In this document: one piece after another, positions 1 through 54,041 of the stretch
Position numbering within the stretch: position 1 is the stretch's first letter
How the letters are laid out: each line of letters begins with the position of its first letter
From: Methanobacteriota archaeon
Lineage (GTDB): Archaea > Thermoplasmatota > Poseidoniia > Poseidoniales > Thalassarchaeaceae
Direction: 5' to 3'
NCBI GenBank assembly: GCA_002713185.1
Contig: PAVV01000002.1
Coordinates: 1 to 54,041, forward strand
Length of the DNA stretch: 54,041 nucleotides
Position numbers and translations under genes: made by a program
The notes under the pieces: model-generated
What the model was told of the DNA's origin: nothing
Seen by the model: only the letters and a program-made list of their open reading frames with translations
Databases searched by the model: none

Positions 1-72
1 TACTCCCATGCGCTTAGCTTTGTCATGTTAATTTTCCTCTCGTTTACTTTACAAATTTTTTTCATGATGTTT

Positions 73-879
73 ATGCGTGAGATTCAAAGAGCTTACCCGC
101 AACCAAGCCTCATGAGCGAGGAAAACATAGGAGGTTATCCTCTAGTTCTACATTCCGAAGCTGACCCAACTCGATTGGGGGGTACTGCCGTATGTGGGTT
201 TTCAACAGTTGGCTCGGTAGGCGTAATAGCGACTTCTCATTTAGTCGGCTCTCTCGATCTAAGTCCAATGGGTACGGTCCTCCATCCTAAATTTCCGGCC
301 GTGGCACTAATTCATGATTCAGTGCCCAAGCATCCAGTAAGAGTCTACCAGGGAGACGAAATTGGAGTTTTCACTTCGGAGATACAGTTTCCAAGTGAGC
401 ATGATGTGTATTTTGCGAATACTGTCCTTGACTGGTTCACCAAAGGTGGATTCGAAAGGTTGGTAGTTATCGATGGAGTAGTAAGCAACGATTTAGGTAT
501 CAAAGAGGACAGTGAATTGTGGGGAGTATCTTCGACGCCTGCAGGTAGAGATCAGCTAGATGGCTCAAGCATACAAAGAATACAGCAGGGCATAGTATCG
601 GGAATAGCCGGGTATCTCATCGCTGAGGGAGAGAGAAGAGGTCTGGATATTACTGCTCTGCTTGCTGAGTGTAATCCGATGTATCCAGATGCAAGAGCTG
701 CCTTTATCGCTTTGGAGGGTCTTAGCGAATTCTTAGGAATGGAAATACCTCTGGGGGGATTGCTTGAAGATGCAAAGAATATCGAAGATAGAGTCCGCGA
801 AGCATTCGAAAGGGCACAGGCTACTGCCCTACCAGCGCCTCCAGAAGATGACGAGGACGATGTCCCTATGGTCTACTAA
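73..879 (+). CDS. PAC2 family protein (proteasome-assembly-chaperone-like)
   Basis: PAC2-family protein of about 268 residues. The family includes the archaeal proteasome assembly chaperones PbaA/PbaB and uncharacterised ATP-grasp-associated proteins. The N-terminal half shows the usual order: a beta strand, a GFSTVGSVG glycine loop, a helix ending in SHLVGSL, a short strand after FPAVALI, and later the strand VVIDGVVSN. The C-terminus is very acidic and ends DDVPMVY, close to but not a true hydrophobic-Tyr-X proteasome-docking tail. I place the start at the ATG at 73 because a TATA-like stretch lies about 25-30 bases upstream and the codons before it are AT-rich and hydrophobic in an unlikely way; an ATG at 112 is the alternative. 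The family call is fairly firm, the cellular role is not. Confidence 0.8.
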   Translation: MREIQRAYPQPSLMSEENIGGYPLVLHSEADPTRLGGTAVCGFSTVGSVGVIATSHLVGSLDLSPMGTVLHPKFPAVALIHDSVPKHPVRVYQGDEIGVFTSEIQFPSEHDVYFANTVLDWFTKGGFERLVVIDGVVSNDLGIKEDSELWGVSSTPAGRDQLDGSSIQRIQQGIVSGIAGYLIAEGERRGLDITALLAECNPMYPDARAAFIALEGLSEFLGMEIPLGGLLEDAKNIEDRVREAFERAQATALPAPPEDDEDDVPMVY

Positions 880-1440
880 TCAGTAGAACGGATTAGTCCC
901 TGCTTCGTGATCTGTCATGTCAATCACCGCTGTAATCTCGGGGACCTCTTCGGTAATCATAACCTCAATCCCCTCTTTCAGGGTTACATCAACCATTCCA
1001 CATCCTTGGCATCCTCCACCGAATGAAATCATGGCATTCCCCCCATCTACTCCCACTAGATCTACATGACCTCCATGAGATGCTACAAGGGGGTTTACTT
1101 GGTTGGAAATAACCTCTGCAACAGCCTTGGAAACATCATCAATCCAGAGCGGATTCGGGTTCTCAAAACTAAATCCCCCTCCCATTAGTGTCTCCTTGTA
1201 ATCTAAGATTGTTCCTTCGAGATAGGGGGCGCTCCTAGCTCCTACGAAAACGACCAAATCTCCGATCTCAGACTCGATATCATCTTCCATTGCATCCTCC
1301 TTGCTTATGAGTTGTAAATCGTACTGAAACCCCTTGGGTCCCCTACCTACGATCTCCACCTTTAGCGCAACTAAATCGTTATCAGATTGCTCTGAGAACT
1401 TGTGGAGCATCTCCCTAGCCTTGTCAGTTATTTCCAGCAT
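880..1440 (-). CDS. nfuA: NfuA-type Fe-S cluster carrier (degenerate A-type domain + Nfu domain)
   Basis: Predicted iron-sulfur scaffold or carrier of 186 residues that would hand a 4Fe-4S cluster to apo-enzymes in the cytosol. Residues 1 to about 95 resemble an A-type (HesB/IscA) domain but contain no cysteine, as in bacterial NfuA. The C-terminal Nfu domain has NPLVASHGGHVDLVGVD and the cluster-binding CxxC (GGCQGCG, Cys144 and Cys147). The start at 1440 gives MLEITDKAREML, the normal start of the A-type fold; eleven further upstream codons are open but unlike the family. It is divergent from moaA, which encodes an Fe-S enzyme, with only 83 bases between the starts, so coordinated expression is plausible but unproven. 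This architecture is typical of bacteria. Confidence 0.88.
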   Translation of the reverse strand: MLEITDKAREMLHKFSEQSDNDLVALKVEIVGRGPKGFQYDLQLISKEDAMEDDIESEIGDLVVFVGARSAPYLEGTILDYKETLMGGGFSFENPNPLWIDDVSKAVAEVISNQVNPLVASHGGHVDLVGVDGGNAMISFGGGCQGCGMVDVTLKEGIEVMITEEVPEITAVIDMTDHEAGTNPFY

Positions 1441-1523
1441 TATGATAGCTGGCAGAAAACACTCATTCTTCAACCTGTTCTTCCATCAGACAAACTATTC
1501 AGCTTCCACCCAGTCGAGATTTT

Positions 1524-2522
1524 ATGGCGAGAGACAAGATGGGCAGAGCCCTGAGGGATCTCAGAGTGTCTGTTACTGACAGATGTAACTTCAGATGCGG
1601 ATATTGCATGCCAAGAGAAAAGTTCGGGAGGCACCACAAATTCCTTCCAAATAACCGCATCCTGTCCTATGAACAGATCCAGAGATTTATTGCAGCCTGT
1701 ATCCCACTGGGTCTTAACAAGGTCAGGATCACTGGCGGTGAACCACTCCTAAGACGAGATTTGTTCGAACTGGTCAGTATGGTTTCCTCCTTGGGTCTAG
1801 AGGTTGCTCTAACAACAAACGGCTCACTTCTCGCAGACCAATCAGATAAGCTCTACAGAGCAGGACTTAACAGAGTAACCGTAAGTCTAGACGCACTCGA
1901 TCCAAAACTCCATTCAAAGATTACCGACTCAGTAATCCCTGTTGGAGAGGTTATCCGTGGAATAGAATCAGCAGTATCTTCAGGACTGAATCCGGTAAAG
2001 GTAAATTGCGTAGTTCGAAGAGGATTGAATGAGTCTGAAGTAGCCCCACTGGTTAGACACTTTAGGGGCACAGGCGTAATAGTCCGCTTCATCGAGTTTA
2101 TGGATGTCGGATCTACCAACAGATGGTCCTTCGGGCAAGTCGTTCCCACCTCCGAGGTCCTACAGACACTCTCAAGTGAGTTTGATCTGTTTCCAATGGA
2201 GAGAAAATCTCCAACAGATGTTGCTTCTAGATGGGCTCACTCGGATGGCTCTGGAGAGATAGGATTCATCTCTTCCGTAACAGAGCCATTTTGTGGAGGA
2301 TGTGTGAGGGCACGACTCTCCTCGGATGGGAAGCTTTTCACTTGTCTGTTTAGCAACAAGGGTTATGACTTAGCTGACAGACTCACATTCTCTGAGCCAA
2401 TTCAAGTTCTAACAGCTGAAATATCAAAGATATGGTCTGCAAGGTCGGACAGATATAGCGAACTTAGGTCCCCAAAGCCAAACTCTCTGCCTAGGGTGGA
2501 AATGTCCTATATCGGCGGTTGA
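1524..2522 (+). CDS. moaA: GTP 3',8-cyclase MoaA (molybdenum cofactor biosynthesis)
   Basis: Radical SAM enzyme that converts GTP to 3',8-cyclo-H2GTP, the first step of molybdopterin synthesis. It is 332 residues, normal for the family. The radical SAM cluster motif is TDRCNFRCGYCMP (Cys21, Cys25, Cys28). RITGGEPLLRRDL follows. The second, substrate-side cluster cysteines are CGGC...C (Cys257, Cys260, Cys274). The protein ends in the conserved Gly-Gly tail (YIGG) needed for catalysis. The last 16 bases overlap the convergent trm1 gene, so the Gly-Gly tail is encoded inside the overlap. No other molybdopterin gene is in the window. Confidence 0.95.
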   Translation: MARDKMGRALRDLRVSVTDRCNFRCGYCMPREKFGRHHKFLPNNRILSYEQIQRFIAACIPLGLNKVRITGGEPLLRRDLFELVSMVSSLGLEVALTTNGSLLADQSDKLYRAGLNRVTVSLDALDPKLHSKITDSVIPVGEVIRGIESAVSSGLNPVKVNCVVRRGLNESEVAPLVRHFRGTGVIVRFIEFMDVGSTNRWSFGQVVPTSEVLQTLSSEFDLFPMERKSPTDVASRWAHSDGSGEIGFISSVTEPFCGGCVRARLSSDGKLFTCLFSNKGYDLADRLTFSEPIQVLTAEISKIWSARSDRYSELRSPKPNSLPRVEMSYIGG

Positions 2523-3838
2523 ATGGATTTTGCTGCATCAATCACGTCTTCCCACGGGGCATCAGTCCTGAATGATGGCCTTCCATAACTAGAGACCCCG
2601 GCAGAATGGCCAACATCTTTGAGCGATTCGACAATTCTCTTTGGACTAGGGGGGGCACCTGTCCCAAGCCAAGAAGAAAGGTCATCCACCACAATAAGCT
2701 GGTTCGATTTGATTGCCTGCGACTCCTCCGAAATATGTCTAACACTTCTAGAAATCGCCCTTCTCTCCAAGGCACATCTCTTCTCATCCCACCCGAGAGG
2801 ATCGTCAAGAGAGAATGTCGGGCCGCAACTCTCCAGAGCGAAGTCATCGGTCATCGATGCCATAGCATCACAGTCCCCAGTCGGTCCTATCCACATTGGA
2901 CCCGAAATCCTAGGATCCTTCCTGTTGACGGGGAATTCCAATGGTAGGAAACAGTGCATAGGAAGCGTTTCCAATGATTCTCCGAGATGGAATCCGTATG
3001 CCATGGACGCAGCCACTTCCTCCATATCTGGAGAAAAGACCCTCCAACCGATCCTTGTTTCGAGGTTATTGGCAGCTGAAATCCCTTTCTTAACCAAGAA
3101 AGAGACCCTCAGATGATGCGAATCCCAAATAGAAAGTAGCGGATGTAATGACCTGTCGTGCCTTGCCGCAATTCTAGAAATAACGGCAAGCAAAACCCTC
3201 ATTCCAGAATCATGAGATAGCGAATCGTTCCTCACTCTAGCCCCATATCGCCTCATTAGTGCCGTCTTGGAAGAACCTGTTAGAGCGGCCGTGTCTGTAG
3301 CACTTACCTCCATTACTCCACTCCTAGCCATCGACTGCATGGCTGAATCGAGGAATGGTACTGGAGAACCATATGGGTCTATGTCGACCCAGTGTCTTCC
3401 GCTTCTCAGAACTGAAGATCTCAAATCTCCATGAATAGCTTCAATCGCCCCCTTTCCATGTGAAGGTGGGAACTGGTTGTTTGACGCCTTGGCCCATTCC
3501 AAGGACATCTCATCTAGGTCTACAATTTCTGCTAAAACTCTAGCCGCCATCTCCTCAGGAATCTCGTTTAGCCATCTCCTTGCCCTAAGTCCCGATGCAG
3601 TCAAACCATCGATAGCGTAAATCTTCCCTGATCCAAGAAGACCATATTCTATCGAATGCTTGAGTAGTAATACGCTCCTCGTTCTGCTTCCTGACATTGC
3701 CGAGTTGTAGAAGACCTCACCAGGTCTCTTTCTCCTAGGTCCAAGCAAGCTGTTTGCAGCATTTTCTGGGAGTAACAACATGGTCCTCCCTTCCCTGTAT
3801 GGAGAACCCGTTTCTGGCAATTTGCCTTCTCGTCCCAT
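2507..3838 (-). CDS. trm1: tRNA (guanine26-N2)-dimethyltransferase Trm1
   Basis: SAM-dependent enzyme that methylates G26 of tRNA twice at N2. It is 443 residues. Recognisable Trm1 features are the N-terminal EGRTMLLLPE strand, VFYNSAMSGSRTRSVLLL, the SAM-binding AIDGLTASGLRARRW, the acidic SAM-ribose ligand region around EIVDLDE, and the catalytic-region motif HWVDIDPYGSPVPFLDSAM. The first ATG is preferred because the EGxTxxxxPE segment of the family would be cut by the next one at 3781. It lies 39 bases downstream of purM on the same strand and converges with moaA, overlapping it by 16 bases. Confidence 0.93.
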   Translation of the reverse strand: MGREGKLPETGSPYREGRTMLLLPENAANSLLGPRRKRPGEVFYNSAMSGSRTRSVLLLKHSIEYGLLGSGKIYAIDGLTASGLRARRWLNEIPEEMAARVLAEIVDLDEMSLEWAKASNNQFPPSHGKGAIEAIHGDLRSSVLRSGRHWVDIDPYGSPVPFLDSAMQSMARSGVMEVSATDTAALTGSSKTALMRRYGARVRNDSLSHDSGMRVLLAVISRIAARHDRSLHPLLSIWDSHHLRVSFLVKKGISAANNLETRIGWRVFSPDMEEVAASMAYGFHLGESLETLPMHCFLPLEFPVNRKDPRISGPMWIGPTGDCDAMASMTDDFALESCGPTFSLDDPLGWDEKRCALERRAISRSVRHISEESQAIKSNQLIVVDDLSSWLGTGAPPSPKRIVESLKDVGHSAGVSSYGRPSFRTDAPWEDVIDAAKSIQPPI

Positions 3839-3877
3839 GTCGGGCGGAGGGGGCGTTACAAAAGGAATTGACCGTCA

Positions 3878-4999
3878 CTAGTATTTGTCGAAAATAACTT
3901 CTGGATTGGAATGGGTAACCACTCTGTCGCCAGAAGTAATGTGCCCCACTATCCGAGTCCCCGGCAAACGCTCATTGAGCCATTTCGAGATAGAATTCGC
4001 GCTGGCTTGATCTACTGCCACCACCATTCCCATACCCATATTGAACGTTCTGTGCATCTCCAAATCACTAACTCCTCCCACTTCAGAAATCCACTCGAAC
4101 TCTGGTTGAGGAGTCAGTGGCTCATCAATGTGCCAACCCATTGAATCATGAAGCCTCAACAGGTTTGATAACCCTCCTCCTGTAATATGAGCGAGAGCCT
4201 TGATCGACTCTGGGCCGCAAACACCGCCCTCCATCCTAGTCTCAGCAATTAAATCCACCAATGGGTCAACATAAATCCGAGTGGGATTCAACAGAACCTC
4301 AGCCAGTGTTAGTCCAACAGAATCGGAGAACTTCTCAATCTTCCTGAAATCACAATTAGCCTCGAATGGGCATTCCTCCATTAGGCTCAGTCCTGATCTA
4401 TCTAGCACAGCTCTGACCAGTGTGAAACCATTAGAATGAAGGCCACTGCTTGGCAAACCAATCAAGACATCCCCTTCGATAAGACTCTTCCCGGTGACCT
4501 CACTCCCTTTGGGGAACCAACCGAGCGCGGTGCCTGAGAGGTCCAGCTCCTTCACTATACCGGGGAGGGTGGCCGTCTCCCCTCCTGCTAAGGTCACTCT
4601 TGCCTCATTACATGCCTCTGACAAAGACCTTCCTAATTCTGCGTGCACCATCGGATCAGCCTCAGTCACGGCTATGTAGTCAACAAACGCCAATGGCTCC
4701 GCTCCAACACAGATCAAGTCATTTACGTTCATAGCCACGCAGTCGAAACCCACTCCTCCGAGATGCCCTACTTCGTTAGCTATTTGCAGCTTTGAACCGA
4801 CTCCGTCGGTAGCCAAAACCAGGCACGAGTCCCCAAACTCAATAATTCCACCAAAACCCCCTGGAAGTCGGACAGGTGCCCCTAACTCGCCAGGAAGCCT
4901 TGCTGACGACTTTATCGAGTCAATCAGGCTCGAAACAGCCTCTGCTTCGAGATCAATGTCAACTCCGCTTATCGCGTAATCGAGTGGTGGCTCCGTCAT
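3878..4999 (-). CDS. purM: Phosphoribosylformylglycinamidine cyclo-ligase PurM
   Basis: AIR synthetase of purine biosynthesis, closing the imidazole ring of FGAM with ATP. The 373-residue product begins MTEPPLDYAISGVDIDLEAE, aligning with the usual (Y)xxxGVDIxxG start, then has LVLATDGVGSKLQIA, the catalytic-site segment DCVAMNVNDLICVGAEPL and the glycine-rich GGETATLPG. The open frame runs on to 5131. ATGs at 5074 and 5131 would add 25 or 44 residues unlike the family, so I use 4999; the 5074 start is possible because it is better placed for the shared TATA-like element near 5120. It is divergent from the lipoprotein gene at 5190. Confidence 0.93.
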   Translation of the reverse strand: MTEPPLDYAISGVDIDLEAEAVSSLIDSIKSSARLPGELGAPVRLPGGFGGIIEFGDSCLVLATDGVGSKLQIANEVGHLGGVGFDCVAMNVNDLICVGAEPLAFVDYIAVTEADPMVHAELGRSLSEACNEARVTLAGGETATLPGIVKELDLSGTALGWFPKGSEVTGKSLIEGDVLIGLPSSGLHSNGFTLVRAVLDRSGLSLMEECPFEANCDFRKIEKFSDSVGLTLAEVLLNPTRIYVDPLVDLIAETRMEGGVCGPESIKALAHITGGGLSNLLRLHDSMGWHIDEPLTPQPEFEWISEVGGVSDLEMHRTFNMGMGMVVAVDQASANSISKWLNERLPGTRIVGHITSGDRVVTHSNPEVIFDKY

Positions 5000-5117
5000 G
5001 TCTTCCCGTGCAGTGATGGCGTATTCATACTCTCGCAAGAAGAACCTCTCAGAAACTGAAAATGTTGAATTCATAAATGCCTCGGAAACGGTGAAAAAAC
5101 ACACATTTTGATATTTA

Positions 5118-5126
5118 CTTATAAAG
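5118..5126 (+). promoter_or_regulatory. TATA-box-like element in the purM / ABC-lipoprotein divergent spacer
   Basis: The sequence cttataaag fits an archaeal TATA box and is almost symmetrical, so it could serve both strands. On the plus strand it would place transcription start near 5145-5150, about 40 bases before the lipoprotein ATG at 5190. A second weaker candidate, ctataact, lies at 5143-5150. On the minus strand it would start near 5095, ahead of purM. Position and composition are the only evidence. Confidence 0.4.
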
Positions 5127-5189
5127 AACAAATCAACAATCTCTATAACTCATAGTTCGCTCGGGAGGCTTACGGATAGTGAGAACACT

Positions 5190-8100
5190 ATGTATAACAA
5201 GAAAATGATAGCAATGATGCTTACCCTGAGCATGCTGGCTGCAAGCCTAGCTGGATGCGCAGGGGGGGATGACGACGAAGATGATGATTGGACCATAACT
5301 ATGGCTAACGACGTCAGCGTAGTCTGGGTGGAGTCCGCATGGGACCCCATCATCCCTAACCTGAATGCCGGCGAGATGTGCGACGTCATAATCTCGGCGA
5401 TGACCAAGACAGATGCAAGAGACGAGGTGGTCGACTTCACCTCTGCGTACTACACCAGCACGCAGGGAGTGATTGGAGGAACCGATGCTCCTTCCATCAC
5501 CGATGTGTCCGAGCTGAACGCGGCCGGAGTCACGATTGGAGTGCAGTCTGGTACAACCTCGGACCTCTACGCCGCCGACAACCTAGGAATGGCAACAGTC
5601 TCGGGATACGAGGACTTCCCATTGGTCATTGCCGCTTTGGAAAACGGTGACGTGCAATACGCCATGGGCGATGCCCCAGTTCTAGAGCTGGAGGGGACCC
5701 TTCTGGACACCTTCTCCGATGAGAACTTCGGCTTCGCTGTGCGCGAGGACTCTAGCGAGCTCTTGGATGCGTTGAACGTCGCTATTGCTGCAGTAGTTGC
5801 ATCAGGCGAGTATGACGTGATCTACGGCAACTCGTTCTCTGACACCAACAGGCTGGCAGACGACTCCACCGCCGACACGGCTACGGCTTACCCCACCCCT
5901 ACTAAGGGATCAACACTGACTGCAGTTCTGGAGTCGGGGCAGTTGAAGGTCTGCACAGACCCGTACTACCCGCCCTTCGAGAGCTACGATGATGACGACA
6001 ACGTCGTAGGGTTCGATGCCGACATGGCTCACGCAGTCTCTGACGAGATCGCAGCCCATTACACTGGAGCCGCAAACGCTGCGTCGAAGAAGGTCATCAA
6101 GCTCGGTGTGATCTACGATAACGAGGCTGACCTAGCGAACTTCGCCCCGGCCTTCACCTTCGCTAGAGATCATGCTTTCGCTGACCTCAACGCAGCTAAC
6201 CCAACCTACGACTTCCAGATGACCTACGCGAGCACCGCTTGCTCAGAGGCCGGTGGAATCGCGGCCGCTCAAGCAGTTACGGACGCAGGAGTAGTAGGAG
6301 TAGCAGGAGCAGCTTGCTCTGGAGCATCCATAGGAGCTAACTCCGTTCTCAGCGCGGCAGGAATCCCGATGATATCATTCGCGAGCACATCTCCCGCACT
6401 GAGTGACGCTGTGTCATACCCACACTTCTACAGAGTGGTGCCCAGCGACGCCTACCAGGGTGACGCATTGGCTGACGTAATCTCTGCAGCAGGACTCAGG
6501 AACACCGCAATCCTATCGATGACCAACGCTTACGGCGCTGGAGTCGGCGATGCATTCGCCGCTGCCTTCGAAGCGAAGGCAGACCACCAGATCTGCACGA
6601 GATTTACCTACGAAACTGGTACATCATTCACCACGGCTGTGGTCGCGGATGCAATTGCTGCAGTCCTGGCAGGATCCTCTGATGGAGCTGCTTGCGACTC
6701 GGTGCTACTCGCTTCCTACAGCCCCGATGGAGCTATGCTTCTCGGCGGTCTTAGGGGTCAGGAAAGCATGATTCCCGCATTCGGACCAGATGGAATGGCC
6801 GGAGGCGCAGTAGTTGATGCCTTCACCGCAGCAGGAATTACCACCGCTGCTCTCGACGGAATGGTATCCACGGAACCAGCAGGAACCGGCGTTAGCACAG
6901 GCGACTTCCCAGCCACCTGCGCTGCCGATGCGGACTGCTCTGCCGGGATATTCACCTCCGAGTTGTATGACGCGATCATGATGATCGGAGCAGCAGCACT
7001 GATGGACGACGGCGATGACATGGGGATGCACGTCCCGATGGTCGGATCCGGAACCGGGCACACGGGTGCCTCCGGTACCCACGTCTTCTTGCCAAGCGGT
7101 GACGTATCCGGAGAAGTCTACACCTACAACGTAGGTACCTTCCACCACGTTCCCACCTATGGGGACTACTTCAACGTCGAAAGGACCTGGACCGTGGCAG
7201 ATGGAATCGCTGACGTAACGTTCGCTGGCACCACTGTAAAGCTCGGATTCATGGGCGACATAACCAGCCCGGATATCAGTGCGCTATGGCCGTCCTTCGT
7301 TGTCTCTTACCAGATCGCGGAGACCCTAGCCAACCGAATCGCATGGAACAACAACGTCCAGTTCGAGTTCATAGCAATTGACTCGGCTTGCGGAAACGGA
7401 GATGTTGCCACAGTATCAGCAAACTCTCTAGTTTCGTCTGGTGTATGGGGAGTAATCGGACCCGCTTGCTCAGGTGCCTCTATCGCTGCCAACGCAGTGT
7501 TGGCCCCAGCCGGGATACCAATGATCTCCTACGCATCTACAGGAGCCATACTAAGCGATGAGGTAATACACCCTCTCTTCTGGAGGGTCGTGCCTAGCGA
7601 TGCAGAGCAGTCACAAGCTCTAGCTGATGTCGTCGATGCAAACGGTCATGGCACAAGCATAGCCATCGTTAGCGGCGCGGATGCATACAACGCTGGTTTG
7701 GCGAACGGCTTCAAGAATGCATTGGAAGCAAAGGGACACACCCTCTGCAGCCAATCGACCTACGATGCAGGGGCCGCATCCGCGACAATGTACAATGATG
7801 CCACACAAGAACTGCAGACCAACAATTGTGATGCAGTGGCAATATTCGCGTACAACGAGGATGGAGCAGGACTGATCCAGGAACTGTCTAGCGACTCATG
7901 GTCCGGCCAGATATACGGAGCTGATGGAATAGGGTCAGTTACCCTAGGTGACACCCTATCCGACAAGTCGATCTTGGATGGTATCATCACCACGAACCCA
8001 GGGCTTCCCACATGGGCGCAGTCCGATTCCGATGGTGGAACTAACCCAGTGCAGGACGTATTCCCACTTCTATGGGCACAGTACGCCAAGGCAATGGTAG

Positions 8101-8417
8101 ATACTGATGGCGATGGAGTAGAGGACACCCTAGTCGACATACCCAAGGGCCAGTTTGCCGAACAAGCCTTCGACGCATCGGTCATTATGGCGTTATCGGC
8201 CTTCGCCTCCCTAGCAGGAGCGACCCCGGCACAAGCCATTCAATCCACAGGAGCCAACTTCAACGGAGCCTCCGGAGTGATAGCGTTTAACGCGCACGGG
8301 GAACTAGACGGCACTGGCTTCTGTGTCGGAACGTTCACAGCAACGACTGACACAGTGAGCTACGATTGTACCAAGGCATGGCTCCTTGGCACGATCTCAG
8401 ATCAGCCCACTGTCTAG
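5190..8417 (+). CDS. Chimeric ABC solute-binding lipoprotein: order-swapped family-3 domain + two tandem Liv-type domains
   Basis: Very large (1075 residues) cell-surface substrate-binding lipoprotein for the Liv-type transporter that follows. Residues 1-23 are a signal peptide with lipobox LAGC (Cys23) and an acidic linker. Residues about 34-215 match the second part of a family-3 amino-acid-binding domain (WDPIIPNLNAGE, DVIISAMTKTDAR, VDFTSAYYTS, VQSGTTSDLYA). Residues about 240-290 match the missing first part (LESGQLKVCTDPYYPPFESY, VVGFDADMAHAVSDEIA), so the halves are in swapped order. Residues about 301-670 and 682-1070 are two homologous type-1 (LivJ-like) domains, both with ACSGASIxAN, AGIPMIS and RVVPSDA. 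A calcium-binding-like DTDGDGVED lies near 971-979. Codon use is visibly richer in C/G-ending codons than in neighbours, suggesting high expression. Amino-acid uptake is likely; the substrates cannot be read. Confidence 0.87.
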   Translation: MYNKKMIAMMLTLSMLAASLAGCAGGDDDEDDDWTITMANDVSVVWVESAWDPIIPNLNAGEMCDVIISAMTKTDARDEVVDFTSAYYTSTQGVIGGTDAPSITDVSELNAAGVTIGVQSGTTSDLYAADNLGMATVSGYEDFPLVIAALENGDVQYAMGDAPVLELEGTLLDTFSDENFGFAVREDSSELLDALNVAIAAVVASGEYDVIYGNSFSDTNRLADDSTADTATAYPTPTKGSTLTAVLESGQLKVCTDPYYPPFESYDDDDNVVGFDADMAHAVSDEIAAHYTGAANAASKKVIKLGVIYDNEADLANFAPAFTFARDHAFADLNAANPTYDFQMTYASTACSEAGGIAAAQAVTDAGVVGVAGAACSGASIGANSVLSAAGIPMISFASTSPALSDAVSYPHFYRVVPSDAYQGDALADVISAAGLRNTAILSMTNAYGAGVGDAFAAAFEAKADHQICTRFTYETGTSFTTAVVADAIAAVLAGSSDGAACDSVLLASYSPDGAMLLGGLRGQESMIPAFGPDGMAGGAVVDAFTAAGITTAALDGMVSTEPAGTGVSTGDFPATCAADADCSAGIFTSELYDAIMMIGAAALMDDGDDMGMHVPMVGSGTGHTGASGTHVFLPSGDVSGEVYTYNVGTFHHVPTYGDYFNVERTWTVADGIADVTFAGTTVKLGFMGDITSPDISALWPSFVVSYQIAETLANRIAWNNNVQFEFIAIDSACGNGDVATVSANSLVSSGVWGVIGPACSGASIAANAVLAPAGIPMISYASTGAILSDEVIHPLFWRVVPSDAEQSQALADVVDANGHGTSIAIVSGADAYNAGLANGFKNALEAKGHTLCSQSTYDAGAASATMYNDATQELQTNNCDAVAIFAYNEDGAGLIQELSSDSWSGQIYGADGIGSVTLGDTLSDKSILDGIITTNPGLPTWAQSDSDGGTNPVQDVFPLLWAQYAKAMVDTDGDGVEDTLVDIPKGQFAEQAFDASVIMALSAFASLAGATPAQAIQSTGANFNGASGVIAFNAHGELDGTGFCVGTFTATTDTVSYDCTKAWLLGTISDQPTV

Positions 8418-8448
8418 GCTCAGAGACGAACAACAGGGAAGACGTAAA

Positions 8449-8480
8449 GCAGTGCGGCGGGGGTATTCCCGCCGCACTGC
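8449..8480 (+). terminator. Perfect 13-bp hairpin between lipoprotein and permease genes
   Basis: Arms 8449-8461 (gcagtgcggcggg) and 8468-8480 are perfectly complementary around a 6-base loop. No T-run follows, so it is not a standard bacterial terminator; it could stabilise the 3' end of the lipoprotein mRNA or cause partial termination, so that the binding protein is made in excess over the permease. That role is inferred from position, as in other binding-protein operons. Confidence 0.6.
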
Positions 8481-8488
8481 CCCAACTC

Positions 8489-8498
8489 AAATTTAATG
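8489..8498 (+). promoter_or_regulatory. TATA-like element upstream of the fused Liv permease
   Basis: The A/T stretch aaatttaatg lies 30-39 bases before the permease ATG at 8528, where a TATA box for a nearly leaderless archaeal transcript would sit. Together with the hairpin just upstream it suggests the permease and ATPases have their own promoter. Compositional evidence only. Confidence 0.35.
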
Positions 8499-8527
8499 CC
8501 ATATGACTAGATAGCAGACATGGTCAT

Positions 8528-11500
8528 ATGTCGAGCAGAAGAGTCACCCTCGCGATTTTTCTTCTTCTAGACGCCTTGCTTCTGGGCCTGCTCTATGGAC
8601 TAGGAACCCTGAATCTCTTAGATGCCATCCTACTGGGATCTATTCCAAATGACATGATCTGGCTGCTCCAGGTAGCCCAGTCTCTCTCATGCGGATTCGC
8701 GATCGTCAAGATTCTATTAGACACCAAACCTGGTGACACCCCTGCTGTTAACCTTCTGAGATCAGCAGCAATAATCTCCTCTCCAGCTCTACTATTCGCT
8801 TTGGTGTTGTTCACGATAGAGATGCTACTCAAGGGACAGGGAGAGACTGCATCGATAACCTTCGACCTGACCAACCTTGGTACTTCCACCCTGATGTGGG
8901 CTGCGACATACCTCTCGATAGCAATCGGCCTGACTCTGACTTACAAGGTCCAGAGATACGGGAACTTCGCACAGTCCGAGCTGTTCATGGTGGGAATGTA
9001 CTTTGGGATGATCCTAGGCTGGAGCGAGTACTATTTCGTACTCAAGGAGGCTCCCATGGACGGGGTAATAGCATGGACCCTTCTACTTAGATCACTGTTG
9101 CTGGCATTCGTCATAACCGGACTTCTGGGAGTATTAATCGATCGGATAGTCTACAGAGGGTTCAGGTTACGAGATTCAAGCCCACAAGTGATGATGATCG
9201 CTTCCTTGGGTGTCGCACTGATTCTAAGATCGATATATTTCATGAGATTCTCCAGCGCCAAGGTCAGGTTCATCCCAGATTCAGACTTCACAGCGACCGC
9301 AAACCGCTGGGAGCTCCCAACCTCTCGGATCAAGCTCAATTTAGGTGAAAGGTCACTCGCAGAGGGTGGCACCTATACGTATCAGACCTGCGAACAGACT
9401 GGGATAGACGAGACATCCGGAGAGCCAATTATGGAGAGAATCGTCTCAGAGGGAAATCGACCAACCGTAGAAATTTATGACATTGGAATCGATTGTATTT
9501 CTCCCCTAACCTCCAATCTGTCATACGCAAACGGGTCTCTACCAGTGGTGGTGTTCATTTCTGTCGCCATGTTGGTTCTGCTACTAAACAAAACCAGACT
9601 CGGTATGAGGATGAGAGCGGTTGCAGACAACCCAGAGCTAGCAGCAAGCAGCGGCATAAATGTCGAGAGGGTCCAGCAAACAAGCGCATTCCTCTCTGCA
9701 GGAATCACCGGAGTCGGTGGAGCGATCTTCTCTGTCACGCTACTGTTCAATCCCACCACGGGCTTCGCCCTCCTGCTGCCTGCCTTCGCCGTTATAGTGC
9801 TGGGAACCATAGGGTCGGTATCCGGTGCGATAATCGCCTCCCTCATGGTCGGATTCGTACGAGCATCCTCTACGCCTATACTGACCGGAGTCGGATTCCC
9901 CCTCGATAGATCCGGATACTCAGCACTAAGCGGGGTTATGCCATACATTTTCTTGGTAGCCATCCTTATCGTACTCCCAAAGGGCCTGGGTGACGCAATA
10001 GAGCGTTGGAACATAGAGAAGGAGAGGAATAGAAACAAAGAAGCACGCTCACTGATCGACAAAAGGATCGTCGCAGCACTTGCCCTGCTTCCAACCGGGA
10101 TACTAGGGCTGCATCATTGGGCGCGCGGGAGATCCGACAAGGCACAAAACTTCTCAATCATCGCACTCGGGTCTTATGTGGCCCACAAAGTAATGCGATT
10201 CATTGGAAAGAACTCATTTGCAGATGGGGCCTGCTCGGACTCATGCATCGAGGCAGAAGGAAGATCCTCGAACATCGAGCTGATTACCAGCAACCCAGAC
10301 GCTTCCCTGTCGACCAAAGACTCTCCCTACTTCGATGTCGATGCCAGCGATCTTGATCAAAAATGGTTCGAATTGATGGAGCTCGAGATTCAGACCGTCA
10401 ACGCACTCTCAGATATCTCGGATTGGCTTTGGCCATGGGTTCCACTTGCCCTATGGTTATTCGCAATTAGACAGGGCCTGCAAATTCTGAGGAACGGACG
10501 AACCAATGAAAATGAGGATAGAGCCGATTTCATTTCTGCGCAGCTTCTTAGAGTTAGAAACAGCATCAACTCCTCACTCAAAGGACCCTTTTCAAAGGCC
10601 TCAACCAGTATATCAGAAGCTAACAAAGCGCACTCAGCTCTAATCACAAAAGTCGAGGTAGGAGTCTCTGGACTACTTCTCAATTGGAGAAGCATGATAG
10701 CCCACAAATCCCAAAAAGCAATCAGTCTATTCTCGGATGAAAGACTGGACAGAATAAGAGACCCCTATGGAAGGGAGGGGCGCAAAGGGTCTTGGATTGC
10801 CTTCGCAGCCCTGGCGACCATAATACTGTACCTTATCTGGTGGCTTCCAGTTAACTCAAGTCCAGAAGAATTCTGGTGGGACAAGATCTTCCAAGTCTCA
10901 AACGTAACCATAGGTATGTGCGTCTTCATCCTGATGGCATTCTCACTTAACCTGCACACAGGCTATACCGGTATGGTAAATTTCGGCATCATCTTCTTCG
11001 TAGGGGTAGGGGCTATCACTGTAAGTGTGCTCTCCTCCCCAGAGAGATACCATGGATATGGCTGGGGAGTGGTCCCAGCTACCATTTTTGCAGTATTACT
11101 CACAGCAGTAATAGGCTGGGCTCTAGCATTTCCGACTGCTAGACTTAGAACAGACTACTTCGCAATCGTCACCATATCGCTCGGTGAAGTAGTCAGGATG
11201 CTGCTATCTGCAGAGCCATTACTCCGCACAGGCCCTGTAAAATCTGCAATAGGGATAGGAAGCTATCCACTCCCTCTCAAGGAGTGGTGGTTCTGCGGAA
11301 GAGGAGTGAAGACCGGTCTGGAGCAGGAATTCCTAAGTCCTGACTACTGCAAGTGGGCCAGTCCCGCTCTGGACTCCCCTGCTAACTCCATCTCAGACCT
11401 TCTTTCATTAGGCGAACCAGCACCTTACTCACTCCTATTGGCTACAATGTCCGTATTCTTCGTGATCACTATCTGGTGGATACTCGAGCGAGTACTAACT

Positions 11501-12190
11501 TCACCATGGGGCAGGATAGTCAAAGCCATCAGGGAGGACGAAGAGGTTGCACAACACCATGGTCACGATGTCCTCAAGCACAAGGCAGCCAGCCTAGCCC
11601 TCGGAGCTGGAATATGCGGTCTCGCAGGTGCGATTTGGGCGTGGCAATTAACAGGACTGAGCCCCACATTCATGAGCCCCGCAGGATCCACTTTCCTTGT
11701 TTGGGCGGCGTTCATCATAGGCGGGTCTGCGAACAATAGGGGGATGGTTATCGGGGCGTCGATTATCGTACTTACCGGCTTCGTTTTCAATGTCCTAGCA
11801 GTTGCATCTACTCCGGACCTGCCACTCTACGAGACTGCAAATACTATCGATAAAACTTTCAAATGGATTGTGACCGATCAGTGGGAAATAACAGGAATTT
11901 TCCTGATCGTAATGTTTGGGGGCATCATCACTAGAAGGTCCAGACTAGTAGAATATGGCTTCTGGGGATCGATAGTCTTCTGCTTCACAGCCATTTTCAT
12001 GGAGGGATATAGATCTCTGATGGCTGCCTCAGATTATACTGGAGAGGTCACCATCAGCGGGGGAGGGATGTCCTATGTCAGACTAATGCTAGTAGGGACC
12101 CTGATGTTGGTCTCACTGATACTAAACCCCAAGGGATTGCTCCCAGAGGTTCCCAGTAGGCCTGAAAGGCCTTCGGAGGATACCGTATGA
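8528..12190 (+). CDS. Fused LivH-LivM branched-chain amino-acid ABC permease
   Basis: Single 1220-residue membrane protein holding both permease subunits of a Liv-type importer. Residues 1-100 add hydrophobic segments before the LivH part (about 120-495), which carries the LivH signature RLGMRMRAVADNPELAASSG and the helix GIxGVGGAIFSVTLLFNP. Residues about 500-750 are a linker with a GLHHWARG TM2-like hairpin (510-550), a membrane segment near 632-650 and a polar stretch. The LivM part (about 755-1205) has LNLHTGYTGMVNFG and the ATPase-coupling loop SPWGRIVKAIREDEEVAQHHG. LivH and LivM are normally separate proteins that form a heterodimer. The stop overlaps the livG start (ATGA), so translation is probably coupled. 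Confidence 0.92.
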   Translation: MSSRRVTLAIFLLLDALLLGLLYGLGTLNLLDAILLGSIPNDMIWLLQVAQSLSCGFAIVKILLDTKPGDTPAVNLLRSAAIISSPALLFALVLFTIEMLLKGQGETASITFDLTNLGTSTLMWAATYLSIAIGLTLTYKVQRYGNFAQSELFMVGMYFGMILGWSEYYFVLKEAPMDGVIAWTLLLRSLLLAFVITGLLGVLIDRIVYRGFRLRDSSPQVMMIASLGVALILRSIYFMRFSSAKVRFIPDSDFTATANRWELPTSRIKLNLGERSLAEGGTYTYQTCEQTGIDETSGEPIMERIVSEGNRPTVEIYDIGIDCISPLTSNLSYANGSLPVVVFISVAMLVLLLNKTRLGMRMRAVADNPELAASSGINVERVQQTSAFLSAGITGVGGAIFSVTLLFNPTTGFALLLPAFAVIVLGTIGSVSGAIIASLMVGFVRASSTPILTGVGFPLDRSGYSALSGVMPYIFLVAILIVLPKGLGDAIERWNIEKERNRNKEARSLIDKRIVAALALLPTGILGLHHWARGRSDKAQNFSIIALGSYVAHKVMRFIGKNSFADGACSDSCIEAEGRSSNIELITSNPDASLSTKDSPYFDVDASDLDQKWFELMELEIQTVNALSDISDWLWPWVPLALWLFAIRQGLQILRNGRTNENEDRADFISAQLLRVRNSINSSLKGPFSKASTSISEANKAHSALITKVEVGVSGLLLNWRSMIAHKSQKAISLFSDERLDRIRDPYGREGRKGSWIAFAALATIILYLIWWLPVNSSPEEFWWDKIFQVSNVTIGMCVFILMAFSLNLHTGYTGMVNFGIIFFVGVGAITVSVLSSPERYHGYGWGVVPATIFAVLLTAVIGWALAFPTARLRTDYFAIVTISLGEVVRMLLSAEPLLRTGPVKSAIGIGSYPLPLKEWWFCGRGVKTGLEQEFLSPDYCKWASPALDSPANSISDLLSLGEPAPYSLLLATMSVFFVITIWWILERVLTSPWGRIVKAIREDEEVAQHHGHDVLKHKAASLALGAGICGLAGAIWAWQLTGLSPTFMSPAGSTFLVWAAFIIGGSANNRGMVIGASIIVLTGFVFNVLAVASTPDLPLYETANTIDKTFKWIVTDQWEITGIFLIVMFGGIITRRSRLVEYGFWGSIVFCFTAIFMEGYRSLMAASDYTGEVTISGGGMSYVRLMLVGTLMLVSLILNPKGLLPEVPSRPERPSEDTV

Positions 12191-12987
12191 TTGACCCATT
12201 TCTCAAGGTAAAACATCTCCGGAAGGAGTTCGGCGGACTAATAGCCGTCAATGGGGTATCCTTCGAGATAGGACCTGGTGAGTTCGTCGGCCTGATTGGG
12301 CCGAACGGCTGTGGCAAGTCAACTACATTCAACTGCATCAGCGGACTTCTCGACAAGACCGCTGGAAGTGTCGAGCTCTTCGGGACCGATATCACTACCA
12401 TGAGGCCCGAACAGATTCAGAAAATAGGCATGACCAGGACGTTCCAGCACACCAGACTATGGCGGCAGATGACAGTAATTGAGAACCTACTCGTCCCACC
12501 CAGGAACCAATTGGGATCAAGCATCAAGGAAAAAATCAGAGGTATTTTCCAATATGATTCGACTAGGGACGAGGAAACCAGACTGGATAGAGCCTATTCG
12601 GTCCTTGATCAACTCGAGGTCCCCCATATGGCCCACAACCTAACTAGCGAACTCTCAGGAGGACAAAGCAAATTGGTAGATATAGGGAGGTCAATGATGG
12701 GGGAACCCAGACTCCTTCTACTGGATGAGCCGGTAGCCGGAGTAGCAGGGCCATTGGCAATGAAGATATTCAATAGTCTGAGGAAAATGGTTGATGATAC
12801 CGGCATTTCGATCCTAATCATTGAGCATAATATGGACTTCATCCTCCGTCAAGGGGTGGATCGAATAATCGTTATGAATGAAGGAAGGATAATGATGCAA
12901 GGAACTCCTGATGAGGTCAAAGGAAACAGAGCGGTAATAGAGGCCTATCTCGGGTCATCCGGAGAAAAGGGGGCCGAAGAAGAATGA
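12187..12987 (+). CDS. livG: Branched-chain amino-acid ABC transporter ATPase LivG
   Basis: Cytosolic ATPase subunit of 266 residues that powers the Liv importer. Walker A is GPNGCGKST (38-46), the ABC signature is LSGGQ (156-160), Walker B is LLLLDEP (176-182), and the H-loop is in IIEHNMDF. LivG-type marks are GLIAVNGVSFEI near the start and RTFQHTRLWRQMTVIENL after the Q-loop. It starts in a 4-base overlap with the permease stop and ends in a 4-base overlap with livF. Confidence 0.95.
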   Translation: MIDPFLKVKHLRKEFGGLIAVNGVSFEIGPGEFVGLIGPNGCGKSTTFNCISGLLDKTAGSVELFGTDITTMRPEQIQKIGMTRTFQHTRLWRQMTVIENLLVPPRNQLGSSIKEKIRGIFQYDSTRDEETRLDRAYSVLDQLEVPHMAHNLTSELSGGQSKLVDIGRSMMGEPRLLLLDEPVAGVAGPLAMKIFNSLRKMVDDTGISILIIEHNMDFILRQGVDRIIVMNEGRIMMQGTPDEVKGNRAVIEAYLGSSGEKGAEEE

Positions 12988-13703
12988 ATAGGGTCTTGGA
13001 CATTAAAAATCTCGAGGGGGGTTACGGATCAGTCCAAATCCTGTATGGGATCGACATGTACGTCGACGAAGGCGAGTTCGTGACCATCATAGGTCCCAAT
13101 GGTTGCGGTAAGTCAACGCTGATCAAGACTATTTTCGGTTCTGCGACCTTTTACAGTGGAGGAGTCGAGTACCTCGAGCAGGATGTCTCGGGATGGAGGA
13201 CCGACAGGCTGGTAAATCTGGGAATTGCCTACGTCCCCCAAGTTGACAACGTCTTCCCATCTTTATCCGTGCTAGAGAACCTTCAAATGGGCGGTAACTC
13301 GATTCCTAGACTCTTGCTTAATGAGAGGATTGAACGCTCTCTGGAGATGTTCCCTGATCTGAGGAATAGGGAGTACGATTTGGCCGCTTCTCTCTCCGGG
13401 GGGGAAAGGCAGATGTTGGCCATTTCCAGAGCATTGATTTCTGATCCTAAGTTCCTTCTGCTGGATGAGCCTACTGCTGCCCTCTCCCCGTTGTACCAGC
13501 AGCAGATAATCGAGAGCATAGACTCCCTGAGGGAAGTTGGAATCACCATTCTGATTGTCGAACAGAATGCCAGGCTATCTCTAGCTAGATCAGATCGTGG
13601 ATATATTATGTCAAATGGAAAGGTAGTACATTCTGGTGATGCTAATCATATCCTTACAGATCCTGAGATCGGCGAGTACTTCCTTGGTTCGACAGGGCAC
13701 TAA
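12984..13703 (+). CDS. livF: Branched-chain amino-acid ABC transporter ATPase LivF
   Basis: Second ATPase subunit, 239 residues. Walker A is GPNGCGKST (38-46), the signature is LSGGE (137-141), Walker B is FLLLDEP (157-163), and the H-loop region is ILIVEQNARLSL. LivF-type features include GGYGSVQILYGIDM near the N-terminus and IAYVPQVDNVFPSLSVLENL. It pairs with LivG on the fused permease. It ends 4 bases before the convergent hydrolase-fusion gene, so it is the last gene of the operon. Confidence 0.95.
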   Translation: MNRVLDIKNLEGGYGSVQILYGIDMYVDEGEFVTIIGPNGCGKSTLIKTIFGSATFYSGGVEYLEQDVSGWRTDRLVNLGIAYVPQVDNVFPSLSVLENLQMGGNSIPRLLLNERIERSLEMFPDLRNREYDLAASLSGGERQMLAISRALISDPKFLLLDEPTAALSPLYQQQIIESIDSLREVGITILIVEQNARLSLARSDRGYIMSNGKVVHSGDANHILTDPEIGEYFLGSTGH

Positions 13704-13707
13704 TCAC

Positions 13708-15474
13708 CTACTCTTCTAGTAGAGACTTTGCTTGCTGTGCCCACATCATCTTGGTGACTCTTCCCGGAGCAAAGCCAAGTGCCCCATTAACGGCCTCTGC
13801 CGTCTCCTTGTCCATCTTGGAAATTTGATCGAATGTCCGAATGCCTAGGATCTTGAGCTTCTTCTCAATATCTGCATCTACTCCTTTAATTTCTGTCATT
13901 CTGTCAGATTTCCTATCTCCTGCTTCTCCTATCTGAGACCAATTAATTTTCGAAGCACTCAAATCAGCAACCACTGCTTCGTCCTCGTCCACGCTTGATC
14001 TTACATCAACGTCCTGTAAATCCAGCATTGTTATCGCCTGCTGGGTCCATTCCATTTCAGTTACCCTTTCTGGAAGGAACTCCAAAGCATCATTCACCGT
14101 CTTTGAAATCTCGGAGTCCATCTTTGAGATTTGCTCGTAGGTTTTTATCCCAAGGACATTAAGCTTCCTTTGAATGAACTCATCTATCCCATTGATCATT
14201 GTTAGATCATCATGCACTTCTTCACCCGCCTTTCCAATTCGACTCCAATCTATCTGATCTACTCTGCTACCCACTCTTTCCAGAATCTCATCCTCTCTTT
14301 TGTCCTTCTCCAAGTCTTCAGTGATCTTTTCGGCATTCTTTCCCATATCCTCAGCTTTCTTCATTGCCTCGTCTAACTTCCTTTGTGCGGCGTCCGCGTC
14401 AGCCTTAGCCTCCCTGGCCTCTTCTTCCTCAATATCTGCAATCAGGCGTGCCTCTTCCGCCTCTGATCGCTCTCTTTCAGCCTTTTTCAGAGCCTCATCC
14501 ACTTCGGCCTTAGCAACAATAACTTGCTCTTCGGCCTTTTTGATGGCCTCTTCTACTTCCTTTCCAGCCCGTTCCTTCTCGGCTTCCTTATCTGCCAAAC
14601 GTTCCTCCTCTTCTCGAATTTTCTTTTCCAGCCTAGCCTCTTCCCTCGAGATCTCCAAAGCTTCTTTCTTCTGGGCCATCTTAGCTTCTAGATTCTTCAT
14701 CTCCGCTTCCAATTGTTCTATCTCGCTATCAGCTGTATCTCCTTCCTCAACAGAAAAACTCTCCTCTCCAGTACCGCTCACTGTTATGCCCTCATGTTCC
14801 GATACATCAAACTCATCCATCACATCTTCGAGAACTTTGTCCGATTCTGTTTCTTCGTCTGAGGTTTTCCTTTCTTTTCCCGCCCTTAGAGAATCAGAAA
14901 TTTCGGAAATAAATCTCATGGAGTCCTTCAATCTATGAGTGTCATCAAATTCATGAAGAGTCACATTTGAGCACTCTTTTTCCACCTTCCTTGAGAAACT
15001 TATTGGCACTACCTCGTCGTTTTTGCCATGCATTATTGCTGTAGGGTGTAATGGAATTGGCCAAGACATCTTCTCTGCTGCTTCCATAAATTCCCATGGA
15101 AGCATAATGTCCAATTCGAATCCAGTATACCGTCTCTCTCCAGTGGTCTTCCAAGCATTCCTGCCCGTATCCTCCATACCTTCCCAGTTTTCTGCCAGCC
15201 CAAATGCTGGAGCCATCAGAATCAATACAAAATCTTCATCAGGCCTCATTGAAGATGCGTTTGCAGCAGCCAAGCCACCCATAGAAGAGCCTATTACTAT
15301 GTCAAACTCGTTTTCGTCAATTAGCCGAGTCAGAACTTCAGTTTGATTTGCTATGCTCCAACCTAATTCAGACATTTTTGGAGCCGTTACTTCCCATCCT
15401 AAAGCCTCCTTCATATAGCTAGGCTTGGATCCATGAGGACTTCCTTCAAATCCATGAGCGAAGAGCACTCGCAT
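13708..15474 (-). CDS. Alpha/beta hydrolase - coiled coil - duplicated helix-hairpin-helix fusion protein
   Basis: A 588-residue protein with three parts. Residues 1-197 are an alpha/beta hydrolase resembling YqiA-type esterases, starting RVLFAHGFEGSPHGSK. The triad is readable as Ser64 in GSSMGG, Asp153 in HGKNDEVVP and His180 in DDTHRL. Residues about 250-395 are a long, highly charged Glu/Lys/Ala-rich coiled coil. Residues 408-485 and 510-588 are two copies of a module of about 78 residues, I(D/N)WSxIGxAG...GIxTxxQISKMD...W(T/A)QQA, with the central helix-hairpin-helix-like turn found in several nucleic-acid-binding or structural proteins. I do not know a characterised protein with this order. 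The substrate is unknown; the hydrolase part looks active, and the tail may tether it to a partner or nucleic acid. It is downstream of the PPC-domain gene. Confidence 0.82.
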   Translation of the reverse strand: MRVLFAHGFEGSPHGSKPSYMKEALGWEVTAPKMSELGWSIANQTEVLTRLIDENEFDIVIGSSMGGLAAANASSMRPDEDFVLILMAPAFGLAENWEGMEDTGRNAWKTTGERRYTGFELDIMLPWEFMEAAEKMSWPIPLHPTAIMHGKNDEVVPISFSRKVEKECSNVTLHEFDDTHRLKDSMRFISEISDSLRAGKERKTSDEETESDKVLEDVMDEFDVSEHEGITVSGTGEESFSVEEGDTADSEIEQLEAEMKNLEAKMAQKKEALEISREEARLEKKIREEEERLADKEAEKERAGKEVEEAIKKAEEQVIVAKAEVDEALKKAERERSEAEEARLIADIEEEEAREAKADADAAQRKLDEAMKKAEDMGKNAEKITEDLEKDKREDEILERVGSRVDQIDWSRIGKAGEEVHDDLTMINGIDEFIQRKLNVLGIKTYEQISKMDSEISKTVNDALEFLPERVTEMEWTQQAITMLDLQDVDVRSSVDEDEAVVADLSASKINWSQIGEAGDRKSDRMTEIKGVDADIEKKLKILGIRTFDQISKMDKETAEAVNGALGFAPGRVTKMMWAQQAKSLLEE

Positions 15475-15498
15475 AACGATTCCTCATCCACCACGCAT

Positions 15499-15930
15499 CT
15501 ATTCCTTAAACTGCAGTCCGAGTAATTCGAAGTCTGCAAGGGGGCACCTAGTCATTATCGCATCGGACATAATCCTGATATGAATCTCAGCCACTACGTG
15601 TACAACTGATTGGAACATGTGACCAGCATGGACATTGTTATCATCATCAGACCAGCAACAGTGGATATGCGTGAAAGCAGAACTATCTTCTGTTCTGGCT
15701 ATGTTTCCGGATAAGCTTACCAATTCCGAGGGATCTTCTAAATCTCTCCTTTGGTAAACTCCTTCTTCATCCATGTATCCATATTTATTGTTTCGAGTTC
15801 TTCCAATACCACTAGTGATAGCTGCCGCGTCAAATCCAACTTCATCTGCAAGATTCTGTAGAGCCTCGTGAATATCCTCTCCTGGGTCGAGTCTGACGAG
15901 CAGATCACTACCCGACTTGGTGTAATCCAT
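15499..15930 (-). CDS. PPC/DUF296-domain protein
   Basis: A 143-residue single-domain protein of the PPC (DUF296) family. The fold signature is visible: LLVRLDPGEDIHEAL, then AAITSGIGRTRN, and the metal-site-like histidines in FTHIHCCWSDDDNNVHAGHM. In plants the domain sits behind AT-hooks; stand-alone prokaryotic members form trimers of unknown role. No AT-hook is present. It lies 24 bases upstream of the hydrolase-fusion gene on the same strand and is probably cotranscribed with it, divergent from mcm. Confidence 0.83.
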   Translation of the reverse strand: MDYTKSGSDLLVRLDPGEDIHEALQNLADEVGFDAAAITSGIGRTRNNKYGYMDEEGVYQRRDLEDPSELVSLSGNIARTEDSSAFTHIHCCWSDDDNNVHAGHMFQSVVHVVAEIHIRIMSDAIMTRCPLADFELLGLQFKE

Positions 15931-16139
15931 GCCTACGGATTGGTATTCGGGACTTCAAACATACCATTCATAACTTTCAAATGGCGCTTCCGGAGAATGT
16001 AGTCCAGTAGAAGTAACAAAAATAAAAATTCGATGCCTGCTAATGAGAATTTTTCCAATGGAAACAAAGGGGTTGGATTTCTTAACCGTACTGTTGATAG
16101 GCCTTGTCTTCAGACACGCAAAGCCCGAGGTTGAGAAGT

Positions 16140-18302
16140 ATGACAATGGCTGCTCATGATGCTTCTTCTAGATGGAGGACTTTCTTAGAAGAGGCGAAGG
16201 AATCAGAAGTGATGGCACTATTGTCCAGGCAGTCTAATTTTCCCTATTTATCAATCCCATTTCACGAGTTGCAGACATTTGATCCAGACTTTGCAGAGGA
16301 CATTCTAGAGCACCCGAAATCAATACTTTCTGCCGGTTCCAAAACACTGATTGAGATTTGTAGGGAAAGGGGCGAAGAAATTGACGCCTTCCTCAGGGTG
16401 GGGGAGCTTCCAGGCGATACTAGGAAACCTCTGAGAGAAATCGGTAGCTCTGATATCGATAAACTTCGAAGTGTCGACGTAATAATTACTAAAATTTCTG
16501 AAATCAAACCCAGAATACATAGAGCGGTATTCAAGTGCGAATCATGCGGGCATGATATCGAAGTAGATCAGGAAAACGAAAGAGAGCTGAAGGAGCCACT
16601 GACCTGCCCCCAAGCAATGGGGGGGTGTGGCAGCTCAAGACCAAAGACCAGATTCGACTTAGTCCTAATTAGCTCCAGGATGGTGAATAACCAGTGGATA
16701 GAGATTCAAGAACAACCCGAGAATGTTCCAAGTGGTGCTCAACCTAGAAGGGGGATGGTACTTATTGAGGGGGATCAGGTTAACAAGCATCTGCCCGGGG
16801 AGAGAGTAACTGCTAATGTCATCCCAGTAGTTAGGAGCGAAGTTAGGAATAGAAAGAAAACTCCAATGTTTGACGTTATTTTCCATCTAATTAGTTCCGA
16901 GCATGAGAGTACTCCATTCACAGAGATCTCAATAGATGAGCAGGATAGTAACAGAATCCATGAGGTTTCCGAAAGGGACGACCTCATGTCATTAATCCAG
17001 AGGTCGATTGCACCATCGGTATTTGCAACAGGAATCCTGGGCCATGTAAAGAGGTCACTCGCTCTACAGCTCTTTGGAGGAGTTTCTAGGAGACTTAACG
17101 ATAGGACCAGATCTAGGGGGGATATCCATATTTTACTGATGGGGGATCCCGGTGTCGCGAAGTCTCATCTACTTTCTTTCATTTCTGAGCTCTCCCCCAG
17201 GGGGAGGTTCGCTACTGGTGGCGGGGTCTCGGGAGCCGGTCTAACAGCCGCTGCAGTAAGAGATGCATTCGGAGATGGAAGATTTGCACTCGAGGCAGGA
17301 GTTCTACCGTTATCCGATCGTGGTTTGGCTGCAATTGATGAATTCGATAAAATCTCCGAAGACGATAGGAGAATGATGCATCCAGCAATGGAGCAGCAGC
17401 AGGTTCACGTAGCAAAGGGGGGAATTACTGCTACTCTACACTCAAGATGCGCTATTTTGGCAGCAGCGAACCCTAAGGACGGACGATTCAGTAAAAGAGG
17501 ACCAAACCAAAGCGTCATGAGGTCTTTCCAGGAAACCGGACTCCCTCCTCCTTTGGCTTCAAGATTCGATATAATTTGGATGATTAGGGACGAGATCAGG
17601 GTCCATGATGATGAGAAGATTGCAAGACATATTTTGGATAATAGGACATCTGGAAGAAGTGAGACATTAATGGAGGAATCAATAGAATTAGGTCCATCTG
17701 AATCAGAAGCCGACTCCTTCATATCTATAGCAAATGATGGCCAAGAACACCTATCCCAAGATTTTCTTAGAAAATATATTGCCTTCGCCAAGAGAACCAT
17801 CCACCCTCAATTAGACGAGGATGCAAAGGCTGAGATTTTGAAATACTACACCGAGGAGAGGCAGTCATTTGGTAGAGAGGACCAATTTCAGTCTGATCAG
17901 AGAGATAGGGAGTCCGTTATTCCGATTACAGCAAGAGCTTTGGAGGCTCTAATACGACTTACTGAGGCCCATGCTCGGATGCATCTCAAGGAAGTAGCAA
18001 CTTCTCAAGATGCCGAAGTCGCTCTTGCGGTCTTTAAGCACTGGAGAGAGGAGTCCGGCATAGAGGACGAGTCTGAACTGCATTCCGGAGTGTCTGCTAG
18101 GGCCAGATCAAATAATGCTGCAATTATGAATATGGTCCGAGACCTAATTTCAGAGAAGGGGGTAGCTGAGCTGACCCAGATCTACAATCTAGCCCTGCCA
18201 AGAAAGATCTCTGAGGTCGAAGTCGATCGAGTAATAAGCAAGATGCTCAGAAGTGGCGAGTTATATGAAGAAGGGCTGGAGAAATACAAGCCCACCCGTT
18301 GA
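16140..18302 (+). CDS. mcm: Replicative DNA helicase MCM
   Basis: Hexameric 3'-5' replicative helicase, about 720 residues. The N-terminal part contains a zinc-binding region (CESCGHDI ... CPQAMGGCGSS) and OB-fold sequence. The AAA+ part has Walker A GDPGVAKSHLL (about 335-345), the helix-2-insert region FATGGGVSGAGLTAA, Walker B LAAIDEFDKI, sensor 1 ILAAANP and the arginine finger in LASRFDIIW. A winged-helix-like tail follows. The ATG at 16140 gives a natural N-terminus; an in-frame ATG at 16104 would add 12 residues. The 209-base spacer upstream shows only A-rich stretches; I see no Orc1/Cdc6 gene or obvious origin repeats. No intein interrupts the gene. Confidence 0.96.
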   Translation: MTMAAHDASSRWRTFLEEAKESEVMALLSRQSNFPYLSIPFHELQTFDPDFAEDILEHPKSILSAGSKTLIEICRERGEEIDAFLRVGELPGDTRKPLREIGSSDIDKLRSVDVIITKISEIKPRIHRAVFKCESCGHDIEVDQENERELKEPLTCPQAMGGCGSSRPKTRFDLVLISSRMVNNQWIEIQEQPENVPSGAQPRRGMVLIEGDQVNKHLPGERVTANVIPVVRSEVRNRKKTPMFDVIFHLISSEHESTPFTEISIDEQDSNRIHEVSERDDLMSLIQRSIAPSVFATGILGHVKRSLALQLFGGVSRRLNDRTRSRGDIHILLMGDPGVAKSHLLSFISELSPRGRFATGGGVSGAGLTAAAVRDAFGDGRFALEAGVLPLSDRGLAAIDEFDKISEDDRRMMHPAMEQQQVHVAKGGITATLHSRCAILAAANPKDGRFSKRGPNQSVMRSFQETGLPPPLASRFDIIWMIRDEIRVHDDEKIARHILDNRTSGRSETLMEESIELGPSESEADSFISIANDGQEHLSQDFLRKYIAFAKRTIHPQLDEDAKAEILKYYTEERQSFGREDQFQSDQRDRESVIPITARALEALIRLTEAHARMHLKEVATSQDAEVALAVFKHWREESGIEDESELHSGVSARARSNNAAIMNMVRDLISEKGVAELTQIYNLALPRKISEVEVDRVISKMLRSGELYEEGLEKYKPTR

Positions 18303-18306
18303 CCCT

Positions 18307-20361
18307 ATGAGTATGACCCCCCTGAGGGGGATTATGGAGCCAATAGGGGATGTTTCAAAACCTGAGACATTGGACCCTGTGGCACTAGGATTCATGTGCG
18401 GCCTAGAGATTCATCAGCAACTTTCAACCGGTAAGCTGCATTCAAGATTACCAACCGAACTCTATGATTTCAAGTCAGAGGAAATTCCTGATGAGTGGCC
18501 CAGATCATCCAGGAGACTGAGAGCTTCAGAGGGGGAGGGGGGTAGAAAGGATGTTGCAGCTAGATTCGAACAGAAGAGAAATAGGACATTCGAATACGTA
18601 CAGCCCCCAAATGCAGGACTAATAGAATTAGATGAGTCTCCTCCAAGAACTCATGATTCCGATGCCGTGGACATCGTCTTAACAGTTTCAGCTATGACGG
18701 GATCCAATCCTATTCCTAGCCTACAAGCTATGAGGAAAACGGTGGTAGATGGATCAAATACAAGCGGATTCCAAAGAACCACAATTGTAGCTACGGGAGG
18801 CAGCATAGTTGCAGGATCTGCCAGGGTTGGTTTAGACCTGATATCTATTGAAGAGGATTCTGCAAGAAAACTAACGTCTTTCAAGAGCGAGAGTGGTGAG
18901 AAAGTGATATACAATCTGGATAGATTAGGAACGCCTCTGATTGAGATAGCAACTTCTCCTGAGGTCAGATCTCCTGAGCACGCAAAGGAAACCGCAATCG
19001 TACTAGGGAGGATTCTTAGAGATACACGCAGAGTTAGAAGGGGGCTTGGATCAATCAGGCAGGATCTAAACGTCAGCATTTCTTGTGGGGATCGGGTAGA
19101 AATCAAGGGTTGCCAGGATCTAGATTGGATTCCTAAGATTATCAGACTGGAGATGGCTCGACAATTACACTTTTTTCGTCTAGCTAATGAATTACGAGCT
19201 GAGGCTTCCCTCCCTCCACTCCCGTCAAACAGGCAAGACGACTCCACACCGGTGGAGAATAGAGTCGCTCTTTCTTGCTTGAAGAGAATCCCACTGAAAA
19301 TCCAAAACCTGACTGATACCCTATCATCCTGCGAATCTGAGATGGTATGTTCTGCTCTCGAGAGAGAAGAATCAATTATGGCCATAGCTCTACCTGGATT
19401 ATCAGGACACTTGGGAAGCAAGTCGTTGAATAGTAACGGGGCCCAGATGCCTCGATTGGGAAGAGAATTGGCTAGTGCCGCGAAGTTAGCTGGAGTTGCT
19501 GGAATATTCCATTCTGACGAGCTTCCTGCATATGGAATATCAGAAAAAGACGTCTTGTCCGTTAGAGAGCATCTAATGCTTTCCGAGAAAGATGCCTTTG
19601 CTCTATGTCTGGCACCTAGATGGCAGGCAGAATTAGCACTAGAGGCAGTCATCAATAGAGCAAGGATGGCGTATCATAGAATTCCAAGAGAGGTAAGGAA
19701 TGTCGTAATTCACAAGGGAAAGCCCGCCGATGGCACTACTACCGCGCTCAGGCCACTTCCCGGAGTAGCAAGAATGTACCCAGAAACAGACATCCCTTTG
19801 CTTGAAATATCAACTGAACGTTGGGAGGTGATCTGCTCCAACCTTCCTCTCTCCGCCGAGCAGAGAGAGTCAAGGATACAGGGCCTAGGACTTTCTCAAA
19901 ACCAAGTCGAGTCAATCTTGAATAACGAGTTGGACGATGCACTATTTGACGGAATCGAGGGGCCAATAGAGCTACCTCCAAAGGCATGGGCCAGCGCTCT
20001 ATTGGATTATGGCGTCGAAAAACCAAAGTCTCTCGCTGCTGCAATATCATTGAGAGAGAAAGGCCTTCTAACCAGAGAGGGGGTAGACAGACTTCTGATC
20101 GAGTCAACTGAAATAGGAATACACGAAATCGTGGAATGGATGATATCTGAAGCGAAATCTAGAGGCTTTGTTCCTGCAGACACATCTCTAATAGAGAATG
20201 CCGTAAATGAGATCCTTTCAGAAAAAATGGAATTAGTAAATGAGAAAGGAATGGGGGCTATTGGGCCATTGATGGGCCTGGTAATGAAGAAATTAGCTGG
20301 CTCAGCAGATGGTAAGTCTGTAAGTAAAATTCTCAGAGAGAAAATTTCCGAGATTATCTAG
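18307..20361 (+). CDS. gatE: Glu-tRNA(Gln) amidotransferase subunit E (GatE)
   Basis: tRNA-binding kinase subunit of the archaeal GatDE amidotransferase that turns Glu-tRNA(Gln) into Gln-tRNA(Gln). About 684 residues. It opens with the family motif MCGLEIHQQLSTGKLHSRLP, then has NRTFEYVQPPNAGLIELDE, the catalytic-cradle segments TTIVATGGSIVAGSARVGLDLISIEED and IEIATSPEVRSPEHAKET, an AspRS-like insertion with ALRPLPGVARMYPETDIP, and a YqeY-like helical tail. The ATG at 18307, five bases after the mcm stop, is preferred to 18253, which lies inside mcm; 18313 and 18334 are alternatives. The glutaminase partner GatD is not in the window. Confidence 0.94.
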   Translation: MSMTPLRGIMEPIGDVSKPETLDPVALGFMCGLEIHQQLSTGKLHSRLPTELYDFKSEEIPDEWPRSSRRLRASEGEGGRKDVAARFEQKRNRTFEYVQPPNAGLIELDESPPRTHDSDAVDIVLTVSAMTGSNPIPSLQAMRKTVVDGSNTSGFQRTTIVATGGSIVAGSARVGLDLISIEEDSARKLTSFKSESGEKVIYNLDRLGTPLIEIATSPEVRSPEHAKETAIVLGRILRDTRRVRRGLGSIRQDLNVSISCGDRVEIKGCQDLDWIPKIIRLEMARQLHFFRLANELRAEASLPPLPSNRQDDSTPVENRVALSCLKRIPLKIQNLTDTLSSCESEMVCSALEREESIMAIALPGLSGHLGSKSLNSNGAQMPRLGRELASAAKLAGVAGIFHSDELPAYGISEKDVLSVREHLMLSEKDAFALCLAPRWQAELALEAVINRARMAYHRIPREVRNVVIHKGKPADGTTTALRPLPGVARMYPETDIPLLEISTERWEVICSNLPLSAEQRESRIQGLGLSQNQVESILNNELDDALFDGIEGPIELPPKAWASALLDYGVEKPKSLAAAISLREKGLLTREGVDRLLIESTEIGIHEIVEWMISEAKSRGFVPADTSLIENAVNEILSEKMELVNEKGMGAIGPLMGLVMKKLAGSADGKSVSKILREKISEII

Positions 20362-20401
20362 GTTATTACTTTCGCAGCCTTCTATTATTAGGATAGGTTA
20401 A

Positions 20402-20890
20402 ATGCCACACTTTTTTCGATCTGTTTCCATGTCAAGAGTTAGCCTTATGTTTGCAATGATTATAGTTTCTTCTTCTCTACTTTCTGGATGTACTTCTGAA
20501 ACAGAGCCACTTGCCGAAGATGAGATAGGGGACTTATCCGTAGTCGTAACACTAGATTTCGGAGATCAAGGTAACCAGACTGCAAATTTAGCAGAGAGAC
20601 TCACCGATGGTAGCATAACCTTTGATCCTGTTCTAGTTGCTCCAAACGTTACAGCATACAGGGTTATGGAAGAATTACAGCTTAGGGAGAATTTCACAAT
20701 TGATGTTACATACTATGTTGGAATGGGTGCATTCGTCCATACAATTGATGGCGTATCTGGTGCTGACGATTGGTCCACATATTGGGGATTCTATGAAGAG
20801 GATGAAATGGCGGAGGTTGGAGCCTCAACATTCTCAATTACTTCGAACATCAATATCAGCTGGATATTAACACCATCAGGCGACTATTGA
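20402..20890 (+). CDS. Lipoprotein with DUF4430 (transcobalamin-C-terminal-like) domain
   Basis: A 162-residue secreted lipoprotein. The signal peptide ends in lipobox LLSGC (Cys30). Residues about 70-160 match DUF4430, a small beta-grasp domain also found at the C-terminus of vitamin B12 carriers: VTAYRVMEEL, MGAFVHTIDGV, DDWSTYWGFYEEDEMAEVGAS and ISWILTP. The next gene encodes an ECF-type S component, which together suggest vitamin capture at the cell surface and delivery to the membrane; cobalamin is the best guess but is inference. The region gttaaatg at the start leaves only a short leader. Confidence 0.75.
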   Translation: MPHFFRSVSMSRVSLMFAMIIVSSSLLSGCTSETEPLAEDEIGDLSVVVTLDFGDQGNQTANLAERLTDGSITFDPVLVAPNVTAYRVMEELQLRENFTIDVTYYVGMGAFVHTIDGVSGADDWSTYWGFYEEDEMAEVGASTFSITSNINISWILTPSGDY

Positions 20891-20939
20891 GCCCTCTCTT
20901 ATCGTCAACAGTTTTCCAAGAATGACTATGAAGTGAGCA

Positions 20940-21608
20940 ATGCTGGCCATAAATATGTACGACTTTCACAACTTCGCGCTCAGCCCTATGCAAGACTTAT
21001 TTCTCAACGTAGTGATTTTGTCCTCGCTGATTTTCGCAATCCTCAAAGGAGAGAGGGCCCTTGAAAAATCAAGCCCATTCATAGTTCTAGCAACCATCAC
21101 AACTTTTTGTATTGCAGGTAGAATCTTACTAGAGCCAATTCCCAATGTACAACCTGTGACTGTAACAATCATCCTTGTCGGTATCTTCTTTGGTGCCCCG
21201 TGGGCAATAGCAATATCGGGTGTAGTGGCACTAAGTACAAATTTGCTATTCCTAGGACATGGCCCTTGGACGATCTTCCAGGCATTTGGATGGGGTTTCT
21301 TGGGTTTGACTAGCTCGTTCTTTTCACAGCATCTCCTTATAGACGGTAAAATAGCTATTCGAAGAATGATTTTTTTTGCAGTAGCTTCTGCCTTCGTCTT
21401 CGACTGGATAGTATCAACGAGTATCCTTCTAAATAACGACATATCTATGTTGATTCCTTATCTAGCGAATGGACTTTTATTTGACATCTACCATGCTATA
21501 GGAAATGCTGTATTCGTGGTCTGGCTTGCCAGCCCCTTGGGAGACATCATGGCTCGTCATAGAGCTGAGCTTAGGGGCAATTCGGTGAGTGAAATTGCCA
21601 CCTACTGA
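20940..21608 (+). CDS. ECF-transporter S component (probable vitamin, possibly cobalamin, uptake)
   Basis: A 222-residue protein with about six membrane segments, matching S components of energy-coupling-factor importers. Typical features are RILLEPIPNVQPVT, then a small-residue helix GIFFGAPWAIAISGVVALSTNLLFLGHGPWTIFQAFGWGFLGL. The GPWTxxQxxxWGxxG pattern is shared with the S-component group that includes the cobalamin carrier CbrT. No ECF ATPases or T component lie nearby, as is common where one energising module is shared. Preceded by a DUF4430 lipoprotein, 49 bases upstream. Confidence 0.8.
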   Translation: MLAINMYDFHNFALSPMQDLFLNVVILSSLIFAILKGERALEKSSPFIVLATITTFCIAGRILLEPIPNVQPVTVTIILVGIFFGAPWAIAISGVVALSTNLLFLGHGPWTIFQAFGWGFLGLTSSFFSQHLLIDGKIAIRRMIFFAVASAFVFDWIVSTSILLNNDISMLIPYLANGLLFDIYHAIGNAVFVVWLASPLGDIMARHRAELRGNSVSEIATY

Positions 21609-21963
21609 AGAAATCACCATGGTCCTTGTGACTCGTGCAGATTTAAAACTGTCCAAGGGAAAGTTGGCCGCCCAATGTGGTCATGCTACCATGGAATGCA
21701 CAATTAGAGCGAGGAAAGAGTCACCACGCAAACTAGACAGATACAGGAGAGAAGGAGCCAGAAAGATCGTATGTAAAGTAGCAGATGCGAAATCGCTGCG
21801 AAAGGTTCTGGCACAAGCGAAGAAATCTGGCTTGATTTGTTATTTGGTAATAGACGCAGGACATACAGAAATTCCGGCAGGAACTGAGACGGTCGTCGGC
21901 ATAGGCCCAGGACCAAGGAGCGAAATAGACAAGATAACAGGTCAGCTATCCTTGGTGAGTTAA
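21589..21963 (+). CDS. pth2: Peptidyl-tRNA hydrolase Pth2
   Basis: Archaeal/eukaryotic-type enzyme releasing peptides from peptidyl-tRNA in the cytosol. Up to 124 residues. Family signatures are VTRADLKLSKGKLAAQCGHA at the N-terminus, ICYLVIDAGHTEIPAGTETVVGIGP, and the C-terminal IDKITGQLSLV. The start is either GTG at 21589, which overlaps the S-component gene by 20 bases, or ATG at 21619, which gives the N-terminus usual for the family; the latter is at least as likely. Confidence 0.93.
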   Translation: MKLPPTEEITMVLVTRADLKLSKGKLAAQCGHATMECTIRARKESPRKLDRYRREGARKIVCKVADAKSLRKVLAQAKKSGLICYLVIDAGHTEIPAGTETVVGIGPGPRSEIDKITGQLSLVS

Positions 21964-22003
21964 AACAGCCTAGAACTTGAAGACAAAGGCAAGCTACTTG
22001 AGT

Positions 22004-22600
22004 AAAAAAACAGGGCCGAAATCAGGTGGGAGCAACAGGGGGTTCAGCACATGGGGGAGCTTCCCCCCCTGTTAACTCCGCAGGGTCCGGTTCTCCCGGG
22101 CCCGAAGGCCCGGGATTACCCGGGTAGATGACTCCGGAACTTCATGCTCTTCCTTTGTCATTTTCCGACTCATGAGAGATCTCCCTCTCTTTCGCCGCAT
22201 CCGTATCAGGTACGCCGTCTCCGATTTTCCTTTTACGTCTCGATACTGGCTTCTCCACGAGTCTCCTCGCTCTTGTTGCCCAGTGTTTCCGTAAGTTTCT
22301 GTCCCTTTCGTTTCCTCCAGTTTCTTCCACTTATTTTCCCACTAATGTGACCCAGGATTGTTTTCCTCACCCTACGCACATGTATCTCTTCAGCTCATAA
22401 CTCGCTCTCCCCTTCGTTGCCTCCGGTTTGTCCGATTTATTTGCCGCAGCTTTTACGTCCACAGACGCTCCAGCTTTTTCCCGATATCCTTTCGGATTTC
22501 GGTTCAACCGCCCCGGTTTCGGGGCTCGGTTATTGTGGCCCGCGAGTCGCGCCGAAGCGCCCTCACACCACTCCCCCGGAGCGGCAAGAAATACAGGGTC
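22004..22600 (-). ncRNA. Candidate large structured RNA of unknown family
   Basis: This stretch has no credible protein gene but contains nested GC-rich hairpins. Read on the minus strand they are: 22549-22560 with a UUCG loop closed by C-G; 22506-22531 with stem GCCCCG plus AACC; 22481-22502, two 4-bp helices with an A-A mismatch and a GAAA tetraloop; 22094-22115, a 9-bp stem with another UUCG loop; and 22029-22042 pairing with 22065-22079. The minus strand is purine-rich with A-rich linkers, as in folded RNAs, and the last part ends in seven T residues at 22010-22004, a plausible archaeal terminator. A TATA-like tttatg lies at 22616-22611. The typical RNase P (GAGGAAAGUC) and SRP (GGAAGG...AGCAGC) motifs are not seen. 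The 5' end is a guess; it might also be a 3' extension of the beta-propeller mRNA. Confidence 0.5.
22029..22079 (-). repeat. Long-arm stem-loop with a competing hairpin at the 3' end of the RNA candidate
   Basis: The arms 22029-22042 and 22065-22079 pair through 9 contiguous G-C/A-U pairs plus four more after a small internal loop. Within the loop, 22053-22058 can pair instead with 22062-22067, which reuses bases 22065-22067 of the long helix. The two folds are therefore partly exclusive, a layout that would suit a switch or terminator, though nothing shows that it switches. Confidence 0.5.
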
Positions 22601-22682
22601 GTGCGCGGCACATAAACATTTCGTCAATTTAGCCGCAGTTCACTGGAAATAAGGGTCTAGGAGTGTATTTTTCCACTGCAAA

Positions 22683-23780
22683 TCAACCTCCTCTCAGCCT
22701 ACGTATTTTCTTTCGAAGATTGCGAACCCCCTCGTCTTCTAAAGATTCGTCCGAAGGTTCGATAATTCTACGCCGAAGAACTTCTTTTTCGATTAAATAA
22801 ATCATTCCTGAGCTATCCCCGATACAAAGATAATCCCTCGAGCCGAATGAAGCACCCACTTTAGAGTCATGAAAAACCTCAATTTTTTGGGTTCCATCGA
22901 ACTGATCTAAAAGTCTGATCACCGATCTCCCATCCCAAGAAAACGTCCAAATTCCATTTTCTCCTTCTATTGCCGGCCCAAAGCATAATGATTGGAGAGC
23001 GCTTTCAGTTTTGATAGACCAAGAACCTAAACTATCTCCCACAGCCAACAGTCCAGACTCAAGGGCGGCAACCCATCCTTCCAGGTAGTCAATCGATACC
23101 ACCGATGACTTCTCAATTTCATGGATCTGAACTCTTTGTTCAGAAATTATCGAGATTGCGCCATTACTGTGACCAAGAACCACTACCCCCTGTCCATCAC
23201 CCCTTCCAACGGTGACAGGTGAGTCCACATAATCAGATGAGTAATATTCTATGACTCCATCATTGTTAGCGATTCCGTATCCACAATTCGGTCTACTTAA
23301 TCCAAACAAAGCACTATTTCGGAAGCCATCCAAGGACCAAGCCCTACCCTTTATTGGATTCCTCAAAACTATTTGTCCCGAGTTATTTATCCTCCAAATA
23401 CTTCCTTCAGTATAATCTTGTATTTCGAAATTGTATACTGAACTAGAGGCCCAAACTCCTTCTTTGTCACAGAAAACAAAATCACTTGAGCCTTCTAGCT
23501 CAACACTCCACAATATTTCTCCAGAGTAGATGTTGACTGCATGGATCTTGTTAGATTCACTGAATACTATCTTCCCCTCTGAAAAGTCATACTTTGAACA
23601 AGGACCCTCAAATTTGATTTTCCATTCTTGCAAGCCGCTAGAAACACTCCAACAGACTAACTCTCCATCTTTCGATCCTGCTAGAAGACAACTCTCCGTA
23701 ACTCCAACAAAAACGCAACTAGACTCAATTTCTCTAACAAACGAAGATAATTGCTCAAGACTTGAGATTCGTCTGGACAT
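22683..23780 (-). CDS. Beta-propeller (PQQ/WD-like repeat) protein
   Basis: A 365-residue cytosolic protein made of short repeats of about 40-45 residues: LLAGSKDGELVCWSVSSGLQEWKI, then IVFSESNKIHAVNIYSGEILWSVEL, with further (I/V)xxxxSNGxIxxI and LAVGDSLGSWSIKT units. This pattern is that of a PQQ-like or WD40-like beta-propeller. There is no signal peptide or membrane segment. The tail is basic (RNLRKKIRRLRGG). It is a scaffold or sensor by architecture; partner unknown. It begins 30 bases after the M32 carboxypeptidase on the same strand. Confidence 0.65.
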   Translation of the reverse strand: MSRRISSLEQLSSFVREIESSCVFVGVTESCLLAGSKDGELVCWSVSSGLQEWKIKFEGPCSKYDFSEGKIVFSESNKIHAVNIYSGEILWSVELEGSSDFVFCDKEGVWASSSVYNFEIQDYTEGSIWRINNSGQIVLRNPIKGRAWSLDGFRNSALFGLSRPNCGYGIANNDGVIEYYSSDYVDSPVTVGRGDGQGVVVLGHSNGAISIISEQRVQIHEIEKSSVVSIDYLEGWVAALESGLLAVGDSLGSWSIKTESALQSLCFGPAIEGENGIWTFSWDGRSVIRLLDQFDGTQKIEVFHDSKVGASFGSRDYLCIGDSSGMIYLIEKEVLRRRIIEPSDESLEDEGVRNLRKKIRRLRGG

Positions 23781-23810
23781 AACTTTACACCTTCTCGAGC
23801 CAGTATTTTC

Positions 23811-25313
23811 TCAAGCAACAACTCCATACAGCTTCTCTACTTTGGAACTAAGATACTCAACAAACGCCTTCGGAGAAGGAGAAGATCCCGTCGCTTCTTC
23901 GATTAGTTCTGCAGGCTCAAGTATACTTCCCCTTGCGTGTATATTTTCCCTCATCCAAGTTAATAGCTCTGAAAAATCCCCTCTTTGAACATCTCCATCA
24001 TAATCCGGGAGATCCTTTTTCGCAGCCTCCAGAAGTTGAGCTGCATACAGATTACCAAGAGTGTAGGTAGGAAAGTACCCTATCGCACCCATCGACCAAT
24101 GTATATCTTGAAGCACTCCAAGAGAGCGATTTGAAGGCTTAATTCCCAAGAATTGGTCGTACATATCATCCCAAGCATCCGGCAACTCATCTACTTCTAG
24201 ATTGCCAGAAATCATCTCTTTTTCGATTTCATATCTTATCATAATGTGCAAGTTGTACGTAGCCTCATCCGCGTCTACTCTGATTAGTCCAGGCCTGACA
24301 AGATTAACTGCCTGCCAGAGATTTTCCGCGTCAACTCCTTCCATATTTTCTGGAAAGAACTTTTTCCATAATGGGAGAGACCACTGACAAAACTCCAATG
24401 ATCTGCCAACTTGATTCTCCCAAAGACGACTCTGACTTTCATGTATGCCTAGGCCGTTCGCCTTTCCCGCTGGCTGAAAATCTAGGCTCCTGGGCCTTCC
24501 CTGTTCATATGTTCCATGACCTGTTTCGTGCATTGATCCAAAAAGAGAACCAAAGGGATCCTTGAGGTTGTATCGGGTAGTCCACCGGACATCATCAGGA
24601 TTTGGTCCTCCGCAGAAAGGATGAGTTGACTTATCTCTCCTCCCTGAATCGAAATCAAAACCAATCGCTTCTGAAATATTCTGGCTTAGCTGTTCCTGAG
24701 CCCCTATGTCCCAAGAATTCTGAGTTAACCAAGACAAATCTGGGTCATCTCCTTCTTCCACTACCGCTTTAATTAGCGGAGCCACATTATCTCTGAGGCC
24801 AGAGAAAAGCGGATCTAGTCTTTTCACACTCAGTCCACTCTCATATAGATCAAGAAGGGCATCATATCTTTGGTCTTCATATCCATAGAATTCAGCCTTC
24901 ATCCGAGCATGCTCAATCGATTTAGCCAAATCATCACGAAAAATTGAGAAATCATCGTTCGCTCGTGCTTCAGTCCATGAGACCAACGACTCTGATCGAT
25001 GTTTTGCCATTTCCTCCACAAAGTCAACTGGTAATTTTGTGGCTCTGTCATGAGATTGCCTAGTCAGTCTTAGATTTGCTAGCTGGATATCATCCAGATC
25101 CTCACTGCATTCCAACTCTTCCAGTAGAGAACCGATTCTGCTGTCCGTTATTCTTTCATGAGCAGTTTTCGACACCCAAGCGAGTTGCTCAGCTCTAATT
25201 GGTGCTCCACTCGGAGGCATCAATACCTCTTGATCCCAACTAAGTAAGCTGCCAATCTGGCCAATTATGTCAATATCCTTTAGTCTCCCTAGCAACTCTT
25301 CGTAAGCATTCAC
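23811..25313 (-). CDS. M32-family metallocarboxypeptidase
   Basis: Zinc carboxypeptidase of 500 residues, the usual length for the family (Taq/Pfu carboxypeptidase). The active-site motif HETGH (His262, Glu263, His266) sits in GSMHETGHGTYEQG, and the third zinc ligand Glu292 is in IHESQSRLWEN. Family motifs HPFxxGxxxDDVRWTTRY (231-248) and GAIGYFPTYTLGNLYAAQL are both present. It removes C-terminal residues from peptides in the cytosol, with broad specificity in characterised members. Divergent from the ferritin-like gene across 98 bases. Confidence 0.95.
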   Translation of the reverse strand: MNAYEELLGRLKDIDIIGQIGSLLSWDQEVLMPPSGAPIRAEQLAWVSKTAHERITDSRIGSLLEELECSEDLDDIQLANLRLTRQSHDRATKLPVDFVEEMAKHRSESLVSWTEARANDDFSIFRDDLAKSIEHARMKAEFYGYEDQRYDALLDLYESGLSVKRLDPLFSGLRDNVAPLIKAVVEEGDDPDLSWLTQNSWDIGAQEQLSQNISEAIGFDFDSGRRDKSTHPFCGGPNPDDVRWTTRYNLKDPFGSLFGSMHETGHGTYEQGRPRSLDFQPAGKANGLGIHESQSRLWENQVGRSLEFCQWSLPLWKKFFPENMEGVDAENLWQAVNLVRPGLIRVDADEATYNLHIMIRYEIEKEMISGNLEVDELPDAWDDMYDQFLGIKPSNRSLGVLQDIHWSMGAIGYFPTYTLGNLYAAQLLEAAKKDLPDYDGDVQRGDFSELLTWMRENIHARGSILEPAELIEEATGSSPSPKAFVEYLSSKVEKLYGVVA

Positions 25314-25411
25314 ATACCCCGCACACGGGACCCAGACACATATGTATCGGATGATAACTTCTTAACGATACGAGGGAGTGTTCAAAGCACACGCCTTTCT
25401 TCAAAATATCA

Positions 25412-25843
25412 ATGTCTCCTACATCAAAAGAGAATTTGGTTAACGCACTCAATAAAGCATTAGCATGGGAGCTTCGTGCAATAGCTATGTACGCACACTA
25501 TTCTGCTTATGTTTCAGGGATTCACAGACTTCATCTTTCTAACCATTTCAATAACGAGGTTAATGAGTCTGTGATGCATGCTTCCACTGTTCGTTCAGCT
25601 ATTGTCAAACTTGATGGAATAGCTATTACAAAGAGAGACAAAACAGAAATCGTGCATACTTCAAATTTCAAAGAAATGCTCTCAGAGGCCTTCGATACAG
25701 AAAAAAAGGCCGCTGAAACTTATGGCGAAATATTACCTTTGGTTGAGGAAATTGGAGATACTGAGCTTTTCGATGCGCTGGAAGTTGTATATTTTGACGA
25801 ACAGAGGTCTGTTGAAGAACTTAGAATGATGCTTAAGGATTAA
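25412..25843 (+). CDS. Ferritin-like di-iron protein (bacterioferritin/Dps-like)
   Basis: A 143-residue four-helix-bundle protein. Candidate iron ligands are Glu20 (WELRAI), Glu52 and His56 (NESVMHAS), Glu97 or Glu102 (DTEKKAAETY) and Glu130 (FDEQRSVEEL), giving the ferritin spacing. It is shorter than bacterioferritin and has no haem-ligand methionine that I can place. A role in iron storage or peroxide protection is likely. Start at 25412 is the first ATG and gives a normal helix A. Confidence 0.78.
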   Translation: MSPTSKENLVNALNKALAWELRAIAMYAHYSAYVSGIHRLHLSNHFNNEVNESVMHASTVRSAIVKLDGIAITKRDKTEIVHTSNFKEMLSEAFDTEKKAAETYGEILPLVEEIGDTELFDALEVVYFDEQRSVEELRMMLKD

Positions 25844-25851
25844 TTTCAATC

Positions 25852-25879
25852 GTTCGTAAGCAACATCAATGATACGAAC
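25852..25879. repeat. Inverted repeat between ferritin-like gene and STAND regulator
   Basis: The 7-base arms gttcgta (25852-25858) and tacgaac (25873-25879) are perfect inverted copies separated by 14 bases. They sit between the ferritin-like stop and the GTG start of the winged-helix ATPase, so they may be an operator for that regulator or a weak terminator. Only symmetry and position support this. Confidence 0.3.
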
Positions 25880-25911
25880 CATTGATTCAATAATCCTCTG
25901 TCGTACATTTC

Positions 25912-27468
25912 GTGCCCCGTAATGAGTTAGGCCCAAATGTGCCAGTCTCAGACCGTATACTCCTACATCTGTGGGAGCAAGACCATCAGGCAGATCATTA
26001 CATAGTCTCTGGAGAAGTTACCCGATCCGGTATAGCCGAATCTTGCGCAATGCACCCTCCAAACGTATCCAGAGCAATGAGGAAGCTATCATCAGATGGA
26101 TTGATTTCGCAGCATACTAGGACCGTAAGAGGAGACAATCGTAGACAGAAAACTTGGCAGTTAACCGATGAAGGCAGAGATGCTGCACTGGAGAGAATTT
26201 CAGATCTCCGATCTATACAAGTTTTGATTAGATCCAAGGAAGGAGAAATCCTCGAGATCAGAGCAGACGAGGCTGCAGATAAACTCAGAGCAGGCCTCAG
26301 TCTTCTGCAAATACTAATGCACGCTCAACATGAAGGAGCACTAAGCTTTGGCGATATCCGCTTCGGGGCACTTGTTAGCAAGGAAGAGCAAAGTCCCCCC
26401 CCGGGTTCCCTTTCTATCCTTTCAGGAGCTCACTCAACATACCACAATAGACCGCCAAAAACTAGAACTGTTCACGGAAGAAAGAAAGAGAAGGACATCA
26501 TCAACAATTGGTATGAATCCAAAACTCCACTCTTTTCTCTTTCTGGAATAGCCGGTTGTGGAAAGACAACTCTGGTTTCTGATTGTGTTGAAGATCTTCT
26601 AAAATCTGACATCAGTCTCAAGGCGATGTATTACCCATGTCAGCCTTGGGACTCCCCATTAGGAATTGCAACGAGTCTTCTACATAGGATTGGAATTCCC
26701 GAGGAATCGGGAGATCCTTACAACATACTCGCAACTTTGCCATACAAACCAGCCGCTCAATTGGATATCGACTCCTTTAGGAGAAGACTATGCGCACATT
26801 TACTCGACGAAAAGTCAATCTTGGAATCTTCTGATTTTGGCGATGAGAGTTCTAAATTATTGGTAATTCTTGATGATGTTCACAATATAGGGAGCTCAGG
26901 AGATCACTTGTTTGGCGCACTTCTACAGGTCTCAGAGGCAACCCAATTAAGGCTAATTCTGATTTCCAGGGCCAATCTAGCATTCTACGATAGAAGAGAT
27001 GTGCATACAAAAAAAAGAGTTCAGGAATTAGTTCTATCTGGATTGACTGTTGAAGAGATAAAAAAATGGTTAGAGGGGATGGAAATTTCTGAACACACTC
27101 CAGCAGAGGAAATCCACAGAGCTACGGGAGGGCACCCTCTTGCAATGGAGCTGATGGAAATATACGGTCAAACGCTTCACGAAGACTGGCTGCGCTTCCT
27201 AGATCAAGAGATCCTTCACGTCCTACCGGAAGACCATAGAGAGATTCTTTCTATTCTTGCTGTTTCAGATAGGCCCGTACCTTGGGAGGATTTAGCGAGA
27301 GCATCAGGTGTAGACGGGCCTCCACCAGATCTTCTGATCGAGAGGGGCCTAATGCTGGAGATAGAAGATGGAATGTGGTTACATGAGGCACTCAGATCTA
27401 GACTTCTGAGAGAGGTGGGCAATCCAAAAAAAGAAAGATTGAACAAGTTAAGAAAATCAGAACACTAA
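25912..27468 (+). CDS. STAND-type ATPase with N-terminal winged-helix domain
   Basis: A 518-residue probable signal-responsive regulator. Residues about 12-100 form a MarR-like winged helix (SGIAESCAMHPPNVSRAMRKL is the recognition region, then a wing with RRQKTWQLT). Residues about 185-430 are a STAND/AAA+ ATPase: Walker A SGIAGCGKTT (211-220), Walker B LLVILDDVH (317-324), sensor ILISR (Arg353) and the GGHPLAMELM motif (406-415). The C-terminal part looks like a second winged helix. No repeat-type sensor domain follows, so it is short for a STAND protein. Start is GTG at 25912 or GTG at 25939; no ATG fits. The last bases overlap the convergent thioredoxin gene by 4. Confidence 0.8.
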   Translation: MPRNELGPNVPVSDRILLHLWEQDHQADHYIVSGEVTRSGIAESCAMHPPNVSRAMRKLSSDGLISQHTRTVRGDNRRQKTWQLTDEGRDAALERISDLRSIQVLIRSKEGEILEIRADEAADKLRAGLSLLQILMHAQHEGALSFGDIRFGALVSKEEQSPPPGSLSILSGAHSTYHNRPPKTRTVHGRKKEKDIINNWYESKTPLFSLSGIAGCGKTTLVSDCVEDLLKSDISLKAMYYPCQPWDSPLGIATSLLHRIGIPEESGDPYNILATLPYKPAAQLDIDSFRRRLCAHLLDEKSILESSDFGDESSKLLVILDDVHNIGSSGDHLFGALLQVSEATQLRLILISRANLAFYDRRDVHTKKRVQELVLSGLTVEEIKKWLEGMEISEHTPAEEIHRATGGHPLAMELMEIYGQTLHEDWLRFLDQEILHVLPEDHREILSILAVSDRPVPWEDLARASGVDGPPPDLLIERGLMLEIEDGMWLHEALRSRLLREVGNPKKERLNKLRKSEH

Positions 27469-27794
27469 CTCATGTGCCTATCTAACCAGGAATCCATAGA
27501 CTGTTTAGGCACAGCTCCAGTCATTCTATCTACAACCTCACCATCTCTGAAGAGAATCAATGCCGGAATCCCACGAATACCGAATTTCCCCGAGGTAAGT
27601 GGATTGACATCAGTGTTCACCTTTGCAATAGTGATCTCCCTTTCTTCGGCTACTTGCGCGAGAACAGGAGCAACCACCCTGCAGGGACCACACCATGGCG
27701 CCCAGAAATCTGCCAATACCCATTCGCTACTCTTTGTCGCCAGATCGAAATCTGAATCTCCTACGTCTACAACCTTCCCCATCAACTCACTCAT
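27465..27794 (-). CDS. trxA: Thioredoxin
   Basis: Small cytosolic disulfide reductase of about 109 residues. The active site is FWAPWCGPCRVVAP, followed by the cis-proline loop GIPALILFRDGE and the usual ending helix. The ATG at 27794 gives MSELMGKVVDVGDSDF; an ATG at 27803 adds three residues. It is convergent with the STAND gene and divergent from rpe. No thioredoxin reductase is in the window. Confidence 0.95.
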   Translation of the reverse strand: MSELMGKVVDVGDSDFDLATKSSEWVLADFWAPWCGPCRVVAPVLAQVAEEREITIAKVNTDVNPLTSGKFGIRGIPALILFRDGEVVDRMTGAVPKQSMDSWLDRHMS

Positions 27795-27897
27795 GTCTTG
27801 CATGCCCCTCTAACCTATCAACTATTGTGTATTCCACTGCAATTCTGTATAGGAGGAATTGAGAACCTAAACCCCTACCGTTACAACGAGGGAGCTC

Positions 27898-28572
27898 ATG
27901 GAGATAACGCCAAGCATACTTACTGCAGACTTCTGCAGACTAGGAGAAACACTAGAAAAAGCGATCGATGCTGGTATTAAATGGCTGCATATGGATGTAA
28001 TGGATGGTAACTGGGTTGTCAATCGCACCATCACCTTTGGACCAGCTTTGATTCGATCTGTTAGAGAAAAAGTGGGTAATGACATTATCATAGACTGCCA
28101 TCTTATGATTACAAACGCAGAAGAAACCTGGAAACAATATGTAGACGCTGGAGTTAATATGATCATCGCGCATATCGAAGCCGTCCAAGACTTTCCAAAT
28201 CTGATTAACAATATCAGAAACTCAGGTACTAAGGTAGGCTGTGTGCTTAACCCTGATACTCCAGCAGAGCCAGTCTTAGATTTGCTAACTGAACTTGATT
28301 TAGTACTCGTCATGTCGGTTGTACCAGGCAAGGGCGGCCAGTCATTCATGCCAGAAGTAGAGGGAAAGGTTAGATTATTTAGATCCGAAATAAATAAGCA
28401 AATCGAGGCTGGAGGAAGAGAAACAAAGCTAATGATAGATGGAGGCGTCAAGAATCATAATGCTAAATTGGTTGCTGATTGGGGGGTGGACATTGCAGTA
28501 GTAGGTTCAGGCCTCATCAACAGTCAAGCGTCAATTAGAGAAAATTTGGAATCAATTACTAACTCTCTCTAA
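27898..28572 (+). CDS. rpe: Ribulose-phosphate 3-epimerase
   Basis: TIM-barrel enzyme interconverting ribulose 5-phosphate and xylulose 5-phosphate. 224 residues. The motifs are ITPSILTADFCRLGE, HMDVMDGNWVVNRTITFGP, DCHLMI, VLVMSVVPGKGGQSF and LMIDGGVKNHNA, containing the metal-binding His and Asp residues of the family. A GGGAG ribosome-binding site lies just before the ATG. It is followed by bolA after 35 bases. Confidence 0.95.
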   Translation: MEITPSILTADFCRLGETLEKAIDAGIKWLHMDVMDGNWVVNRTITFGPALIRSVREKVGNDIIIDCHLMITNAEETWKQYVDAGVNMIIAHIEAVQDFPNLINNIRNSGTKVGCVLNPDTPAEPVLDLLTELDLVLVMSVVPGKGGQSFMPEVEGKVRLFRSEINKQIEAGGRETKLMIDGGVKNHNAKLVADWGVDIAVVGSGLINSQASIRENLESITNSL

Positions 28573-28607
28573 CTGTAGTTTATATCTGTCAGATTACTCC
28601 AGCATAT

Positions 28608-28931
28608 ATGGTTACGACGGATTGGATGAAGCAGGAGGTTCTCAAGGTAGTTCCTGATGCATCAGTCGAGGTTTCTGATTTGCACGGTACTGGAGACCAT
28701 TTTCATGTCAGAATAATTTCCCAGAGTTACGACGGGGTATTGCCACTTCAAAGACAGAAACCAATCCTCAATCACTTCAAGAGGTACATAGCGGAAAATA
28801 CGGTACATGCCTTAGACTTGAAGTGCATGACTCCAAAGCAGGCTGAAGATTTTACAAATACTGCCTTTGACCCACACGGTCAAGAGCAGGAGTTCTATGG
28901 AGTACATATTCGCAGACCTGTGAGGGATTAA
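28608..28931 (+). CDS. BolA-family protein
   Basis: A 107-residue BolA/IbaG-like protein that in known systems binds CGFS monothiol glutaredoxins and takes part in Fe-S cluster trafficking. It shows the family fold marks VSDLHGTGDHFHVRIISQSYDG with the histidine that co-ligates the shared cluster, and KPILNHFKRYI before the C-terminal LDLKCMTPKQ. A CGFS glutaredoxin gene begins 4 bases downstream, so the two are almost surely coexpressed. Confidence 0.9.
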   Translation: MVTTDWMKQEVLKVVPDASVEVSDLHGTGDHFHVRIISQSYDGVLPLQRQKPILNHFKRYIAENTVHALDLKCMTPKQAEDFTNTAFDPHGQEQEFYGVHIRRPVRD

Positions 28932-28935
28932 GAAA

Positions 28936-29277
28936 ATGAGTTTTGAATGGACACCAGAAGAGCTTCAGCAAGTAGTACAAGAGAACGAGATTGTTATTTT
29001 CATGAAGGGGACCCCAGATCAACCCCAATGTGGATTCTCAGCTAGAGGTGCTCAGGTGATCAGTATGGTAGCTAATGAACTTGGTATGGAAACATTCGCA
29101 AGTGTAAACGTCCTTTCTGACCCAAGAGCTAGACCAGCATTGAAGGAATGGTCCGACTTCCCCACTATTCCGCAAATCTTTGTCAAAGGAGAATTAATCG
29201 GAGGTTCCGATATTGCTCTGGAGATGTATGAATCCGGTGATCTTAAGCGGATCCTTTCGGAAAATAGTAGCGAGTGA
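28936..29277 (+). CDS. CGFS monothiol glutaredoxin (Grx4/GrxD type)
   Basis: A 113-residue monothiol glutaredoxin that carries a 2Fe-2S cluster between two protomers or with BolA. The active site PQCGFSARGAQV has the single cysteine of the class, preceded by IVIFMKGTPDQ and followed by FPTIPQIFVKGELIGGSDI. In bacteria and eukaryotes this class uses glutathione as a cluster ligand; whether this archaeon makes glutathione or uses another thiol is not known. It is coupled to bolA upstream. Confidence 0.95.
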   Translation: MSFEWTPEELQQVVQENEIVIFMKGTPDQPQCGFSARGAQVISMVANELGMETFASVNVLSDPRARPALKEWSDFPTIPQIFVKGELIGGSDIALEMYESGDLKRILSENSSE

Positions 29278-29286
29278 GGGTTCCTG

Positions 29287-30198
29287 ATGTCGGCTACAGC
29301 CGACGACCGCCGATCCATGGTCATTGCTCTGGTCGGAGCGACATTGTTGTCATTTGCTCCTCTGTTGTACATTCAGTCGGATACTAGTCCTCTAACCGGA
29401 GCCTTCTTTAGGATGATATATGCAATACCAATGTTAGTATTTCTAGTTCTTATTCTAAAACAAAATGACCCTAGAGATAAACAGTTTAGATTCCTCGCAT
29501 TTACCTCGGGGATTCTATTAGCAATAGATTTCGTAGGATATCATAGCGCTATAGATTATATCGGAAGTGGAATAGCTACACTGATTGGTAACTCGCAAGT
29601 TATCATTGTGACTATTTGTAGTTGGTTTCTATTTGGAGAGCGCCCGAATAGATTGATTCTCCTTTCTCTCCCAGTAGTAATTCTTGGTCTATTACTCATC
29701 TCTGGTGTCTGGGATGACGACCCATACGGTTCTGATCCGGTCAAGGGTGTAATAGGTGGAATAGTTGCAGCAATATTCTACTCCTCCTTCCTGATATTAT
29801 TCAGATTCTCAAATACAATACAAGCCCCCTCAGTCAATCTTCAGATGGACGCTACGTTCGGAGCTGCCTTCGGCTTGCTGATAGTTGGCATAATGCCCTT
29901 GTCGAGTCTTGGAATAGAACAAATAGACTTCTCTATATCGTGGCCAGGACACGTATGGCTGGTACTGTTATCATTATCATGCCAAGTTATTGGCTGGATA
30001 GCCATAGCATTCGCACTTCCTCGTCTCCCTGCAGCCCATACATCGTTTGCTTTGCTTCTTCAACCAGCTCTCACTATTCTATGGGGTGTCATTATTTTAT
30101 CAGAGAATCCATCCACTCAACAGGTCGCAGGAATGATTCTGATTTTTTCCGCAATCATAGCTGTAACTCTATTTGGTAGAACCGATCGATCCGGTTAA
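29287..30198 (+). CDS. EamA-family (DMT superfamily) transporter
   Basis: A 303-residue inner-membrane protein with ten predicted hydrophobic helices in two EamA repeats. The first repeat starts VIALVGATLLSFAPLLYI and ends with GSGIATLIGNSQVIIVTICSWFLFGERPN; the second ends HTSFALLLQPALTILWGVIILSENPS, each with the family's proline/glutamate before the last helix. These proteins export or import small metabolites; the substrate cannot be told. It starts 9 bases after the glutaredoxin gene. Confidence 0.88.
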   Translation: MSATADDRRSMVIALVGATLLSFAPLLYIQSDTSPLTGAFFRMIYAIPMLVFLVLILKQNDPRDKQFRFLAFTSGILLAIDFVGYHSAIDYIGSGIATLIGNSQVIIVTICSWFLFGERPNRLILLSLPVVILGLLLISGVWDDDPYGSDPVKGVIGGIVAAIFYSSFLILFRFSNTIQAPSVNLQMDATFGAAFGLLIVGIMPLSSLGIEQIDFSISWPGHVWLVLLSLSCQVIGWIAIAFALPRLPAAHTSFALLLQPALTILWGVIILSENPSTQQVAGMILIFSAIIAVTLFGRTDRSG

Positions 30199-30375
30199 AA
30201 AAACAACCATCTTAGCCAGCAGCCTAACGGCAAATCCTTCTCAAAGGTGTACAGGAGAGAGATAATTGCGAGGGGATGGGATGCACTCTGCGAGAACCTT
30301 CGTCCTGTACGGTCACACCAGAGGGGCGGCAATAGTTAATCATTGTGAGGGAAATAATTGAACTTCCTGAGTGAA
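30199..30375. other. Intergenic region with long-range inverted repeat
   Basis: No protein gene fits in this 177-base spacer. It holds gtacagga at 30249-30256 and its inverted copy tcctgtac at 30303-30310; outer bases 30246-30250 (ggtgt) can also pair with 30315-30319 (acacc). A run of A residues at its left edge (30198-30204) would be a T-run on the minus strand. A small minus-strand RNA or a shared 3' end is possible. I could not fold it into a tRNA. Confidence 0.3.
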
Positions 30376-31389
30376 TTATTCAACAGTTAGAACCTCTGGA
30401 CCTCCTTCTGAGATGTAAGCAGTATGCTCAAACTGTCCCACTAGGCCATTATCTACATCTTTTAGAGCACTGTAAACCTCTAAGAATCTTATCGATGTGA
30501 GTTTCTTAATCATCGCTTTCCACTTCCTTCTCAACGACTCCTCGCTTTCCTCTGGGAATGGCTTCCCCAATAATGGGTAAGCCCACCTCTCTGCAAATGG
30601 TAGTGTGCTATATCTCTCTTCGATATACCTAGCCATAGTAGCACCTAGAGGTTTCAGTTTGCCTTTGGATAGGGCTTTTCTAATTTGCACATTTCCTGTA
30701 ACTCTGAGAATATTTGAAGACCCGAGGGGCGGAATATTCTCAATCATCCCACTTTTTCCAGTAGTATTGAATGGCTCGACAGCATAAACTCCACCAACCT
30801 CGACTTCTCCCTTGTAATTGGGATTATTTGGGCCGCAAGAGTACATTGGAATAGATACTCCAGAATGTAGATTCCATCTTTCCATCTTATGCCCACTAAG
30901 ATTCCTAATTGGAACAAAACCAGCATCTATTGATACTTGCTCTGCAGCTTCTCCAACAACATGCCAAGGGGTTCCTGGATGCATTTTTTCTATTGCAGCA
31001 TCTCTAGCCTCCTTAGCTGCTCTTATTTGGTCCGTGTGATCCCCACCATTGCCTACCTCGATGGTCATTGCATTGTCTCCAAGGGCTCCTTTGATGTGAA
31101 CTCCAACATCCAGTTTGACCAAATCTCCTTTCTGAAATACCATTTCGCCTTCGAACCCTTCTGGAGGAATCAGTTCTGTGTTCGACGTGTAGTGCGCTGC
31201 AATCTCATTAACTGAAATTGTGACGGGAAAAGCAGCTTGACCACCATGTCTTCTAATGAATCTCTCCGCAGATTCGATCACATCTGACCAGGGTTTTCCG
31301 ACTACAATCTCTCCTTTTATTCCCTCAAGAGTCCTTCTAGCGACATGACCTGCATCCCGCCATTGCTTCAAGTCATCTTCTTCCACCAT
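30376..31389 (-). CDS. map: Methionine aminopeptidase, type II
   Basis: Removes the initiator methionine from new proteins. 337 residues, slightly longer than typical archaeal enzymes. Metal ligands are visible: Asp in VKLDVGVHI, Asp in ALGDNAMT, His in LSGHKMERW, Glu in YAVEPFNT and the last Glu in GQFEHTAYIS. The substrate-binding His is in AAHYTSN. The type II insertion follows the NIPPLGSSNILR region. Its start overlaps the upstream sua5 stop by 22 bases. Confidence 0.96.
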   Translation of the reverse strand: MVEEDDLKQWRDAGHVARRTLEGIKGEIVVGKPWSDVIESAERFIRRHGGQAAFPVTISVNEIAAHYTSNTELIPPEGFEGEMVFQKGDLVKLDVGVHIKGALGDNAMTIEVGNGGDHTDQIRAAKEARDAAIEKMHPGTPWHVVGEAAEQVSIDAGFVPIRNLSGHKMERWNLHSGVSIPMYSCGPNNPNYKGEVEVGGVYAVEPFNTTGKSGMIENIPPLGSSNILRVTGNVQIRKALSKGKLKPLGATMARYIEERYSTLPFAERWAYPLLGKPFPEESEESLRRKWKAMIKKLTSIRFLEVYSALKDVDNGLVGQFEHTAYISEGGPEVLTVE

Positions 31390-31970
31390 GCTAGAACTTC
31401 CTCTGAACTAATCTTACCTTCTCTGACTACCTCTATCCGCAATGACTCAGGTGATTCGCAGACCGTATGCCATGCTATCAAAGTACTGGGTGCTCCACCT
31501 TCGCAAACTCCTTCAATACCTAACACAGGTATTTCTGGAGAAGACAATTGATTCGCGGCCATGATACAACTTTGCAGAGGCTCTTCCCCGGAGAAATTTG
31601 CACTGGTGGCAGTAAGTGGACCGGTATTTTCTATTAGTTTCCTGGCTGTAGAATCGGACACGACTCTTATTGCGACCTTATCTCCGCCGAGGCGAGCATC
31701 CATCTTTCGATGAGGCCTCAGTAGGATGGTCAGAGATCCTTCTGGAAAAGAACCCAGAATCAAATCTACATCTTCTGGAACCTCTACAATTTCACTAGCT
31801 TGACTCAAATTAGAAACTCCCAGACTCACGGGATTATTACTCGATCTTCCTTTGATCTTGAATAATAGATCTAGTGCATCGAACGTAGGAATACATCCTA
31901 AGGCCGGAAGGGTTGATGTTGGGTAAACTATGCAACCTCCCGAAAGAACAAAATCAACCGCTCTTTCCAT
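31368..31970 (-). CDS. Sua5/YrdC-family threonylcarbamoyl-AMP synthase
   Basis: Makes threonylcarbamoyl-AMP for the t6A37 modification of ANN-decoding tRNAs. 200 residues, the YrdC domain only, without the Sua5 C-terminal domain. The motifs are GGCIVYPTSTLPALGC, KIKGRSSNNPVSL (the nucleotide-binding KxR site), VAIRVVSDSTARKL and GPLTATSANFSGEE. It sits between the RDD-protein gene and map in a minus-strand run. The stop overlaps map by 22 bases, implying translational coupling. Confidence 0.92.
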   Translation of the reverse strand: MERAVDFVLSGGCIVYPTSTLPALGCIPTFDALDLLFKIKGRSSNNPVSLGVSNLSQASEIVEVPEDVDLILGSFPEGSLTILLRPHRKMDARLGGDKVAIRVVSDSTARKLIENTGPLTATSANFSGEEPLQSCIMAANQLSSPEIPVLGIEGVCEGGAPSTLIAWHTVCESPESLRIEVVREGKISSEEVLAWWKKMT

Positions 31971-31978
31971 ATTCCTAC

Positions 31979-32551
31979 CTACCGGACATGCCTCCTACTA
32001 GCTGGAGGAAGAGAATCTGCGTGAGCTACTATTGTACCATTTCTTAAATCAAGATTTGATTGATGCGTATGTCTTTGAGAAATTCTCGCAATCTCATAAA
32101 GTGCGATATACCAACCAATTATTGGTATGAGGTAAAGCAACTTTCCAACCGACCTACTATCCCATATTTTACTCGTGACCTCTGAACCATCTTCCCCAAC
32201 AATTGCTATTCCAAACATCTTCTGGCCAAGAGATCTGGAAAATGCCAATCCAGTTACTCTCCAGTAAAACCAGAGACTAGTGAGAAAGACTAATGCATAA
32301 GCTGCAGCATAATGGAAATCCTTTGAAATCCAAAGTGAGAGGTTCAAGAAGTTCTGCACCATTCCATTTGTAGCCAGAGAAAGCATCGAGTAAACAATAA
32401 TGACATCTACCACGAAAGCTACCACTCTCCTTGTCCAAGAAGACAATATCGCTCCATCCGGAACAGACCAATGATCTTCACTCTGAGAAACAATTGCCTT
32501 AGCAAGAGTCCCCCCTCCATGGATGGAAATCGGAGAATCATGCCCTTCCAT
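31979..32551 (-). CDS. RDD-family membrane protein
   Basis: A 190-residue protein with about three membrane segments in the RDD arrangement: LSSWTRRVVAFVVDVIIVYSM carries the Arg-Asp pair, then a helix ending WFYWRVTG, and the conserved FSRSLGQKMFGIAIV. A third helix is at KLLYLIPIIGWYIALYEIA. The function of most RDD proteins is unknown; some act in ion or solute transport. It follows the helicase gene after 9 bases. Confidence 0.82.
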   Translation of the reverse strand: MEGHDSPISIHGGGTLAKAIVSQSEDHWSVPDGAILSSWTRRVVAFVVDVIIVYSMLSLATNGMVQNFLNLSLWISKDFHYAAAYALVFLTSLWFYWRVTGLAFSRSLGQKMFGIAIVGEDGSEVTSKIWDSRSVGKLLYLIPIIGWYIALYEIARISQRHTHQSNLDLRNGTIVAHADSLPPASRRHVR

Positions 32552-32560
32552 TGTACGACC

Positions 32561-34489
32561 TCATGCTGTACCGAGAAGATGCCATGCCTCAAGCTTCCTA
32601 CTCCGAATATGTTCTATCCATGATCTCCAGTTCTCATCGCTCCTCAAAGTTTCAGGATCACCTACAACCACAAGGCCTCTTCTTGACCTTGTCAACGCTA
32701 CATTTAACCGTCTAGGATCAGACAAAAATCCCACATTCCCATCCTTGTTGGATCTAACACAAGAGAAGATAATTACATCTTTCTCTCTTCCCTGATAACC
32801 ATCAACAGTTCTAACCTCAACACTCTGTAGAGATTCTGGAATCATGTCTCTTATGGCTCTGACCTGTCCTGCATATGGAGTAACAATTCCAATATCAGAA
32901 AGATCAATTTCCCCACCCTCAACTAATCCAATTAGAATCTTCACCGCCCAAGATGCTTCTGCCGGATTTTCCTTTGATGCCCCATCAGGAGACAGTAACT
33001 CATCTCCGTCTACTGGAACGAAGGCCATTGGAGATTCCCAATCCGGCCATAGCATACCCATGGGAGCGGGCCTTTGGTCTGGACTCACTCCGTCTTCTAA
33101 CAATCCTTGATAAAAATGGGTATTCGGAAATTCAGAGATTGATGGATGCATTCTGTATTGAGTAGTAAGTAATTTGGGTTCTATTCCCATGTCTATCAAT
33201 CGTTCGAATAGTGATCTGCTAAGCCCCCCATCCTCAGCTCTCCTCGAAATAACAGTAGGTGGAAGCTGCTTATGGTCACCAATCAGCACAATCTGTCTAG
33301 ATCCCCTTACTAACGGGACAAGTGATGCAGGCTCTGTTGCCTGTGTAGCTTCGTCAATAAGTACCCTCGAGAACCTCCTACCATCAAGTAAATCGTGTCC
33401 TGAACCTATACAAGTACAACAAAGAACTTGACATCTATCTAGGATATCATCCCTGATCTCTCTCTCTATTCTCCGTACCTCCTTCCATCCCCTGCTCAGA
33501 TCTCTATGAGCTAGGCCCTTTTCTTTGCCACCCCTCATCCCTTTTATCCTCCTGGACAATTTCTCATTTCTTTCAATTTCTTCCACTAACTCCCTGTTTA
33601 ACTCATGTATTTCCATTTGAGCATCCATTGTGGCCTCCCTCAAATTTTCACGAACCTTGACAGGTTGACCTAATCTAACAGCCCTGACTCCAAGCTCTAG
33701 CAATCCCTCTAGCAAGTTATCAACCGCTACGTTGGAGTCGGCTACTGCTAAAATTGTACCATAGTCTTGCTTGGCCCATGCCTCTAAAACTCTGACTGCA
33801 GTATATGTCTTGCCAGTACCCGGTGGACCTTGAATCAAAGTCAGTCTACTATGGATTGCATGCTCGGAAGCCTCAATCTGAGCTCTGTTCATACCACTTC
33901 TCAGAGCAGCCTTTTGAGCCCTAACTCCCCCCATTTCAGGGACTAGTGACGCAGTTCCAGAAGGATCATGCACCATTCCCAACAATAAGTCCCTAAGTGG
34001 AACTCCACCATCTTCCTCAAAAATCATATTCAGGGCATCCCTCATCCTATCAAATGCGACTCTATTTGCACCTCGATCCATTCTCCAAGTTCCGCCTCTA
34101 AGTCCCGAGGGAGCCTCAGGAAGAACTACTCTAATTACTCCTCGAGACCTGTCGCTAACAATCGCCTCTATTGGCTTCTCTTTCAGAGGATTTGATCTAC
34201 TTAGCATTACTATATCTCCCTGCCTAAATCTATGACTTCCAAAGCTCCCTCCAGATTTTGGTCTAAGCTTGATTATTCTTTGACCAAATAACCATCCATC
34301 GGTCTTTGCAACCAGTCCAAATAGAGCAATACCATTAGCTTCTAGCTTTTTTTCTGGCCAATCTTTCAACCTCTTCTCAGTCATGGCTAACTCATCTTCA
34401 AGCTCCAATCTAATTAGTCTCAGGTATGCCTCGTGATGATCCTGGCTTCTCTTGAATCGACTGGATACCGTTATCTGCGGCTTGGCCAC
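32561..34489 (-). CDS. Superfamily 1B DNA/RNA helicase, Upf1/IGHMBP2-like
   Basis: A 642-residue helicase. Motif I is LIQGPPGTGKTYTA (218-231), motif II VLIDEATQATEP, motif III IVLIGDHKQLPP, motif IV region LLTTQYRMHP, motif V VRTVDGYQGREKDVIIFS, and motif VI LNVALTRSRRGLVVVGD. The N-terminal 200 residues contain a beta-rich domain (RFRQGDIVMLSR) as in IGHMBP2/Dna2-like helicases. It could act in RNA surveillance or DNA repair; the window does not decide. First gene of the minus-strand run leading to map. Confidence 0.92.
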   Translation of the reverse strand: MAKPQITVSSRFKRSQDHHEAYLRLIRLELEDELAMTEKRLKDWPEKKLEANGIALFGLVAKTDGWLFGQRIIKLRPKSGGSFGSHRFRQGDIVMLSRSNPLKEKPIEAIVSDRSRGVIRVVLPEAPSGLRGGTWRMDRGANRVAFDRMRDALNMIFEEDGGVPLRDLLLGMVHDPSGTASLVPEMGGVRAQKAALRSGMNRAQIEASEHAIHSRLTLIQGPPGTGKTYTAVRVLEAWAKQDYGTILAVADSNVAVDNLLEGLLELGVRAVRLGQPVKVRENLREATMDAQMEIHELNRELVEEIERNEKLSRRIKGMRGGKEKGLAHRDLSRGWKEVRRIEREIRDDILDRCQVLCCTCIGSGHDLLDGRRFSRVLIDEATQATEPASLVPLVRGSRQIVLIGDHKQLPPTVISRRAEDGGLSRSLFERLIDMGIEPKLLTTQYRMHPSISEFPNTHFYQGLLEDGVSPDQRPAPMGMLWPDWESPMAFVPVDGDELLSPDGASKENPAEASWAVKILIGLVEGGEIDLSDIGIVTPYAGQVRAIRDMIPESLQSVEVRTVDGYQGREKDVIIFSCVRSNKDGNVGFLSDPRRLNVALTRSRRGLVVVGDPETLRSDENWRSWIEHIRSRKLEAWHLLGTA

Positions 34490-34614
34490 GACGGGCCGTC
34501 ACACCTAGCCCCTATCACGATTACTTGAGAGACTTCAGGAACAACTCTCTAACTTATTCCAGAGAGGATTAAACGCTCGTCTGTGTCGAAAGGACTGTCT
34601 GGAGGGGGGTGTGG

Positions 34615-35730
34615 ATGGTATTTGATAAATTCAAATCATGGCGAAATTCTTCACCTAAGGGAGAAATCTGCCCATCTTGTCAGCATGTAAATCAAGAAGG
34701 CACCAAGGTATGTACAAGATGCTATTATCAGATCGATAGAGCAGCCTTCCAGCAGGATTCAGATATTGGAGATAATGAGTCTTCAGATCTACTTGATGAG
34801 TTAATGAGCTCAATAGAGCAAGAGGAGGAACCGGAAGAAGTAACCCCTCCATCCTTTGCTATGGACGATTTAACTGTCGAGGTTGCTCAATATGGAGATG
34901 GAGAGGAGATATTGCTCAACAGCCAACCAGACCTAGCTTCAATGATTCAACCAACAGAAGCCATTGAAGAGGAAGAATACGAATTGACTTCAGAAGACAT
35001 CCCACTTTATGTTAAGAAATTCGAGGTTCCTCAAAGTCAAGAGGACGATTATGATGAAGTTGAGCAACAAAAAATAGAGCTAATCCATCCAAATGCCGAT
35101 ACTCCTGAATTCGTACAGCAGGTTCCAGCTAGTGAAATATCAGAAGTAAGCAGTGGATCCTATGGGGAAGAAAACAACCAATCATTGACCCCCGGTGATT
35201 TTGATGGTGATGGAAAAGTTGACGAGTTCGAGGCCGCGTTTGCGAATGAAAGACCATATTCTACTGAACCCATTTCGGAGATACCAGCCGCCCCATCATT
35301 AGATATTCCAAAGATTGAAGCGAAACCTACCTCATCTCAGGAAAGAAAGGAAGAAGGAGATGTAGAGCAGCTTCCCTCCGCTCCAGTATTCCATTCACAG
35401 GGAATTAGGGAGAATGGCTTAGATTTCGATGAAGTCACTCCCTATTTCTGGCCCTGGCACCAAGAGGATGAATGGACTACACCAGAAATAATCAAGCAAC
35501 TTCAAGCCGCTATAAGATCAGCCAAGGAGCAAAATATTGCACAGGCGACAGTACTTTTGGATGAAGTCGGCCCCCATCTTGGAAATCGTACTTCCCTGAT
35601 ATATTCCGTTGGTAGATTGTTAATGTCGATTGGAAGGGATAGGGAGGCAAGACGAATGGTCGAATCTGCAAATGATGCCTTCCCAGACAATGCAGACGTC
35701 CAAAGAGCGATGGAGAAACTCATTTCTTAA
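34615..35730 (+). CDS. Zinc-ribbon / EF-hand-like / helical-repeat protein
   Basis: An acidic protein of about 371 residues that I do not recognise as a known family. Near the start is a double CxxC zinc ribbon (CPSCQHVNQEGTKVCTRCYY). A long acidic, low-complexity middle contains one EF-hand-like loop, DFDGDGKVDEFE. The last 90 residues (TPEIIKQLQAAIRSAKEQN to the end) look like helical TPR-type repeats. The ATG at 34615 has a strong ribosome-binding site (ggagggggg, 34601-34609) in front; GTG at 34609 is an alternative. The mixture suggests an adaptor; function unknown. Confidence 0.65.
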   Translation: MVFDKFKSWRNSSPKGEICPSCQHVNQEGTKVCTRCYYQIDRAAFQQDSDIGDNESSDLLDELMSSIEQEEEPEEVTPPSFAMDDLTVEVAQYGDGEEILLNSQPDLASMIQPTEAIEEEEYELTSEDIPLYVKKFEVPQSQEDDYDEVEQQKIELIHPNADTPEFVQQVPASEISEVSSGSYGEENNQSLTPGDFDGDGKVDEFEAAFANERPYSTEPISEIPAAPSLDIPKIEAKPTSSQERKEEGDVEQLPSAPVFHSQGIRENGLDFDEVTPYFWPWHQEDEWTTPEIIKQLQAAIRSAKEQNIAQATVLLDEVGPHLGNRTSLIYSVGRLLMSIGRDREARRMVESANDAFPDNADVQRAMEKLIS

Positions 35731-35752
35731 CCCCAGGTCTACACGCAATACT

Positions 35753-36349
35753 ATGCGCAGGACCTCCGTGCCACATCCAATGCAGAGGAGGGCAACGTCT
35801 TCAATCCGAGTCGACGAAGGCCTGGTTCTCCGACCGGCATCCAAGAGGCATATTCCCGAAATTATAGAGGCATTTGAGGAGACTTGGCCTGATGTCATCA
35901 GGGCGATGCCTTGGATAAACCCAGACAAGGACACAAGATCACAAATAGAGAATTTTATTCTTGATACCGAGAGAAAGGGAAGAGCAGGCCTACTCCACCA
36001 CTGGTGTATGATTCGACCTTGGGATGGGTATGTGGTAGGATTATTGGGCTTTGATAGAGTTACCAGATCTCAAAGAGCAGTTTGGAATCTTGGTTACTGG
36101 GTCAGAAGCTCAGAACAGAGGCATGGATATGCCAGGAGGAGTATAGAAGCATCACTCAATTGGCTCGCCCATACTGGAAAAATATTAGTTGAAGTCAAGG
36201 TAGATCCAAATAATACTCCAGGTCTTAAGACGGTAGAGATGATTCTAAAAAAATGGGGAGGCGAACGATGCGTATCTGGAGATTCTGCAATTACTGTCGC
36301 TGGAGTACGAACTTTACACCATTGCCATCTGATAGAAATAGGCCTCTAA
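35753..36349 (+). CDS. GNAT-family N-acetyltransferase (RimJ/RimL-like)
   Basis: About 198 residues. The acetyl-CoA fold is visible from VLRPASKRHIPEIIEAF through GYVVGLLGFDRV, AVWNLGYWVRSSEQRHGYARRSIEASLNW (the pyrophosphate-binding loop, here RHGYAR) and VEVKVDPNNTPGLKTVEMILKKWG, which is the pattern of ribosomal-protein or amino-acid acetyltransferases. The ATG at 35753 is chosen because upstream codons overlap the preceding gene; 35780 is also possible. Substrate unknown. Confidence 0.82.
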   Translation: MRRTSVPHPMQRRATSSIRVDEGLVLRPASKRHIPEIIEAFEETWPDVIRAMPWINPDKDTRSQIENFILDTERKGRAGLLHHWCMIRPWDGYVVGLLGFDRVTRSQRAVWNLGYWVRSSEQRHGYARRSIEASLNWLAHTGKILVEVKVDPNNTPGLKTVEMILKKWGGERCVSGDSAITVAGVRTLHHCHLIEIGL

Positions 36350-36433
36350 TACCATAATCGCCTCATACTTCCAAGACGACCCATTGAAAAAACACCCCTC
36401 TTCTGGAAAATTGTCCTACGGGGCAGTGATACC

Positions 36434-39091
36434 ATGTCTTCCCCAGAGACCCGACAGACATTACCTGATCCAGATGAAGAGGAGACTGACGAATGGCTTG
36501 AGGCACTTAGGACTCTCACAGCTTCCCAAGGAGAGTCAAGAGCTCGGTTACTCTTGCATGAACTAATGTCTGAGGCCAAGGCTCTCGGAATACCCATCGC
36601 ACCTCCGTCACGGACACCATATCTGAACTCAATTTCGGTTGACCAGCAGCCACCATACCCCGGCAATATCGGCTTAGAAACAGAAATCCAGAACCACGTT
36701 CTCTGGAACGCTGCAGTAATGGTTTCGGATGCCAATAGGAGAGTTGATGGAATCGGAGGGCACATTTCGACTTATGCTTCCAGCTCGACACTATACGAAG
36801 TTGGCTTCAACCATTTTTTCCGAGGAAAAGAATACAATGGAATTGGTGACGCACTTTTCATTCAAGGTCATGCTAGTCCAGGCATATACTCAAGAGCGTT
36901 TCTCGAAGGCAGAATCTCAAGAGATCAACTTTCTAATTTTAGACAAGAAGCATTTGCAGATGGCCTTTCCTCGTATCCACATCCAAGATTGATGCCCGAT
37001 TTCTGGGAGTATCCAACTGTTTCAATGGGCTTGGGTCCACTGGGAGCAGTAATGCAGGCAAGGTTCTGGAAGTATCTCAATCAGAGAGGTCTCGCAGATA
37101 CATCTGAAAGCAGAGTCTTTGCATTCTTAGGAGATGGAGAGATGGATGAACCCGAGTCAATCGCCTCCATCGCGGTAGCTGGGCGTGAGAGATTAGACAA
37201 TCTGGTAGTGGTGGTAAACTGCAATCTTCAGAGACTGGACGGTCCAGTGAGGGGCAATTCAAACATTATTCAGGAATTAGAAGGATTGTACAGAGGAGCA
37301 GGATGGAAGGTTATCAAAGTAATCTGGAGTTCTGGATGGGATAACATCTTGAGATCCGATTTTAATGGTGAAATTCTAAAGAAGATGGAAAGTATTACTG
37401 ATGGAGATTGGCAACGTCTCAGTACACTCGATCCTTCTAAGTTTAGAGACGAATTTTTCTCTGGCAGTGAGGTCTTAGCCGAAATAGGGAAGTCATTGAG
37501 CGACGAGGAAATTGACTCACTCACGAGAGGTGGCCATGACCCAATCAAGGTTTATGCGGCATACGAATCAGCTCTTTCAGCAGATGTCCCAGCTGTGATT
37601 CTAGCACACACTGTGAAGGGATGGGGCATAGATTCGTTCGAGGGGAGGAACTCAACTCATCAGAAAAAGAGGATGGAAATGGCCGATCTTATTTCATACA
37701 GGGACGCATTGAATCTTCCTATCGATGATTCGAAATTGGAGAATGATCCGTTTGTTCTTTTAGAGGAAGAATCCGAGGGGCTCAATTACCTAATTCAAAG
37801 AAGAAAATTACTTGGCGGCTACCTCCCCTCTAGAAAACCAATAGAAGCCCAACTCCAACTCCCTGGAATTGAAGCCTATTCGGACTTCGACAAAGGCACA
37901 CCTCAGGGCCAAGAAGTCTCAACTACTATGGCATTTGTTAGATTGCTCAGAAACCTATTAAAATCTCAGATCGGAGAAAATATCGTCCCAATCATTCCAG
38001 ACGAGGGAAGGACATTCGGGATGGATCCACTGTTTAGCGAATTTGCAATATTTGCTTCTCATGGTCAGAAATATACTCCTGTAGATCACTCAATGCTGTT
38101 GAATTACAAGGAGTCTGAATCTGGACAGGTTCTACAGGAAGGAATTTCCGAAGCAGGAGCAATTGCGACTTGGATCGCCAGCGCTACCTCTTACTCCAAT
38201 GCCCGAGTCTCAACAATCCCGTTCTATACTTTTTACTCTATGTTTGGCTTTCAGAGAGTCGGTGATCAGATTTGGAGTGCAGCAGATGCTAGAGCCAGAG
38301 GCTTCCTAATGGGGGCTACTGCTGGTCGTACAACCCTGAATGGAGAGGGATTACAACATCAGGATGGACATAGTTTGTTGATGTCATCTGCAGTACCTTG
38401 TTGTCGTTCTTGGGATCCTGCTTATGCATTCGAGTTAGCAACAATAATCAGACATGGTATTGATGAGATGTTGGACAAGGATCTCGATGTTTTTCACTAT
38501 ATTATGCTCTACAACGAGAATCAGCAGCAGATGCCCAAGCCGGACGGTTCTGAGGATGGAATATTGAGGGGTGCTTATATGTTCGAGGAAATAACAGGAG
38601 ACGGCCCAAAGGTGAGACTATTGGGTTCCGGACCTATACTGAAGTATGTTAGAAAAGCCGCGAAGAAGCTCTCCAGTGATTACAAAGTTAGCTCAGAAGT
38701 ATGGTCTGTAACTTCCTATGGAGAACTAAGGAGAATCGGACTAGAATCAGAGAGAGTAAAGAGATTCAAACCAGATAATTCTGATATTCCTTATGTGTCA
38801 GAGTGTTTTGGAGATGGAATGACTACAATTGCAGCATCTGATTATATTGCCGCTGTTCCGGAGATGATTCAAAGATGGGTTGGAGGAAGATACGTAGTAT
38901 TGGGGACAGATGGATTTGGGCGTTCTGACTCCAGAGCTGCCCTTCGTTCCTATTTTGAGATAGACACTAATAGCATAGTAATAGCAGCTCTTTCAGCACT
39001 AGAGAAGGACGGGGATATCCCAGCTGGTTCTGTCCAAAAGGCGATGAAGGATCTTCGTGTTTCCTTTGGAAAAACGGATAAAACTGTGTGA
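36434..39091 (+). CDS. aceE: Pyruvate dehydrogenase E1, homodimeric AceE type
   Basis: Thiamine-diphosphate enzyme that decarboxylates pyruvate and feeds the lipoyl E2 of the pyruvate dehydrogenase complex. 885 residues, matching the alpha-fused E1 of bacteria. Motifs are RVDGIGGHISTYASSSTLYEVGFNHFFRG, the ThDP motif FLGDGEMDEPES (GDG at 233-235) with NCNLQRLDGPVRGN, HTVKGWGI, and in the second half IPDEGRTFGMD, QEGISEAGA and QHQDGHS. Most archaea use ferredoxin-dependent pyruvate oxidoreductase, so this points to gene transfer from bacteria and aerobic growth. E2 and E3 are not in the window. Confidence 0.95.
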   Translation: MSSPETRQTLPDPDEEETDEWLEALRTLTASQGESRARLLLHELMSEAKALGIPIAPPSRTPYLNSISVDQQPPYPGNIGLETEIQNHVLWNAAVMVSDANRRVDGIGGHISTYASSSTLYEVGFNHFFRGKEYNGIGDALFIQGHASPGIYSRAFLEGRISRDQLSNFRQEAFADGLSSYPHPRLMPDFWEYPTVSMGLGPLGAVMQARFWKYLNQRGLADTSESRVFAFLGDGEMDEPESIASIAVAGRERLDNLVVVVNCNLQRLDGPVRGNSNIIQELEGLYRGAGWKVIKVIWSSGWDNILRSDFNGEILKKMESITDGDWQRLSTLDPSKFRDEFFSGSEVLAEIGKSLSDEEIDSLTRGGHDPIKVYAAYESALSADVPAVILAHTVKGWGIDSFEGRNSTHQKKRMEMADLISYRDALNLPIDDSKLENDPFVLLEEESEGLNYLIQRRKLLGGYLPSRKPIEAQLQLPGIEAYSDFDKGTPQGQEVSTTMAFVRLLRNLLKSQIGENIVPIIPDEGRTFGMDPLFSEFAIFASHGQKYTPVDHSMLLNYKESESGQVLQEGISEAGAIATWIASATSYSNARVSTIPFYTFYSMFGFQRVGDQIWSAADARARGFLMGATAGRTTLNGEGLQHQDGHSLLMSSAVPCCRSWDPAYAFELATIIRHGIDEMLDKDLDVFHYIMLYNENQQQMPKPDGSEDGILRGAYMFEEITGDGPKVRLLGSGPILKYVRKAAKKLSSDYKVSSEVWSVTSYGELRRIGLESERVKRFKPDNSDIPYVSECFGDGMTTIAASDYIAAVPEMIQRWVGGRYVVLGTDGFGRSDSRAALRSYFEIDTNSIVIAALSALEKDGDIPAGSVQKAMKDLRVSFGKTDKTV

Positions 39092-39095
39092 TTAT

Positions 39096-39608
39096 ATGGG
39101 GAGAGTAAGCAACCTCCTTAGATTTTCAACCAGATGGATTCCATGGATTGCCTCGGGTGCTGCCGCAACTTACAGAAGACTCCCTGAAAATTCTCAGAAT
39201 GAGATCAAAGCGGTCGCAAAGGAGCCCAGAAAATGGAGCAAATCATTGGAAAGTGCTTGGGACTCATCAAAGATTGGTGCTGAACATTTTAAAATTACAT
39301 CTGGAATTCTGGCAAATATCCTAATTGGAAGAAGAGTTAGTAAAAAGGAGAAGATTCAAGCCAAGGAAGATTTAGCTGCATTAAGTATAATCGTCCCACC
39401 ACTAAGGGTTTTCATGATACCCGGTAGCCAAGTTCTACTAGGTATAATGGCTAGAGCCACTCCTTGGCGACTTATCCCTGACGACTGGATTCCAATCAAT
39501 GCGCTGAAGAGTGTCAGAGAAGAAGGGGAACCAGCGTCCCTGGAAAAGGAGAGCTCGGTTGTGAAAAGGCTTCTAGGAAGAAAAAAGGACAGTGATGGGA
39601 ACTCCTAG
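39096..39608 (+). CDS. LETM1-like domain protein
   Basis: A 170-residue protein, probably membrane-associated. The most telling part is LSIIVPPLRVFMIPGSQVLLGIMARATPWRLIPDDWIP, resembling the ribosome-binding LETM1-like domain (P(F/P)xxFxIPxxxxLLP). The N-terminus is basic and aromatic; the C-terminus is basic (KRLLGRKKD). The ATG at 39096, five bases after the aceE stop, is chosen over 39057, which lies within aceE. The assignment is by short motif and is moderate. Confidence 0.55.
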   Translation: MGRVSNLLRFSTRWIPWIASGAAATYRRLPENSQNEIKAVAKEPRKWSKSLESAWDSSKIGAEHFKITSGILANILIGRRVSKKEKIQAKEDLAALSIIVPPLRVFMIPGSQVLLGIMARATPWRLIPDDWIPINALKSVREEGEPASLEKESSVVKRLLGRKKDSDGNS

Positions 39609-39636
39609 GAAATCTTAATTTTACTCAGTACAATAT

Positions 39637-40377
39637 TCAATCATCCTTAGGTATAGTGATATTAGCTAGAAAATAATTGTATTCCAAGACCTCACCAATA
39701 CTAATCCAATCAGGAATTCCACCGTTGTACTCATCGTATCTATGGCCAGGAATCAACCTCCAGTCTGAAGGCAGTTCGCTGAGAATATTCTTAGCTGTAA
39801 TCAGACTTTTTTGTTGTGCACGTGGATCTCCTCCGGGGAGATCCACCCTCCCAGCACTCCTAACGAAGAGTAGATCTCCAGCATGATAAACACCATGCCC
39901 ATGTATTGTTACATGACCAGGAGCATGCCCGGGCGAATGAGTAATTGACAGTGAAATAGAACCAGCAGACCATCCAACAGTCTCTCCCGGCTTACAATTC
40001 CATGTATTTGTGAAATCAACTTTCCTGAAAACAATGTGTTCAACTAAATCTGGAACTCTTGCATCTTCGTGCCCCCATACTTCAAGATCCGGATATTTTT
40101 CCATCATTCCGGGATATCCAGCTGCATGATCTCTATGGGTGTGAGTATACAATAAATGGGTGGGGTTCAAACCTTCTTCTGAAAGTTTTAGTTCCCATAA
40201 ATCTGAATCAAATGGATCGATAATTGCTACCATTCCATTAGTCCTGTCTATAAATGCTGTATTCATATTCATCAGAGGCCCCATTTGTGTTACCCAGACC
40301 TCAATTCCATCTTTCCAAATAGAGATATGAAACTCCCCGTCCGACAGCATATTACGCCCGAAGAGGACTACAGACAA
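39637..40377 (-). CDS. Metallo-beta-lactamase-fold hydrolase (glyoxalase II-like)
   Basis: A 246-residue hydrolase. Metal ligands are HTHRDH (His79, His81, Asp83, His84), the His of HSPGHAPGHVTIHG, the Asp of YHAGDLLF and the last His of IPGHRYDEYN. These match the glyoxalase II-type branch, which hydrolyses thioesters or related substrates. The start could be the first ATG or the ATG at 40350 (MLSDGEFH). It stands alone on the minus strand between aceE/letm1-like and leuS. Substrate not known. Confidence 0.87.
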   Translation of the reverse strand: MSVVLFGRNMLSDGEFHISIWKDGIEVWVTQMGPLMNMNTAFIDRTNGMVAIIDPFDSDLWELKLSEEGLNPTHLLYTHTHRDHAAGYPGMMEKYPDLEVWGHEDARVPDLVEHIVFRKVDFTNTWNCKPGETVGWSAGSISLSITHSPGHAPGHVTIHGHGVYHAGDLLFVRSAGRVDLPGGDPRAQQKSLITAKNILSELPSDWRLIPGHRYDEYNGGIPDWISIGEVLEYNYFLANITIPKDD

Positions 40378-40423
40378 AGTCGTAATGCATATACAAGCCC
40401 TACTCAGCGGTCGGATTGGGTAA

Positions 40424-43279
40424 ATGACATACGACGCACAAGAATTGGAACCTCGATGGCAGGAAGCATGGTCAGAAGCCAGAGCATTTGAGGCTGAAAT
40501 CGACAGAGATAAGGAGAAATTCTACTGTCTTGAGATGTTCCCATATCCTTCAGGACATATGCATATGGGTCATGTTAGAAATTACTCAATAGGGGACGCG
40601 ATGGCACGTTTTCAAAGACTGATGGGGAAGAACGTGCTTTATCCAATGGGCTATGATTCGTTTGGAATGCCAGCAGAGAACGCTGCTAAGAAGGAAGGAG
40701 GGCACCCTCATGAGGTTACTCACAAAAATATCTCCAGCATCCGTTCCGATCAACAAAGAATGGGTTACTCATACGATTGGCGGCGCTTCCTAGCTACCTC
40801 TGATGTGGAATACTACAAGTGGAACCAAGAGATGTTCCTTATGTTGAATGAGAATGGGCTAGTTGAGAGAAGAATGGCACCAGTAAATTGGTGCATAGAT
40901 TGCGATACGGTGCTGGCAAACGAGCAAGTGAAGAGTAATCGATGCTGGAGATGCGGACTCGAAGTTGTTCAGAGAGATATGGCCCAATGGTTCCTAAAGA
41001 TGACCCAATATTCAGATGAGTTGTTAGACGAACTGGATAATATTTCATTCCCAGAGAATGTCAAGACAATGCAGAGGAACTGGATAGGACGCTCACATGG
41101 GGCACACATCAATTTCCCAGTCGTGGACTCTGATTCTATAATCGGGGCTTTCACTACCCGTCCGGATACAATATTTGGGGTAACTTTCGTCACTCTTTCC
41201 CCCGAGAACCCTCTTTGCGAGCTGTTGTGTTCCGGAACGGAATGGGAACAACCCTGGAGAGAACTAAGAGATGAATGCTCAAGAATGTCAGAATTTGAGA
41301 GAATCAACATGCTCAAGGAGAAGAAGGGAGTATATCTTGGAAAAAATGCAATTAATCCAATTAGCGGTGAAGAAATCCCGATTTACGCAGGCAATTTCGT
41401 AGTAGCCTCCTATGGAACTGGTGCAGTGATGGGAGTTCCGGGGCATGACCAGAGAGATTTCGATTTCGCTAAGAAATACAGCTTGGAAATTAATAGAGTT
41501 ATTTTGAACGAACAAGATCAGGATTCAGGCCTGTCTACGAATGAGGCATTTGAGGGATACGGCCCTATGGTAAACTCATCAATAGAAGGATTCGATGGAC
41601 TCTCCGGCCAAGAAGCCAAGGATGCTGTGATTTCTACTCTTGAGAAGATCGGAGCAGGACATGGGACAGTTCAGTATCGTCTCAAGGACTGGCTACTGAG
41701 TAGGCAAAGGTTCTGGGGTACTCCTATTCCAATGATTCACTGTTCCTCATGTGGAATTGTACCAGTACCAAGAGAAGATCTTCCAGTCGAACTGCCGCTG
41801 GATGTAGTTTTCACTGAGGAGCAAAGTGGTAACCCCCTAGCCACACATAGTTCCTTTGTAAAGACAAAATGTCCAAATTGTGGAGGAGAAGCAAATAGAG
41901 AAACAGATACTATGGATACATTCTACGACTCATCTTGGTACTTCATGAGATTTTGTGACGCAAATAACGACTCTTCCCCTTTCAATAAAGAGACGGTCGA
42001 TTATTGGATGGAGAATGGCGTAGATCTCTACATTGGAGGGATTGAACATGCAGTGATGCACCTGCTTTATGCGCGCTTCTTTACCAAGTTCACAAGAGAT
42101 ACTGGGATGAATGAAGTTGGAGAACCATTTGGAAGACTTGTTTGTCAAGGAATGCTCAATGCTCCAGCTCCATTTTGTGCTGAGTGCAATGCTGAGTATC
42201 ACGTTGAAAATTTCGGATCTCAATGCCCATCGTGTAGCAATTCTCTGACAAGTCGCTCTGCTAAGATGAGCAAATCTCTTGGAAATACAGTTAGTCCAGA
42301 GAAGATGATCTCGAAATATGGAGCTGATACTGTAAGATTGTTCATCTTATTCGGAGCCAATCCAGAGGCTGGAATGGACTGGTCCGATAACGCATTGGAA
42401 GCGAATAATCGGCAAATTATCTCAATATTCGACTCTGTCGAATTTGCCCTTTCGTTTTCAGAATCTCCAACTCCAATAGATGACTGGCTCTTAGCTAAGA
42501 TGAGAGAAAATCAGAGGGCATGGGGTAATGCAATGTCGGATGTAAGCCTTAGAGAAGGAGTAATGATCAGTCATTTCGAGATGTTATCTGACTGGAATTG
42601 GTATGTTAGAAGAGGCGGAAGAGATAGGAAGACCGCGTTGACCTTCTTAGAAGGTTGGATACCAATGATGGCACCAGCAACCCCTCATATCGCTGAGGAA
42701 TTCTGGCTGAAGATAGATAAGAAAAATTTACTAGCAATTTATGAAAATCCCCCAATCGAAAATAATTTCGACGACTTAACCGCTATTTCCATAGAGAACT
42801 ACATCAAGGAAATAATCTCTAGTGGAAGGAATCTCAAGACTCTAGCGCAACGCCACTCAGAGAATGAGATTACAAAAGCAGTCATCCAGACTTCGCCAGA
42901 ATGGAAGAAGGAACTAGCAATTGAGGCATTGAAATTACACTCTGAGGAGTTCGATTTCAAGAAAAAAGGCCAGGATCACGTCAAGAATCTTGAAATTTTC
43001 ACTGATCCGACATTAAGGGGAGAAATTTTCCAGACTTGGACATCTATCACAATTGGATCAAAAAAGAGGAGAGGAAGGATCCATAGCTGGTCTGATTGGG
43101 AGAGGGAGCTGATTTCTAGTGATCAGGAAGAGAAAGATCTGATTGAAGAAAATTCGCAATTCATTGCAGAATCATTGGGCGTAGAGTCTATTGTAGTCTA
43201 TCCTGTGGGTGACGGCAAGGACATTGGAGGGAAGGCAAAAATCTCTTTTCCTCTTGAACCCGGTATAGCATTTATGTAG
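40424..43279 (+). CDS. leuS: Leucyl-tRNA synthetase, bacterial type
   Basis: Charges tRNA(Leu) with leucine. 951 residues. The class I signatures are the HIGH variant HMGH (47-50) in MFPYPSGHMHMGHVRNYSIGDAMAR and KMSKS (614-618). The segment NVLYPMGYDSFGMPAENAA is typical of bacterial, not archaeal, LeuRS. A CP1 editing domain (FTTRPDTIFGVTFVTLSPENP, and the GHDQRDFDFAKKY segment) is present, and a CxxC zinc-ribbon (CAECNAEY...CPSC) lies just before KMSKS. It starts divergently from the hydrolase gene with 46 bases between. Confidence 0.96.
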   Translation: MTYDAQELEPRWQEAWSEARAFEAEIDRDKEKFYCLEMFPYPSGHMHMGHVRNYSIGDAMARFQRLMGKNVLYPMGYDSFGMPAENAAKKEGGHPHEVTHKNISSIRSDQQRMGYSYDWRRFLATSDVEYYKWNQEMFLMLNENGLVERRMAPVNWCIDCDTVLANEQVKSNRCWRCGLEVVQRDMAQWFLKMTQYSDELLDELDNISFPENVKTMQRNWIGRSHGAHINFPVVDSDSIIGAFTTRPDTIFGVTFVTLSPENPLCELLCSGTEWEQPWRELRDECSRMSEFERINMLKEKKGVYLGKNAINPISGEEIPIYAGNFVVASYGTGAVMGVPGHDQRDFDFAKKYSLEINRVILNEQDQDSGLSTNEAFEGYGPMVNSSIEGFDGLSGQEAKDAVISTLEKIGAGHGTVQYRLKDWLLSRQRFWGTPIPMIHCSSCGIVPVPREDLPVELPLDVVFTEEQSGNPLATHSSFVKTKCPNCGGEANRETDTMDTFYDSSWYFMRFCDANNDSSPFNKETVDYWMENGVDLYIGGIEHAVMHLLYARFFTKFTRDTGMNEVGEPFGRLVCQGMLNAPAPFCAECNAEYHVENFGSQCPSCSNSLTSRSAKMSKSLGNTVSPEKMISKYGADTVRLFILFGANPEAGMDWSDNALEANNRQIISIFDSVEFALSFSESPTPIDDWLLAKMRENQRAWGNAMSDVSLREGVMISHFEMLSDWNWYVRRGGRDRKTALTFLEGWIPMMAPATPHIAEEFWLKIDKKNLLAIYENPPIENNFDDLTAISIENYIKEIISSGRNLKTLAQRHSENEITKAVIQTSPEWKKELAIEALKLHSEEFDFKKKGQDHVKNLEIFTDPTLRGEIFQTWTSITIGSKKRRGRIHSWSDWERELISSDQEEKDLIEENSQFIAESLGVESIVVYPVGDGKDIGGKAKISFPLEPGIAFM

Positions 43280-43286
43280 GTGTAAA

Positions 43287-43622
43287 ATGAGTTCAAATAT
43301 CGTACTTTTCGATGATGATTGTGGAAAGTGCAGCCGATGGGCATCTTTCATAGAGAGGAGAGATCCATACTCAAGGGTCAAACTAATTGGTCAGAATTCT
43401 TCAGAAGGAACCGAGACTCTCAAATCAATTCCAGAGAGATTGAAAGGAGTAGATTCCGTTTTCCTAATTACATCCGAAGGAAATTGGTATGCAAAGAGCT
43501 CAGCAATATGGCGAATTTGTCGATTACTGAAATTTCCATGGCCTTTTGCATCAGCGATGTTCTTGATTCCTTGGCCCATTAGGGACATATTGTATGACAT
43601 CTACGCCTCGTTGAGGAAATAG
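43287..43622 (+). CDS. DCC-family thiol-disulfide oxidoreductase-like protein (DUF393)
   Basis: A 111-residue protein starting IVLFDDDCGKCSRWASFIERRD. The DxxCxxC motif next to the first strand defines the DCC/DUF393 family, predicted to have a thioredoxin-like fold. A later part, WYAKSSAIWRICRLLKFPW, matches the family's second motif. A redox role is predicted but not proven. It begins 7 bases after leuS and precedes the CDIN1-like nuclease gene, probably in one transcript. Confidence 0.85.
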   Translation: MSSNIVLFDDDCGKCSRWASFIERRDPYSRVKLIGQNSSEGTETLKSIPERLKGVDSVFLITSEGNWYAKSSAIWRICRLLKFPWPFASAMFLIPWPIRDILYDIYASLRK

Positions 43623-43640
43623 TATTCACACGGTGGGTTC

Positions 43641-44720
43641 ATGGAGTTCCGCTCTCTGGCATGGCCATTGAGTGAAGATCGGAGTACAAAGCGTCGTCGT
43701 GGGCGACGAAGGAGTCGCCGTAGGGCCGGAGGAGGCAAGACCTCCTCTGGCGGTGACGAGAAACAACATAGATCGGCTGAGGTAGAAAGGGCACTATCAA
43801 GATTCAAGGCAGAGCCAAGGCCAATGGGGATTCCAAGGACCATAGACCCGCCTCCAAAAAAAGTTGACATTAAATGGAAAACCAATGCTGTCCCTAGGCA
43901 GGTGCAGAATGCTGCAGGAAAGATTGCATGCATCCCAGGGGAGTTTGGTTTTCTACCAGAAGAAAGAGTTCAGGAGATTGCAGATCAATTGGATGGGCTA
44001 TCTATTTCGTTGGAACAAGCTCTTTCGCTAAGGGCTGCATTGAATCAAGAGAAGAGCGTTTACTCGCACTCAAAGTTGATGAGACGATCAAACGAAATTA
44101 GTCGAAGATATGATTCGGGAGAAAGCGTGATTTCATTATCCAAGAGATTCGATGCACCTCCAGTCAACACCTTTAGAGCAATATTAACAGGGAGGGGGTG
44201 GACCAAGACCAGAATTAAGGATACACTAAACAAGAATCCTTCCAAGTTAAACAAGAGGGATAGAGAGCAATTTGAATTAGCCGAATCAGTAGATAGAGTA
44301 AGTTCAGTTAACCAAACTGAGACTCAGAACGCTGCAGAAGTTTTCGAAGAAATCCTATGTGACTATTTCTCCTCATTGGGAATTAGATTCAGGAAGCAAG
44401 AAGAGCTACTGAATGAGCAAAAAAAGGAGGAGGGAAGAGCGATAATAACCCCAGATTTACTGCTTCTGGATGATGTGAGAATAAATGGAGTTCCATGTGC
44501 TTGGATAGATGCGAAGCATTTCTTTGGGGCCGATCTCAAGTTTCCAAAGAAAAAAACTCAGAAGCAGGTGGATAGATACGTTGCAGAATACGGGCAAGGC
44601 GCTATAGTTTATCGACATGGATTCTGCGATGGCCTGCGGCTTAGAGGTGCAATAAAGCTGGATTCCAGTCCCCTCGATCTGAAACCCCTTGAGGACTTTC
44701 ATGAGAACTCAAAGAAGTGA
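43641..44720 (+). CDS. CDIN1/C15orf41-like TPD-family nuclease
   Basis: A 359-residue protein matching the family of human CDIN1 (C15orf41), a predicted PD-(D/E)xK nuclease. Residues 1-60 are basic and disordered with an Arg-rich patch (KRRRGRRRSRRR) that could bind nucleic acid. Residues about 140-195 form a helix-turn-helix region (RRYDSGESVISLSKRF). The nuclease part (about 230-345) has TPD (270-272), the catalytic WIDAKHFFGAD (Asp290, Lys292), QVDRY (309-313) and GQGAIVYRHGF. This aligns with the human motifs TPDFIL, WIESKASFGD and GPGLVIYWYGF as I recall them. All catalytic positions seem intact. It ends 2 bases before the convergent pantoate-kinase gene. Confidence 0.83.
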   Translation: MEFRSLAWPLSEDRSTKRRRGRRRSRRRAGGGKTSSGGDEKQHRSAEVERALSRFKAEPRPMGIPRTIDPPPKKVDIKWKTNAVPRQVQNAAGKIACIPGEFGFLPEERVQEIADQLDGLSISLEQALSLRAALNQEKSVYSHSKLMRRSNEISRRYDSGESVISLSKRFDAPPVNTFRAILTGRGWTKTRIKDTLNKNPSKLNKRDREQFELAESVDRVSSVNQTETQNAAEVFEEILCDYFSSLGIRFRKQEELLNEQKKEEGRAIITPDLLLLDDVRINGVPCAWIDAKHFFGADLKFPKKKTQKQVDRYVAEYGQGAIVYRHGFCDGLRLRGAIKLDSSPLDLKPLEDFHENSKK

Positions 44721-44722
44721 CT

Positions 44723-45700
44723 CTAATTCTGAGTACCAACTCTACTTGCAAAGGTGCATAGCTGCTTTTGTTCAAGATTTGGAATTAAACGCGATGCCCA
44801 ATCTTCCTGATTTTGCGGGTCCAAAGGGACAATAACCACGCTTTCACCTAGCATGCAAAGTAGTGGAGTTACAGAATCAGAAAGCCCTTCTCTCACTATG
44901 ACCTCATCGATGGTATTCAATAATTCTGATCTGGAAGAATCTTTTGTCAATCCACTAAATGAGGAGAATAATCTGGATTCTTGAATCAGCTCAGACCACC
45001 TCTCCATATTCCAATCTCCTAAACCCAAGGAACCCATCGCCCCGTCTCCCGCCTTGCTAATTCTTTCCTTCCATTCGGGCTGGTCTATGTACTCAGATGT
45101 GTGAGTTCCAGTCCGCTCTTTCCAAGAAAGAAGAACAGGGAAACTTGCTCCCCAACTATCCGCCTTCCCAGGACCATGATGTAGTAGTTTTCCAGAAAAA
45201 GGAGAACCAGGCACAATCCTCCTTTCCACACCACCTGAAGACAGAGCAGTGGTATCGCCAAGGCCACTAGATCTTCTCCTCTCAACTAAATGAGCTAGCA
45301 TAAACGACCTTCTTAGACACTCTTCATGAGGGACCCCAATTGCTCTTTGGATTGAGATTGCTGAGGCTATTGCTCCCGAGGCAGACATACCAAAACCTTG
45401 AGATGCAGGTAAGGACATTCTAATCGAGAGTTCCCAGTCATATTCACGAATCTCTGGGATTTCTTTGATTAGTTCCTCAAGAACATCATGATATAATGAG
45501 TCATCAAAAGAAGTATTGATTCCATTAACAATCAATATTCCTTCTCCAACTTCCCCTTTTGCAATAGACTCAACTCCATCGTCTAGGCATATTCCTGCTC
45601 CTCTACTTCCTTGGAAATATGGATCTTCATGTGAATCCTCTACAGTGAAAATTAGTGTCAGATGACCACCACATTGACCTCTCCCAAGTACAGTAGTCAT
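44723..45700 (-). CDS. Pantoate kinase (GHMP family, archaeal CoA pathway)
   Basis: GHMP kinase of 325 residues. The archaeal route to coenzyme A phosphorylates pantoate, then uses phosphopantothenate synthetase. Motifs visible: GRGQCGGHLTLIF, SRGAGICLDDG, and the GHMP ATP-binding loop LPASQGFGMSASGAIASAISI, then ERRRSSGLGDTTALSSGGVERR, which closely follows archaeal pantoate kinases. It lies 41 bases after rpoD on the same strand, where ribosomal genes continue in many archaea. Confidence 0.85.
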   Translation of the reverse strand: MTTVLGRGQCGGHLTLIFTVEDSHEDPYFQGSRGAGICLDDGVESIAKGEVGEGILIVNGINTSFDDSLYHDVLEELIKEIPEIREYDWELSIRMSLPASQGFGMSASGAIASAISIQRAIGVPHEECLRRSFMLAHLVERRRSSGLGDTTALSSGGVERRIVPGSPFSGKLLHHGPGKADSWGASFPVLLSWKERTGTHTSEYIDQPEWKERISKAGDGAMGSLGLGDWNMERWSELIQESRLFSSFSGLTKDSSRSELLNTIDEVIVREGLSDSVTPLLCMLGESVVIVPLDPQNQEDWASRLIPNLEQKQLCTFASRVGTQN

Positions 45701-45741
45701 GACAACTCATCCGATGAAACGGTAATGAATTATTGTGTAAG

Positions 45742-46629
45742 CTAGAGAGCGTCAGACAAATCTGATTCCAGAGCGAAGAATCCCTTTGCAAGCTCTTCAG
45801 AAGCCTTTTCGAATGCAGCTCTAGGACTCATTGAGCCATCAGTTTCAAACTCAAAAATGTACTCTCCAGGAACTTCTTCCAATGTTATCGCATCATTGAA
45901 CTCCCTTGTTTCTTCGGTTCCTTCGCCTACATGATTCAACTCTAATGCTAATGTGGAGACCTTGTCCACATCTTCTAATTTTCCACTCTTATCAAAGTCC
46001 TTTGCAGTAGTTTCCAAGTCCATATCCCACAGAATTTTTGCCTTGGTTTTGTTGTTGATTACACCAATTCTCCTAGGTTGAAATGCCACCCCACAAACTG
46101 GAGACCACTTCGTATGTTCCCTTCCTCTTCCCATTATTGCTGTAGCATAGAACTCAATCATCTGTCCTTTGAGGAGCTTAGTTATTGGTATACTTTTGTA
46201 ATGTTCCGGAATCTCCAGTGACTCCTCTCCAAGATATTTCATATCTCCTGCAGTGACCCACTTACCCTCTTCGTCTCCGAAAACAACGCAAGTGTATATC
46301 ATCTGGCACTCTAGACAACCCCTATCAGCTTCTACAAGATCTTTGCAATTGGGACACTCATATTGAAAGTGGAATTTATCATGCATCGTCGGAATGGGGA
46401 CCATTGCTAGTCTCTGAGCCACCATCTCATCTGGAATAGGACCTGTAGTCTCCCAAACTTCTCCATCCTGCTCTTTGGTTCCAAGTTGGAACCTTACGCT
46501 GTCTATAGCCATCTTTGGAGTATCAGATATCAAAGTCCTCCTCAGCGCATTTGCCAAACTTCTATCTGTCTCTGAGAGAAGCAGTTGCATTTTCTCTTCT
46601 GTCTCTTTCAATACCTTGATCTTCACCAT
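45742..46629 (-). CDS. rpoD: RNA polymerase subunit D (Rpo3)
   Basis: Archaeal equivalent of bacterial alpha and eukaryotic Rpb3, forming the assembly platform with Rpo11. 295 residues. N-terminus MVKIKVLKETEEKMQLLLSE then SLANALRRTLIS, the dimerisation motif. A four-cysteine insert CPNC...CLEC (near residues 101-117) is the domain that carries an Fe-S cluster or zinc in other archaea. The ATG at 46629 has a gaggtgt ribosome-binding site before it; the codon six upstream (TTG at 46647) is not a likely start. Last of the S13-S4-S11-RpoD string. Confidence 0.95.
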   Translation of the reverse strand: MVKIKVLKETEEKMQLLLSETDRSLANALRRTLISDTPKMAIDSVRFQLGTKEQDGEVWETTGPIPDEMVAQRLAMVPIPTMHDKFHFQYECPNCKDLVEADRGCLECQMIYTCVVFGDEEGKWVTAGDMKYLGEESLEIPEHYKSIPITKLLKGQMIEFYATAIMGRGREHTKWSPVCGVAFQPRRIGVINNKTKAKILWDMDLETTAKDFDKSGKLEDVDKVSTLALELNHVGEGTEETREFNDAITLEEVPGEYIFEFETDGSMSPRAAFEKASEELAKGFFALESDLSDAL

Positions 46630-46643
46630 AATTACACCTCTTA

Positions 46644-47024
46644 TCAAACTCTTCTTCCTCTTCGCCCACCCTTGGCCTTAGTCCCATCTGTAGGCATTGG
46701 AGTAACATCTTCAATCCTAGTAATCCTTACTCCCGCTCTAGTCAATGCCCTAATCGCGGCTGTAGCTCCTGGGGCACTATTTGATCTATTCCCGCCTGCG
46801 CCTCTGTACTTCACAATGACTTGGTCAAAGTCCTTCTCAGAAAGCATCTCAGCTATTTTTTCAGCAGCTCTGGTTGCTGCAAACTGGCCCCCTGAATCGC
46901 TTCCACCCTTTGTCACCATTCCTCCAGATACTTTGCAGATGGTCTCAGCACCAGTTAGATCTGTAGCGGTAATAAGCACATTGTTGAAGGTGCTGTAGAT
47001 GTGAAGAATTGCTTTATGGCCCAT
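46644..47024 (-). CDS. rps11: 30S ribosomal protein uS11
   Basis: 126-residue small-subunit platform protein. Recognisable from the start GHKAILHIYSTFNNVLITATDLTGAET and the C-terminal IRALTRAGVRITRIEDVTPMPTDGTKAKGGRRGRRV. The start overlaps the stop of rps4 by one base, typical of the archaeal ribosomal operon order S13-S4-S11-RpoD. Confidence 0.97.
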   Translation of the reverse strand: MGHKAILHIYSTFNNVLITATDLTGAETICKVSGGMVTKGGSDSGGQFAATRAAEKIAEMLSEKDFDQVIVKYRGAGGNRSNSAPGATAAIRALTRAGVRITRIEDVTPMPTDGTKAKGGRRGRRV

Positions 47025-47674
47025 TACTTATCCTCCTCTACACTTGCCTCAGAGACTTCATCTTGGTTCTTTGACTCTGATTGTTCTTCGAATTCTGAAT
47101 CTTCACCCGAACCTTCCTCCTCTCCCGTATACCTCAGTGTTTCCAAATCCTTCCTGAATGGGTGTTCCGCATCTGCGTATGGAGAGTTTGGACTATAACT
47201 CAATGAATCTTCCTCTTCCTTCAGAACATGATATCCTGGCACCGTCATCCTTTGCTCGCCTACGAGAATATGGCCATGGACAATCAGGTTTCTCGCAGAC
47301 CTCATCGAAGGCGCAAGTCCCTTGTAATATACGATTGACTGTAATCTTCTAGATAGCATGTGTTCTACAGTTATCTCCAGTACATCACCCACATCTGCTC
47401 CAGTTAGAAGGAGACCCTTTCTGGATAGAGAATCAAGTAATTGCTCTTTCTCCTTGGCGTAGTGTCCTTCAGAAGAATCTACTCGCCCAATTAACTTCAT
47501 CGCTTGATTTCTGTGTCTTCGTAGAGCGGACTTCTCTCTCCAAATCTCTCTCATCCCCCCAATTTTCTTTAGCCCGAATCTTTCTTTCAAATCGTGCTCT
47601 TCGTCTATCCTAGCTTGCTTCCAAGGGTGAGTTGGAGTCTGAGTACGCGGTCTAGAGAATTTTGGCTCACCCAT
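47024..47674 (-). CDS. rps4: 30S ribosomal protein uS4
   Basis: 216 residues. The N-terminal PTHPWKQARIDEEHDLKERFGLKK and the S4 RNA-binding segment LSRRLQSIVYYKGLAPSMRSARNLIVHGHILV are characteristic. The last 45 residues form a very acidic tail (SGEDSEFEEQSESKNQDE) that is longer than in most archaeal S4 proteins; acidic tails also appear on other proteins here, perhaps reflecting a marine lineage. It overlaps rps11 by one base. Confidence 0.97.
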   Translation of the reverse strand: MGEPKFSRPRTQTPTHPWKQARIDEEHDLKERFGLKKIGGMREIWREKSALRRHRNQAMKLIGRVDSSEGHYAKEKEQLLDSLSRKGLLLTGADVGDVLEITVEHMLSRRLQSIVYYKGLAPSMRSARNLIVHGHILVGEQRMTVPGYHVLKEEEDSLSYSPNSPYADAEHPFRKDLETLRYTGEEEGSGEDSEFEEQSESKNQDEVSEASVEEDK

Positions 47675-47684
47675 AATTCACAAC

Positions 47685-48194
47685 TCACTTCTTCCTCTGT
47701 ACGCCGAGTGCCGAGCCTCTTCTTCCATTTGACCTCAGTCTTTGACCCCTTACTTTGTGCCCACTTCTGTGTCTAATTCCACGATAAGTCTTGATTTCAG
47801 CTAGTCTGGCGATATCATCATCATTTGTCATGCTAACCTCGTTAGCGATGATGTGTGCATCCTCGTTAGTCTCCAGATCTCTTTGTCTATTTACCATCCA
47901 CCAAGGAACGTTTGTGGCATACTCATCTATTGCATTTCTGAGAATATCCTGTTCCTCTGGAGTCATATGTCCTCCGAGTCTGCTCCCATCTATTCCTGTA
48001 AGACGACAAATCATCATTGAAGTTCTAATCCCCACTCCCTTTACAGAAGTTAATCCGTATGTGATTGGCTTCAAGCCATCAATATCCGTATCAGCAATTC
48101 TGACGATATAAGAGAAGTCGTCACCAAGCTCTGCTTCGTTCACTTTTGTCATTACGGTTCCCCCGTGTTCACCTTTCGGTGGCCCTTTGGGCAT
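47685..48194 (-). CDS. rps13: 30S ribosomal protein uS13
   Basis: 169 residues. Motifs FSYIVRIADTDIDGLKPITYGLTSVKGVGIRTSMM and the C-terminal RHRSGHKVRGQRLRSNGRR identify S13. The first ATG (48194) is used; an ATG at 48152 starts MTKVNEAELGDDF and is also possible. It is the first gene of the S13-S4-S11-RpoD string and follows a methyltransferase gene after 57 bases. Confidence 0.96.
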   Translation of the reverse strand: MPKGPPKGEHGGTVMTKVNEAELGDDFSYIVRIADTDIDGLKPITYGLTSVKGVGIRTSMMICRLTGIDGSRLGGHMTPEEQDILRNAIDEYATNVPWWMVNRQRDLETNEDAHIIANEVSMTNDDDIARLAEIKTYRGIRHRSGHKVRGQRLRSNGRRGSALGVQRKK

Positions 48195-48251
48195 CTTCGC
48201 GACTTACAGTCCCTATTTGAATCGATTGGAACCTAATTTCTGAGATAAAAT

Positions 48252-49553
48252 CTACTCTTTGCACACTATAAACAGTCTCTGATCGCCTGAAGGCCTCTTT
48301 ACATCCATATCGACCATGAACCCTTTCCCTCCATCAGAGCCCTTCAGCTCCTTGGTAATCCTTCTCTGAAGAGTGGGATGAATCTTTGGATCAAGACTGC
48401 ATCTGAGAGTAATCTTGGAAATTCCCTTCTTTGAAATCGATGAAGCAACTTGGTCCATAGTGTGAAGCTCCGGAGGAGAAAGTCTGTGTTGCACAATCTT
48501 CCCTGTAGATACCACGAAACCCCTGACATCATCATCATTAGATATTTCATCTGTGTGAATAAGTAGAGGCCTCCTTCCTTCTAGTCTAACCCATGAGGAA
48601 CCTGTACCACTTAGGACTGCTTTTTCTCTCCAGATATCTTGTAGGCCACTCTCAACAAGTGCTGGATCAACTATCGTCAAGAATGCCCCTCTAGGTACTT
48701 CCAGAGCACTATTGAATTGGGAGATATTTGCACCAGAGGGACTCCCTTCAATACTAGAAATTACGTTCTTCCTTCCCACTCTGATACACCTATGCATTTT
48801 TCCAGAACTGATGGAACCAACCCATACAGAGAGCCTGTCAACTCTACCTCCTCCCCGACTAAGCCACTCCCAAGTCCAAGTATTTCCAGGGAATGTTGTC
48901 TCCAATATTCCATCTACCATAGCTCTTTGAACAGAATCCAATCTTGGTGATAAGTCTAGTAATACTGCAGGACCCCTAGGACCGTTCTGTAAATGAGGAC
49001 TCCAAGCTTTCAGAACTGATTTTAAATCAGGCTCCATCTCCTCTAATTCATGATTTTGAGCATCCCTGGGCCTTGCCGGATCCAGATGGAGCATTGCAAT
49101 GGGTGGATGCGCTCTTGTGCCAGAATCCCTTAGACTTGACCAGTACTCAGCGATTGCAGAATCCGCATTACTCCCATCTCCAATCAGAACTCTGTCTAGA
49201 TTACGCTGGACTTCGCCTTCAGAATTTATTCTCATATTTGCAGCGCATAAGGTAGCAATCTGTTCATCAAGCTCAATACCCAATGCCGGCCTCTTAAGTA
49301 GCTTGGATAGTGCAATTAGTTGGACTCCTGAACCGACTGCAGCGTCTAGAATCACTCCTGCTGGTATTGACATGGGATCAATCTGCCCAGCTCTAATGGT
49401 TGCGACTGACCACGGAGTCGAAAGTCTGCGCATCCCATCATTCATGATGAAAGCAGGCTCTCCCTTCCGAGAAGCCTCCGGTTTGGATACCTTCTTAGCT
49501 TTGGAAACAACCTTCTTCGAGGGAACAATAGCCACATGCTGATGCTCTTTCAC
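48252..49553 (-). CDS. Class I SAM methyltransferase with THUMP-like C-terminal domain
   Basis: 433 residues. After a basic N-terminus (SKKVVSKAKKVSKPEASRK) a Rossmann methyltransferase domain begins with motif I ILDAAVGSGVQLIALS and the acidic loop LGIELDE, then MLHLDPARPRDAQN in the position of the catalytic motif IV. The C-terminal 120 residues (IHTDEISNDDDVRGFVVSTGKI to the end) resemble the THUMP-like domain that follows such methyltransferases in bacteria, with KITLRCSLDPKIHPTLQRRI. A tRNA or rRNA target is likely from the domains and from the ribosomal neighbours, but it is inferred. Confidence 0.78.
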   Translation of the reverse strand: MKEHQHVAIVPSKKVVSKAKKVSKPEASRKGEPAFIMNDGMRRLSTPWSVATIRAGQIDPMSIPAGVILDAAVGSGVQLIALSKLLKRPALGIELDEQIATLCAANMRINSEGEVQRNLDRVLIGDGSNADSAIAEYWSSLRDSGTRAHPPIAMLHLDPARPRDAQNHELEEMEPDLKSVLKAWSPHLQNGPRGPAVLLDLSPRLDSVQRAMVDGILETTFPGNTWTWEWLSRGGGRVDRLSVWVGSISSGKMHRCIRVGRKNVISSIEGSPSGANISQFNSALEVPRGAFLTIVDPALVESGLQDIWREKAVLSGTGSSWVRLEGRRPLLIHTDEISNDDDVRGFVVSTGKIVQHRLSPPELHTMDQVASSISKKGISKITLRCSLDPKIHPTLQRRITKELKGSDGGKGFMVDMDVKRPSGDQRLFIVCKE

Positions 49554-49595
49554 AAGCCTCCCCAGTGGAACTCAGTCAAGTCACTTTCGCGATAA

Positions 49596-50606
49596 TCATC
49601 CTGAAATCGGTGCTCTTACTAGCTTCAACTCAAACCTAAGCCAGGAATCTTTCAAATCGCTGTCCTGATTATTTCCATATGCAATATCTGGAGGTAAAAG
49701 AGTGGTTTGGGTGGTCCCTGTATCAATAATCCCTGACACAAGTCCTCTATCGCTATCAATATCTAGCCCTATGGCAGACCAGCAAAATCCGATAATAGAA
49801 AAGTTACACTCAATGAAACCGTCTCCCCCCGCGGTGTCGCCCCAATTGCCATCATCGAGTTGATCTCCTGAATCAGCATCCCACACAGTATATTCTACTT
49901 CAAACGGATCTCCTTCTTCTATGTGAACGTCTTTTTCTTCGGATCCTCCAATTATATTCACGTCCATCCTAACCTTAGCTTGGATAACAGTTACATGAGT
50001 GGCACTGATACTGATCTCCCTCTCCACGATATTCTCTATCAGGTCTATTTGGAAGAATTTACTCGCATCCGGTTCTAGATCATTGATGATCTGATATGGT
50101 TGTCCACTAGAGGAGAAAATTACTCCTCCTCCACTAATTTCCACTACTAGGTCAAGACTCTGATTTCCCCTATTGTATACCACTACACTTGCCGAGTCAC
50201 CTTCTCCCTGATGATACCAATCGCACCGCACCTCTCCGGGTAACAGGAACGAATCATCTTGATCAGAAAGAGACCCATCGGGCCAAATCCAATCATCCTC
50301 TCTCGCGGAGCAAGAATTTAGCAGAAAACCAATCTCCCAAACCCAACGACCTTCTTCTTTTAGAATTTCAACGTCCGTTGACCCAAAGGACGCATCCATT
50401 TCATCTAGGAAACTCATTGCGGAAAGACCAACCCATATCGATGAGAGAATTAACGCTAATCCGGTTACCACCGAGAGAACAATCGCGGCTCTAGGAACGG
50501 CCATTTTGTTGAGTCCTAGGGGTATTGGAGGGTGCTCAACCTCATCCGGAGTGTCAGATATCCAAGACCTCGTCACAACACTGTAGGATTGACCGACTGC
50601 CATCAA
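49596..50606 (-). CDS. Membrane-anchored protein with FKBP-like C-terminal domain
   Basis: A 336-residue protein with one membrane segment (about 38-64) and a large external part. Residues about 90-220 are a beta-rich domain with three cysteines. Residues about 228-332 resemble an FKBP peptidyl-prolyl isomerase: EEGDPFEVEYTVWDADSGDQLDDG, then the typical end TTLLPPDIAYGNN and LRFELKLVRA. The middle of the domain is divergent (CWSAIGLDID replaces the usual VIxGxxxxLxGM), so catalytic activity is doubtful. It may be an external folding helper or sensor. It is 15 bases downstream of the giant membrane protein. Confidence 0.6.
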   Translation of the reverse strand: MMAVGQSYSVVTRSWISDTPDEVEHPPIPLGLNKMAVPRAAIVLSVVTGLALILSSIWVGLSAMSFLDEMDASFGSTDVEILKEEGRWVWEIGFLLNSCSAREDDWIWPDGSLSDQDDSFLLPGEVRCDWYHQGEGDSASVVVYNRGNQSLDLVVEISGGGVIFSSSGQPYQIINDLEPDASKFFQIDLIENIVEREISISATHVTVIQAKVRMDVNIIGGSEEKDVHIEEGDPFEVEYTVWDADSGDQLDDGNWGDTAGGDGFIECNFSIIGFCWSAIGLDIDSDRGLVSGIIDTGTTQTTLLPPDIAYGNNQDSDLKDSWLRFELKLVRAPISG

Positions 50607-50621
50607 GGTTGGCCTTAATGG

Positions 50622-53600
50622 CTAGTCCCTACTCAATTCCTCTTGGTTTGCGATTCCAAGCCAGGCTACAATCCCAAGCTCCAACGCAAGTATCGTCATC
50701 CCTAGTAGTACCTCTTGTTGGTCTATTTGGGTCGATGCAAAAACAATCGCGAAAAGAATCGCTGCAATTAGGTCGGCCAGCCCCCAAATTCTCAGCCCCC
50801 TCCTAAGTTGTAGAATTCCAACTACCCACACTGTAGTTGACATTAGAATCATCATAATTGGAAACCAGAGACTATTATTTTGGCCTATTAAGAAAGCACC
50901 GAATACTACTAAGATATGCCCATCTACAGCGAAAGTCATTGTCCATCGCTCTAACTCTAGTGGTACTGTAAGAGCACAGCAAATAATCAGAATTATTCCT
51001 ATCGTCATCACTAGGATGTCAAGGGATTGATTGACTGCGGAACTCCATTCTGCAATAGAAATCAAAGACATTACTATTCCAAGTATCGCTAGTCCCAAAC
51101 CTGAAGATTGCCCAAGCCTCACACTACTGTAAGAAGATGTGATTGCTGCAAGTAATCCTGCTGGCCCGAATGACATCAGTACAATAGAAATCGTTCTTCT
51201 ACCGAGAAATAACCCACTAGATCCCTTCCTACCAAGTTGTTCTCGCTTTTGTTCGACCCAGACCCCTAATACCACGCACAAAACAAGCAATGATTCTACC
51301 AACATCCAGGGACCAACCCAGTTGAGAGTACTACCGTCCATAGGGTTGACCATTAATGGGAAAGGCAGACTCCCAAGAATCACTGCACCAATACCTCTAG
51401 AAATTAGTAGGGGGAAAACAAACCAGTCAATTGCAATATCAATCCTATCCAGAATATTACTATGATGTAATAAGGAAATAGAGCAGAGAACTAAAGAAAG
51501 TACGGATACTACAGCCAGATCCAGTAGCTCATAAGGACTACTTCCAGCCGGAATTACATGCCCAGTTACAAATGCAAGACACATGCCCAAGATGACTGTT
51601 GCGATTGGCATTTCTATCCCTAATATATGAGGTAATTCCAGCTCTAGACCCCTTGTTCTGTTTCTTATCAGTAAAACTATGATGCTGCAAAATGCTCCCG
51701 AAGCTAACAAAGCATAAGGCTGAGGAGAAATTGCAGAAAACAATATAGTCACTGTAATGACAATAAGTAAAACTGCCAGTCCTACGACTGGGGTATGGGT
51801 AAGGTTAGAAATTAGTAGTTCTGCAGGATCTTTAGATTCTGACTTCTCTCTTTTTTTCTTCCTAAGTTCTGCCATCTCAGCTAACCTTGGTCGATAAATG
51901 GACAAGTTGCCATCATAGGAAATAGACTCCGAGCTTCCTGCTAAACTTACCAATGAATCTCTTTTTGCTACAGAACGAAGCTCAGTTCTGATTTCGCCTC
52001 TGGAAATAAGCCAAATCGATGCCCCAACAAAAATTGACCCAGAAATAATCTGATGAATAATTTGTCCATAGACGAAGGTAATTGAATTCGTGATAACCAG
52101 CAATATTAGTGCTGATGTAGCAGGTTTGAGAATATCCTCCATTCTCTCGGCTCTGGGAAGATAGACTGCCAATAGAATAGATGTACATACAATCGCTATA
52201 ACTTCTGTATTCAGAGAGGAACTAATGTCCAACCATTGTATAAAATCAGAGGCCAAATCTGTCGATTCGAGAGTTTGGTGCGGTTCTCTCCCAGTAATAT
52301 AGACCAACATGGGACAAGACATCAATCCAATCCCAACACCGAACAAACTATCCGATCCGAAATACAGAATTAACGCAATTGTCAGACAAACTAGAATCAT
52401 AAGAGGACTCTCCAGTCCATGATTCCATTGAATAATTACAGTTGCAAAGGTCAAAACTAGCAATATTCCAATTGCACCTCCAATCCTGAACCCAGCTAAG
52501 TGCGAGAAGACGTGCAAAGCCGCAATTATTGCAAGCAAAGAAACAAGAGAAAAATCTGTGAATCCATCAAATTGAGCCATGAAAATTATTGTAACCATAG
52601 GTAGCCAGAGCCCTATACTCCACAGATTCAGTATCCCCGAGTCCCTAATCGATGCAGAAAGCTCGGAGGTTCCAAGGAATCCAGAAGCCAAATTAACTCC
52701 ACTTTCTCCAACTCTTGAATTCACTACGAACATCAGGATTGAAGAGACTACAAAGTAGAAAAACAAGGGCATCGGATCAAAAACAAAAATTGTGATTGTT
52801 TCCGAAACTTCGTTTGCAAGCATTACAGTACGAACAACCTCCTCACAAATTTTTCCAATCAGAATCCACGTCCAAGGTAAAAGAACCGTGACACCTGAAA
52901 GTGAGGGGGATTTTCTATAAACAGCAAGAAAACCAGTTCCAAGGTGTAGAATCGAGAGCATTGATAGCAGTACTAGACCATCTCTTCCCTGCGAAGAAGA
53001 ATCAGTTGGAACTAGTAGGATCAATATACTCAGAATAGCAACAGATCCGACCCATAGAACCCTATCAGTAACACTACTTTGGTCTCTTAGTATAACGAAA
53101 ACTGTGGTAATAGCTCCAAAGACTGTGAAAATTTCATATGAAGAAAATCCCATTAAATTCTCAGCAATGTCGCCACCTAGTAGAACGCCCGTAAGCAATA
53201 CTCCAGATATGGTAAGAGGAAACCAGACTCTTTTTGACTCAACACCTCTGACCACAAGATAGGAGCCTCCAAAGGCACCACCTAGGAAAGTTACCATTCC
53301 TAATGCATAACCCAACTCTTCTCTATTTGAGGCAACTGCTAGCATCGCACCAATCATTCCAAGAGAGATTGAAACTCCCCAGAGACCGGGTTTCCCCAGT
53401 CCAAGAGTCTCGAAACCCTTAGAGAACCAATTTTCCTTCTTCGCGAACTTTGCTGCCATCAACGCATTTAGTGAAGTAACAGACATCAAAAGAAGGAAAA
53501 GAAGCAAATCGCCTTCAATTGGGAGTACTTCCAATGGGCCAATCTCAAATTTTGTCGTTACAGCGTGCATGCCAATCCAAAGGTTTGAGCTAGCGATTCC

Positions 53601-54041
53601 TAGAGACGCTAGGTTACCAGAGCCCCTGTTTACGGCAATCGCATGTAATAAAATGGTCGCAATCAGAATCATAACCGCTACTCCCATCTCCCCAAATTCA
53701 GTTCCTGCAGCGGAACCAATGGCCAATAGGACAAGCGTAGATTGAGCCGCAATAGCATCATGGTCATGCCTGTATGCAATCCAGATGTTTAGGCCCACAA
53801 GCAATAGGAGCAAAACCCCCAAAGCCAAATCATCATCAATAATGCCCCAGCTTCTTAGCTCTATAGCAAGCCCGTATAGAACCTTCATTGAGATAATTAT
53901 CCAAGTTACTCCAAGCAAAGACATGTTCTTTTTTGGAATCCAAATCTCCCCTAAAGCAAAGCCAACTAATGCTAGAATTAGTAGCGAAAATGCACCCGGA
54001 AGAGGATTGAAAGTTCTTCCAATTTGAATACTGATTGCACT
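50622..54041 (-). CDS. Giant polytopic membrane protein, truncated by the window edge
   Basis: At least 1139 residues and about thirty hydrophobic helices in near-continuous array. The frame stays open without a stop to 54041, so the ATG at 53924 is not necessarily the start; the extra 39 codons are hydrophobic and in style (FNPLPGAFSLLILALVGFALGE). A soluble stretch with KKKREKSESKDPAE lies about two-thirds along. The layout recalls large predicted membrane proteins of the DUF2339 kind, but I do not see a decisive motif and make no functional claim. First gene of the minus-strand run that continues to pantoate kinase. Confidence 0.7.
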   Translation of the reverse strand, partial: SAISIQIGRTFNPLPGAFSLLILALVGFALGEIWIPKKNMSLLGVTWIIISMKVLYGLAIELRSWGIIDDDLALGVLLLLLVGLNIWIAYRHDHDAIAAQSTLVLLAIGSAAGTEFGEMGVAVMILIATILLHAIAVNRGSGNLASLGIASSNLWIGMHAVTTKFEIGPLEVLPIEGDLLLFLLLMSVTSLNALMAAKFAKKENWFSKGFETLGLGKPGLWGVSISLGMIGAMLAVASNREELGYALGMVTFLGGAFGGSYLVVRGVESKRVWFPLTISGVLLTGVLLGGDIAENLMGFSSYEIFTVFGAITTVFVILRDQSSVTDRVLWVGSVAILSILILLVPTDSSSQGRDGLVLLSMLSILHLGTGFLAVYRKSPSLSGVTVLLPWTWILIGKICEEVVRTVMLANEVSETITIFVFDPMPLFFYFVVSSILMFVVNSRVGESGVNLASGFLGTSELSASIRDSGILNLWSIGLWLPMVTIIFMAQFDGFTDFSLVSLLAIIAALHVFSHLAGFRIGGAIGILLVLTFATVIIQWNHGLESPLMILVCLTIALILYFGSDSLFGVGIGLMSCPMLVYITGREPHQTLESTDLASDFIQWLDISSSLNTEVIAIVCTSILLAVYLPRAERMEDILKPATSALILLVITNSITFVYGQIIHQIISGSIFVGASIWLISRGEIRTELRSVAKRDSLVSLAGSSESISYDGNLSIYRPRLAEMAELRKKKREKSESKDPAELLISNLTHTPVVGLAVLLIVITVTILFSAISPQPYALLASGAFCSIIVLLIRNRTRGLELELPHILGIEMPIATVILGMCLAFVTGHVIPAGSSPYELLDLAVVSVLSLVLCSISLLHHSNILDRIDIAIDWFVFPLLISRGIGAVILGSLPFPLMVNPMDGSTLNWVGPWMLVESLLVLCVVLGVWVEQKREQLGRKGSSGLFLGRRTISIVLMSFGPAGLLAAITSSYSSVRLGQSSGLGLAILGIVMSLISIAEWSSAVNQSLDILVMTIGIILIICCALTVPLELERWTMTFAVDGHILVVFGAFLIGQNNSLWFPIMMILMSTTVWVVGILQLRRGLRIWGLADLIAAILFAIVFASTQIDQQEVLLGMTILALELGIVAWLGIANQEELSRD

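Follow-up and report, generated by a model that had tools for sequence, protein, structure and literature searches.

The N-terminal domain of a lipoprotein from a marine archaeon of the Thalassarchaeaceae is, as judged from its sequence, a natural circular permutant of the SBP_bac_3 family (PF00497). We consider it very probable that this type II domain forms a single flytrap, that it acts as an amino-acid binder on the receptor of a LivHM–LivG–LivF importer and that it has a tandem origin. The gene lies in a window of 54,041 nucleotides, the whole stretch of DNA analysed (assembly GCA_002713185.1, contig PAVV01000002.1, positions 1 to 54,041), to which coordinates refer unless another locus is named.

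The lipoprotein is read from an intact open reading frame of 1075 codons at 5190-8417 (+). A signal peptide with a LAGC lipobox (residues 1-23; 5190..5258, +), recognized in the sequence and near-identical as a leader in most orthologues, places Cys23 at the start of the mature protein. The leading SBP_bac_3 segment (residues 40-217; 5307..5840, +) spans canonical β2 through the C-terminal helices, and the relocated canonical N-terminal segment (residues 241-291; 5910..6062, +) comprises β1, a hairpin and α1; both are delimited by profile and structure–sequence matches. Between them, a linker of about 23 residues (residues 218-240, DTNRLADDSTADTATAYPTPTKG; 5841..5909, +), similar to one in the second permutant family described below, would join the canonical C-terminus to the canonical N-terminus. 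The new termini would thus fall between α1 and β2 in lobe I, with the chain entering this lobe from the lipid anchor and leaving it toward the first Liv domain. Pfam and a full-length model identify two Liv-type (ANF_receptor/Peripla_BP_6) binding domains, with approximate limits at 6087..7229 (+) and 7233..8414 (+), and Pfam bears out the fusion to two such domains in one lipoprotein that the first-pass annotation had described.

Residues 40-217 and 241-291 jointly make up a single SBP_bac_3 domain, every part of which is present just once but in rotated order. Pfam aligns residues 42-213 with PF00497 profile positions of about 38-127 (92.6 bits against a curated cut-off of 26.4), and a profile search of the window's genome places a second SBP_bac_3 stretch, corresponding to profile positions 1-39, at 5943-6059. 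When the two pieces are re-ordered in silico, Pfam aligns them in an unbroken stretch (positions 1-127, 108.6 bits), compared with two stretches and 97.7 bits in the native order. Using phmmer, with a query starting at residue 24 and canonical residues in 5tuj numbering, residues 2-50 of 5t0w/5tuj match query residues 217-265 and residues 51-233 match query residues 19-192, so that the seam lies at canonical residue 50/51 with neither gap nor overlap. With the profile that we built, orthologues match positions 57-252 and then 1-58, and canonical relatives match in a single uninterrupted run. The exact phmmer seam and the continuous match of the re-ordered pieces rule out a chance or partial match. 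It had been claimed that the mature protein begins in the middle of the domain, that the first segment follows the domain's normal end and that the pieces meet without gap or overlap; all of this holds, and none of the profile matches covers a complete first domain. As it departs from the canonical linear segment order of PF00497, the domain is filed here as a permuted variant. Profile searches split it in two, and routine annotation is therefore likely to miss the rearrangement.

An AlphaFold2 model of the isolated domain, computed with 16 sequences, adopts a compact fold (pLDDT 77.4, pTM 0.76) in which the relocated strand block reaches about 92. The best Foldseek matches of this model are amino-acid-binding proteins; the best single-domain matches align 171-186 columns at about 2 Å, an extent in keeping with a sequential aligner, which can use the leading piece only. 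Model confidence and secondary structure support the packing of residues 241-291 with residues 40-217 as one domain, and the two pieces are thereby predicted to fold into a single Venus flytrap. In the full-length AlphaFold2 model, confidence is very low over model residues 47-156, a range that includes lobe II of the permuted domain; this model was set aside for the domain owing to the weakness of that lobe. One cysteine lies on each side of the seam, C64 (5379-5381) and C255 (5952-5954), and the pair is jointly present or jointly absent in 59 of the 59 rows compared, a co-occurrence for which shared ancestry may account. We do not claim a disulfide across the seam, as the two residues seem, by our estimate from canonical strand geometry, to be too far apart.

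The lipoprotein gene heads a conserved LivK–LivHM–LivG–LivF operon. It is followed by a fused LivH–LivM permease of 1220 residues with two BPD_transp_2 stretches (8528..12190, +; open reading frames, domain search and synteny), a LivG-type ATPase (12187..12987, +) and a LivF-type ATPase (12984..13703, +), the latter two assigned by domain search and synteny; the first of the ATPases bears the branched-chain family tail domain. A divergent purM-like gene with AIRS domains (3878..5131, −; open reading frames, synteny and domain search) bounds the locus upstream. The purM–receptor–LivHM–LivG–LivF order is kept in relatives wherever the locus is long enough, with L058 as the exception. By this context, the Liv-type binding domains, which adjoin the LivHMGF genes, correspond to the LivK receptor of a LIV importer, and the protein is best read as a lipid-anchored receptor that carries three binding domains, the first of which would be the permuted amino-acid binder. 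The usual partners of SBP_bac_3 domains are His/Gln-type permeases rather than LivHM, which makes the role of the domain in this operon uncertain; its docking to the LivHM–LivG–LivF importer is presumed from context, and that it hands substrate to LivHM is a guess. At two orthologous loci (L018 4365-6764 and L019 8001-10394), an identical 25-residue leader precedes a protein devoid of the SBP_bac_3 domain, in which the lipobox is followed by a short GCMDETANNYN module and then by two Liv domains. The same locus and leader occurring without it mark the SBP_bac_3 domain as a removable module. In loci L016 (8001-9100) and L017 (2655-3619), the lipobox is followed by a long DDTTT repeat, which contains an apparent frameshift in the former and a run of N in the latter; this is possibly a slippage region or an assembly error.

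The ligand contacts, which we take from established knowledge of LAO-type proteins to correspond to D257, Y260, W51, T72, R77, T122, T123 and D161, are shared between the two pieces: D257 and Y260 are borne by the relocated segment and the other six by the leading one. In an alignment with Escherichia coli ArgT, D257, Y260, W51, T72, R77 and T122 are invariant in 26 of 26 LivK-type permutants, as is D161, and T123 is present in 25 of the 26; the same pocket residues are also invariant in the five relatives from family f3 that were examined. The relocated segment matches the remainder of the domain in conservation (mean majority identity 0.84, versus 0.67-0.72 for the flanks) and differs from that of its nearest relative (L014) by 14 synonymous and 5 nonsynonymous codons out of 50. 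These comparisons support purifying selection on both pieces as one pocket, and the intact pocket suggests that the flytrap binds an α-amino acid.

A second permutant occurs in six f3 genomes as a protein of about 340 residues, apparently cut off at its start in one of them (for instance L051 2508-3557 and L052 2455-3483; also L070-L072). It is arranged as a signal peptide, lobe II (profile positions 129-252), a linker, profile positions 1-129 and a hydrophobic C-terminal tail. Its seam is exact too, at a place (in lobe II) different from that of the LivK-type seam. The gene is divergent, in L050, L051 and L053, from one encoding a YCF48-type propeller fused with a His/Gln-type permease, and it adjoins this propeller–permease gene in the loci where the neighbour is readable. 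Diverged permutants of the second type are also found in the window's own family, f1 (L059 1513-2511 (−); L062 1689-2732 (−); L129-L136), where the pocket residues at the R77, D161 and Y14 positions are lost; those of L059 and L062 likewise adjoin a propeller–permease gene. Finally, two f1 genomes, G073 and, from the window's genus, G528, contain a canonical-order domain inside large secreted proteins (L056 3-2684 (−) and L156 1484-5140 (+)). Pfam detects LDL-receptor class A repeats in the G073 protein (L056), and no transporter genes lie beside either gene in the stretches read. All three orders coexist in G073.

Another 15 loci from public genomes, 59-93% identical over the domain, share the rotated order; three of them come from isolates with single-cell-style names (AG-422-I20, AG-457-A01 and AH-287-M04) and, going by these names alone, are apparently single-cell genomes. 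Matches to the permuted-domain profile run uninterrupted through the seam at 74 places in 73 of the 340 Poseidoniia genomes, and we conclude from these sequences that the order is conserved in dozens of species, which answers the question of its occurrence elsewhere in the class. Outside Poseidoniia, no permuted order was seen: twelve loci give single straight matches to our profile, and every relative in the phylum whose order is readable is canonical. The window belongs to a metagenome-assembled genome in incomplete draft form (72% complete, 44 contigs), yet the collapse of a tandemly repeated domain is refuted as the source of the layout by its recurrence at the 15 loci of different assemblies, including those with single-cell-style names, its presence at the 74 places, and a locus in which no DNA repeat of the domain was found. 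The lipoprotein gene and the purM-like gene are only 58 bp apart, which leaves no room upstream for a missing N-terminal piece. Independent genomes that retain the upstream segment would have pointed to such a collapse, according to the first-pass annotation; the segment is absent at the locus in all related genomes examined.

It is also improbable that the two pieces are the remnant of a tandem pair after a deletion and either do not constitute one functional domain or are completed between chains by domain swapping. Although such a deletion would leave an identical layout, and canonical tandem substrate-binding domains do exist (GlnPQ, 6h30), the pieces are exactly complementary in dozens of species, their pocket residues are essentially invariant on both sides of the seam and the relocated piece is under purifying selection. 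These observations would also be compatible with a swap between chains. The deletion in a tandem pair that had been put forward at the outset as an alternative retains its value as a history, being the usual route to a permutant and agreeing with the common linker discussed below, but for the same reason, namely that permutants usually arise by trimming of a tandem pair, it does not compete with permutation. The exact seam, the many independent genomes, the purifying selection, the two-piece pocket and the domain-level AlphaFold2 model together uphold a true circular permutation. A folded domain that has lost amino-acid binding and is retained between the lipid anchor and the Liv domains for spacing or regulation is unlikely as well, albeit slightly less so: the operon is kept in L018 and L019 and the system can thus work without the domain, and the second-type permutants of the window's family have lost pocket residues, whereas these residues are essentially invariant in the LivK-type permutants. 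We therefore retain the reading of an amino-acid-binding permutant.

The linker sequences bear on the origin of the permutation. The LivK-type linker (e.g. LTDDRDADTASAYPSPSEGSTL) recurs in the f3 permutant as LTDDTDADTATAYP, and the canonical form is flanked on its two sides by sequences similar to the two linker halves. The re-ordered Poseidoniia sequences form one clade relative to canonical relatives (support 100/99). A common linker in three differently ordered relatives and a single clade are in line with descent from a tandem duplicate. Trees constrained to unite the permuted forms, or the LivK-type permutants, in one clade were not rejected (AU p 0.44-0.46), nor were the same constraints with one canonical row (AU p 0.10-0.11) or the union of the two groups of second-type permutants (p 0.285); these tree tests reject neither a retained nor a regained canonical order. 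No tandem SBP_bac_3 intermediate was found among the 340 Poseidoniia genomes. The simplest account, and the most likely one on these alignments and trees, is that one ancestral domain was duplicated in tandem and then trimmed in different ways; for the LivK-type permutant, this would mean a duplication in an ancestral Poseidoniia gene and subsequent trimming of both ends. More tentatively, a tandem ancestor might have given rise to a permutation series of at least two permutants at different cuts and a canonical form, either retained or reverted, and the site on the flytrap at which the membrane anchor or the partner domain attaches would then differ from one order to the next.

In biosensor engineering, binding proteins are commonly subjected to circular permutation. 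Natural permuted binding proteins seem to be few: in a literature collection that covers few subscription papers, we encountered no description of an SBP_bac_3 permutant occurring naturally, and the sole case found belongs to another fold class. This is TpMglB-2 (Tp0684) of Treponema pallidum, a solved natural permutant described as a 'Type Ic/Cluster Bc' glucose-binding protein (PMC4990184). Like the Poseidoniia domain, it is a lipid-anchored binding protein of an ABC importer in which the N-lobe is cut and N-terminal strands are moved C-terminally. It differs in having a stand-alone, type I sugar-binding fold, whereas the archaeal domain matches type II SBP_bac_3 by Pfam and Foldseek, not the type I (cluster B) fold, and is fused to two Liv domains; moreover, the permuted part of TpMglB-2 is poorly conserved relative to canonical relatives, whereas the Poseidoniia homology is plain. 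Its authors suggested that membrane tethering possibly favoured the rearrangement (PMC4990184), an idea with which the anchored Poseidoniia proteins are at least compatible.

Canonical SBP_bac_3 proteins (AncCDT-1 5t0w, LAO/ArgT, HisJ and GlnH) are homologous over the whole domain, and the LAO positions D11, Y14, R77, S120/T121 and D161 are conserved or conservatively replaced in the Poseidoniia domain, but they have a linear segment order and either stand alone or serve His/Gln-type permeases. The receptor resembles LivK (Peripla_BP_6/ANF_receptor) with LivHMGF in its operon partners and its two C-terminal domains, and departs from it in carrying two Liv domains per chain with a permuted SBP_bac_3 domain in front, and in the fusion of LivH to LivM. 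The SBD1–SBD2 pair of GlnPQ (6h30), with two SBP_bac_3-type domains per chain, indicates that a tandem precursor is feasible, although these domains are in canonical order and fused to the permease.

What is new here is the appearance of a known phenomenon in another fold class, with two cut points in one archaeal class. The permutant sits in a very widespread amino-acid-binding family and has become fixed in many species of abundant marine archaea, single genomes of which sometimes contain two or even all three orders. Homologues in the canonical and the second permuted order allow folding, binding and transporter docking to be compared directly. If the permutation series is true, evolution would have used permutation to dock a binding domain onto a different partner, in one instance LivHM and in the other the propeller-fused His/Gln-type permease.
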